Made by a program: the position numbers and the translations under genes. From a virus, in IMG/VR virus record IMGVR_UViG_3300023172_002613, positions 1-38,117 of that record: a stretch of 38,117 nucleotides of DNA. One strand, given 5' to 3'. This document shows, in pieces, positions 1-38,117 of this stretch. Under the pieces are notes generated by a model. It saw only the letters and a list, made by a program, of their open reading frames with translations, was not told the origin of the DNA and ran no database searches. How positions within the stretch are numbered: the stretch's first letter is position 1; the number at the start of each line of letters is the position of its first letter.

Positions 1-95
1 AATCCATAAAATGAATCTCCTGCAATTTTATCACCTGTGACTGCCGTAGCACCAGAGACTGTGCTAGACAACATATTTACACTATTCTTTGACAT
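1..95 (-). CDS. Unknown protein, N-terminal fragment (cut by window edge)
   Basis: An ATG at position 95 opens a frame that runs off the left edge after 31 codons, beginning MSKNSVNMLSSTVSGATAVT. The fragment is rich in Ser, Thr, Gly and Ala with no signal peptide or membrane segment. It is too short to assign; a virion protein is possible only because a late-type GATAAATA motif lies 5 nt upstream of the ATG. There is no Shine-Dalgarno sequence, so the transcript may be leaderless or nearly so. A stable hairpin lies further upstream. Confidence 0.6.
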   Translation of the reverse strand, partial: MSKNSVNMLSSTVSGATAVTGDKIAGDSFYG

Positions 96-100
96 ACTGT

Positions 101-108
101 TATTTATC
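101..108 (-). promoter_or_regulatory. T4-type late promoter motif GATAAATA
   Basis: The minus strand reads TTTTGGATAAATAACAGTATG, with GATAAATA five nt before the ATG of the truncated gene. The same block (TTTTGGATAAATA, five nt, ATG) recurs at 12878-12885. T4 late promoters have TATAAATA as their only strong element. Here transcription would begin at or next to the start codon. Confidence 0.5.
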
Positions 109-122
109 CAAAATTTAAATCA

Positions 123-164
123 CGGGTTTAAACTAACTTACAAAAAAGTTAGTGATCTAGCCCG
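123..164 (-). other. Two-tier RNA hairpin between genes
   Basis: An inner perfect 8-bp stem (132-139 with 146-153, 6-nt loop) is enclosed by a CGGG/CCCG pairing (123-126 with 161-164). It lies between the stop of the 98-aa gene and the truncated gene at the left edge. There is no U-run after it on the minus strand, so it is more likely a processing or stability structure than a classical terminator. Confidence 0.4.
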
Positions 165-174
165 AATCTAACAG

Positions 175-182
175 TATTTATT
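175..182 (-). promoter_or_regulatory. Late-type motif AATAAATA (weak candidate)
   Basis: AATAAATA occurs on the minus strand overlapping the stop codon of the 98-aa gene, about 80 nt before the ATG of the left-edge gene. It fits the NATAAATA pattern seen elsewhere in the window but could be chance in AT-rich sequence. Confidence 0.25.
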
Positions 183-477
183 AATCTGTAACTTTAATAG
201 TGTACTCAGAGAAAGGTGGGTAGTTATTGATTGCTGTTTCTAAACTTGAAGCGGTCCATCCACTGCTTGTACGCTCAACTCCAAGTGACACAGTGTTGTT
301 TTTGATATCTCCCACATAAGAGATTGTGGCTCTCAAAGCCACACAGTTCACAACATAACCGTAATCTGTTTTTGAAATGTCTTTTGGTTCATTGTCTTCA
401 AAGAAACTTATGTTGTAGATATGATCTGGCGATGTTTCTTTGTTTTTAGAATTTTTATGATGCTGTTTGATTTCCAT
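181..477 (-). CDS. Hypothetical phage protein, 98 aa
   Basis: Not recognised. The N-terminal 30 residues are charged and polar (MEIKQHHKNSKNKE), followed by a beta-rich, hydrophobic-alternating region with several Thr/Ser, suggesting a small soluble domain. There is no signal peptide. The ATG lies inside the 3' end of the QueD-like gene (23-bp overlap), with an AGG-type ribosome site in the overlap, so the two genes are translationally coupled. Confidence 0.7.
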   Translation of the reverse strand: MEIKQHHKNSKNKETSPDHIYNISFFEDNEPKDISKTDYGYVVNCVALRATISYVGDIKNNTVSLGVERTSSGWTASSLETAINNYPPFSEYTIKVTD

Positions 478-901
478 TAGTACCTGCCTGCATTTCTTCG
501 TATGTTCTGAAATCTGTTGCAGTTTCTAACGGCACTGGGTAATAAATTTCGCAACCATTTTCTCCATCTTCAGATACTTCAATTTTCATATCTCGTTTTG
601 GATATTTTTCGCTAATTGTTTTATGTAAATCATCTGCCATCATTTCGCAACTCTTGTAATCTAACTCAAGTGTCTTGTCATCATACAATCTTTCTAACCA
701 TCTTTTAAACTGAATAAATTCAATGTCTCTATCATCATGAAACACTTCTATTGACACTTTGAAATGAAATATATGTCTGTGTGGATATCCTAAAAAACTT
801 ACATCATCCCATTTACCTGTTGCTAGGTTTGGATCATCAAGTGCCGCTGGATATTTGTGAATCCCTTCTTTTCTAAATGTTACCCAAATCAGTTTTTTCA
901 T
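455..901 (-). CDS. QueD/PTPS-like T-fold protein lacking the usual catalytic Cys
   Basis: 148 aa. Three histidines align with the zinc ligands of 6-carboxytetrahydropterin synthase (QueD): H15 in GIHKYP, and H41 and H43 in PHRHIFHFKV, followed by the alternating strand FKVSIEV. Near the C-terminus, KIEVSEDGENGCEIYY corresponds to the QueD segment with the conserved Glu (KETxxxGC). The Cys that QueD carries four residues before the second zinc His is Leu here (L37). The fold assignment is by motif reading, not by search. With FolE and QueE encoded by the same phage, a role in 7-deazaguanine synthesis is likely. A changed reaction is possible. A good AAGGA ribosome site precedes the ATG. Confidence 0.6.
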   Translation of the reverse strand: MKKLIWVTFRKEGIHKYPAALDDPNLATGKWDDVSFLGYPHRHIFHFKVSIEVFHDDRDIEFIQFKRWLERLYDDKTLELDYKSCEMMADDLHKTISEKYPKRDMKIEVSEDGENGCEIYYPVPLETATDFRTYEEMQAGTNGNQTAS

Positions 902-913
902 ACGTGTTCCTTT

Positions 914-1444
914 CTATTCAATTACTTCATCTGTGCTGTATGAATCCCAAGAAGTTTTCACTAACGGATTCATTAATTCTTCAAGTTTGTTACACCATAC
1001 ACCACTATTGGTTGCGTTAAAATCTATGTCATCAATTTTGATTGTTATTCTTTTTGAATAACTTTCAGCATGAGCTATTGGTAAAGAATACATGATATGA
1101 AAATATTCGTTTTCTTTAAACTCATCTAGTTCTCTTAAATCAAAATCTTTTGAAATATCAAGTGTTACTTTGTGTGCTTTAGAAATTAAACTTTTGATAA
1201 TTTCTCTCAGTTTCATGTATTTGGAATCATCCCACTTGGTGTTTCTAAAACACATGTTTGCTCCCAAATAAATGTGTCTACAAGTGTTTTCTTTGGCTCT
1301 AAGAGCAATTTTTTTTGGATTACGGAATCCTACAACAAATAGAGTTTTTTCACCATAGAAAGGAGTCTTCTCTACTTCTGTTCCAGTAAAATAGATTACA
1401 TCAGTTAACTGTTTTTCATTACTGTAATCTCTTTTCATTACCAT
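914..1444 (-). CDS. Hypothetical phage protein, 176 aa
   Basis: No recognisable domain. It is a mixed alpha/beta soluble protein with two Cys (CRHIYLGANMCF, about residues 55-65) and a Trp-rich C-terminal part. It lies between a small lipoprotein gene and the QueD-like gene, with 12 nt to the next gene. It has no QueC-type ATP-pyrophosphatase motif (SGGxDS), so it is not the missing QueC. Start choice is between MVM and the Met two codons later. Confidence 0.7.
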   Translation of the reverse strand: MVMKRDYSNEKQLTDVIYFTGTEVEKTPFYGEKTLFVVGFRNPKKIALRAKENTCRHIYLGANMCFRNTKWDDSKYMKLREIIKSLISKAHKVTLDISKDFDLRELDEFKENEYFHIMYSLPIAHAESYSKRITIKIDDIDFNATNSGVWCNKLEELMNPLVKTSWDSYSTDEVIE

Positions 1445-1447
1445 TTG

Positions 1448-1648
1448 TTATTCCTTTTCAAGTTGTTTACAAGTTTCTTTATTGGCTTGTAACCCAGTGT
1501 CTTTGTCATATATCCAAACATATGAATAAGCAATTTGTCCATCATTAGTTTCTGTGCATTTTTTACCAAAACTCAAACTTGGATTTTTTGGCACAGCACA
1601 AGATGTAACTGTAAACAATACTAATAAAAATAAAATTGACTTTTTCAT
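1448..1648 (-). CDS. Small lipoprotein, 66 aa
   Basis: Starts MKKSILFLLVLFTVTSC: a Lys-containing n-region, a hydrophobic core, and a lipobox (VTSC) with lipidated Cys at residue 17. The mature part is about 50 aa with two more Cys (near residues 31 and 60) that could form a disulfide in the periplasm. Function is unknown. A well-spaced AGGAA site precedes the ATG. Phage lipoproteins of this type can act in superinfection exclusion or lysis; nothing here selects between them. Confidence 0.7.
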   Translation of the reverse strand: MKKSILFLLVLFTVTSCAVPKNPSLSFGKKCTETNDGQIAYSYVWIYDKDTGLQANKETCKQLEKE

Positions 1649-1655
1649 ATTTTTC

Positions 1656-2258
1656 CTATTCTGGTGAAACAGGATCAGTTAATACTGACATCTGTTCTAA
1701 TCTATTTTTTGGTTTAAAGGTTTCCTTTAAATAATTGATCATGTTGTCGGGTGTTGTTTCAATATAAGGATCATCATCTGTTCCTTCATTGTTGATGCCT
1801 GGCTCTTGCCACCATTTTTCAACTACACCATCGTTAATAACACACATGTATCTCCAACTTCTGTTTCCAAAACCTAAATGATTTTTGCCAATCAGCATAC
1901 CCATAAATCTTGTGAAGTTACCTGAACCATCTGGAATCATTTTTACATTTTTAACATTCATGTGTGTACTCCAAGCATTCATCACAAATGAATCATTTAC
2001 TGACACACAGTAAATTTCATCTATGCCCATTGCTTGAATATTGTTGTATTCTTTTTCAAATCCTGGCAATTGCAGTGATGAACAAGTTGGTGTAAATGCA
2101 CCTGGCAAACTGAATACCACAACTCTTTTGCCTTTGAAATATTCATCAGTTGTTTTGTTAAGCCACTGTCCGCCAATAGCACAGCCGCCGTCAGTTTCAA
2201 CTTCGTCACCAACTCTGGTTCTAAATGTTACTTTTGGAATTTTAAATCCTTCCATCAT
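1656..2258 (-). CDS. Peroxiredoxin, Prx5/AhpC-TSA type
   Basis: 200 aa. The motif PGAFTPTCSSLQLPG is the Prx5-class active site (usual form PGAFTPTCSxxHxPG) with the peroxidatic Cys in TPTC. Downstream CVSVNDSFVMNAW, PDGSGNF and the C-terminal RYMCVINDGVVEKWW match the family. It would reduce hydrogen peroxide or alkyl hydroperoxides, probably with thiol input from glutaredoxin; the phage encodes one at 12904-13134. An in-frame ATG three codons further upstream (2267) sits directly on the AAAGG ribosome site, so 2258, with 9-nt spacing, is the more likely start. Confidence 0.88.
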   Translation of the reverse strand: MMEGFKIPKVTFRTRVGDEVETDGGCAIGGQWLNKTTDEYFKGKRVVVFSLPGAFTPTCSSLQLPGFEKEYNNIQAMGIDEIYCVSVNDSFVMNAWSTHMNVKNVKMIPDGSGNFTRFMGMLIGKNHLGFGNRSWRYMCVINDGVVEKWWQEPGINNEGTDDDPYIETTPDNMINYLKETFKPKNRLEQMSVLTDPVSPE

Positions 2259-2284
2259 AAACTTCATCCTTTATTAATAAGTTT

Positions 2285-2306
2285 GGGACTATCCGAAGAT
2301 AGCCCC
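2285..2306 (-). other. C(UUCG)G tetraloop hairpin, 9-bp stem
   Basis: On the minus strand a fully paired 9-bp stem (eight Watson-Crick pairs and one G-U) is closed by a UUCG loop within C(UUCG)G, the very stable tetraloop common in T4 intergenic regions. It lies between the clamp gene and the peroxiredoxin gene, 27 nt before the peroxiredoxin ATG at 2258. There is no U-run after it. It may be a weak terminator, an RNase barrier or a leader element. Confidence 0.6.
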
Positions 2307-2317
2307 GGTTCCATAAT

Positions 2318-2349
2318 GATTAAACAATGAGGGACAAGAACGTTTAATC
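2318..2349 (-). other. Second intergenic hairpin (8-bp stem)
   Basis: GATTAAAC and GTTTAATC form a perfect 8-bp stem around a 16-nt loop, immediately upstream of the UUCG hairpin in the clamp-peroxiredoxin gap. The two stems occupy most of the 97-nt spacer. Confidence 0.4.
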
Positions 2350-2364
2350 TTATAGAAATCATTT

Positions 2365-3111
2365 TTAGTTGCTTGTCCTTGCAGGTAATACATACTCATA
2401 CAAACCAATACCTGAATCAATTGCAATTTTCATTGCACCTTGTTCTGCAAAAGATATTGATGCTTGTGAAGTATCACTTAATTTCAAAATACTCAGTGTT
2501 TGTGCTAAAGGCCAACTCCATCCTCTTTTGATTTCTGTAGTTACTCCTTTGCTAATTGGTATTTCTACCCTGTCATTTGATCCATCACCTATATAAAATT
2601 TCAATGTGTCACCATCAGTTTTTGCAACAAATGTTGGCTGAACACTGCTCATCACTCCAGCAAAATAGCTCAAATCTTTTAAATTTTGTTGTGTAGGTTG
2701 AATTGTTAAATCCCAATTTACACCTTTGAACTTAACAGTCTTAAGTTTTTCTTCAATTAACTGTGATACCATAAATCTATAATTTGCTGTGTATCCATTA
2801 CCTGATGAAAATTTTAATTCTTCTGGCACTTGTTCGCCGTTTCTTTCACTTGTAACAACTTCAATGTTTGCTGTCTTATCAGCATATCCTTCAAAGTTTA
2901 AATATCCTGCTAACACTGGCAGTTTACCTAAACCCATTGTGCCTTTAAATTCACTTACAGGATTATGTAATTTTCCTTTAAGAACAACTGTTCTATCATC
3001 ATCCATTGCTTCAATTTCAGTTGCAGTACCATCGCCGCCATTTACTTTAACTGATTGAATAAAACCTAATGAATGAGTGTGTTTGACTATGTCTAAGAGT
3101 ACATCCCTCAT
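2365..3111 (-). CDS. 45: Sliding clamp (T4 gp45-like)
   Basis: 248 aa, close to T4 gp45 (228 aa). Recognised by overall sequence character of T4-type clamps: an N-terminal helix (RDVLLDIVKHTHSLGF), repeated beta-rich modules, GLGKLPVLAGYLNF, and the C-terminal strand ending YVLPARTSN. It would form the trimeric ring that tethers gp43 and, in T4, activates late transcription. It directly follows the polymerase gene and has its own sigma-70-like promoter, so clamp can be made in excess of polymerase. Its likely clients here include gp43 and the DpdA-like protein, through C-terminal peptides. Confidence 0.88.
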   Translation of the reverse strand: MRDVLLDIVKHTHSLGFIQSVKVNGGDGTATEIEAMDDDRTVVLKGKLHNPVSEFKGTMGLGKLPVLAGYLNFEGYADKTANIEVVTSERNGEQVPEELKFSSGNGYTANYRFMVSQLIEEKLKTVKFKGVNWDLTIQPTQQNLKDLSYFAGVMSSVQPTFVAKTDGDTLKFYIGDGSNDRVEIPISKGVTTEIKRGWSWPLAQTLSILKLSDTSQASISFAEQGAMKIAIDSGIGLYEYVLPARTSN

Positions 3112-3140
3112 AATATTTTCCTTTCAATGTTCATAAATTA

Positions 3141-3169
3141 ATAATAACAAAATAATATTGGAAAGTCAA
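3141..3169 (-). promoter_or_regulatory. Sigma-70-like promoter for the sliding clamp
   Basis: TTGACT (3164-3169), 17-nt spacer, TATTAT (3141-3146) on the minus strand, followed by an AAAGGA ribosome site and the clamp ATG at 3111. Confidence 0.7.
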
Positions 3170-3176
3170 ATGTTTT

Positions 3177-5891
3177 TTATCCAATTTCAAATATGGAATC
3201 AAAATTATTAACATGTTGCGTTTCTTTTAATTCCCAACCCAATACTCCAATTAAGTTTTTAATCTTCTGATCAATAATGGTTTTTTCCATTTCTTCGTGA
3301 TCAAATGGCAACTCCTTAAACCATCTTGGTAGATTCAGTTCATCAATTGGGTAAGCAATTGATGTGTAATTCATTGGATTGGGTTTGAGTTTACACACAA
3401 TAACTTTTTGTCCATCCATAATAGGTAAACTGTATCTATCTCTGTAGGCTTTTCTAAGATCATTCCAATTTAAACTGGCTCTAACATGTCCTGGCATAAT
3501 TGGTTTTTTAATTGCATTAGTATTGTCCAAATTTGCCATACTTGCTGTTTGATTATTATATGCAGTAACAATTCCCAAATACTTGGTCAAATTGTTTACT
3601 CGTTTAGGTGTTCCTTTTTCCCAACCGTCTCTTTTTCCAAATTCATTTTTAAAATCAGCAATCATATCAAAACAATCTTGTTTTGTTTTACCAATTAGTA
3701 CCATTGTTAATAGTTCTTCAAGAAATCTCTGTACAAATTCTGGAGTATCTGATCTTTTTAGATCAACACCCATTGCTTTTATTTTACCGGGCTTACCATC
3801 TATATCTTGTCTGTTGCCTTCTAAGTCATAAATTAATGCCGCATATCTTTTCTTTGTGATATACAATCCTGACTCAGCAACAATTTCTCTACCTGCTTGG
3901 ATAATCTTACCTGCTTCTGTTGAAACATTAAATGAGTTAGTCATAAAACTTGGAAAAGAATTATTTACTTCATTACCAATTTGATCATACAATGATATTA
4001 TAGATTCTTTGGTCCATGGCACAATGCCTGCTTCAACATCTTGCTTAACTGATGGATATGCACTAAAATAAACTGAATCAGTGTCACCATATATAATTGA
4101 CTCTCCAGTGTGATTATAATCATTGCAGATTATTTGGTTTGTTTGTGATGCCATGTGCTTGGTAATTGTTCTACCAGACAATGTTACTGATTGACCAATA
4201 CGAGTATCAAAAAATCTACAGCCTGGATTTAGAATAGCACCATACAAACTGTTCAAGTTAATTTTTTTAACAAGTTGTCGTTTATCCCAAAACTCTCTTT
4301 GCTTTTGGTTTTCAGCTTCACGCATTTTTCTTTGCATAACTTTTCTTTCAGAATACCAACTTTCTAACAGTCCAGGCACAACTGCTTTGACATCAGTTCT
4401 AAAAATAGTGCCATTTGAACTCAAACACCAATCTTGTCCTGATTCAAAAATAATCTTATACCATTCTGCACCACTTTTTGAATCTGAGAATCCATCTTCA
4501 AAATCGCAAACAATTTCTACACCAATATCTTTTTCAATAACTGCCTTGTATTCTAGTGTACCAAACAAACCTTCCCAGGCGTCTGCGGCTGACTTGCCTT
4601 CTTTCATTTTGTTGTCAATATACTTTTTAGTGCTTTCTAATCTTAATTGTCCTACAATAGTTTCCGGACCCATATTTAATGCACGAATCACACTTGGATA
4701 CAGTGAGTTAATATCTAAACTGCCAATCCAATTATGTAATCCTTTTTTAGGAAATGCTACATAGGCTCCAACAGCAGGTGTTGTATCAACATTATCACCT
4801 TTCTTTCTGTCTGGAATAACAAATCCTCTTTTATGTGATTCATTGATAATTGCTTGTTCTGTAACTGCCACAGCACCCATTGTAGTTTGTAGTAGCACTG
4901 TGTTAGCATGAGCCAATTCATTTGCTAAATCAATAAATTTTAATTTGTCATCAAGTTTAGCCAACAATGCCACGTCTTGTCTTGAGTATGCAATAAACTT
5001 TTCAAAGTCATTGTTATACAACTGATCAAGTGTGCCATCATATGGAACTTTTTTTTCACCAATTTCATAATCACCAATTGCATCAAGTCTATATGAATGC
5101 ATTTCATGATATGTGTATTTTCTGTACAGTTCTAGATAATCTAAATGCACACGACCAATCAAGTCGTATGTTTCTTGCTCGTTACCATATTTGATGTATT
5201 TTCTTTTTCTTGGATATTTGTCCCATAAACAATATCTTGACAAATCAGCTCTGCTGAGAATCAATTGTGTCCTGTTAATAATGTAAGGAATATCAAATCC
5301 TTCTGAGTTCCATCCACTCAATATATCAGCGTCATCAATAAGTTTTAAAAACATATCAAGAAGTTCTTTTTCATCATGACACAACACAGTGTTGTCATAC
5401 TTAACTGAGATTGCTTCTGCTATTTCTTGATCTAATTTCTCAGGTTTCAAACACAAAGTGATCAATCGTTGATCTTCAGGTAACCAATTCAAATAGAGTG
5501 TTATGGCTGTGATTTTTTCATGTGGATCATGTGCAGGTGCAAAACCTCTATCTTTGTTAAAGTCTACCTCAATATCAAAAAAGCACACATGAGGAACAGG
5601 AGAATCAATTCCCAAATAGTTTTCTTCCAAACATCTAAAAATTGGGTTTATATCAGATTCATGCAGTTTTTGATGACTATACAGTTTTCTTTCTCTATCA
5701 AATTCTTTAATATGCTTTGTTGAAAATTTTGATACTGGTCTACCATATATTGATCTAAATTTTCCTTTTGGATCTGGATAGTAAAAAATATACTTTGTTG
5801 GATACTGACGATATTCTCTTTTGCCTTTTATCCTTTCAACGACATTAATTCTGTCTTTGTCTCTTTCCAAAAATGCATCAATATAACTCAT
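3177..5891 (-). CDS. 43: Family B DNA polymerase (T4 gp43-like)
   Basis: 904 aa, about the length of T4 gp43. Exonuclease motifs: FDIEVD (105-110), GWNSEGFD (193-200) and YSRQD (302-306). Polymerase motifs: DINSLYPS (motif A, 393-400), KINLNSLYG (motif B, 543-551) and YGDTDS (motif C, 601-606). All catalytic acids are present, so proofreading and synthesis should both work. The last ten residues, NNFDSIFEIG, resemble the C-terminal clamp-binding peptide of T4-type polymerases and are almost identical to the C-terminus of the DpdA-like protein at 25635-27107. The gene has its own sigma-70-like promoter and is followed by the clamp gene. Confidence 0.96.
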   Translation of the reverse strand: MSYIDAFLERDKDRINVVERIKGKREYRQYPTKYIFYYPDPKGKFRSIYGRPVSKFSTKHIKEFDRERKLYSHQKLHESDINPIFRCLEENYLGIDSPVPHVCFFDIEVDFNKDRGFAPAHDPHEKITAITLYLNWLPEDQRLITLCLKPEKLDQEIAEAISVKYDNTVLCHDEKELLDMFLKLIDDADILSGWNSEGFDIPYIINRTQLILSRADLSRYCLWDKYPRKRKYIKYGNEQETYDLIGRVHLDYLELYRKYTYHEMHSYRLDAIGDYEIGEKKVPYDGTLDQLYNNDFEKFIAYSRQDVALLAKLDDKLKFIDLANELAHANTVLLQTTMGAVAVTEQAIINESHKRGFVIPDRKKGDNVDTTPAVGAYVAFPKKGLHNWIGSLDINSLYPSVIRALNMGPETIVGQLRLESTKKYIDNKMKEGKSAADAWEGLFGTLEYKAVIEKDIGVEIVCDFEDGFSDSKSGAEWYKIIFESGQDWCLSSNGTIFRTDVKAVVPGLLESWYSERKVMQRKMREAENQKQREFWDKRQLVKKINLNSLYGAILNPGCRFFDTRIGQSVTLSGRTITKHMASQTNQIICNDYNHTGESIIYGDTDSVYFSAYPSVKQDVEAGIVPWTKESIISLYDQIGNEVNNSFPSFMTNSFNVSTEAGKIIQAGREIVAESGLYITKKRYAALIYDLEGNRQDIDGKPGKIKAMGVDLKRSDTPEFVQRFLEELLTMVLIGKTKQDCFDMIADFKNEFGKRDGWEKGTPKRVNNLTKYLGIVTAYNNQTASMANLDNTNAIKKPIMPGHVRASLNWNDLRKAYRDRYSLPIMDGQKVIVCKLKPNPMNYTSIAYPIDELNLPRWFKELPFDHEEMEKTIIDQKIKNLIGVLGWELKETQHVNNFDSIFEIG

Positions 5892-5915
5892 AGATTTTTT
5901 GCCCTTGTTTTTATT

Positions 5916-5944
5916 ATAATAACAACTATAATATAAGTTGTCAA
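5916..5944 (-). promoter_or_regulatory. Sigma-70-like promoter for DNA polymerase
   Basis: TTGACA (5939-5944), 17-nt spacer, TATTAT (5916-5921). It is followed by a short leader with AAGGG before the polymerase ATG at 5891. Confidence 0.72.
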
Positions 5945-5947
5945 CTG

Positions 5948-6217
5948 TTATTTGATATTAAATGCTTTGGCTAACTTCTGTGGTTCCATACCATCTATCT
6001 GATATACTTGTTCTGATGTAAAATCTAAATATTCTCCATCTTCAATACTTCTGCCACGAAAGTGCGAATCATCAATAACAGTATCAATAGCAAACACTCC
6101 TTTGACCGGAAAAGGCGTACTACCAAACCCAGTTACAGTATGCTCTACTTCCATTTCAGTTTCTTCTCTAATAATTTTTTTAGACACTAGTTTTTTAATT
6201 ATTTGTTTTTTATCCAT
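5948..6217 (-). CDS. Hypothetical phage protein, 89 aa
   Basis: Not recognised. It has a Lys-rich N-terminal helix (MDKKQIIKKLVSKKII), a Gly/Pro turn region and an acidic middle, and ends in a helix (EPQKLAKAFNIK). No membrane segment. The ATG overlaps the stop region of the upstream 200-aa gene by 8 bp and the gene lies just before the polymerase promoter. It is at a position where T4 has RegA, but the length and sequence do not fit RegA. Confidence 0.7.
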   Translation of the reverse strand: MDKKQIIKKLVSKKIIREETEMEVEHTVTGFGSTPFPVKGVFAIDTVIDDSHFRGRSIEDGEYLDFTSEQVYQIDGMEPQKLAKAFNIK

Positions 6218-6812
6218 GATCTTTTATTTCCTTTATTGTGATTGCCTTTATTATTTTTACATTTTCAGATGCTAACTTGGCTAACATCAGATCTTTATCA
6301 TCCAAACAATACAGTTTTGGATAACAAACAAAAGGAGAATAAACACCTTTTGCCATCATTGTTCCTTTGTTTTCTACTGCTAATCTTTTTACTCGCTGTG
6401 TTGTTTCATCATCAGCCATGCCATAGTCGACAAAATATCTATATTTGTTATAGTACAAAGAATTTTTAACTGCATGATTATCAGACTTGAGTACTGATAA
6501 ATGATAATCATTTACCGGACCTTCAATTTTCATTTCTTCTTTGTCAAATATAGAAACAATTCTTTTTAACATTTCAAAATTTTGTATATAATACCAATTT
6601 GTATCTCCTCTGTTACCCCATGCTATTTCTGGATACAGAATTGATGCTGTTATATCTCTATCTGGATCAAACCAAGATTCTCTTGCTATGTCTAAAACTT
6701 CGCTAAATTTTTCAGTTTCGTAACTTGTTGTTTCTAAAGTAAAATTACGAGTTCTTGTGACTCTATAAGGATACTTCGTTTTGAAAAGTTTAGTGCTTGG
6801 TTGTATTTTCAT
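6210..6812 (-). CDS. Hypothetical phage protein, 200 aa
   Basis: No recognised domain. A soluble, aromatic-rich protein (many Tyr and Trp, e.g. WGNRGDTNWYYIQNFEML). A helical C-terminal third ends in KIIKAITIKEIKDHG. It overlaps the 3' end of clpA by 23 bp and the next gene by 8 bp, so it is translated as part of the dnaJ-clpA-polymerase run. Confidence 0.72.
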   Translation of the reverse strand: MKIQPSTKLFKTKYPYRVTRTRNFTLETTSYETEKFSEVLDIARESWFDPDRDITASILYPEIAWGNRGDTNWYYIQNFEMLKRIVSIFDKEEMKIEGPVNDYHLSVLKSDNHAVKNSLYYNKYRYFVDYGMADDETTQRVKRLAVENKGTMMAKGVYSPFVCYPKLYCLDDKDLMLAKLASENVKIIKAITIKEIKDHG

Positions 6813-9021
6813 ACTTGATAACTAGTTCTCCGTTTGCTTCGTCTACCATTACTTTTCCGCCTGTTATTAGTTTACCAAACAACAATTCTTTAGACACTGG
6901 TTTTTTAATGTGCTGATCAAATACTCGTTGCATTGGTCTTGCACCCATCGATGGATTATAACCTTTATCCAATACCCAACGTTTTGCATTTTCAGTCATT
7001 TCAATTGTTATTAATTTGTCTTCTAACAGTTTATTAGTTTCATTTAAATTTTTATCAACTATACGTAAAACATTTTGTTTATCAAGTTTAACAAACTTAA
7101 CTATTCCATCAAGTCTGTTTCTAAATTCTGGTGTGAAGAATCCTTTGATATAGTTATCGTCTTCACCTTGTCTATCAGTTTTACCAATTCCCATTGGTGG
7201 TTTTTCACTTTCTGCGGCACCCAAATTTGATGTCATAATCAAAATAACTTTTTCAAATGAAACAGTTTTGCCCGTTGATGATGTTAATCTACCATCATCC
7301 ATTACTTGTAGTAATACTTGTAATACTTCTGGTGCGGCTTTTTCAACTTCATCTAGCAATAGCACACAGTTTGGATTGTCTTCTACATCGTTGATCAGTT
7401 GTCCTGATCCTGTTGACCCTTCTGCATAACCCACATATCCTGGAGGTGCACCAATCAGTTTTGATGTTGAATGTCTTTCTTGATATTCACTCATATCATA
7501 TTTTAATAATTTAATACTTAAATTGTCAGCAAGTTGTCTACAAGTTTCAGTTTTACCAACACCAGTTGGTCCTACAAACAAATAAGATCCAATTGGTTTG
7601 TTTGAAGGTCTAAGTCCTGCTTTGGCTATCAAAATACTGTCTACTAAAGTTTCTATTGCTGTGTCTTGGCCAAAAACTTTCTTCTTTACATTGCCTTCTA
7701 AATCAGCATAATGATCAGTTTGTTTGATATTAATCATTTCAATTGGCACTTTGCTGATTCTACTAACAACGTTTTGTGCAACATCTAAAGTCACTATTGG
7801 CTTGTCAGCCAATTTGGTTCTCACTGCTGATGCATCTAACACATCAATTGCTTTGTCTGGAAAGAATTTGCCGTGTATATGCTTTTCACACATGTCAACA
7901 ATTTGCTCAAGCACACCTTCTTCAAATTTAACTTCATGAAATGCTTCATAAACTGGTGCAATGCCTTTGACAATTAATTTTGTATTCTCAACATTAGGTG
8001 GATCAATGTCATACTTTTGAAACCTACGCATTAATGCTCTATCTTTTTCAATGTTTTCTCTGTATTCTTCAGGAGTAGTTGCACCAATACAATTTAGTTT
8101 TCCTCTAGCAAGTAATGGTTTTAAAAGATTTGCCAAATCCATGTTACTACTTCCGGCTGTACCGGCTCCTGTTATCATGTGTATTTCATCAATGAATAAA
8201 ATGATATCATCTTTTTGTGCTAAAGTATCAAGAACTAATTTAGCACGTTCTTCAAAGTCACCTCTATATTTTGTTCCGGCAACAAGAGCACCAATATCTA
8301 AAGAAAAAACTGATTTGTTTAACAATGGTTTAGGTACATCTTTTTCTATAATCTTTTTTGCCAGTCCTTCTGCAATAGCAGTTTTACCAACACCCGGATC
8401 ACCAACTACAATGACATTATTCTTTTTACGTCTTGCTAAGATATGAGCTATATCATCAATTTCTTGACTTCTACCTATGATGTCATCAATGTCACCTTTT
8501 TCAGCAACTTCATTTAAATTTTGACAGTATGTTTCAAACTTACCAGAATTCTCTTCAGCAGTTCCCATGGCTTGTTCCATGGCCTGTTTATTGATTGCAT
8601 CTTTAGTGATAAACTGTACTAATGAGTTTCTTGTAACTCCGTGCTTTTTTAAATAATACAATGCATAACTTTGTTTTTCACTCATGATACTTACAAGAAT
8701 ATCTCGTGGCATCAAAGTTTTTCTTCCAGAAAAAATAACCTGTGTCACTGCTCTATTAAACACTCTTTCAGTTGCTTGAGTTTTTCTAGGCTTTAAACCA
8801 TCATGAACAATGTCATTCATGTTTTGATCTAAATGATTAACAATATCAATTTTTAAAGCAGTCACATCAGTTTTTACTTCTGCTAAAATTTTACCTATTA
8901 ATGGTTCTTGTAACAGTGATAACAATAAATGTTCTAGTGTTATGTATTCATGATTTCGATCAGAAGCCAGTTCGGCCGCTCTGTCTAATAATGATTCAAT
9001 TCTATCTCCGTCTGATGCCAT
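6790..9021 (-). CDS. clpA: ClpA-like AAA+ unfoldase
   Basis: 743 aa (E. coli ClpA 758). It has a Clp-N double-repeat domain (about 1-140), a first AAA+ module with Walker A GDPGVGKT (207-214) and Walker B ILFIDE (274-279), and a second with Walker A GPTGVGKT (484-491) and Walker B LLLDE (554-558). There is no ClpB-type middle coiled coil. In ClpA the segment before FTPEFRNRLD carries the IGL loop that docks on ClpP. Here that segment reads KPPMGIGKTD (608-617), so the docking tripeptide is changed or reduced to M-G-I. No ClpP is encoded in the window. The gene starts 3 bp after dnaJ, suggesting a shared chaperone role. Confidence 0.92.
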   Translation of the reverse strand: MASDGDRIESLLDRAAELASDRNHEYITLEHLLLSLLQEPLIGKILAEVKTDVTALKIDIVNHLDQNMNDIVHDGLKPRKTQATERVFNRAVTQVIFSGRKTLMPRDILVSIMSEKQSYALYYLKKHGVTRNSLVQFITKDAINKQAMEQAMGTAEENSGKFETYCQNLNEVAEKGDIDDIIGRSQEIDDIAHILARRKKNNVIVVGDPGVGKTAIAEGLAKKIIEKDVPKPLLNKSVFSLDIGALVAGTKYRGDFEERAKLVLDTLAQKDDIILFIDEIHMITGAGTAGSSNMDLANLLKPLLARGKLNCIGATTPEEYRENIEKDRALMRRFQKYDIDPPNVENTKLIVKGIAPVYEAFHEVKFEEGVLEQIVDMCEKHIHGKFFPDKAIDVLDASAVRTKLADKPIVTLDVAQNVVSRISKVPIEMINIKQTDHYADLEGNVKKKVFGQDTAIETLVDSILIAKAGLRPSNKPIGSYLFVGPTGVGKTETCRQLADNLSIKLLKYDMSEYQERHSTSKLIGAPPGYVGYAEGSTGSGQLINDVEDNPNCVLLLDEVEKAAPEVLQVLLQVMDDGRLTSSTGKTVSFEKVILIMTSNLGAAESEKPPMGIGKTDRQGEDDNYIKGFFTPEFRNRLDGIVKFVKLDKQNVLRIVDKNLNETNKLLEDKLITIEMTENAKRWVLDKGYNPSMGARPMQRVFDQHIKKPVSKELLFGKLITGGKVMVDEANGELVIKYENTTKH

Positions 9022-9024
9022 ATG

Positions 9025-9858
9025 TTATTTTAACTTTCTTAATTCATTTAGTATATTACTATTTAAACCTTTTGGTGTGAAAGGTTTTAATACAACATAA
9101 AGATCGCCATAAGTTCCATTTGGCTTGGGCATGCCTTTACCTTTAAATCGTACAGTTTGTGTTGGTTGACTTTCTTGTGGTAAATCCCAAGAAATTTTTT
9201 CTCCAGAAATATGATCTAAACTGATTTTACTTCCTAACAATACGTCTATTACACTTATTTGATAATCCTGATATAAATCAAAATTTCTTTTTACATAAGT
9301 TGGGTGATTCATAACTGTTAAATGTATCATTAAATTTCCTGGTTGTAGTTCTTTATAACTGTGATCTCCTAACCCTCGTAATCTTATAATAGTTCCTGTT
9401 TCAGCATTGGCTGGAATTTTTACTGTGACTTTCTTTTGACCTGAAGGTGTGTCTATTGACAATATTTTTTCTTCTTGTGTATAAATGTCTTCTATTCTGC
9501 ATTGTAATGATAGTTTAATGTCTCTGTTACGCAAAGGTCTACGAAAAGGTGAGCCAAAACTGCCTCCAAAAAATTCTTCAAACAGATCTCCAACATTTTC
9601 AAAAACCTGTTCTCCGTTTCTGCCATATGAACTTCTACGAAATCCTGCTTGTTGCGGATCTGTGGTACCATATTGGTCATACATTTTTCTTTTGTCTTTG
9701 TTTGATAAAATCTGATATGCTTCATTAACATCTTTGAATTTTGCCTCATCGCCACCTTTGTCAGGATGATATTCAGCGGCTTTTTTTCTATAAGCTCGTT
9801 TGATATCAGACTCTGATGCTGACTTGTCAATTTCTAAGATGTTATATGGATTTATCAT
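9025..9858 (-). CDS. DnaJ-family co-chaperone, type B (CbpA-like)
   Basis: 277 aa from the chosen ATG. N-terminal J domain with the HPD motif (EYHPDKGG) and NEAYQILSNKDKRKMYDQYG, then a Gly/Phe/Arg-rich linker (FGGSFGSPFRR), then the two-part C-terminal substrate-binding domain. The CxxCxGxG zinc repeats of DnaJ proper are absent, so it is a type B (CbpA/DnaJB-like) protein that stimulates an Hsp70 and presents clients to it. Another in-frame ATG lies at 9864, but a sigma-70-like -10 box ends there, and predicted transcription begins about at 9858 with no Shine-Dalgarno, pointing to a leaderless message. clpA follows immediately. Confidence 0.9.
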   Translation of the reverse strand: MINPYNILEIDKSASESDIKRAYRKKAAEYHPDKGGDEAKFKDVNEAYQILSNKDKRKMYDQYGTTDPQQAGFRRSSYGRNGEQVFENVGDLFEEFFGGSFGSPFRRPLRNRDIKLSLQCRIEDIYTQEEKILSIDTPSGQKKVTVKIPANAETGTIIRLRGLGDHSYKELQPGNLMIHLTVMNHPTYVKRNFDLYQDYQISVIDVLLGSKISLDHISGEKISWDLPQESQPTQTVRFKGKGMPKPNGTYGDLYVVLKPFTPKGLNSNILNELRKLK

Positions 9859-9864
9859 ACACAT

Positions 9865-9892
9865 AATATAACATGAATTTGTAAAAAGTCAA
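9865..9892 (-). promoter_or_regulatory. Sigma-70-like promoter for dnaJ-clpA (leaderless)
   Basis: TTGACT (9887-9892), 16-nt spacer, TATATT (9865-9870). The start codon at 9858 lies where transcription should begin, so the mRNA would have almost no leader. Confidence 0.62.
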
Positions 9893-9893
9893 G

Positions 9894-10280
9894 TTATTTT
9901 ATGTCTTTTTCTGTGGTTTCAGAATTATAGTCTTCGTAATACTTTTTGTATTCTTCCAACAGAGTGTTTGTTTCCTGAAGTTTGGCTCTGATCTGTGCAA
10001 AGTTTTTGGCCAGTAATTCGTAATCCTTGTCTGACAATCCAAATAATACAGGATCCAAACCTTGCTCTGCCATTTTGGCAAACACTTCATCTGCATTGTC
10101 ACTGTGGATAATTATCCATTGTATTTGCTCTAGTTGTAAAGGAGTAGGTAATTCATAATTTAATTGTTGTCTTGGCTCTTCAACTTGAAATATTTTTATT
10201 TTCTTTTCTCCGCCAATTGAACAACCAGTAAGTAAAACTGCTGTAACTAATATCAAAATAATCTTATTCATATGGTACAT
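9894..10280 (-). CDS. Lipoprotein, candidate o-spanin (Rz1-like)
   Basis: 128 aa from the first ATG; the Met at 10271 (MNKIILILVTAVLLTGC) gives a neater signal peptide. The lipobox LTGC places the lipidated Cys about 20 residues in, for an outer-membrane lipoprotein. The mature part is helical and ends in a charged coiled coil (LQETNTLLEEYKKYYEDY). Its start is embedded in the 3' end of the membrane-anchored coiled-coil gene upstream, the usual arrangement of two-component spanins. It is longer than lambda Rz1. A general lipoprotein cannot be excluded. Confidence 0.62.
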   Translation of the reverse strand: MYHMNKIILILVTAVLLTGCSIGGEKKIKIFQVEEPRQQLNYELPTPLQLEQIQWIIIHSDNADEVFAKMAEQGLDPVLFGLSDKDYELLAKNFAQIRAKLQETNTLLEEYKKYYEDYNSETTEKDIK

Positions 10281-10737
10281 AAGAAGGATTTGCTAGTGCC
10301 GGACATTCTGGATTAATTTCCGACTTTTTAGTTGCCTTCAACTCCTCTTCAGTGTGTGGTGCACCTGATGCCAATTCTATACATCTTATGGCATTGTCAG
10401 ATCCTTTGTTGAATATTCTTTCAACTGGTGCTGTTTTTTCAATTGCCAGTTTGCCCACGTCTCTTTTGCCTTTGTTGAATCTTTTGTCTAGTTCATCTAA
10501 ATCTTTTTTAAGTGTGTTGATCAACTTGTTCAACTGTTTGTTAGATTCTAGTATCTCTTCAAAATCTTGTTTTTGTTTTTGCAGTAATTCTTTTTGTGAT
10601 TCTACACTACGTTCAAGTTCAATTTGATTGGCTTTTAGTATAGCATTGTCAGAACGCAACTTCATCACATATAGTCCTGCACCTGCAATAGATGAGATTA
10701 TTAATCCTACCAAAATGATTTTAACTGTGCTGAACAT
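10264..10737 (-). CDS. Candidate i-spanin (Rz-like)
   Basis: 157 aa. One N-terminal membrane segment (about 5-24, VKIILVGLIISSIAGAGLYV) is followed by a long periplasmic coiled coil (about 30-95, rich in Glu, Lys, Gln and Leu). The C-terminal tail has two Cys (IRCIELASG and NPECPALA) and Pro. This is the inner-membrane spanin layout. The 3' end overlaps the lipoprotein gene, and the gene starts on the TAATG junction with the lipase stop. It would join inner and outer membranes at the last step of lysis. Confidence 0.68.
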   Translation of the reverse strand: MFSTVKIILVGLIISSIAGAGLYVMKLRSDNAILKANQIELERSVESQKELLQKQKQDFEEILESNKQLNKLINTLKKDLDELDKRFNKGKRDVGKLAIEKTAPVERIFNKGSDNAIRCIELASGAPHTEEELKATKKSEINPECPALANPSYVPYE

Positions 10738-11531
10738 TACTTGTTCCTTTTATCTAGTATTTCTTTCAAAGTGTTATAATATTCACTCACTGAGTGATCT
10801 CTTAAACCATCACCAATTCTTGAAAACTGTCCTCTAAACCAATCTAGAAATAGCCCCCAAGCATTTTTGCCACCAATAAAAATTTTCTTTCTTTGAGAAA
10901 GATAACATAACCTACCAATGTGTCTGAAACCCATCATAGCCAAAGGTACTTTTGTTACAACATCATTGTTGTTTCTCACACGCCATACAGGAGTTTTAAC
11001 AAAGTTTTTAAAATTCCAAGCACCGACTCTTGGTCCACCATATGTGTAACAACATCTAATAGTAAATCCTTCTTCGTCTTCTAATCTGTTTGTAGATATC
11101 AATGCACCTGCACCACCTAGTGAATGACCAGTAACATAGATATCAAACCAACTGTTGCTGTTTCTGTTTATGATTTCTTTTATGTAATTACGAAGTTTTG
11201 GATAAACTTTGTCTACATACTCTTTGAAACCTCTGTGTACACTTGCTTGGTGTCCAACAACTTTTCTAAATTTCAAATCAGCAAGTATGTCTTCCATTTC
11301 AGATACTTCTGTGCCTCTCCATGTAATAAAAATTTTTTTCTCAGTGATTGAATAAACAACATAACACTGAGTGCCGTTGTTTTCTAACATTTGATATTTG
11401 TATTGTCCTAATCCTAAGGCTCTAATTTTATGTATAAAAGATTTTGGTGTAAAATAAGCCGCTTGTGATAAACCAGCAAGTTTGACTGCTAATTCAAGAT
11501 CAAACTCTTTTTTGTGTTTAATATCTTCCAT
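10737..11531 (-). CDS. Class 3 lipase (alpha/beta hydrolase)
   Basis: 264 aa. Signature GHSLGG with nucleophile S137, preceded by ITWRGTE (69-75, oxyanion region). D190 in NNNDVVTKVP and H246 in RDHSVSEYY complete a full catalytic triad at the spacing of fungal/plant-type class 3 lipases. There is no signal peptide. It sits between two small membrane proteins and the spanin pair, with 2-bp and 1-bp junctions. A role in breaking host membrane lipids during lysis is the simplest inference; degradation of host lipids for other uses is an alternative. Confidence 0.85.
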   Translation of the reverse strand: MEDIKHKKEFDLELAVKLAGLSQAAYFTPKSFIHKIRALGLGQYKYQMLENNGTQCYVVYSITEKKIFITWRGTEVSEMEDILADLKFRKVVGHQASVHRGFKEYVDKVYPKLRNYIKEIINRNSNSWFDIYVTGHSLGGAGALISTNRLEDEEGFTIRCCYTYGGPRVGAWNFKNFVKTPVWRVRNNNDVVTKVPLAMMGFRHIGRLCYLSQRKKIFIGGKNAWGLFLDWFRGQFSRIGDGLRDHSVSEYYNTLKEILDKRNK

Positions 11532-11533
11532 TT

Positions 11534-11824
11534 TTATTTTTTTTCAAGTTTGTCAAGTCTGTTTTTGATATCTTCAATTTCTTTTGTTAGTTGTGGATGT
11601 ACTTTTCTCCAAGCACCCAAATCTTGATTTAACCAAGTCCAGCCATATCTATCTCTAAAGAAATCAATTGTTGCGTCCCATTTACCATATACCCAAATTG
11701 CCGCTCTAGTGTTACGCATATAAGCAATAAACAATGCACCAAATGTTGCACCAGCCAATGCTGTCCATATCCACAGTCTGTCTGTGAACATTGCATTGAT
11801 CATTGATGTAATATATTCCCACAT
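11534..11824 (-). CDS. Small membrane protein, 96 aa (lysis-region)
   Basis: A short N-terminal segment, one hydrophobic helix (about 17-36, LWIWTALAGATFGALFIAYM), then an aromatic-rich region (DFFRDRYGWTWLNQDLGAWRKV) and a C-terminal charged coiled coil (IEDIKNRLDKLEKK). The family is not recognised. Its place directly upstream of lipase and spanins suggests a holin or holin partner. Confidence 0.65.
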   Translation of the reverse strand: MWEYITSMINAMFTDRLWIWTALAGATFGALFIAYMRNTRAAIWVYGKWDATIDFFRDRYGWTWLNQDLGAWRKVHPQLTKEIEDIKNRLDKLEKK

Positions 11825-11833
11825 GACTGTTTT

Positions 11834-12001
11834 TTAATTTTTTATTGCTTTGTAAATTTTATATAAACCGTATGCTAGTCCGCCATATGCTAAAAGTTTT
11901 GCCAAAGGACCAAACACAATTACTATTAAACAGAAAAGAACAATACCTATGCCCTCAACTGATTCAAAAGATTTAATTTTTTCTAATATACTGTTAATCA
12001 T
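11834..12001 (-). CDS. Small membrane protein, 55 aa, candidate holin
   Basis: An ATG at 12001 with a strong GGAGAAG ribosome site opens a 55-codon frame ending in TAA at 11834. A polar N-terminus (MINSILEKIKSFESVEG) is followed by a continuous hydrophobic stretch (about 18-46) with Gly and Pro near its middle, long enough for one long or two short membrane helices, and a basic tail (YKIYKAIKN). Size, topology and position at the head of the lysis cassette fit a small holin. There is no sequence motif to prove it. Confidence 0.7.
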   Translation of the reverse strand: MINSILEKIKSFESVEGIGIVLFCLIVIVFGPLAKLLAYGGLAYGLYKIYKAIKN

Positions 12002-12010
12002 AACTTCTCC

Positions 12011-12415
12011 TTATTTGACTTCTATTTCAACCATTCCGTTTTTATAGAATTCAACATTCCATTTATCAATTGAAACTACTTTTTTAATGTCTTCTAAAAC
12101 TTTCATAAAAGAATCAGTAAGTGTTTCGTCTCTGTGCATCTCAACAAACACCAGATAGTTACCTTCTTCATCTGGTGATGGAGAAACTTCTGTATCAAGA
12201 ATGTTGTGAGCACCTCGCTCAATAAAACTTGCCAAATCTTGTGCTGGATCCAAATCTTTTACATAAAAAGACACTACCACCACATTTTCAGGTGATCCAC
12301 TTTTGGGTTCAAAATCATCCACAGTAATCTCTGGAAGAACAAGGTCTTCCAAATCACCAGGTCTAAGTCCCTCAAATATCTGTTTCTGATGCGTTTCCAG
12401 ATTGTCTAGTCTCAT
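12011..12415 (-). CDS. Hypothetical phage protein, 134 aa
   Basis: Not recognised. A soluble, acidic protein with alternating strands (VVVVSFYVKDLD, NYLVFVEMHRDE, WNVEFYKNGMVEIEVK) and a helix between them, suggesting a small alpha/beta sandwich. It overlaps the upstream 166-aa gene by 44 bp and has an AAAGGA site at good spacing. Possibly a virion or assembly protein, by analogy with the gene neighbourhood; that is a guess. Confidence 0.72.
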   Translation of the reverse strand: MRLDNLETHQKQIFEGLRPGDLEDLVLPEITVDDFEPKSGSPENVVVVSFYVKDLDPAQDLASFIERGAHNILDTEVSPSPDEEGNYLVFVEMHRDETLTDSFMKVLEDIKKVVSIDKWNVEFYKNGMVEIEVK

Positions 12416-12872
12416 CGTTTAATCCTTTTTGTTCACCTTTAACAATTTCTTCTTGATCTAATTCATTTTTGTCATAAATCATAACATACTTTTTTGGTAC
12501 TCTAATTTTAACAACCCAAACAGGTATTTCATCTATTTTTGGCTTTTTAGTGCCTGGCTCATAGTCATCTGGCGTTTTGATTCTTCTGGGTTCATTGTAA
12601 TGATCTTCTCTAAAAGAAACTTTACATTTTCGATCAGTTAGTCTTTCAGCACCCATTGGGTTTGGCATTTGTTTATAAGGGTACATAATTGATACTTCGC
12701 ACCAATATCTTGACAGATGTGGTCCATCAACTATTTCGCCTTCCATCCAATTTTCGTAAGAGTACACATTTAAATCGTCTAAAAACTTGTCAAATTCAAT
12801 TAACACATCTAACAATGACGCATTTTTGTGAATTTGATAGTGATTGTGTACAGTATCGTTAATGTTTATCAT
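12372..12872 (-). CDS. Hypothetical phage protein, 166 aa
   Basis: Not recognised. The central region is rich in Trp, Tyr and Pro (YENWMEGEIVDGPHLSRYWC, MYPYKQMPNPMGAERL) and the C-terminal 30 residues are acidic and polar, likely disordered. A GATAAATA late motif lies five nt before the ATG with no Shine-Dalgarno sequence, as for the truncated gene at the left edge. Late expression and a structural role are plausible. Confidence 0.7.
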   Translation of the reverse strand: MININDTVHNHYQIHKNASLLDVLIEFDKFLDDLNVYSYENWMEGEIVDGPHLSRYWCEVSIMYPYKQMPNPMGAERLTDRKCKVSFREDHYNEPRRIKTPDDYEPGTKKPKIDEIPVWVVKIRVPKKYVMIYDKNELDQEEIVKGEQKGLNDETRQSGNASETDI

Positions 12873-12877
12873 ACAAG

Positions 12878-12885
12878 TATTTATC
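12878..12885 (-). promoter_or_regulatory. T4-type late promoter motif GATAAATA
   Basis: The minus strand has TTTTGGATAAATA, five nt, then the ATG of the 166-aa gene. The same arrangement occurs at 101-108, supporting a real leaderless late-promoter class. Confidence 0.5.
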
Positions 12886-12903
12886 CAAAAAATACTATTT
12901 GAT

Positions 12904-13134
12904 TTATAACGATGAAGCGTCTAGCTCAATTAATTGGGTATATCCGCCTATGCTTTTGTCATCAATGTATATTTGAGGCATAGTTCTGTGCCCTTCACTG
13001 ATAACAAAATCTCTTGCTTCTGTATTTTCTTCAATATTAACTTCTTCAAATTGAAGGTTTTTACCTTTTAACCAACTTTTAGCCATTGAACAGTAACCAC
13101 AACTGTTTTTTGTGTATACTTTAATATTTGCCAT
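12904..13134 (-). CDS. Glutaredoxin
   Basis: 76 aa, the size of small bacterial and phage glutaredoxins. Active site CGYC (residues 12-15), the cis-Pro motif TMPQIYI (about 51-57) and the GGY glutathione-binding turn (63-65) are all present. It would reduce disulfides with glutathione, for example in ribonucleotide reductase or peroxiredoxin. GGAG ribosome site; 2 bp after the HtrA-like protease gene. Confidence 0.93.
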   Translation of the reverse strand: MANIKVYTKNSCGYCSMAKSWLKGKNLQFEEVNIEENTEARDFVISEGHRTMPQIYIDDKSIGGYTQLIELDASSL

Positions 13135-13136
13135 TT

Positions 13137-14210
13137 TTATCTCCCAAATGTTGTATCTTCAGGTGCTGGTCTTTCACCCAAAGGAATGTTGTAATAAAAT
13201 ATTTTTTCGTTACGATATATTCCAATTTTTATAATATCGCCTGGATCATAATCCCATAATGCTTCTATAAGTTCAATCTGTGTTGAAATTTTAGTATCAT
13301 TTACAGAAACAATAAAGTCACCTTCTAGTAACCCTATTTCTTTTGCTGGCTGACCATCAACTAACGATGAAATATAAATTATTGTGTCAATACCGTTGTC
13401 AAGCATTTTTTGATATAGTTCTTCATCTTCTAAGCCACCCATTGCTATACCAATTGAAGGTCTTTGATGTATGCCTCTGTCAATCAATCTTGTTACAACC
13501 CTGTCAACAAGTTTTGCAGGAATACTGTAACCATACCCAATATAAAATTTTGTAGGTGAAAATATTAGAACATTAACTCCAACTACTTCTCCGTCTTCGT
13601 TAAGCAAAGGACCACCACTGTTGCCTGGATTAATCACTGTGTCGGTTTGTATATAGTTAACAAAACTGTCAGCCGGATTAGGTCTATGAGTTGCACTCAC
13701 AACTCCGCTAGTCAATGACCATACCATTGATAATCCATGACCATATGCATAAACATCATTGCCAAGTTCTACAGGCTGTTTTGCAAATTCTAAAATTTCG
13801 TGAGGCTGATTTGTGTTTACTTTTAATACTGCAATATCAATACTTTTGTCATAACCAACAACTGTTACATTCTTTATTGCAAAAGGATAATGAGGCATCC
13901 ATATTTGAATATTATCCATATTACGAATAACATGATAATTAGTCACAATGTGTTTGTCATCAATCCAAAATCCTGTGCCCATGCCTGATAAATTTCTTTC
14001 TAGTTCTTCTGTTTTTGGAGGATTTTCTGGATTAAGAAATTTTTCAAACTTTTCTGTAGACCCTTGATCTGGTTCTACAAGATCTTCGCTACTGGCATTG
14101 TATACTAATACAATTCCTTTAGATATTTTTTCCCAATCAAGATTGTTCTCATGTGCATTGACATTTATTGGTAATACTATTAAAAATAAAATTAAAAAAA
14201 CTCTTATCAT
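13137..14210 (-). CDS. HtrA/DegP-like periplasmic serine protease with one PDZ domain
   Basis: 357 aa. A signal peptide (MIRVFLILFLIVLPINVNA) directs it to the periplasm. Trypsin-like domain with H93 (VTNYHVI), D125 (SIDIAVLK) and S198 (GNSGGPL), all in family contexts, then a single PDZ domain (about 255-345, with GLLEGDFIVSVNDTKI). DegS also has one PDZ but an N-terminal anchor; DegP and DegQ have two. An insert after the signal peptide (about 40-75) is unlike E. coli DegP. Start and stop of neighbours overlap (TAATG with the upstream 71-aa gene). A role in host envelope stress or lysis timing is an inference. Confidence 0.88.
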   Translation of the reverse strand: MIRVFLILFLIVLPINVNAHENNLDWEKISKGIVLVYNASSEDLVEPDQGSTEKFEKFLNPENPPKTEELERNLSGMGTGFWIDDKHIVTNYHVIRNMDNIQIWMPHYPFAIKNVTVVGYDKSIDIAVLKVNTNQPHEILEFAKQPVELGNDVYAYGHGLSMVWSLTSGVVSATHRPNPADSFVNYIQTDTVINPGNSGGPLLNEDGEVVGVNVLIFSPTKFYIGYGYSIPAKLVDRVVTRLIDRGIHQRPSIGIAMGGLEDEELYQKMLDNGIDTIIYISSLVDGQPAKEIGLLEGDFIVSVNDTKISTQIELIEALWDYDPGDIIKIGIYRNEKIFYYNIPLGERPAPEDTTFGR

Positions 14211-14425
14211 TAAAACGACCCACCATCAAATAAAGATTCTCTGGGTTTTTGAATTTCTGCTGTTTCATTTTGCACTGAAGGAAATTTTGCCGACAGTATT
14301 TCAGATATTTCTAATGCTAACAGCACTGCTTTATCAGTGTCAAGACGTATTTCTTTTTGACGCAATGATTTTGCATTTTTTACTATCTTATTAAAATGTT
14401 CTAAATTAGGATAACCCATGTTCAA
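14210..14425 (-). CDS. Small phage protein, 71 aa
   Basis: Not firmly recognised. A helical, charged protein (FNKIVKNAKSLRQKEIRLDT, AVLLALEISEILSAKF) ending RESLFDGGSF. A CATAAATA late motif lies exactly 36 nt upstream of the ATG. The C-terminal SLFD resembles phage clamp-binding tails loosely, but DGGSF does not, so that idea is weak. Confidence 0.68.
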   Translation of the reverse strand: MNMGYPNLEHFNKIVKNAKSLRQKEIRLDTDKAVLLALEISEILSAKFPSVQNETAEIQKPRESLFDGGSF

Positions 14426-14429
14426 CCTT

Positions 14430-14909
14430 TTATATTTTTTGTTTCTTTTTGAAAGTACTTATATTTATGTTTGCTTCCATTTCGTTTTTGAATGGTCCAA
14501 TCCAATTTAGGCATTTTTCTTCAAGTGTTTCCAACTTTGGATTGTAAGAAAAGAATGTACCACCCTCAAATTGCACTCCATAATAACCAGCACAAAACAA
14601 CTCTTTTCCACTAGGCGTTTTTGTAAAAATTGGTATATTTTGTTTCCATGTTGTGTTCCATGGTTTAACTTTTGTTGGATATCCTTCAAACTCACTGGTT
14701 TCTTTGACTAAATCAGAAGTTTTTAATTCAGCAGAAAAAATATCACTGTTAAAAAATTCATTGACTTGTGTTTTTGTAAAAGTGTGTTTGTTATTTTCTT
14801 TGATCAATAAAAAACTATCAGTATCTTTTTTTTCTACTGTTGCAACATTGACATTATCATCTTTGACTATCCAAAATTTATCTTTGATAATTTCTTTTGC
14901 GTATAACAT
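14430..14909 (-). CDS. Hypothetical phage protein, 159 aa
   Basis: Not recognised. Short alternating strands in the N-terminal half (FWIVKDDNVNVATVEKKD), aromatic and Gly-rich middle (FCAGYYGVQFEGGTFFSY), basic tail (FKKKQKI). Its ATG overlaps the RNase H stop by one base, so it is coupled to that gene. Confidence 0.7.
   Translation of the reverse strand: MLYAKEIIKDKFWIVKDDNVNVATVEKKDTDSFLLIKENNKHTFTKTQVNEFFNSDIFSAELKTSDLVKETSEFEGYPTKVKPWNTTWKQNIPIFTKTPSGKELFCAGYYGVQFEGGTFFSYNPKLETLEEKCLNWIGPFKNEMEANINISTFKKKQKI
14462..14469 (-). promoter_or_regulatory. T4-type late promoter motif CATAAATA
   Basis: It lies inside the 3' end of the 159-aa gene, exactly 36 nt before the ATG of the 71-aa gene; the same spacing is found before Hfq and before the 118-aa protein. 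Confidence 0.5.
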
Positions 14910-15877
14910 TAATTGTATCCGTTGTTTAGATATTTTGCATGATCTGTTGGGTTTTCAGCAAGTTTAGTCAAATTATATTTGTTACAAAATTTCATAAATC
15001 TCACACCAACTTGATCTATGTGCTTGGCATTTTGAGCATCTGCAATCTGCTTGAACACATCAACTTTAACTTCTTCTGGTTGTTGTGTTAAATCAATAAG
15101 ATGTTTGTTTCTTTCATAACAGTCTTTGACTCTATATTCATTACCATTATGATCAGTCCATCTTGCTAACATAAAATTGTTCCATGCAAACCCTTGATTG
15201 TCTTTGTCATTAAATGCTTCTTTGATTTTAGTTGCTCTCACTCCAGGATAAGCACTAAACACATTGTCAGATGAGTCACCTCTGATACATTTTTCAAACA
15301 ACATGTACTCTGGTTCAGGAGCCAATTTAGGTTGTTTTGTTTTTTTATCTATAATAGGATTATCTTTTTCATCATAATAACCATTTGAAGTGATTATTTG
15401 ATTGGTCATTCCATTATAAATTGAAACTAAAGGATTAATCAATTGAAAGAAATCACTATCTGTACTTACAATAATATTTCTAGCATCTTTATGAGCTTTG
15501 ACCCATAATGCAATACAGTCATCTGCTTCTGCAATTGATGATCTCAAAGTAGAACAATTTGTTTGCTTGACTATATAATCAAGAAAGTCATCATATGCTT
15601 CCCACCAAAATCTATCTTCTTCTTGTTCTTTAACTGATCTTTTGTCTGCAACTACTTTTCTATTTTTCTTATAAGGTTCATATACATCTTTACGCCAACT
15701 TCTGCCTTCCATACAAAAAACAACATGTCCTGCATTGAACATCTGATGAGCTTTCTTAACTGAATTAAACATTATATGGAATGCTAGTCCAATTTTTTCA
15801 TCTAAACTTGTTGCACGACCAGAAACATGTCTAGCTCGAAAAAACATATTTTGTGTATCAACTAGTATATAATTCAT
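14909..15877 (-). CDS. rnh: T4 RNase H-type 5'-3' nuclease (FEN family)
   Basis: 322 aa (T4 RNase H 305). The FEN/PIN metal-binding acids are recognisable: D7 (LVDTQN), E57 (CMEGRSWRKD), E117/D119/D120 (SIAEADDC), D140 and D142 (STDSDFF), and the RGDSSDNV segment near residue 195 before the helix-hairpin-helix-like PGVRATK. It removes RNA primers and 5' flaps from Okazaki fragments during phage replication. It follows a cupin gene by 8 bp. Confidence 0.88.
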   Translation of the reverse strand: MNYILVDTQNMFFRARHVSGRATSLDEKIGLAFHIMFNSVKKAHQMFNAGHVVFCMEGRSWRKDVYEPYKKNRKVVADKRSVKEQEEDRFWWEAYDDFLDYIVKQTNCSTLRSSIAEADDCIALWVKAHKDARNIIVSTDSDFFQLINPLVSIYNGMTNQIITSNGYYDEKDNPIIDKKTKQPKLAPEPEYMLFEKCIRGDSSDNVFSAYPGVRATKIKEAFNDKDNQGFAWNNFMLARWTDHNGNEYRVKDCYERNKHLIDLTQQPEEVKVDVFKQIADAQNAKHIDQVGVRFMKFCNKYNLTKLAENPTDHAKYLNNGYN

Positions 15878-15885
15878 TTTGTTTT

Positions 15886-16332
15886 TTATCCTTGATTGTG
15901 TCTACGATCTGTTTGTTGCAAATAGAGTTCATTTTCAACCCATAAACCATTTTTCATAAAGCCCCATTCTTTTCTTTTCTTGCCCATGTAAAATATACTC
16001 CAGCAAGGTATTTCGTTGCCATCTTTATCTTTTGCTAATTCTAAATAATGTAAATCTTCTGCTTTTCTAAATCTTATGTGTCCCGGGCCTCTCCAAAATT
16101 TACCTTCAGGTGTGTGTTCCCAGTAACCACCTTTAACAATCATAGCACCCCAATCCCATGGATGATCATGTAGTGTGGGTTCATCACTAATTAAAACTTT
16201 GTGTAACGTTATATTAAATGGAAAATTTTTTCTATCTTTTAAAAAAAGATAATACCTTACCAAATAAGGTATTTCGCCATATCTGTCATATATAATTCTT
16301 TTTCTGCTTTTAAAAAAATTAACTATACTCAA
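15886..16332 (-). CDS. Small cupin-fold protein
   Basis: 148 aa. The metal-binding cupin motif is visible: H55 and H57 in LHDHPWDW, E72 in GGYWEH, and H95 (DLHYLEL) in the second motif. A Trp-rich core fits a small beta-barrel. Substrate unknown. It may be an isomerase or dioxygenase-like enzyme acting on a sugar or small molecule. It overlaps the upstream 170-aa gene by 14 bp. Confidence 0.68.
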   Translation of the reverse strand: MSIVNFFKSRKRIIYDRYGEIPYLVRYYLFLKDRKNFPFNITLHKVLISDEPTLHDHPWDWGAMIVKGGYWEHTPEGKFWRGPGHIRFRKAEDLHYLELAKDKDGNEIPCWSIFYMGKKRKEWGFMKNGLWVENELYLQQTDRRHNQG

Positions 16333-16831
16333 CTTTCCCGTCCCCTATTTCAGTTTTGTTTTCTTTGATGTTATCTTTTAATTCTTGTACGACATCAGAA
16401 TCCATTTCTTCCATCATTACATTTCTACAAAGATCATTAAACCATTTGTTTACAACATCCTCGTCTTTTTCACCTGTGTATCCTGCTGTTACTAAATCAT
16501 CAACAAACTTTTGATTCCAATCAAGTTCAAACCAACCATTCTTTGGCTTTGCTGGATTAAAGTTTGTTTTTAACACACCAACATATGGTTCATTTTTGAT
16601 TGTTGAAACTTGTTTGTCATGTTCAACATCAGATAGTTTTCCATACTTTTTATCAACACCCAACAGTGCTATTTGTTTTTCTTCATCATTAGTTATTTCA
16701 AGATCAATCAACTTCTTTTCAAGTTCTTCACCTGCTAGATTGTATTTGGCTTTTGAAATCTCTCTTTGTTTTTTATCTTTTTGCCAATATTCTTTTGTAA
16801 AAATAAAAGGCATTTTTATTTTATTTTTCAT
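16319..16831 (-). CDS. Hypothetical phage protein, 170 aa
   Basis: Not recognised. Highly charged, mainly helical (KKQREISKAKYNLAGEELEK), with a Trp-containing centre (GWFELDWNQKFVDDLV) and an acidic C-terminal half. A good AAAGGA ribosome site five nt from the ATG decides the start. Confidence 0.72.
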   Translation of the reverse strand: MKNKIKMPFIFTKEYWQKDKKQREISKAKYNLAGEELEKKLIDLEITNDEEKQIALLGVDKKYGKLSDVEHDKQVSTIKNEPYVGVLKTNFNPAKPKNGWFELDWNQKFVDDLVTAGYTGEKDEDVVNKWFNDLCRNVMMEEMDSDVVQELKDNIKENKTEIGDGKVEYS

Positions 16832-16867
16832 ATGAGTCCTTTCTTTCGCATATTATCTATCCAATCT

Positions 16868-17740
16868 TTACGTTCCCCAGGCGTTTCCGAAGATATCGAC
16901 GTGTAATCTAGGTGTGTATCTCCAGCCTCGTTCCATTGCGAGTTCGGCCACTCGTTTAGTGTTGAGTTTGTACTCTTCTGATCGTCCGCCGAGTGGCATA
17001 ATGTAGACCGGAACTTCAATACCTTGTTTTGTATACTCTTGTACAGCTCTGGTAACTTCATCCACGTCATCATTATCAGAAACCACAAACTTGAAATACA
17101 TATCACTGTTAGCCACACTGTAATAACTATGAGCAACATTAGGCTTAATAGCATCACTCCAAGACTCGCCTGATACGGAAAGTTTCGGAGAGCAACTAAA
17201 AGTAAATTGTATCCTTGTTTGATTTTCAAGATAATCTCTGAAATCATTGTGTAAAGTCTGTGTTGTATTTGTTTCAAATGTGACATTTTTCAAATCTCTC
17301 ATTCTAGGATGTTCAAATAATTCAATGTAAAGTCTTTGCCATCCCAACAAAGGCTCCCCACCTGTCATAATAAGATGAACGTCTTGACCATTTGACATTG
17401 TCCATTTGCCTTCTGGTGTTAAACTTAACAAATGATCTACAACTTCATCTACTGTTTTATCCATCATGTATTTTTTAAATTCAGGATAGATACTAGCATA
17501 CGTATCACAACCAGTATGCACAATTGGTAAATCTTCAAATTTTTCTACTTTGTCTAATATACCATTGTCTAACAGTTCTTTAACTTCTGTGTTGTATTTT
17601 CCTTTGACTGTGTTTTTTGCTATACCAAAGTTCATACAACGAAAATTACAACCAAAGGTACGTAAAAACACACTTGGTACTCCTACAAATTTACCTTCAC
17701 CTTGCACACTGTAAAATGCTTCACTATATCTTAATTTCAT
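16868..17740 (-). CDS. queE: QueE-like 7-carboxy-7-deazaguanine synthase (radical SAM)
   Basis: 290 aa. The start is typical of QueE: YSEAFYSVQGEGKFVGVPSV, then RTFGCNFRC. The [4Fe-4S] cysteines are C31 and C35, but the third is not two residues later; F38 is there. The usual CDTxYA context appears instead at C78 (HTGCDTYAS), after an insert of about 40 residues, giving CX3CX42C. MTGGEPLL (SAM-binding GGE) and FETN follow. The enzyme converts carboxytetrahydropterin to 7-carboxy-7-deazaguanine. It has its own sigma-70-like promoter and follows the purine-salvage genes. Confidence 0.88.
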   Translation of the reverse strand: MKLRYSEAFYSVQGEGKFVGVPSVFLRTFGCNFRCMNFGIAKNTVKGKYNTEVKELLDNGILDKVEKFEDLPIVHTGCDTYASIYPEFKKYMMDKTVDEVVDHLLSLTPEGKWTMSNGQDVHLIMTGGEPLLGWQRLYIELFEHPRMRDLKNVTFETNTTQTLHNDFRDYLENQTRIQFTFSCSPKLSVSGESWSDAIKPNVAHSYYSVANSDMYFKFVVSDNDDVDEVTRAVQEYTKQGIEVPVYIMPLGGRSEEYKLNTKRVAELAMERGWRYTPRLHVDIFGNAWGT

Positions 17741-17760
17741 TTTTCACCTATTTCTTATAT

Positions 17761-17788
17761 ATTATACATTATTTAGAAAAAATGTCAA
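17761..17788 (-). promoter_or_regulatory. Sigma-70 promoter for queE
   Basis: TTGACA (17783-17788), 16-nt spacer, TATAAT (17761-17766): a consensus match in all twelve positions. An AGGTG ribosome site follows before the ATG at 17740. Confidence 0.8.
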
Positions 17789-17795
17789 CTAAAGA

Positions 17796-18317
17796 TTACT
17801 GTTTTAGATTCTCTAAAATAGAGTTAATAATTGGGCTTTCTACTGCGTCTCGTTTCCACCAATCTTCCCATGGATAAACCAACCAAACATCTTTTTTGTC
17901 CTTGTCAATCGAAGTACCATACCAATCCACTGCAAAATTACTTGGTTTGTTGTAATGTAAACAACAAAACCTAGCATCTAAACCTTTGTAGTTTTGTAAA
18001 ATATCCTGTTTTAGTTTTTTAAAAGTGTCTCCTGTATCACAGATGTCATCAACTATACATATTTTTTCAACTTTTGAAAAGTTTTCAGACTGTGTGTTCC
18101 AACTTGGATGATCTCTTAATGCCGCTTCAATAGGAACAAAGGGTTTTCCTAAAAAATGGCTTAACATAATTCCTGGAACTAAACCACCTCTGCTTAATCC
18201 AACTATTATATCAGGAACAAAATCATCTTTGTTCATTTTTTCTATTATTAAAGTCAGATAAGATGCAACTGTGGCATGATTAATATATTTTTTACTCAAA
18301 GTCACTGTATACCTCAT
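17796..18317 (-). CDS. Gpt-like xanthine-guanine phosphoribosyltransferase
   Basis: 173 aa. Type I PRTase fold: LSRGGLVPG (41-49), identical to the Gpt motif, and the PRPP loop ICIVDDICDTGDT (86-98). KPSNFAVDW then VWLVYPWEDWW matches the purine-contact region of Gpt (KPxxxxVDD, PWD). It would convert guanine, xanthine or hypoxanthine with PRPP to the nucleotide. It overlaps guaC by 26 bp. In this locus it could recapture guanine released by base exchange in DNA, or use purines imported by the permease. Base preference cannot be read with certainty. Confidence 0.82.
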   Translation of the reverse strand: MRYTVTLSKKYINHATVASYLTLIIEKMNKDDFVPDIIVGLSRGGLVPGIMLSHFLGKPFVPIEAALRDHPSWNTQSENFSKVEKICIVDDICDTGDTFKKLKQDILQNYKGLDARFCCLHYNKPSNFAVDWYGTSIDKDKKDVWLVYPWEDWWKRDAVESPIINSILENLKQ

Positions 18318-19407
18318 TTACTTGTTTATTAACTTGAACAAACGTTGCACATTTAGGCATGTCCTTTAATCGCCTTGCACCAATATAGGTACAACTGCTA
18401 CGCACACCTCCTAAAATATCTTGCACTGTTGATTCAATTTTACCTTTGTAAGGAATTAGCACTTCTCTTCCTTCAGAAGATCTGTACTCTTTCATTCCTC
18501 CAAAATGTTTGTTGTTGGCCGCTTTTGAACTCATACCATAGAATTGAACAAACTGCTTTTCTTGATAATGAGGTAAGTAGTTGCCATTTTCTAAACGTGT
18601 TGCTTCACCATTAGCAAAATGTTTAGTAATTACTTTTCCGCCGCCTTCATCATGGCCAGCAAACATGCCTCCTAGCATGACAAAATCTGAACCAGATGCA
18701 AATGCTTTTGATACATCTCCAGGAACAACACAACCACCATCTGCAATGACCATGCCTCCAACACCGTGTGCCGCATCGGCACACTCAATCATTCCTGACA
18801 GTTGAGGAACTCCAATACCAGTTTTTAATCTAGTAGTACAAACTGATCCTGGTCCTATACCGCATTTTACAATATCAGCACCTTTTAATATCAGTTCTTC
18901 TGTTGCTCCTCCTGTAATAACATTACCAGCAATGATAGTTTTGTCAGGATACATATCTCTAACTTGACTAACAAAGTCAATAAACCTTTGATGATATCCG
19001 TTAGCAACATCAATTGTAATAAAATTAATATCTGGCCAACGTCTTAAAATTTCTTGCATGTTAGCAAAATCTTGTGCCTCATCATCTTTAATTTTACTTG
19101 TTCCAGTACATACACTTACATATTTTAATTTTAATCCATTGCCAACAGCACTTGCCCAATCATCAACTGAATAATGTTTGTTCATAACTGTTAAAATTCT
19201 GTGTTTCTGTAAAACTTTGGCTACTTCAAATGTGCCAACGCCGTCCATGTTGGCGGCCATAATAGGTATGCACTTGAGTGATTTTTTACTGTGAAGAAAA
19301 GTAAACTCTCTTTCCATAACAACATCACTTCTTGATGTTAATACTGATCTTTTGGGTTCTAATAAAACGTCTCTGTAGTCTAATTTAATATCTGGTTTAA
19401 TTCTCAT
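18292..19407 (-). CDS. guaC: GMP reductase
   Basis: 371 aa (GuaC about 347). IMPDH/GMPR barrel without CBS domains. [20 protein letters not shown] at the N-terminus, [12 protein letters not shown], and [11 protein letters not shown] with catalytic C190 are GuaC-like rather than GuaB-like. [37 protein letters not shown] and YRSSEGREV all follow. It deaminates GMP to IMP with NADPH. It lies between the permease and the Gpt-like gene, so guanine salvaged as GMP can be moved towards adenine nucleotides. Confidence 0.93.
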
Positions 19408-19428
19408 TTTTATAACCTTATAAGAAAC

Positions 19429-19452
19429 TTGTAGGGGGAATTCCCCCTACAA
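19429..19452. repeat. Perfect 24-bp GC-rich palindrome
   Basis: TTGTAGGGGG and CCCCCTACAA flank a central AATT with no mismatch. It stands out in AT-rich DNA. It lies between the permease stop and the GMP reductase ATG. As RNA it gives a 10-bp stem with a 4-nt loop. No strong U-run follows on either strand, so it may be an attenuator, a processing site or a protein-binding operator. Confidence 0.65.
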
Positions 19453-19467
19453 TAAAACATAGTCTTA

Positions 19468-20760
19468 TTATACTGCAATGAAGTAAATTAAACTTACTAG
19501 TGCAATAGCAAGACTGCCTCCGTTTAATTCCGCATGTTTACCACTTGCGGCTTTGATAACCACATAGGCTATGAAACCTAATGCAATACCATAAGCAATA
19601 CTAAATGTCAAAGGCATAATTACAGCCGCCAACACAGCCGGAGCATATTCGCTTACGTCATCCCAATCAATATCTTTGAGATTTCTCAAAAAGTATGTTG
19701 CAATGAATATCAATGCAGGTGCAGTTGCAAATGCTGGAATACTCTGTGCCAAAGGAGCAAAGAATAAACACAATGCAAATAATATTGCAACTGTGACAGA
19801 CGTTAATCCTGTTTTTCCACCTTCTTTGATACCAGCACCTGATTCAATATAAGATGTTGTGTTTGAAGTTCCTGCTAATGCACCCACTGATGTAGCAACA
19901 GAATCTGATAATAAAGCTCTATCAATTCCTTCAACTTCACCGTTTTTGTTTACTTTACCTGTAAGGTTAGCCACAGAAGTCAAAGTACCTGCTGTGTCCA
20001 TAAAGTCAACAAATAAGAATGCAAATGCAGTTCCAATAAATCCTGCTGTTGCAATCAAACTAAAGTCTAAACTAAATGCATGAGCCGGACTTGGTATTGC
20101 ACCTGCCACACCATTTAGATCAGATATTCCAAATACCCAAGCAATAATACTCACTGCCAAGATACCAATTATGATTGCACCTGGTACTTTTCTTTTGTCA
20201 AGAATTGCCATCACAGCAAAACCTAAACCTGCAAGTAACACTGGCCACGATGAAATATCACCTAAGCCAACTAATGTTGCTGGATTGTCTACCACAATAC
20301 CTGCATTTTTAAAACCAATGATAGCAAGGAATAAACCTATACCTGCACCAACACCTAATTTCATTGAACGCGGTATTGAATTGATAATATATTTTCTTGC
20401 TGGTGTTACACTCAAACCAATAAACACCAAACCTGCAATGAATACTGCCGCTAGTGCCTGTTGAAAAGTATATCCCATACCAAAGATTACACCAAATGTA
20501 AAGAACGCATTAAGTCCCATACCTGGTGCTAGAGCCACAGGCCAATTTGCCCATAATCCCATAATTAATGTACCTACCACTGCGGCAATAATTGTTGCTG
20601 TAAACACAGCACCAAAAGCCATTCCTGTACCTTCTGTTGAAAGTATTGCAGGATTGACCACAGTAATATAGGCCATTGTTAAAAATGTAGCCAAACCTGC
20701 CATTACTTCAGTTTTGACTGTTGTACCGGCTTTAGACAAGCCGAATAGTTTTTCTAACAT
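19468..20760 (-). CDS. AzgA/NCS2-type purine (guanine/hypoxanthine/xanthine) permease
   Basis: 430 aa, the normal AzgA-family length, with about 12-14 hydrophobic segments. Family marks: MAYITVVNPAILS near residue 30, WPVALAPGMGLNAFF (about 72-87), FVDFMDTAGTL in the middle and the GTSNTTSYIESGAG segment. It would import guanine, hypoxanthine or related purines by proton symport across the inner membrane. A very strong AGGAGG ribosome site precedes the ATG, suggesting high translation. A complete solute transporter is uncommon in phage genomes. Its neighbours FolE, GuaC and Gpt point to a purine supply role. Confidence 0.92.
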   Translation of the reverse strand: MLEKLFGLSKAGTTVKTEVMAGLATFLTMAYITVVNPAILSTEGTGMAFGAVFTATIIAAVVGTLIMGLWANWPVALAPGMGLNAFFTFGVIFGMGYTFQQALAAVFIAGLVFIGLSVTPARKYIINSIPRSMKLGVGAGIGLFLAIIGFKNAGIVVDNPATLVGLGDISSWPVLLAGLGFAVMAILDKRKVPGAIIIGILAVSIIAWVFGISDLNGVAGAIPSPAHAFSLDFSLIATAGFIGTAFAFLFVDFMDTAGTLTSVANLTGKVNKNGEVEGIDRALLSDSVATSVGALAGTSNTTSYIESGAGIKEGGKTGLTSVTVAILFALCLFFAPLAQSIPAFATAPALIFIATYFLRNLKDIDWDDVSEYAPAVLAAVIMPLTFSIAYGIALGFIAYVVIKAASGKHAELNGGSLAIALVSLIYFIAV

Positions 20761-20779
20761 AGTTTTCCTCCTATTAGAT

Positions 20780-21460
20780 TTAGTTGCTGTGCCCTTTCAT
20801 AGACAAGCAAATTTTATAAAATTCATCTCGTGTTGCTGGATCATCTTTAAATGCTCCCAACATGATTGCAGTTGTCATATCTGACTCATGCTCTCTTACA
20901 CCTCTGTGTGTCATACAGTGATGTTCTGCTTTCACTACCACAGCAACGTTTTTAGTATGAGCATACTCTTGCAATTCTTCTGCAATTTGTGTAGTCATCT
21001 CTTCCTGTATCTGTGGTCGTTCCGCAATGTGATGAATAATTCTGTTGAATTTACTTAAACCAATAACTTCACCATTTGGAATAATACCCACCCATGCTTT
21101 ACCTACAATGTTTTGAAAGTGATGAGCACAGGTTGATTTGATTGATATTGGTCCTGATGTGTACATACTTTTGTAACCCATGTTGGGAAAACTTGTAACC
21201 TTTGGCATTGGTCTGTATCTTCCACCAAACACTTCTTTGACCCACATTTTTGCCACACGTCTTGCTGTGTCTTTTGTGTTGTGATCGTTGTCAGTGTCAA
21301 TTACTAGTGTTTGTAACACATCATAAAACTTATTTTCTACTTCTTGTTGAAGAAGATCAATTTCACCTTCTTTGATATACTCGCTGATATTGTCATTGCA
21401 ATGATATCTGGCCTTTGCTTCTTCAAGTCTTTGTTTGATTTGTTTGCTTATTTCTGTCAT
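20780..21460 (-). CDS. folE: GTP cyclohydrolase I
   Basis: 226 aa (E. coli FolE 222). Zinc ligands: C111 and H114 in STCAHHF, and C182 in EHHCMTHRG. IIPNGEVIGLSKFNRI and ERPQIQEEM (guanine-binding Glu) match the family closely. The residue after the first zinc Cys is Ala in place of the usual Glu (CEHH to CAHH). It opens GTP to dihydroneopterin triphosphate, the first step to 7-deazaguanines. GGAG ribosome site; 19 bp before the permease. Confidence 0.94.
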   Translation of the reverse strand: MTEISKQIKQRLEEAKARYHCNDNISEYIKEGEIDLLQQEVENKFYDVLQTLVIDTDNDHNTKDTARRVAKMWVKEVFGGRYRPMPKVTSFPNMGYKSMYTSGPISIKSTCAHHFQNIVGKAWVGIIPNGEVIGLSKFNRIIHHIAERPQIQEEMTTQIAEELQEYAHTKNVAVVVKAEHHCMTHRGVREHESDMTTAIMLGAFKDDPATRDEFYKICLSMKGHSN

Positions 21461-21490
21461 TTGTTTCTCCGAGTTATAGTCGTGGATGAC

Positions 21491-22531
21491 TTAAGAAGGA
21501 ATTTTTGTAAGGTCAATCTTCTTATATGCATCGCTATTCAACCAGTTTACTGTATCTTGACATATTTTGTCAATCTCTGAATTTATTGGATTCCAATTTA
21601 ACATTTTTGTTGTTTTTGAAATATCTGCTGAAACATGAGTAGGGTCACCTTCTCTTTTTGGAAACTCTTTCACAGGAATTGTTTTACCTAATGCTTTTTC
21701 CATTGATGAAACTACTTGTTTAACACTGAAACCTTTGCCGGCACCTACATTAAACACTTCAGCAATAGGTTGTTGTTGATTTTCTAAAAAGTCATTTGCT
21801 AATTTAAATGCTTTTGCAACATCCCATACATGTGTGTAATCTCTAATTGCTGTGCCGTCTGGTGTGTCATAGTCAGTGCCAAATATTGTAAAGTGTTCTT
21901 TTCTACCTGCGGCCACTTCAACCACATTTGGAATCAAATGTGTTGGTTTGATTCTAACTTCACCTATTTCACAATCAGGTGATGCACCACAAACATTAAA
22001 CAATCTCAGTGCAACTGATTTTAAATCATATGCTCTAGCATAATCTTTCAAAACTTCTTCAACCATTAACTTTGATTTACCATAACTTGTTAAAGGTCTT
22101 TTTGATACATCTTCTGTTATTGGTGGTGTATGACCATCGCCATATACTGATGATGTTGAAGCAAAAACAAACTTTTTTACTCCGTGTTTGATACACATAT
22201 CTAACAGTTGAATTGTACCGTAGACATTGTTACGATAATATTTGCTTGGTTCAGTTACCGAAGGACCTACTAAACTGTTTGCCGCTAAATGAAAAACACA
22301 ATCAAAATTGTTTTTTTGAAAAAGTTCATCAAGCATTGGTAAGTCTGCTTCTTTGTTATAATCAAGACTGTGTCCTTGTGCAAATCTATTTGCAAAAGGT
22401 CTTGTTCCTAAGTTTCTATCAATAGATAGAACTTGGTATCCACTTTCTAAAAGATATTTGCTAACATGAGAACCCACATAGCCAGTTCCACCTGTTACCA
22501 AAACTTTTTTAATACTTTGGGTTTGCGACAT
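21491..22531 (-). CDS. galE: UDP-glucose 4-epimerase-like SDR enzyme
   Basis: 346 aa, the GalE length. NAD-binding GGTGYVGSH (about 14-22), CVFHLAANSLVGPS, the Ser in STSSVYG, and the catalytic YGKSK pair. C-terminal sugar-binding segments RDYTHVWDVAKAF and NVGAGKGFSVKQV are typical of GalE. It interconverts UDP-hexoses, or related nucleotide sugars. It overlaps the glycosyltransferase gene by 23 bp, so it probably supplies that enzyme. Confidence 0.9.
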   Translation of the reverse strand: MSQTQSIKKVLVTGGTGYVGSHVSKYLLESGYQVLSIDRNLGTRPFANRFAQGHSLDYNKEADLPMLDELFQKNNFDCVFHLAANSLVGPSVTEPSKYYRNNVYGTIQLLDMCIKHGVKKFVFASTSSVYGDGHTPPITEDVSKRPLTSYGKSKLMVEEVLKDYARAYDLKSVALRLFNVCGASPDCEIGEVRIKPTHLIPNVVEVAAGRKEHFTIFGTDYDTPDGTAIRDYTHVWDVAKAFKLANDFLENQQQPIAEVFNVGAGKGFSVKQVVSSMEKALGKTIPVKEFPKREGDPTHVSADISKTTKMLNWNPINSEIDKICQDTVNWLNSDAYKKIDLTKIPS

Positions 22532-23687
22532 AATCTCTATACCTATTTCCGCTTCTTAGCCATTGTTTGCCATGGCCTTGCATGATATCGATCATACGGT
22601 CGATAGTTCCGTTGTTCCAATCTGAAATTCTTCCTTGATTACCATGTGGTTTTTGCAAAGACATTTTTATTTTGTCAATTGCATCTCTTTTGCTCCATGG
22701 CACATATAATCTTGTGTGATCATTTGCAAATGTTTCAGGAAAACTTCTGTATGCTGGATAAACAACATTACATCCTAATGCATCTGCTTCACTTACTGTG
22801 TTTGACACCCAATCCTGTAAAGCACAATTGAATAGAACTTTACTTTTGTTTACTAGATCATAATAATCATTCTTTTTGAGATTTTCATAAACTTTAAATC
22901 TACCATTGGTGCTGATTTCTAAATCTTTTGCTCTTTCAACATACTTGACATTGTTGCTTCTTAAAGGACCTCCAGACAATATTGCAAATTCAACATCTGG
23001 TCTTTGTTGTAATACTTCTTGCACTATGTCCATAAAAAAGTCTGGTTGCTTTTCTTGATCAAATCTTGCCGCAAACACAACACGATTATCACGTTCTTCC
23101 CAACTATTGATTTTTGCAACTCTGCTTATTACTTCTTCTTTGCCAAAGCTCAAACCTGATATGTTGTAAATGGGTGCTGACCAATTGGCAATTCTCATGT
23201 GTGCAACCATTTCTTCATTGGTAGCAAGTATATTCACATTTGGAATTTCATTGCACATCTGTTCATACAAACTCATCCATTTAGCCATGCCCCAAACATG
23301 AACAAAATCATCTGGGTCGACTGCTTGTGCTAGACATCTCAAATAAATTTTTGGTCTGTGTTGTTCTGGTACTTGACAAAGAATGTATGGCAATGATTCC
23401 ATACCTGGTTGAAACATGTCTTCAAAAAACACAGCATCTTCAGATGTTACATCACCGTTACGCATCATCTGTACTAGATTCATAATCTGACTCATGCCAA
23501 AATAACTTCTGCCATGTGCATCTAACACTTGTCCTACTGAAATTGATTTGGTATTATCAATTGTTTCTCCAGGCACAATAACATAATCAATATTTCTTTT
23601 TTTAAAAGCTCTTTCTGACCAATCTTGTAACTGAAGTGTGTATCTTCCCTCGTATGGTTCTAATCCCATGTAAAACAATTTTCTCAT
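22509..23687 (-). CDS. GT-B-type glycosyltransferase
   Basis: 392 aa. The C-terminal domain contains VVFAARFDQEKQPDFFMDI (about residues 203-221), the typical start of a GT4-like nucleotide-sugar domain, followed by FAILSGGP and the NTVSEADALGCNVVYP segment that holds the acceptor/donor Glu. The N-terminal half is phage-specific (MRKLFYMGLEPYEGRYTLQL). It could modify phage DNA, as T4 glucosyltransferases do, or a host or virion glycan. Its place between the DGQHR gene and galE/folE makes DNA modification worth testing. Direct proof is absent. Confidence 0.8.
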   Translation of the reverse strand: MRKLFYMGLEPYEGRYTLQLQDWSERAFKKRNIDYVIVPGETIDNTKSISVGQVLDAHGRSYFGMSQIMNLVQMMRNGDVTSEDAVFFEDMFQPGMESLPYILCQVPEQHRPKIYLRCLAQAVDPDDFVHVWGMAKWMSLYEQMCNEIPNVNILATNEEMVAHMRIANWSAPIYNISGLSFGKEEVISRVAKINSWEERDNRVVFAARFDQEKQPDFFMDIVQEVLQQRPDVEFAILSGGPLRSNNVKYVERAKDLEISTNGRFKVYENLKKNDYYDLVNKSKVLFNCALQDWVSNTVSEADALGCNVVYPAYRSFPETFANDHTRLYVPWSKRDAIDKIKMSLQKPHGNQGRISDWNNGTIDRMIDIMQGHGKQWLRSGNRYRDYVANPKY

Positions 23688-23699
23688 AATTTTATACTA

Positions 23700-24287
23700 C
23701 TACCTTTCCTGTAATTTGTCAAAGTTTTTTTCAGTCTCTTTTACCATCTCAAAATGTTTTTCCAATGTCCAATCATGAATATTAACTCTGTGGTTGTGTT
23801 GTGTTACAAATTCACTTTCAATACCTGCTTGAATATAACGTTGAAAAGGATTTGTCCAACTGGGTGTTTTGGTTCCAAGTCCTTCTTCTTGTAAAAGTCT
23901 ATCTGATTTGTTAGACAATTTTACCATAGGCATACACAACACTTGATTAAATGTTAACAAGCCATCAATGTAAGCATCAATCAAAAGATTTTGTGGTATT
24001 AAATGTTCTTCTGTGTATCCTTCATCTTGTACTTGTTCTATGTAATGACATCCCACTTGTTCTAGCACAAGATACTTCTGACATCTACGTAAAAATAAAT
24101 TGATTTGTCTACGAGCTTCTTGTGTTTGTTGTGCTGTCAGTTTACCACTTAAAACTTCTTGCTTCATAGCATCACATTTGGGCTGATACCATTGATAGAA
24201 ATCTTTGGTGTTGTCTGTGTTTCTACCTAGCCTTGATCTTGTTGGTGGGGTCCAGGATTCTAACTTTTCAATTTGTTCTGTGATCAT
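23700..24287 (-). CDS. HNH-like protein (degenerate), 195 aa
   Basis: A helical, basic N-terminal half (two Cys in RRCQKYLVLEQVGC) followed by EEHLIPQNLLIDAY (93-106) and CMPMVKLSNKSDRLL (118-132). This order (H-x-IP, helix, PxxxLSxxxxxL) resembles HNH nuclease folds, but the final His of the motif is Asp here, so activity is doubtful. It overlaps the DGQHR gene by 4 bp (ATGA). The assignment is weak; it may simply be the partner of the DGQHR protein. Confidence 0.45.
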   Translation of the reverse strand: MITEQIEKLESWTPPTRSRLGRNTDNTKDFYQWYQPKCDAMKQEVLSGKLTAQQTQEARRQINLFLRRCQKYLVLEQVGCHYIEQVQDEGYTEEHLIPQNLLIDAYIDGLLTFNQVLCMPMVKLSNKSDRLLQEEGLGTKTPSWTNPFQRYIQAGIESEFVTQHNHRVNIHDWTLEKHFEMVKETEKNFDKLQER

Positions 24288-25372
24288 GCTACTGCCACCA
24301 TTTCAAGTGGTGACCAGAAGCCTTCACACACATTATTTGTTTCAATTTCCATGCTTGATCCTTTACCATGTGTGGGCAATTCAAGTTTTGTTTGATCATC
24401 AGTTTTCATAAGATAAACTTCTCTTATAAAATTACACATGGCCTCAGGTGCTGACCAACTTGCTCCTGGTCTCACATATTCCCATTGACGTTTGGCTTTG
24501 GTATGTGCTGTGTGACTTGAACCAAATTCTGTTTTGATTGGCTTTAAAACTCTTTCACACCAATCATCTGATAACTTTATATTAAGTTCTCTACTCAAAC
24601 GTGACAATTCATACAAACCAATATAAACACCTTGATCAACTTCTTCTTGATTAGGAAATGTTTTTGTTATTGACTGCAGAATGTCGTGTAGTGCTGTTCC
24701 AGTCTTATCAAGCTCTATACCTTTGTAAGCATATTTGAAATGACTGAAAAAATGTTTGCCTGTTCCACGTGTGTTTGAGTTTGCTCTTGTTTTTTTATCT
24801 TCAAGATCAATATCAAGTGTGTCAAATTGATCTTGTAGTGTACGAGCTTGTACTGATTTAATTTCTCTTGATCCTAATTTGTATCTTGTCAAACTGTTTC
24901 TATGCAAATCAGCAGGTGTTAATCTTTTTACACCTGTGTCATTCAACAGTTCAAAGGCATATGAGGCAAATGCAGGATCTTCTGTTTCTACAGGACAACA
25001 AGGCACACTGTCGTAACCTAACAATGCTAATGTCACTATTCTGTGCTGACCATCATATGTGAAAAGTCTTCCGTCCCAAACACCGTCTTTGATAATTTTT
25101 ACACCAGCCGCTGGCATACACACACGTGGATCAAATTTACGCATGATGTTAACCACGTGTTTTAGAATAACATCTCGTTGTACTTCGTAATCAATCCAAA
25201 TTGACTCAACTGGTTCCCATTCTACATTTTTTGGAAACCCTAACTTGGAATTATCAATCTTTTGTTTGAATTGATCTAGATGTTGTTCAGTTATACCAAA
25301 CTCTTGTTGAAGATTGTTTTTGATTTCTGGCAATATATCGACAAGTTTTTTTGCCAATCTTTGTTGTTGCAT
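24284..25372 (-). CDS. ParB/sulfiredoxin-like DGQHR-domain protein, candidate DpdB analogue
   Basis: 362 aa. The segment VESIWIDYEVQRDV (55-68), then LFTYDGQHRIVTLALLGYDSVPC (103-125), is the ParB-like nuclease/ATPase core with the DGQHR motif at 107-111. The rest is helical and unassigned. In bacterial dpd clusters DpdB, a ParB-like protein with a similar DGQR motif, acts with DpdA to insert preQ0 into DNA. This gene lies one small gene away from the DpdA-like gene, so it is a candidate functional equivalent. It has its own promoter with an embedded inverted repeat. Confidence 0.65.
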   Translation of the reverse strand: MQQQRLAKKLVDILPEIKNNLQQEFGITEQHLDQFKQKIDNSKLGFPKNVEWEPVESIWIDYEVQRDVILKHVVNIMRKFDPRVCMPAAGVKIIKDGVWDGRLFTYDGQHRIVTLALLGYDSVPCCPVETEDPAFASYAFELLNDTGVKRLTPADLHRNSLTRYKLGSREIKSVQARTLQDQFDTLDIDLEDKKTRANSNTRGTGKHFFSHFKYAYKGIELDKTGTALHDILQSITKTFPNQEEVDQGVYIGLYELSRLSRELNIKLSDDWCERVLKPIKTEFGSSHTAHTKAKRQWEYVRPGASWSAPEAMCNFIREVYLMKTDDQTKLELPTHGKGSSMEIETNNVCEGFWSPLEMVAVA

Positions 25373-25389
25373 TTGTTTCTCCTTCTTTA

Positions 25390-25404
25390 CCAGTACAATA
25401 CTGG
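25390..25404 (-). other. Leader hairpin before the DGQHR gene
   Basis: CCAGTA and TACTGG form a perfect 6-bp stem with a 3-nt loop, just upstream of the AAGGAG ribosome site in the 5' leader. It may affect translation or message stability. Confidence 0.4.
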
Positions 25405-25426
25405 ATTGGTTGAAATATATACTATA

Positions 25427-25454
25427 ACTATAACATATTTTTCAAATATGTCAA
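25427..25454 (-). promoter_or_regulatory. Sigma-70-like promoter with operator-like inverted repeat
   Basis: TTGACA (25449-25454), 16-nt spacer, TATAGT (25427-25432). An 8-bp perfect inverted repeat with a 3-nt centre (ACATATTT / AAATATGT, 25433-25451) fills the spacer, the usual place for a repressor site. It drives the DGQHR gene and the genes after it. Confidence 0.6.
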
Positions 25455-25633
25455 CCTTGTTTTTTCAAGTATTCTTCTTTGGATATGTCATAGAAAACTA
25501 TACAATCATAATCTTCTTTTATCTTGTTGAATATGTCCCAGGATTGTTTTTTGGTGATTTTACCATGATATTTCCAACTGACTTTGTTGTTTTTAACTTG
25601 ATATATTTTAATGTAGCCTGTAAACTCGTCCAT
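25451..25633 (-). CDS. Hypothetical small protein, 60 aa
   Basis: Not recognised. Begins MDEFTGYIKIYQVKN one nt after the DpdA-like stop codon. A start inside the DpdA-like gene at 25660 would add nine residues but is less likely. Short strands and a helix (SWDIFNKIKEDYDCIVFY); basic middle. Its 3' end overlaps the -35 region of the next promoter. Confidence 0.6.
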   Translation of the reverse strand: MDEFTGYIKIYQVKNNKVSWKYHGKITKKQSWDIFNKIKEDYDCIVFYDISKEEYLKKQG

Positions 25634-25634
25634 A

Positions 25635-27107
25635 TTATTCAATGTCAAATATTGAATCAAAATTAGACACTGTTTCTTGTACTACTTTCTTTTCTTTTTG
25701 TACCAGAGCTGGCACTGATTCAACTAGACTGTCAAATGTGGTTGTTTTAGGTGCTCCTGAAAATTTTGCTTTGCTTAATCCGTTTAACAATGAACTGTGT
25801 TTTTCAATTAATTCAAAAGGTTTTTCAGACTGGAATACTTCTTTAGTAAGATCCACAAACTCCAAAACATTTTCTGGAATACTTTTAACATCTTTAGAAT
25901 CTGTTCTACGATTGGCTTCTTGCACTGCTTCAATCTGTTGATACACATTATGAGCCATCAACAACACATAACTCAAACTGTCCCAACTTGTTTTTGATTC
26001 AAAATCTTCACCTCTACAACAGATATCACCTTCCATGTAACAATCCATTACTGGTGAGTTGTTTACATAAGTTTCATATTCACCTGGAATAATATCAGCA
26101 TACTTTCTATCAAAATTGCCTGCATATTTTTTGTTGTCTTTGGCTTTGTCCATTGTAAATCCAAAACGTGGATTCTTTCTCATCATATCAAATTCATTAA
26201 CTGTGTAAACAAGTCCTCTTGCTACACTGACAAATGCTGATGCTGAATCAAATGACACTTCTATGTTTGGATTGATTTTAACAAGTTCTCTTTTGATTGC
26301 TGTCAACATCACTGCTGGCTCCAGTGCTGACGTACCTAAGAAATGAATCCAATCTTTGCCATTAAACCAACCACCATCTCTCATTTTGATCATTCTATAC
26401 AAGATCAGTTTCCACCATCTCATGTGTTCACCGCCCATAGCCCAACCTTCAAATGCTCTGTCGCCATACACTTTTGGATCACTAAATGGTGCCATTGTGT
26501 CAAACCATTCGTCTGCACTTGCTATGTCATTGCCTTGAATCACATTTAAAAACTTTGTAGCACCCGGAACTCTGTTGTTAACAAACCATTCGTTGTTGTA
26601 GGCTGTGTATGCCATACAATCTTTCACAGTGTTAACACCAATACCCAAGTTAACTGAAAAACTTGGTATATCCAAACACATACTCCAATCAGCAGTGTGT
26701 TCTAACCATCTAAGAATCTGCATTCTTATTTCATCGTTTTTGTGTCCTGGTGTAAAAAAATTATCCCAATCAAATTTAAGAATACCTTTTGCTACCTGAA
26801 ATCCTCCACTGTCACCCAGTATCACAGTTTTGTCTCTGGGTCTGTCTTGCACAAATGCTTCTTGTACCTTTGACTTTTCAATATCTAATTTGGCATGTCC
26901 TGCCGAATACAAACTCCATTTGTAGTTGAACATTCCTTTGTCATCATACAAATATTTCAAACTGTCTAAACCTTTAGGCAAACCTTTTGGAACTCGGTCT
27001 CCCCATTTTTCTTCTGCATTTTTACTCAACAAGTCTGCATAGATGAAACTGATTGCTGGTAAGAATACTGCATAGTCTTTGTTAGATTCTGTTAAATTTA
27101 TACTCAC
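25635..27107 (-). CDS. dpdA: DpdA-like DNA 7-deazaguanine transglycosylase with clamp-binding tail
   Basis: 490 aa, GTG start with a strong GGAG site. TGT-superfamily marks in order: ILGDSGGFQ (97-104, substrate-binding Asp), CLDIPSFS (144-151), NVIQGN (188-193), GWAMGGE (221-227), and VSFDSASAF (284-292, likely nucleophile D287). A Cys cluster follows (C356, C363, C364) with an HN in LMAHNVY, the zinc region, altered from CxCxxC. In the DpdA family this fold exchanges guanine in DNA for a 7-deazaguanine base. The last ten residues, SNFDSIFDIE, nearly equal the C-terminus of the phage DNA polymerase after a polar linker, which suggests binding to the gp45 clamp. Confidence 0.8.
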   Translation of the reverse strand: MSINLTESNKDYAVFLPAISFIYADLLSKNAEEKWGDRVPKGLPKGLDSLKYLYDDKGMFNYKWSLYSAGHAKLDIEKSKVQEAFVQDRPRDKTVILGDSGGFQVAKGILKFDWDNFFTPGHKNDEIRMQILRWLEHTADWSMCLDIPSFSVNLGIGVNTVKDCMAYTAYNNEWFVNNRVPGATKFLNVIQGNDIASADEWFDTMAPFSDPKVYGDRAFEGWAMGGEHMRWWKLILYRMIKMRDGGWFNGKDWIHFLGTSALEPAVMLTAIKRELVKINPNIEVSFDSASAFVSVARGLVYTVNEFDMMRKNPRFGFTMDKAKDNKKYAGNFDRKYADIIPGEYETYVNNSPVMDCYMEGDICCRGEDFESKTSWDSLSYVLLMAHNVYQQIEAVQEANRRTDSKDVKSIPENVLEFVDLTKEVFQSEKPFELIEKHSSLLNGLSKAKFSGAPKTTTFDSLVESVPALVQKEKKVVQETVSNFDSIFDIE

Positions 27108-27295
27108 TGTTTTTCTCCTGCCCAGTCTATTTCACCTTTTTCAATTGCTTTAAATGTTTCATGGTCACGATCATCAAGAATAATTTCTTGTTGTAACCCA
27201 GCAATAAGTCTTTCAACATCATTTTTGTTTATTGGCTTTTTATTTGTTCCTTTTAACTTTTTCCAAAACATTGTTCTTGATAATCTTTTTTTCAC
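27104..27295 (-). CDS. Hypothetical small protein, 63 aa
   Basis: GTG start overlapping the gp44 stop (GTGA); its own stop overlaps the DpdA-like GTG in the same way. A basic N-terminal half (MKKRLSRTMFWKKLKGTNKK) and an acidic C-terminal half (LDDRDHETFKAIEKGEIDW). It sits where T4 has gene 62, the small clamp-loader subunit, but it is far shorter than gp62 (187 aa in T4) and has no visible similarity. Function unknown. Confidence 0.6.
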   Translation of the reverse strand: MKKRLSRTMFWKKLKGTNKKPINKNDVERLIAGLQQEIILDDRDHETFKAIEKGEIDWAGEKQ

Positions 27296-28221
27296 TTTTT
27301 ATTTCTAATTCTTTCAAGTTCAACCATTGTGGCCGCTAAATTGATTTCAGGGTCAACAACTATAGAATGATTTACTAGACCATTTCTAATTGATAATAAT
27401 GCTTTACCTTTTGATAAATCATCTTCACCAAACCATTCAAGATTTTCATATAATTTTCTATAAACTTTTTCATACTGTTCCGGATCAGCATTGTTGATTA
27501 TAAACTCTCTTGCACTTTTAATATCTCCATTTTGGAACATGGCCACATAAGTCACTTCAACTTCACCTTCTTGTGTGTCACCACTTTGAGGCACAGTTAA
27601 TTCACCTGTCTGTGAATTCATTTGACATGTATTAATACATTTTCTTAAATCTGGGTAAGTTGCTTTGACATAAGTTTGTAATACTTCAACTCCAAACTTA
27701 ATTTGTTCTTGTGTTAATATTTCACCAACTCTCACTGTGAACATTGTTTCATCTAATTTGAGAATTTTAAAACCTTGACATCTAGAATGTATTGCAGGAA
27801 TAATTCTACGTTCATAATTACAAGTTAATAAAAATCTACAAGTTGATGCATACTGCTCCATTACACCACGCAATGCCGCTTGACCATTTGGTGATATGTA
27901 ATCTGCCTCATCAAGTATAATGTATTTGAAATCACCAAAAGGCATTGTTTGTGAAAAGTTTGTAATCTTATCTCGTATAACATCTACAGAGTTTTCACTT
28001 GATGCATTAATTTGCAATACATCACCCCAGTCAACTTCTAGTTCATGTAATAATAGTTTTGCTAAAGTAGTTTTTCCTGTTCCCGGTGATCCGCTAAAAA
28101 GTAAATGTGGTATTGCTTTTGATTCAAGCCAAGACATAACTTGACTTTTTTGTGCTTCATCTCTAAAAACGTAATCAGTTACTTTTTTAGGTCTATACTT
28201 TTCTACCCATAATTCTTTCAT
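27292..28221 (-). CDS. 44: Clamp loader large subunit (T4 gp44-like, RFC family)
   Basis: 309 aa (T4 gp44 319). N-terminal WVEKYRPK, Walker A GSPGTGKT (44-51), Walker B IILDEAD (101-107), sensor 1 TCNYERRI and the arginine-finger SRC motif (146-148) in HSRCQ. The C-terminal collar domain follows. It loads the gp45 clamp onto primer-template DNA using ATP. The partner gp62 is not evident in the window. It overlaps the DUF2061 gene (ATGA). Confidence 0.94.
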   Translation of the reverse strand: MKELWVEKYRPKKVTDYVFRDEAQKSQVMSWLESKAIPHLLFSGSPGTGKTTLAKLLLHELEVDWGDVLQINASSENSVDVIRDKITNFSQTMPFGDFKYIILDEADYISPNGQAALRGVMEQYASTCRFLLTCNYERRIIPAIHSRCQGFKILKLDETMFTVRVGEILTQEQIKFGVEVLQTYVKATYPDLRKCINTCQMNSQTGELTVPQSGDTQEGEVEVTYVAMFQNGDIKSAREFIINNADPEQYEKVYRKLYENLEWFGEDDLSKGKALLSIRNGLVNHSIVVDPEINLAATMVELERIRNKK

Positions 28222-28400
28222 TTTATCTTATCCCATATCCATTCGTGTCCGTAAAACATCACACTACCTGCTGGAATACTTGCTAGTGAAAGACCAAATG
28301 TATACCAAAGGTCTCCTCCTGTAACTAAAGCATAACTCATAAACCAACCTAGTCCTAAAAGTTGCCAAGTACAAGTTTTTACAAGTCTTCTATATTTCAT
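28218..28400 (-). CDS. DUF2061-family small membrane protein, 60 aa
   Basis: RLVKTCTWQLLGLGWFMSYALVTG matches the DUF2061 pattern (R-x-x-x-K-T-x-x-W-R/Q, then a membrane helix), and FYGHEWIWDKI matches its C-terminal YxHExxW motif. Two membrane segments are likely. The family's function is unknown. It overlaps gp44 by four bases and has a GAGG ribosome site inside the preceding 34-aa gene's stop region. Confidence 0.75.
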   Translation of the reverse strand: MKYRRLVKTCTWQLLGLGWFMSYALVTGGDLWYTFGLSLASIPAGSVMFYGHEWIWDKIK

Positions 28401-28406
28401 TTTGCC

Positions 28407-28511
28407 TCACGTGTAAATTTTACTCATAAAGTTTATTACAGTGTCAACGTTGTTCCAATATAGTGTGTATACAAAACATAAGAACACAGTAATCATCACT
28501 GCTTTGATCAT
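28407..28511 (-). CDS. Very small membrane protein, 34 aa
   Basis: ATG at 28511, TGA at 28407. The sequence begins MIKAVMITVFLCFVYTLYW, one membrane helix, then a polar tail (NNVDTVINFMSKIYT). It is supported by a sigma-70-like promoter whose predicted start lies 1-3 nt before the ATG (leaderless) and by the coupled DUF2061 gene immediately downstream. There is no family match. It may be a leader peptide or a true small membrane protein. Confidence 0.5.
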   Translation of the reverse strand: MIKAVMITVFLCFVYTLYWNNVDTVINFMSKIYT

Positions 28512-28519
28512 GTTTTTAT

Positions 28520-28546
28520 ATTATACGATTTTTTAGAATTTGTCAA
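28520..28546 (-). promoter_or_regulatory. Sigma-70-like promoter upstream of the 34-aa gene, DUF2061 and gp44
   Basis: TTGACA (28541-28546), 15-nt spacer, TATAAT (28520-28525). Both boxes are consensus; the spacer is short. It overlaps the end of the 92-aa gene. Confidence 0.62.
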
Positions 28547-28821
28547 ATATAAAGTTTTAAGATAGTTGGAATTTTTTTGTCATTATATGTAATTGTTAAT
28601 TCTTCACATCCAGAATCTTCCCAATACCAATCTTTTCCATAGATGTATCCCATCTGTCCTAGTTTGTTACTAAGATGAGCAACTGCATCCACTTCTCTGT
28701 AATTGGCATTCAAGGCTCCACCTTCTACGCTGGTGCCAGATGATTCTCCAATATAATGATCTCTTTGTGATAGTTTGTCAGTATCTAATACTAACTCGTT
28801 TTTGAATTTGTTTTGTTGCAT
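28543..28821 (-). CDS. Hypothetical phage protein, 92 aa
   Basis: Not recognised. A soluble protein with a polar N-terminus, a Gly/Ser turn region (GESSGTSVEGGALNANYREV) and an aromatic stretch (GYIYGKDWYWEDSGCEE). There is no clear ribosome site; it lies 4 nt after the GroES-like gene. Its last codons carry the -35 box of the next promoter. Confidence 0.65.
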   Translation of the reverse strand: MQQNKFKNELVLDTDKLSQRDHYIGESSGTSVEGGALNANYREVDAVAHLSNKLGQMGYIYGKDWYWEDSGCEELTITYNDKKIPTILKLYI

Positions 28822-28825
28822 AAAT

Positions 28826-29179
28826 TTAATATGTTGTACTGCCTACGTTTGTGTCTCTAGGTTCGTCATCTGAAACCATGAGAATACTTTTACCTTCTGC
28901 TAATCGAAGATCAAATATTTCGCCATTTTCTTCTAAATTGAAGCCTTCACTCCAACGACCATGTTCCATCAGCACCCATTGTCCAACTTTTACATAGTCA
29001 ATTTTAGAACCCACAGCATACACACGAGCCCAACGTGGATGAATACCACGTTCTGTGGCATCATCATCTGGTAACAAAATACCTCCAGCAGTTTTTTGTA
29101 TACCTTTTTGCATGTTTCTTACTAGTATTCTGTCACTTAAAGGTTTTATAGGACCTTTGATACACTGTAATGATGCCAT
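28826..29179 (-). CDS. GroES-like co-chaperonin (functional counterpart of T4 gp31)
   Basis: 117 aa. PLSDRILVRNM at the N-terminal strand and TAGGILLPDDDATERG, which is the GroES mobile loop (usually SAGGIVL), followed by ARVYAVGSK and VGQWVLMEHG match the Cpn10 barrel. It would cap host GroEL to fold phage proteins such as the major capsid protein. It follows the 118-aa protein by 3 bp, which has a late promoter, so late expression is likely. Confidence 0.85.
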   Translation of the reverse strand: MASLQCIKGPIKPLSDRILVRNMQKGIQKTAGGILLPDDDATERGIHPRWARVYAVGSKIDYVKVGQWVLMEHGRWSEGFNLEENGEIFDLRLAEGKSILMVSDDEPRDTNVGSTTY

Positions 29180-29182
29180 TTA

Positions 29183-29539
29183 CTATTCTTCCACTTCTTG
29201 GATTTCAATATCACCGTTTGGTAGTTCAACTTCTTTAGTCTTTTTGACTTTAGTTTTTCTAACAACAGTTGAAGAAGCCTTTGGTTCTTCTGCTTTCATT
29301 TCAGTTACACCTGTATCAACATTATCTTTTATAGATACTGTTTTTACAACTGCTTTTGGATTTGCATTGTAGTATTCTCTTCCAACTTCTTCTTTTCTTT
29401 TGACAACTTTGCCATTAGGACCAAGTTTATCACCACGAGCATTTACTTTCATGTTACCAAGAGCAATTTCTTCTTCGTTTTTCAACATCAGAGCATCCAT
29501 GTCAATCATAGTTCCTCTGTTTGTTCTTTTTTGTACCAT
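29183..29539 (-). CDS. Hypothetical protein, 118 aa, late-expressed
   Basis: Not recognised. A very polar, Lys- and Glu-rich protein with few aromatics (KRTNRGTMIDMDALMLKNEE; VVRKTKVKKTKEVELPNGDI), probably extended or partly disordered. AAGGAG ribosome site. A GATAAATA late motif lies exactly 36 nt upstream of the ATG. It may be a virion-associated or assembly protein; no motif proves that. Confidence 0.68.
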   Translation of the reverse strand: MVQKRTNRGTMIDMDALMLKNEEEIALGNMKVNARGDKLGPNGKVVKRKEEVGREYYNANPKAVVKTVSIKDNVDTGVTEMKAEEPKASSTVVRKTKVKKTKEVELPNGDIEIQEVEE

Positions 29540-29575
29540 TTTGTTCTCCTTTTTTAATAAAGTAGTATATAATTG

Positions 29576-29583
29576 TATTTATC
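29576..29583 (-). promoter_or_regulatory. T4-type late promoter motif GATAAATA
   Basis: It lies 36 nt upstream of the 118-aa protein's ATG and overlaps the stop codon of the DnaE-like fragment. It likely also drives the GroES-like gene. Confidence 0.55.
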
Positions 29584-30085
29584 GCAAAAATTCTTCAATG
29601 TCAAGCTCAAATTTAATTGAATCTACTTTATGTACTCCAATTAAGTATAAAATATAACTAGAAACACTGGATCCTCTACCTACACCCCATACTATGTTAT
29701 TTTTTCTCATTGTGTCTATCAAATAAACCATAAAACGCAACACATCTAACATACCACGTTCTTCAAACATCTTGTACTCATGCATGACTCGAGTTGTTTG
29801 AATTTCATTGCTGGTTTTGTTTAACAAATACTGTTTGATATCAAGGTCTTTGTATTCTTGTGTCATGTACCAAGTTTGTTGATTAACTGTATCAAACTCT
29901 TCTTGACTTATATCAACATAATTTTTTAATTCAGATAATGATAATCTATTTGTTGTAACTGAATTGTTGTACTGTTCTACAACTGATTTTTCAAATGATG
30001 CATCTTCAATTGGTTTGTTTTGATACAACAGTTCCAATCCATCATGCTCATCTAAAATACATCTTTTTAAATTATCAAGTCTCAT
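29579..30085 (-). CDS. DnaE-like (Pol III alpha) fragment protein, 168 aa
   Basis: The C-terminal 40 residues contain VWGVGRGSSVSSYILYLIGV (residues 132-151) and the FELDIEEFLR end, matching the bacterial DnaE palm segment VGPGRGSAAGSLVAYxLGIT...LxFERFLN. In DnaE the catalytic PDxDxD follows directly; this protein ends just before it, at a stop codon overlapping a late promoter. The first 125 residues are helical and unassigned. It cannot be a polymerase alone. It might bind DNA, mimic or block the host replicase, or be a fixed remnant. The frame is intact, so it is called a gene, not a pseudogene. Confidence 0.65.
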   Translation of the reverse strand: MRLDNLKRCILDEHDGLELLYQNKPIEDASFEKSVVEQYNNSVTTNRLSLSELKNYVDISQEEFDTVNQQTWYMTQEYKDLDIKQYLLNKTSNEIQTTRVMHEYKMFEERGMLDVLRFMVYLIDTMRKNNIVWGVGRGSSVSSYILYLIGVHKVDSIKFELDIEEFLR

Positions 30086-30119
30086 TATCTGCTATAATAC
30101 AGAATTTTGTTTCAAATGT

Positions 30120-30374
30120 CTATGATTTTTTTTCTTTATTTTCTATCCACTTTTTATAACAGTTTTCAAGTTCAACATCTACTCTGTCTACATTTCCTTT
30201 GGAATTTATAGTGTGTAGTGCTTCAAACAAAAAGTCTGCTAATTCTTTTGGTGAATGATTTACTGAAAGTTTGGTTAAAAATCTATTACAACGTTTTTTT
30301 AATTGGTCGTGTGTAAACACTCTGCGTTTACCCGTTCCGTCACCCAAAGTACCTACGTTCTCAGTTTCTGACAT
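30120..30374 (-). CDS. Hypothetical small protein, 84 aa
   Basis: Not recognised. Begins MSETENVGTLGDGTGKRRVF; a TTG at 30398 would add eight residues but overlaps the upstream gene. The rest is helical and basic (DQLKKRCNRFLTKL; LADFLFEALHTINSK), ending NCYKKWIENKEKKS. GAGG occurs upstream but at long spacing. A nucleic-acid-binding role is possible from charge alone. Confidence 0.6.
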   Translation of the reverse strand: MSETENVGTLGDGTGKRRVFTHDQLKKRCNRFLTKLSVNHSPKELADFLFEALHTINSKGNVDRVDVELENCYKKWIENKEKKS

Positions 30375-30384
30375 TGTGTATATT

Positions 30385-30612
30385 TTAATCCTCGCCAATT
30401 ATCTTACTGTCAGTTGGCCAAAACTTGTTATACATATCATTTTTCTTGCGTTCTATTCTTGACTGCAACTCTTGTATAATTAATTGTCTGTGTGTTTTTA
30501 ATTGAGGTAAAGCAACTTGTGAATGTGTTCGTGTAGCAAATGCTATTTTTTTGTTTAAGTCAATCAGTTTTTTGTTGAGCTCTGTGACTTCATATGCTGT
30601 GTAATCAATCAT
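30385..30612 (-). CDS. Hypothetical coiled-coil protein, 75 aa
   Basis: Mostly one or two charged helices (VTELNKKLIDLNKKIAFATR, LIIQELQSRIERKKNDM) suggesting a coiled coil, then a short tail with FWPTDSKIIGED. It begins 3 nt after the IscA-like gene, so the two are co-transcribed. No family recognised. Confidence 0.65.
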   Translation of the reverse strand: MIDYTAYEVTELNKKLIDLNKKIAFATRTHSQVALPQLKTHRQLIIQELQSRIERKKNDMYNKFWPTDSKIIGED

Positions 30613-30615
30613 AAT

Positions 30616-30942
30616 TTATACTGCAAAAGATTCTCCGCAACCACATGACGAAGTTGCATTTGGATTTTTAATTTGAAAACTTGATCCCCAAACCTCCTTT
30701 ACATAATCTATAGTTGTGCCTGCTACAAACATAACACTCATTTTGTCAACTACAAACTTTGTATTGTTTTCTAAATCAACTACTTCGTCATCAGTAGATA
30801 TGTCATTAGCAAAACCCCACTTGTATTGAAAACCAGCACAGCCTCCGCCTTTGACATTTAATCTCACTGCTTGAACTTCATTTTCTTCGCATAGTTTCTG
30901 CATCTGTTCTTTTGCAGATTCTGTTAAAGTAAATAAACTCAT
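30616..30942 (-). CDS. A-type Fe-S carrier (IscA/ErpA/HesB family)
   Basis: 108 aa, the family length. GGGCAGFQY (32-40) holds C35, and SSCGCGESF (98-106) holds C100 and C102, the three invariant cluster ligands. It would deliver Fe-S clusters to apo-proteins; the phage's QueE radical SAM enzyme is one possible client. It has its own sigma-70-like promoter and an AAGGAT ribosome site. Confidence 0.93.
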   Translation of the reverse strand: MSLFTLTESAKEQMQKLCEENEVQAVRLNVKGGGCAGFQYKWGFANDISTDDEVVDLENNTKFVVDKMSVMFVAGTTIDYVKEVWGSSFQIKNPNATSSCGCGESFAV

Positions 30943-30971
30943 AAAATTATTTAATCCTTATAATTGTTGTA

Positions 30972-31000
30972 ATTATGTACTATGATAAAGAAAATGTCAA
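30972..31000 (-). promoter_or_regulatory. Sigma-70-like promoter for the IscA-like gene
   Basis: TTGACA (30995-31000), 17-nt spacer, CATAAT (30972-30977), on the minus strand. Confidence 0.68.
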
Positions 31001-31566
31001 CTAAATTCTTGAAGTTTTCGCTGTGTAAGTCTCCTAGACCTACGTTTTTTGGCTTTTTTGGATTGGCTACACAGTTTGCCATATTTGACTATCTGTCTAT
31101 TATTTTCGTTGAACCACTGTACATATTTCACAGCGGCTGAATACGAATCTGGCATGTCTGTTTCCAAGATAGGTGTATAAATCATTTTATCTTTTTGTTC
31201 AGTGAAAGGTCTTAATTTAACATAGTAATCACCATTGTGTTCAATCACAGTTTTACCTATGATATGATTGTGTGTTTTTTGAGCAGGAACTCTTTCAGTT
31301 AAAAATTCATGATGACCTATGATTTGTATTGAGTTTTTTATATCTTGTTCTGCCCAAAACATACGTGGGTACCACGAAACAGTGCCATTCCATGAAATCG
31401 ATTCTCCTGATCTATTTTCTTTGATTTCCCAGGCCATGAAATGGCCACTGATTCCTTTATCCGTACCACGTGCTACAACCAATTCATCATTCAATTGGTT
31501 CAGTCTTTTTGATCTCCACACTGTTGTTTCAATGTGGCAGTCTGTGAGATATTGTTTATCCTGCAT
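30997..31566 (-). CDS. Hypothetical protein with strongly basic C-terminal tail, 189 aa
   Basis: Not recognised. A Trp- and His-containing globular region (TVSWYPRMFWAEQD, IIGHHEFLTERV, KTHNHIIGK) followed by a tail with eleven Lys/Arg in about 20 residues (SKKAKKRRSRRLTQRK). The tail suggests binding to DNA or RNA. It overlaps the histone-H1-like gene by 11 bp and so belongs to the same transcript. Confidence 0.68.
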   Translation of the reverse strand: MQDKQYLTDCHIETTVWRSKRLNQLNDELVVARGTDKGISGHFMAWEIKENRSGESISWNGTVSWYPRMFWAEQDIKNSIQIIGHHEFLTERVPAQKTHNHIIGKTVIEHNGDYYVKLRPFTEQKDKMIYTPILETDMPDSYSAAVKYVQWFNENNRQIVKYGKLCSQSKKAKKRRSRRLTQRKLQEFS

Positions 31567-31744
31567 TCTTTTGTTCTTGAATTTGTTTTCTAATTTCTTT
31601 GCAAAGTTTAGAAATTTCTGCTAATGCTTTTCTGGCTCTTGTGCCAGCCGCTTTAACATTATCATTTGAAAACTTTGTATAGTTCTCATTAAATGATTCC
31701 ACATGAGATTCAAATTCTTTTACTATTGTACTTTGTTCTGTCAT
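31556..31744 (-). CDS. Histone H1-like (Hc1-type) small protein, 62 aa
   Basis: The helical sequence with FSNDNVKAAGTRARKALAEI and LCKEIRKQIQEQKNAG resembles bacterial H1/Hc1-like proteins (pattern KGNKAAGxRxRKAxxEIxKLxKxIRxE). It would bind DNA and help compact phage or host DNA. A clear AAGGAG site precedes the ATG. Directly upstream is the candidate structured RNA and then Hfq. It lacks the Lys/Ala-rich tail of longer Hc1 proteins, so regulation by protein contact is another option. Confidence 0.6.
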   Translation of the reverse strand: MTEQSTIVKEFESHVESFNENYTKFSNDNVKAAGTRARKALAEISKLCKEIRKQIQEQKNAG

Positions 31745-31778
31745 ATTGACTCCTTATGTTTTTCATTATTATAATAAT

Positions 31779-31889
31779 TAAAAGTTAACCCCAGATTGCT
31801 GACCTACAGTGGAGCAACGACAATAACCCAGGTCTGGGGTCCACTCGTATCTGAAGCATCTGTTCATAGGTTACTGGGAACTTCAGCAT
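31779..31889 (-). ncRNA. Candidate structured small RNA with two pseudoknots
   Basis: It fills the longest gap in this region, between hfq and the H1-like gene. Reading the minus strand: a TATAAT box (31894-31899) predicts a start near 31887. P1 is CTGAAG/CTTCAG (31881-31886 with 31851-31856). P2 is ACCCCAGA/TCTGGGGT (31833-31840 with 31788-31795). P3 is TTGCT/AGCAA (31813-31817 with 31796-31800), stacked on P2. The P1 loop CAGTAACC (31869-31876) pairs with GGTTATTG (31821-31828) with one G-U that is a mismatch on the plus strand, so the RNA is minus-strand. AGTGG upstream of P2 pairs with CCACT in the P3 loop. P2 is followed by TTAACTTTT, a weak terminator. Class not recognised. Confidence 0.55.
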
Positions 31890-31907
31890 TACAATTATAT
31901 TTAGCTT

Positions 31908-32141
31908 TTATGATTTTGGATTTTTTTGGTTTTCAATGACTTTTGGAAAAATAGTTGAAACAGCATCTTTATAAACTAATTGAGTATGGCTGTCTTTTTC
32001 TAAAAGAAAGCAAGATTCATCTTGCTTTGTAATCTTACCAATTAGTTTTATACCATTTTTCAAAAATGCAGTAATTTGTGTTTCTGTGGCCATTACTGCA
32101 TGGTAAAATTCTTGTTCTACATTATTTGTATTTGTTGTCAT
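31908..32141 (-). CDS. hfq: Phage-encoded Hfq-like RNA chaperone
   Basis: 77 aa from ATG 32141; a TTG at 32171 could add ten residues but is less likely. The Sm1 region ITAFLKNGIKLIGKITKQDE corresponds to Hfq VSIYLVNGIKLQGQIESFD, and Sm2 VYKDAVSTIFP corresponds to VYKHAISTVVP. The N-terminal Gln of the proximal RNA site is kept (EQEFYHAV). The His of the KHA motif (H57 in E. coli Hfq) is Asp here, so U-rich RNA binding at the proximal face may be changed. An AAAGG site and a TATAAATA late promoter 36 nt upstream decide the start and suggest late expression. Confidence 0.82.
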   Translation of the reverse strand: MTTNTNNVEQEFYHAVMATETQITAFLKNGIKLIGKITKQDESCFLLEKDSHTQLVYKDAVSTIFPKVIENQKNPKS

Positions 32142-32177
32142 TTTTTTATATACCTTTGTTAACAATATCAATGATAT

Positions 32178-32195
32178 TATTTATAGATATTTATG
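32178..32195 (-). promoter_or_regulatory. T4-type late promoters upstream of hfq (tandem)
   Basis: A full TATAAATA consensus (32178-32185) ends 36 nt before the hfq ATG; a second motif, CATAAATA, lies at 32188-32195. Of all late-type motifs in the window, this one and 33655-33662 match T4 exactly. Confidence 0.62.
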
Positions 32196-32197
32196 AT

Positions 32198-32270
32198 TTA
32201 TTTTAAATATTCAACAACAACAGAGCTGAGATCCATAATAACATCAGAAATAAAACCGGCTTTGGATTTA
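32198..32270 (-). other. Protein-like extension in another frame after the 150-aa gene (frameshift)
   Basis: The 150-aa gene stops at TGA (32271-32273) right after GGT AAA AAA GTA. If one A of the A6 run is removed, or a +1 shift occurs, the frame continues for 24 residues (starting YDKSKAGFISDVIMDLSSVV) to a TAA at 32198. The extension has normal codon use and no start codon of its own at its beginning. It is either a programmed frameshift, an indel in the phage population, or a sequencing error in the homopolymer. Confidence 0.5.
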
Positions 32271-32723
32271 TCATACTTTTTTACCTGCTGTTTTTAGATC
32301 TTCTCTTGCCACTACCATGTACGGGCCTTTATTGTATGCTGGTGCAATAGAATACTGCTTACTGATTGCAAGACGTTCTTGTACTTCTTTCCATGATGAT
32401 CTTGAACTTCTATAGTATTTGGCTTTGGGTTCTGGTAATTGTGTTGTGACTGATATTTTAGGATTAGGCAGTGCTTCTGTTGATTCTGCAACATAGATTG
32501 GCTTTTTAGGGGTTGCTTTGGCTTTGTAACAACCAAAACAATAGTCTATGTATTCTTTTAAGCTCATTTGCATATGACTACATTTTATCTGTCTCATATA
32601 CTTGTTGTGCTCACGCATCATTTTTTCATACTTTTTGATTTGATTATCAGAAAGTTTGTTTCTTTTGCTTTTTGGCTTTTTGAGATTAAGAGTTGTCAGC
32701 CCTTGTTCCAGATGCATTGTCAT
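32271..32723 (-). CDS. Hypothetical protein, 150 aa (possibly frameshifted at its end)
   Basis: Not recognised. A very basic N-terminal half (LNLKKPKSKRNKLSDNQIKK) and a possible metal site with Cys and His (IKCSHMQ about 44-50, YCFGCYKAK about 61-69), i.e. a zinc-ribbon-like CxH...CxxC arrangement. The C-terminal part is rich in Ser, Arg and Tyr. It overlaps the methyltransferase gene by 38 bp. The annotated end is at a TGA after an A6 run; see the separate entry for the extension that probably belongs to it. Confidence 0.65.
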   Translation of the reverse strand: MTMHLEQGLTTLNLKKPKSKRNKLSDNQIKKYEKMMREHNKYMRQIKCSHMQMSLKEYIDYCFGCYKAKATPKKPIYVAESTEALPNPKISVTTQLPEPKAKYYRSSRSSWKEVQERLAISKQYSIAPAYNKGPYMVVAREDLKTAGKKV

Positions 32724-33435
32724 TTTTTTGTCTTTCTAAAATAATACTGTTTACTTTTTTCATAAAATCAGTGTCAGCAGGTTCATAATCTGATCTATCT
32801 AAAATTTTAGTCATAATATACCAATCGTATGGTTCTTTTATTTCTTTGTCTGGTTGTTCTTGGTTTTTAAGTTTTAAATCATATGTGTTGCTGATATAAT
32901 CAAAACCAGCTCTAAGCATTAACGATCCCCATTGTTTTTTGCCCATCACCGAGTAATGATTAGGCCAATGTTCTAAGTTACGATCTGTTAATTCTGGAGT
33001 GGGCATTTCAATATAAACTCTGCTGTCCATTTTCATAATTCTATTAAATTCTAACAGAGTCAAATATGGCCAAACTGAATGCTCTAAACAGTGTCTCACA
33101 ATCATCCAATCAATACTGTTGCTTTCAAAATTTGTAAAACTCATATCACAATTATGAGCAGTGTATCCTTTACTTTTTACTGTGTTAAAATCATTTTCAC
33201 TATATGTAACTGCAATTAAATCTTTTTTGTCTAATCCAAGTTCTACTAATTGATCTAGCATGAAGCCAGAACCACTTCCCATATCTACTAGTGTTTGTCC
33301 TTTTTTTGGACCATCTGGTCTTTGAAATAAATCTTTTGATACTTGCTTTATGATTTTCATATGCAAAGGAGAATCTTCTTCTGAATAAACTTCCTTTGAA
33401 ATCATTTCATAAAATTTTTTTATTTGTTGTTCCAT
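32686..33435 (-). CDS. Class I SAM-dependent methyltransferase
   Basis: 249 aa. SAM-binding motif I LVDMGSGSGFMLDQL (49-63), a motif II-like acidic turn, and WMIVRHCLEHSVWPYLTLLE (about 109-128), typical of Methyltransf_11/23 enzymes. IEMPTPELTDRN and HYSVMGKKQW follow, as in small-molecule or sugar methyltransferases. It has no DNA methylase motif (no NPPY or PC loop), so DNA bases are an unlikely direct target. It lies just downstream of the tRNA. Confidence 0.85.
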   Translation of the reverse strand: MEQQIKKFYEMISKEVYSEEDSPLHMKIIKQVSKDLFQRPDGPKKGQTLVDMGSGSGFMLDQLVELGLDKKDLIAVTYSENDFNTVKSKGYTAHNCDMSFTNFESNSIDWMIVRHCLEHSVWPYLTLLEFNRIMKMDSRVYIEMPTPELTDRNLEHWPNHYSVMGKKQWGSLMLRAGFDYISNTYDLKLKNQEQPDKEIKEPYDWYIMTKILDRSDYEPADTDFMKKVNSIILERQKNDNASGTRADNS

Positions 33436-33449
33436 TATTTTTCCTTTTT

Positions 33450-33524
33450 TGGAGCGGGCGATCGGGGTCGAACCGACGACCTATTCGTTGGCAACGAATC
33501 GCTCTACCACTGAGCTACGCCCGC
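33450..33524 (-). tRNA. tRNA-Gly (anticodon GCC)
   Basis: A complete cloverleaf on the minus strand. The acceptor stem GCGGGCG/CGCCCGC has seven pairs. The D arm is GCTC/GAGC; the anticodon stem is ATTCG/CGAAT with loop TTGCCAA (anticodon GCC). The T arm has loop TTCGACC, discriminator base is T, and CCA is encoded. It reads GGC and GGU. It has its own sigma-70-like promoter. No integrase or att-like repeat is seen, so it is a translation helper rather than an integration site. Confidence 0.96.
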
Positions 33525-33537
33525 CTAACTGTTTAAC

Positions 33538-33565
33538 AGTATAACACATAGTACTTATAAGTCAA
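33538..33565 (-). promoter_or_regulatory. Sigma-70-like promoter for tRNA-Gly
   Basis: TTGACT (33560-33565), 16-nt spacer, TATACT (33538-33543). Predicted transcription begins about 7 nt before the tRNA 5' end. Confidence 0.7.
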
Positions 33566-33654
33566 GTAAAAACTGTATATCAATGTATAAATGTGGAAAA
33601 TCAACTATTTTTTTGGATTAATCAAAGCCTCTCTTCTAAGATGGCTACTAATAT

Positions 33655-33662
33655 TATTTATA
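33655..33662 (-). promoter_or_regulatory. T4-type late promoter TATAAATA
   Basis: An exact T4 late consensus directly after the stop of the 2OG-oxygenase gene, 130 nt upstream of the tRNA and 220 nt upstream of the methyltransferase. The roughly 90 nt between it and the sigma-70 promoter hold only a weak hairpin and no gene. Confidence 0.5.
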
Positions 33663-34268
33663 CTAAAACAAATTCATATCAAAATTTAAAACGGTAGCAA
33701 CCAAGTGTACTCTATCTTCTTCTCCACCATTAAATGCATTATGATATTTTGTGTTGTCAGTTACCCAAACATGACCATCTGCTGGCATGTGATGAACTAC
33801 TTTGTCAACACACATTCTTGCTCCATAGTTTGTAACTATGGGTATATGTATTCTAGGCTCTGGATCTCTATGCCAACTTAATGTGGTTCTTGGTAATTTC
33901 CATAACAATCTAATTCTACCAATTTGATATTTCTTACACAAAGTATCATATACTTCTTTAAAGTATGTGTCTTGAAATAATTCAACAAATTGAGAATACT
34001 TTGTTTCATCAATAGATTCTTCACGTTGTACTTCTTTATAAGTACTGTCTGGCTTGGTCCAAAATAATCCTCTAACATTACCTCCTGTGATTGAATTTGA
34101 ATCACCTGGTATTTGTGTTAAACAGATTGCATTGATATCTCTTTCACCTAGAGGTGATTGTCTTGCCACTCTTGAATCTACTTCTGCTAATGCTGATTGT
34201 AATTTTTTTATGTCAAAATATATATCTGGGTCTTGATAAAAACCTTTTGGCCAAACTCTAGACATCAA
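33663..34268 (-). CDS. 2-oxoglutarate/Fe(II) oxygenase (Asp/Asn beta-hydroxylase-like)
   Basis: 201 aa. The facial triad is visible: H133 and D135 in SWHRDPEPRIHIPI, and H176 in DNTKYHNAFN, followed by R186 (EEDRVHLV) that binds 2-oxoglutarate. This order and the IHIPI strand resemble the aspartyl/asparaginyl beta-hydroxylase fold. Substrate unknown. It overlaps the aldehyde dehydrogenase gene by 11 bp, which suggests a shared pathway with lysine or aminoadipate. The C-terminus NFDMNLF faintly recalls the FDSIF clamp tails, but this is too weak to claim. Confidence 0.82.
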   Translation of the reverse strand: MMSRVWPKGFYQDPDIYFDIKKLQSALAEVDSRVARQSPLGERDINAICLTQIPGDSNSITGGNVRGLFWTKPDSTYKEVQREESIDETKYSQFVELFQDTYFKEVYDTLCKKYQIGRIRLLWKLPRTTLSWHRDPEPRIHIPIVTNYGARMCVDKVVHHMPADGHVWVTDNTKYHNAFNGGEEDRVHLVATVLNFDMNLF

Positions 34269-35628
34269 ACTTAATACCTTGTGCTAACGGCAATGACTTT
34301 CCATAGTTAATTGTGACTGTGCTTCTACGCATATATTGTTTCCAAGCATCTGATCCAGACTCACGACCACCACCTGTGTCTTTTTCACCACCAAAGGCTC
34401 CGCCAATCTCAGCACCACTTGGGCCAATGTTGACATTAACAATACCACAATCAGAACCAGTTGCTGATGTAAACGTTTCTGCTTCTTGCACACTGTCAGT
34501 GAATATACAAGAACTTAAACCTTGTGGCACACTGTTTTGTATTTCAATTGCTTCTTCTAAAGTGTTATATTTCATAACATACAATATTGGTGCAAAAGTC
34601 TCAGTTTTTATAATATCACATTGTTCTGTGGCTTCAACTATTGCTGGGTTCACAAATGAATCACCTAACGCAGGTAATGGTTCTCCGCCATACACTGTGT
34701 AATTTTTTTCTTTACACTCTTTTAAAACTGTCTGCATAGTTTTCAAAGACTCTTTGTTTATCAAAGGACCTACTAAATTCTTTTTATCTAAAGGATCACC
34801 AATTGGTAAACTTGCATATGATTTTTTTAATCGTTCTAACAGTTCATCATATTTAGACCAATGCACAATTAATCTTCTTAATGTAGTACATCTTTGACCA
34901 CATGTACCTACAGCACTGAACACAATAGCTCTAACTGCCAAATCTAAATTTGCATGTTCAGACACTATCATTGCATTGTTACCACCAAGTTCATATAAAC
35001 CTTTGCCCATTCTTTCTGCTACCAACGGTGCTAAAGTTTTACCCATTTGTGTTGAACCAGTAGCACTTAACAAATTAATTCTTTTATCTTGTGCCATCCA
35101 TTTTGCTTCTACGTCATGACCTGATATGATCTGCATTAAATCTTTTTGATACTGTTCATCACAAACACTGTCCCAAATTGATTTACACAGCACAGAAACT
35201 TTCATTGTTTTTGGAGAAGGTTTCCATACAACACTGTTACCACAGACAATTGCCAAACAAAGATTCCAGCCCCATACTGCTACTGGAAAATTAAAAGCAG
35301 TGATCACACCAACTACTCCAATTGGGTTCCATACTTCTTGCAGTTTGTGTTCGTTTCTTTCTGATGGCATTGTTTTACCGTACAGTTGTCTTGATAGACC
35401 AACTGCAAAATCACACATGTCTATGACTTCTTGTGCTTCACCAACACCTTCAATAAAAATTTTTCTACTTTCAAGTGTGATGCCTTTTCCTACTTCGTCA
35501 AGTCTTTCTCTTAATTTATTACCAAATTTTCTTATTAGTTCTCCACGACTTGGAGCAGGAACTGTTTTCCATTGTTTTTGAGATGCAATTGATTTTTCAA
35601 TTGTGCTTGTATAATCTTTTACGTTCAC
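34258..35628 (-). CDS. Alpha-aminoadipic semialdehyde dehydrogenase-like (ALDH7 family)
   Basis: 456 aa (ALDH7 about 500; the N-terminus is shorter). GVVGVITAFNFPVAVWGWN (104-122), catalytic-site E213 in LYELGGNNAMIV, and catalytic C247 in AVGTCGQRCTTLRRL, which is the ALDH7 form (VGTAGQRCTT). EIGGAFGGEKDTGGGRESGSD near the end is also ALDH7-like. It would oxidise aminoadipate semialdehyde to 2-aminoadipate with NAD. Its ATG overlaps the stop of the lysine/saccharopine dehydrogenase-like gene, a pairing known for bacterial lysine catabolism. Confidence 0.86.
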   Translation of the reverse strand: MNVKDYTSTIEKSIASQKQWKTVPAPSRGELIRKFGNKLRERLDEVGKGITLESRKIFIEGVGEAQEVIDMCDFAVGLSRQLYGKTMPSERNEHKLQEVWNPIGVVGVITAFNFPVAVWGWNLCLAIVCGNSVVWKPSPKTMKVSVLCKSIWDSVCDEQYQKDLMQIISGHDVEAKWMAQDKRINLLSATGSTQMGKTLAPLVAERMGKGLYELGGNNAMIVSEHANLDLAVRAIVFSAVGTCGQRCTTLRRLIVHWSKYDELLERLKKSYASLPIGDPLDKKNLVGPLINKESLKTMQTVLKECKEKNYTVYGGEPLPALGDSFVNPAIVEATEQCDIIKTETFAPILYVMKYNTLEEAIEIQNSVPQGLSSCIFTDSVQEAETFTSATGSDCGIVNVNIGPSGAEIGGAFGGEKDTGGGRESGSDAWKQYMRRSTVTINYGKSLPLAQGIKFDV

Positions 35629-36653
35629 AGATATACCTTTCCAAATTTATTGTTTGTAAATATTTTGTAGTCAATACTTTCTTGTGATATAAAACCTTCA
35701 CCTACAAGTTCATTATTTGCATAGGCAGTGACAACTGAACATACTCCTGATGCTGTTGTTCTTTGTATAGCACTGTGTCCATCTTCACCATATATTTTTT
35801 TTGACCAAGTCTTTTCTAAAAGTTTGCCGTCTTTGTATCCAATTACTGATATTAACATGACAACAACATCTGAGGTTGTATAAGGAACTTCTTGATCAAA
35901 CAGATCTACAAATTTTTTCTTGTTGTGTCTTAAATTTAAATCATCTAATAAAAACTTCATCGATGCCTGATGACCTGGGTACCTAATAGTTTTATAACTT
36001 AAAGATTTTACTTTGTCAGCAAATGTTACACACATTGATGCTGAACCACCTGAAGTATTAAATGCTTCATACCTGTCACCATCAATATAAATTTGTTCTA
36101 ATCCATCTAATGGCTGAGTTTTAATATGCTTGTGGTTTGATAAGACATCACAGTCATTCACATACTCATTGATTAATCCATCAGTTGACCATGTCAAATA
36201 ATATGCCATAGCATTTGTTGGATATTTTGGTAATGCACCTACTCGCATTTTTACTTTGTCAACAGTGTCAAATTTTTTAATTAGATCTGATGCAATAATA
36301 TTAACTGCACCCGGAGCCAATCCACACTGTGGCATCATAAAAGTTTTGGTGTTTAATTTTCTAATGTGTTCTGAAACTTCTGTGTCTTCAGTTAGATCAA
36401 AATATGCTGTATCACAAATAGCACACATATCAGCAATACCTATATTCAAATGATACAGTGTTGCTGAAATAATAATATCTTTTTTTTCTACAAAACTTTT
36501 TAATTCTGTTTGATTTGATGCATCTAACACTGTGTTGTCAATATCTGTTTTTACTACATCTGTTATTTCAACATCAAATCCATGGTCACATAAATATTGA
36601 TAAATTGTTTTACCAATTTTTCCAGCACCAATTATTCCTATCAACTTTGACAT
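35625..36653 (-). CDS. Saccharopine/lysine-6-dehydrogenase-like oxidoreductase
   Basis: 342 aa. N-terminal Rossmann fold with GIIGAGKIGKT (6-16). PQCGLAPGAVNIIA (108-121), WSTDGLINEYVN (155-166), and YEAFNTSGG followed by YKTIRYPGHQ (220-229) are typical of the LYS9/lysine dehydrogenase group (the RYPGH block). It would form aminoadipate semialdehyde either from saccharopine or directly from lysine; the length favours the lysine 6-dehydrogenase type. It has a candidate late promoter 34 nt upstream and an AAGGA ribosome site. Confidence 0.84.
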   Translation of the reverse strand: MSKLIGIIGAGKIGKTIYQYLCDHGFDVEITDVVKTDIDNTVLDASNQTELKSFVEKKDIIISATLYHLNIGIADMCAICDTAYFDLTEDTEVSEHIRKLNTKTFMMPQCGLAPGAVNIIASDLIKKFDTVDKVKMRVGALPKYPTNAMAYYLTWSTDGLINEYVNDCDVLSNHKHIKTQPLDGLEQIYIDGDRYEAFNTSGGSASMCVTFADKVKSLSYKTIRYPGHQASMKFLLDDLNLRHNKKKFVDLFDQEVPYTTSDVVVMLISVIGYKDGKLLEKTWSKKIYGEDGHSAIQRTTASGVCSVVTAYANNELVGEGFISQESIDYKIFTNNKFGKVYL

Positions 36654-36687
36654 TTATTGTCCTTTTTGTTAATTATTGTATTAATGT

Positions 36688-36695
36688 TATTTATT
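36688..36695 (-). promoter_or_regulatory. Late-type promoter motif AATAAATA for the lysine operon
   Basis: It lies 34 nt upstream of the dehydrogenase ATG and overlaps the stop of the 78-aa membrane protein. The first base differs from T4 consensus. Confidence 0.42.
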
Positions 36696-36927
36696 TACTT
36701 TTTTCTTTAATATTTTTAAGTGTTTTTACTTTAGTTCTTAATCTAATTAAATCATTATCAAGCATTCTTACTCTGTCAATTAATTTGATTAATGTTCCTG
36801 ATGCAGATCCTAATTTTGGTTTGATTTCATTCACAATATACTTGTACAAATAAAATATAAAATAAGCCAAAAAGAATACTGCTACAATTGGAAATCCATA
36901 ATAGTTAATTAATTCTACAATATTCAT
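36691..36927 (-). CDS. Small membrane protein, 78 aa
   Basis: N-terminal membrane helix (about 8-32, GFPIVAVFFLAYFIFYLYKY) followed by a charged coiled coil (IDRVRMLDNDLIRLRTKVKT). The layout is the same as the 92-aa neighbour: a short N-terminus with a G-[FL]-P-I-x-A motif, a helix, then a coiled coil. They are probably diverged duplicates. A holin, or a membrane partner of the cyclase, is possible; nothing decides it. Confidence 0.65.
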   Translation of the reverse strand: MNIVELINYYGFPIVAVFFLAYFIFYLYKYIVNEIKPKLGSASGTLIKLIDRVRMLDNDLIRLRTKVKTLKNIKEKSK

Positions 36928-36929
36928 TT

Positions 36930-37208
36930 TTAATCTTTTCTAGCATCTTCCTTGCCATCTGCTCGAGCAATTCTGTCTGTGTCTACTGGTAGGCCAAGTT
37001 GTTCTGAAACTTCATTGTCAATTTTAAGTATGTCATTGTTCATTGTTTTTATTCTATTATCTAGTTGTTCTGCAACTGTTTCAATGAATTTAATCGACGA
37101 CACAATACTACTTAAAATGTAATTTATAACAATCATTATAAAAACGCCAGATGCTACTGCGGCCGCTATAGGCAACCCTAAATCAGCAATAACTGTCCAA
37201 AAGTCCAT
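36930..37208 (-). CDS. Small membrane protein, 92 aa
   Basis: One N-terminal membrane helix (about 11-35, GLPIAAAVASGVFIMIVINY), then a coiled coil (IETVAEQLDNRIKTMNNDIL) and a charged tail (RIARADGKEDARKD). It is 15 nt after the adenylyl cyclase gene and 2 nt before its look-alike of 78 aa. Confidence 0.68.
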   Translation of the reverse strand: MDFWTVIADLGLPIAAAVASGVFIMIVINYILSSIVSSIKFIETVAEQLDNRIKTMNNDILKIDNEVSEQLGLPVDTDRIARADGKEDARKD

Positions 37209-37223
37209 CTTTTAAATACGCAA

Positions 37224-38117
37224 TTATTTTGTAGTTGCTACGTATACTCCATTCCAAGTTTTAATTTTTTGTTGCTCCATATTAATTATTCTTTGAAGCA
37301 TTACATTATAGTACTTATCCAATATTTGAGGATATTGAGTTGTAATTTGTTCAATTTGTTGTCTAGCATTTATCCATTGTGCATTTCTATAAAACTTTAA
37401 AAAATCATTGTGTTTATTAAAAAATTCACTATCAACACTTTCAAATAATACTGTGTATATAGTTGCTGGTTCAGTTTTACCTTTAACTGCTATCATATCT
37501 AACTCAATAAATTTATATGAATCTGATACTGATGTTTCTCCCACTAACAATGTTAATCCATATTCTTTACTCTGTCCTTCTAAACGTGCCGCTAAATTAA
37601 CTGCATCGCCAAGAACAGAATAGTCAAATCTTTGGTTTGAACCCATATTACCAACAACAACACTACCAGTATTAATACCAATACCAATTTTAATTGGTAA
37701 GAGCCCTTCACTTTCCAATTCCTTATTAAGTTTTGATAATGCTACAAACATTTCATTGGCAGTTTTAATTGCTAGTTGTTTTTGTTGAGGAACGTCTAAC
37801 GGTGCGTTCCAAAATGCCATCAAAGCATCACCAATATATTTGTCAACAGTTCCGTCATTTTTCATAACAATGTCTGTCATAGGAGTCATATAACGATTAA
37901 TAAGTTTTGTTAGTCCTTGTGGATCTGTTTTGTACTGTTCACTAATTGGAGTAAATCCTCTTATGTCACTAAACAATATTGTTAATTCTCTTGTGTCGCC
38001 ACCAAGTTTTAGTAACTCTGGATTCTTTTGTAATTTTTTAACCATAGCAGGTGCCAAATAATGTTCAAATTGTTTTTTGATTTGTTGTTTGAGTTGAAAC
38101 TCTTTTACAAATCTATT
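37224..38117 (-). CDS. Class III adenylyl cyclase (5' end beyond the window)
   Basis: 297 codons are visible and the frame is open to the right edge, so the N-terminal part is missing. Catalytic domain: ILFSDIRGFTPIS (metal-binding Asp), KYIGDALMAFW (second Asp, with the adenine-specifying Lys in VDKYIGD), and RFDYSVLGDAVNLAARLEG (adenine-contacting Asp, then the Asn and Arg of the transition-state pair). The key residues fit ATP rather than GTP. The sequence before it (FEHYLAPAMVKKL ... LGGDTREL) is the usual linker after membrane CHASE2-type or HAMP sensors. It would raise cAMP in the infected cell. A TTG at 38057 is not the likely start because the domain linker begins earlier. Confidence 0.92.
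   Translation of the reverse strand, partial: NRFVKEFQLKQQIKKQFEHYLAPAMVKKLQKNPELLKLGGDTRELTILFSDIRGFTPISEQYKTDPQGLTKLINRYMTPMTDIVMKNDGTVDKYIGDALMAFWNAPLDVPQQKQLAIKTANEMFVALSKLNKELESEGLLPIKIGIGINTGSVVVGNMGSNQRFDYSVLGDAVNLAARLEGQSKEYGLTLLVGETSVSDSYKFIELDMIAVKGKTEPATIYTVLFESVDSEFFNKHNDFLKFYRNAQWINARQQIEQITTQYPQILDKYYNVMLQRIINMEQQKIKTWNGVYVATTK

Follow-up and report, generated by a model that had tools for sequence, protein, structure and literature searches.

A polymerase-type, putatively clamp-binding tail on a DpdA2-like transglycosylase suggests recruitment to newly made DNA in giant phages

The locus analysed here raises the question of why an enzyme predicted to exchange bases in DNA should end in the same short peptide as the DNA polymerase encoded in the same stretch of DNA. 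The window, by which we mean the whole 38,117-nt stretch (IMG/VR record IMGVR_UViG_3300023172_002613, positions 1 to 38,117), encodes on its minus strand a 490-residue DpdA-like protein (25635-27107, GTG start) and a 904-residue family-B DNA polymerase (3177-5891; PF00136 5.6e-39, PF03104, phrog_262 8.8e-198). Translation of both genes showed that the first ends in VSNFDSIFDIE and the second in VNNFDSIFEIG, with NFDSIF[DE]I matching exactly between them, and so confirmed the common end peptide claimed in a preliminary description of this DNA. The peptide of the DpdA-like protein, SNFDSIFDIE (residues 481-490; 25638..25667, minus strand), is a candidate sliding-clamp-binding motif conserved in homologues, and that of the polymerase, NNFDSIFEIG (3180..3209, minus strand), follows a tail pattern conserved in the related polymerases among the matches listed. 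None of the remaining ORFs in the window ends in NFDSIF[DE]I. Among the 180 ORFs of G001, a 124-kb record from a 99%-identical relative, a loose hydrophobic-LF pattern lies near the C-terminus of eight, and only two of these, the polymerase and the DpdA-like protein, have this peptide as their end. Two other window proteins were considered as clamp clients, an Asp/Arg-hydroxylase-like protein (33663-34268, ending LNFDMNLF) and a 71-residue ORF (14210-14425, ending SLFDGGSF); their ends vary in relatives, and we therefore do not put them forward.

Taken together, our analyses suggest that a polymerase-type clamp-binding tail recruits the DpdA2-like transglycosylase to clamp-loaded, newly made DNA, a reading to which we give a probability of roughly 0.78. 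By this mechanism a DpdA2-like DNA guanine transglycosylase would carry an added disordered tail with a polymerase-type clamp-binding short linear motif, and the tail would dock in the same hydrophobic pocket of the PCNA/gp45-like phage clamp that the polymerase tail would also occupy. Docking would enrich the enzyme on phage DNA that is freshly replicated and clamp-loaded, where it would exchange guanine for a 7-deazaguanine supplied by FolE, QueD, QueE and later enzymes of phage or host. Recruitment to DNA-loaded clamps is in our view what best explains the presence of the same peptide on a TGT-type enzyme, given the coupling of its gene to that of the clamp. We infer from this clamp binding, the identity of the pocket and action at or behind the fork, and base exchange may be coupled to the fork itself and not simply to whichever clamps are loaded on DNA. 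Since the bases that DpdA exchanges are those of DNA already synthesised, riding on clamps that stay behind the fork would bring the enzyme to new phage DNA.

Searches based on sequence failed for both the enzyme and the proposed clamp, and predicted folds were therefore needed to identify them. The DpdA-like protein received no useful identification from Pfam, PHROGs, NCBIfam, PADLOC or phmmer and hmmsearch against the PDB, and the Pfam TGT model PF01702 has no significant match to its family (best E 0.27, in one of 40 members). The DpdA2 of nt-1 is likewise without a Pfam match, and so a match to PF01702 is not defining for the DpdA2 branch. An AlphaFold2 model of the enzyme built from 40 homologues (mean pLDDT 86) was confident over residues 1-447, the transglycosylase domain, and its top three Foldseek matches in the PDB were tRNA-guanine transglycosylases (E 2.1e-5 to 5.5e-5, probability 1.00, TM by target about 0.5). 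Among viral models it matched the nt-1 protein R9TGF0, a DpdA2 (E 2.3e-9), and also the Motura transglycosylase. Moreover, hhalign aligned the enzyme profile with nt-1 DpdA2 (E 2.2e-4) across the DSGG[FL]Q, D-IP, H[MF]LG and [IV]S[FY]DS motifs. The catalytic motifs of the window enzyme are DSGGFQ (99-104), LDIP (145-148) and D287, the last of which we take as the likely nucleophile; in 48 homologues D99-S-G-G-x-Q104, D146 and D287 are invariant and Q191 is 96% conserved. With regard to the Cys3-His zinc site of TGTs, C363 (92%) and H386 are conserved, but the CxCxxC pattern is absent from the window protein.

DpdA2 was defined by Hutinet et al. from nt-1, whose DNA contains dPreQ0 (PMC6884629), and we propose that the window enzyme probably swaps guanine for 7-deazaguanine in phage DNA, with both the DNA substrate and the identity of the base as putative assignments. 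An enzyme acting on tRNA instead, with the clamp tail, if real, serving another role, would be in keeping with the fold, which among solved structures is nearest to tRNA transglycosylases. However, phage TGT-like DpdA and DpdA2 proteins have been linked to deazaguanines in DNA (PMC6884629), and a DNA-clamp tail together with adjacency to the clamp gene makes little sense for a tRNA enzyme; of the explanations considered here we judge this the least probable.

The proposed common partner is the 248-residue product of 2365..3111 (minus strand; phrog_12062), for which sequence searches gave no match to any named clamp. Its AlphaFold2 model (pLDDT 89.6) matched PCNA in Foldseek (E 2.5e-11, probability 1.00, TM about 0.66 for this single-chain model), which bears out the earlier naming of this gene as a gp45-type sliding clamp. 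The gene lies close to dpdA in most of the lineage: of 202 loci with both genes, some of which may share one contig and so are not all independent, 176 have dpdA on the same strand, beginning no more than 1 kb past the end of the clamp gene, and more than 80 of these dpdA genes start within 26 bases of the clamp stop, many with -4/-1 overlaps. In PA5oct the order is polymerase, clamp, one small gene and the DpdA-like gene, and in Vibrio phage 2.275.O it is polymerase, clamp, two small genes, the DpdA-like gene and a gene for a 370-residue protein, followed by QueF, a transporter, QueC, an amidotransferase-like protein and FolE. The window clade has dpdA behind a clamp-loader gene instead, where the large subunit (gp44-like, 27292..28221, minus strand; phrog_168 7.2e-78) lies upstream of dpdA in the same gene run and is joined to it through a 63-residue ORF that matched no family (27104..27295, minus strand) that overlaps each neighbor by four bases.

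This arrangement might suggest that the tails share a partner other than the clamp, namely the clamp loader, a single-strand binding protein or RNA polymerase, and in T4 the loader and the clients do use the same face of the clamp (PMC2988020). We consider this quite unlikely, given that dpdA adjoins the clamp gene across the lineage and that gp45 is the established partner of the C-termini of T4-type polymerases (PMC2988020, PMC7892883). The T4 gp43, gp55 and gp33 tails all bind gp45 and are freely interchangeable, and the linker bearing the gp55 motif is highly tolerant (PMC2988020, PMC7892883). Elsewhere among the replication genes, a 168-residue protein (29579-30085) has a partial match to DNA polymerase III alpha (PF07733 4.9e-12), which is consistent with the split minimal PolIII alpha known from group 2.2 jumbo phages (PMC7824862), and in PA5oct the polymerase gene is annotated as two pieces flanking a Hef-like homing-endonuclease gene (L170:5605-10831).

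The DpdA-like family is present in 42 of 44 records carrying related polymerases or clamps, and the tail conservation that the preliminary description expected in close homologues from clamp-encoding phages was found. The three closest homologues end in SNFDSIFDIE, SNFENLFE and TNFGNLFE, and in a set of 101 dereplicated, complete homologues F-x-x-[LIM]-F occurs in the tails of 71, where shuffling of the tails gave 3.1 on average and never more than 9; a looser pattern occurs in 82, against a mean of 20.5 and a maximum of 34. The consensus in these tails is [NTS]-x-F-[NDGS]-x-L-F-[DE]. Among the matches listed, all 45 related polymerases retain F-x-x-[LI]-F as the C-terminal pattern, with ends such as TFDDLFEL, TFNSLFEIS and VFESLFESA. 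Because most of the homologues and the related polymerases have a peptide of this kind, we regard the shared peptide as a lineage-wide feature and not a coincidence. About 30% of the homologues are without the strict pattern; many of these retain an LF[DE]-like core (ISNSLFTE, IADTLFYE, NNELFDW, NNNDLFGW), and a few (L351, L294) retain little of the motif. In 18 homologues, that of the window included, the end of the motif lies 1-3 residues from the C-terminus, and in 53 it lies 23-39 residues away, with an acidic stretch after it; an internal gp55 motif is still functional in T4 fusions (PMC2988020). The last 30 residues of the homologues L103, L007 and L170 illustrate the acidic end after an internal motif, for example NPDDDELRALEEE or NDEKLTELEQ. 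One homologue (L158, G044 122001-123404) has an internal TGA stop.

The preliminary description also asked whether the two tails co-vary, and they do so weakly. Over 51 dereplicated DpdA/polymerase pairs the variable positions gave 1.65 versus 1.45 identities (p 0.016, phylogeny uncontrolled), which is a small excess of similarity and a weak signal, and strict co-evolution of both tails across the lineage was set aside. A few pairs are nevertheless striking, among them the polymerase and DpdA of the window (FDSIFEI/FDSIFDI), the identical FGNLFE/FGNLFE of L013/L004, and Vibrio phage 2.275.O, whose DpdA is 30% identical and in which both proteins carry a different peptide (polymerase NNTDLFDW, DpdA NNNDLFGW).

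FG[DNST]LFEI is also present about 40 residues before the C-terminus of large probable virion proteins (G031 158343-162293, G036 110774-114196, G027 117994-121395 and W02 290902-294765). Since these have the same letters, the pattern on its own is unspecific, and we rejected its use as a finder of clients.

How the motif sits in the enzyme and how it has changed among relatives both bear on its nature. Residues 448-490 are the sole low-confidence stretch of the enzyme model (pLDDT about 35), comprising a predicted disordered linker (residues 448-480; 25668..25766, minus strand) and the terminal peptide, which matches the expectation for a tethered short motif, and tail length is divergent among homologues. 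Where relatives have FNxLF, the aligned columns of the window protein hold FDSLV (residues 458-462; 25722..25736, minus strand), which we read as a decayed copy; L003 and L004 have TTTFDSIV and TTTFDQLV at this old position, and the window clade combines FDSLV there with the new C-terminal copy SNFDSIFDIE. Similarly, L098 has QLEAHFEG at the old position and a new C-terminal SNFNALFD, while its sisters L100 and L101 end in AQFNALFE at the old position. To judge from these alignments, the motif would have decayed and been replaced in two lineages, the window clade and that of L098, and the tail motif behaves as a short linear motif and not as part of the fold.

Against this, the motif might have a conserved structural role within the enzyme, as would a helix that packs against the domain it belongs to or lies in a dimer interface, and its likeness to the polymerase tail might be coincidental. 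F-x-x-L-F is indeed short and hydrophobic, and the same letters recur in an unrelated virion protein. However, the tail is predicted to be disordered and varies in length, the motif stands at two different places and has apparently moved at least two times, and the F-x-x-L-F tail is absent from nt-1 and KVP40 DpdA2, as is the motif from two distant TGT-like proteins of other jumbo phages, whose ends are lysine-rich. On balance we hold a structural role to be unlikely, and prefer a clamp-binding tail.

A supply of the modified base would also be called for by the proposed mechanism, and we surveyed 27 virus records, 26 with the DpdA-like family plus nt-1, for 7-deazaguanine synthesis genes. FolE and QueE were each found in 23/27 and QueD in 20/27; many records are fragments, so absences among them mean little. 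QueC was clear only in nt-1 and in Vibrio phage 2.275.O, the sole DpdA-like relative examined with a strong match, and the last steps may thus use host enzymes or yield a different base. The window itself encodes folE (20780..21460, minus strand; PF01227 3.4e-49), GTP cyclohydrolase I, the first step of the pathway, and a queE-like 7-carboxy-7-deazaguanine synthase (16868..17740, minus strand; TIGR03963 7.7e-13, under the curated cut-off), whose counterpart in G001 is the place that PA5oct QueE matches (E 6e-31). Between these two genes in the 16868-21460 cluster lie a xanthine/guanine phosphoribosyltransferase-like gene (17796-18317), GMP reductase (18292-19407) and a purine-type permease (19468-20760), and the cluster could serve to salvage the guanine freed by base exchange.

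Additional observations come from G027, a 322-kb relative with 385 ORFs, in which a strict-pattern scan found three proteins ending in the motif: the polymerase (TFDDLFEL), DpdA (SFHNLFE) and a 421-residue protein (TQTQFDRLFE; L186:14644-15909 = G027 174644-175909, minus strand) with a weak match to N6/N4 DNA methylases (PF01555, 2.2e-5, just below the curated cut-off). Its tail is F[DE]RLF[EVT] in 8/8 homologues whose ends were read, among them one with 67% identity. This methylase-like protein is a possible second clamp client, and another likely DNA-modifying enzyme with the tail fits the idea of the clamp as a hub. The broader proposal, that both the transglycosylase and the N6/N4-type methylase of this one sub-lineage acquired the clamp tail of the polymerase, such that nascent DNA would be modified as it leaves the fork, we offer tentatively, at somewhat less than even odds. 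Other genes of the window include an adenylate/guanylate cyclase catalytic domain truncated at the end of the window (37224-38057; 675 residues in the relative G001), an Hfq-like protein (31908-32171; PF17209 8.7e-15) and an aldehyde dehydrogenase (34258-35628) closest to L-piperidine-6-carboxylate dehydrogenase (NF050084 1e-210, just below the cut-off).

These results suggest a tie between the replication machinery and genome modification in a large family of giant phages. If so, this would explain how a base-exchange enzyme, which needs polymerised DNA, locates newly made phage DNA, modification might come early enough for protection from host nucleases, and the DNA or tRNA substrate of uncharacterised phage TGT-like proteins would be partly readable from sequence. 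Our literature search found no paper connecting DpdA or 7-deazaguanine insertion to a sliding clamp. The novelty claimed in the preliminary description nevertheless calls for qualification: the binding of gp45 by T4 alpha-glucosyltransferase, another phage DNA-hypermodification enzyme, was already known (PMC13216743), and since this case and that of Dnmt1 and PCNA precede ours, the principle of clamp-recruited modification is not new.

Among known systems, nt-1 (R9TGF0) and KVP40 DpdA2 share with the window enzyme the fold and the TGT-superfamily motifs (DSGG[FL]Q, D-IP, H[MF]LG and [IV]S[YF]DS), but they end in AEYPDFKS and AEFPAFKEQE, respectively. The tail has its likeness in T4 and RB69, where gp43, gp55 and gp33 have, close to the C-terminus or right at it, a short peptide of hydrophobic and acidic residues borne on a variable linker (PMC2988020), the record of RB69 gp43, the reference clamp-binding tail, ending in KKASLFDMFDF. 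However, those carriers are a polymerase and transcription factors whereas ours exchanges bases, and the motif is internal in most DpdA-like homologues. T4 alpha-glucosyltransferase is, similar to DpdA, a phage DNA-hypermodification enzyme, and it co-purifies with gp45 (Sommer et al. 2004, as cited in PMC13216743), although it transfers sugars and does not exchange bases; its share of glucosylation was found in that 2026 study to be set mostly by expression and not by clamp binding (PMC13216743). Finally, although eukaryotic Dnmt1 is a methyltransferase and the proteins are unrelated, there too a sliding clamp, PCNA, recruits a DNA modification enzyme to new DNA (PMC9690074).
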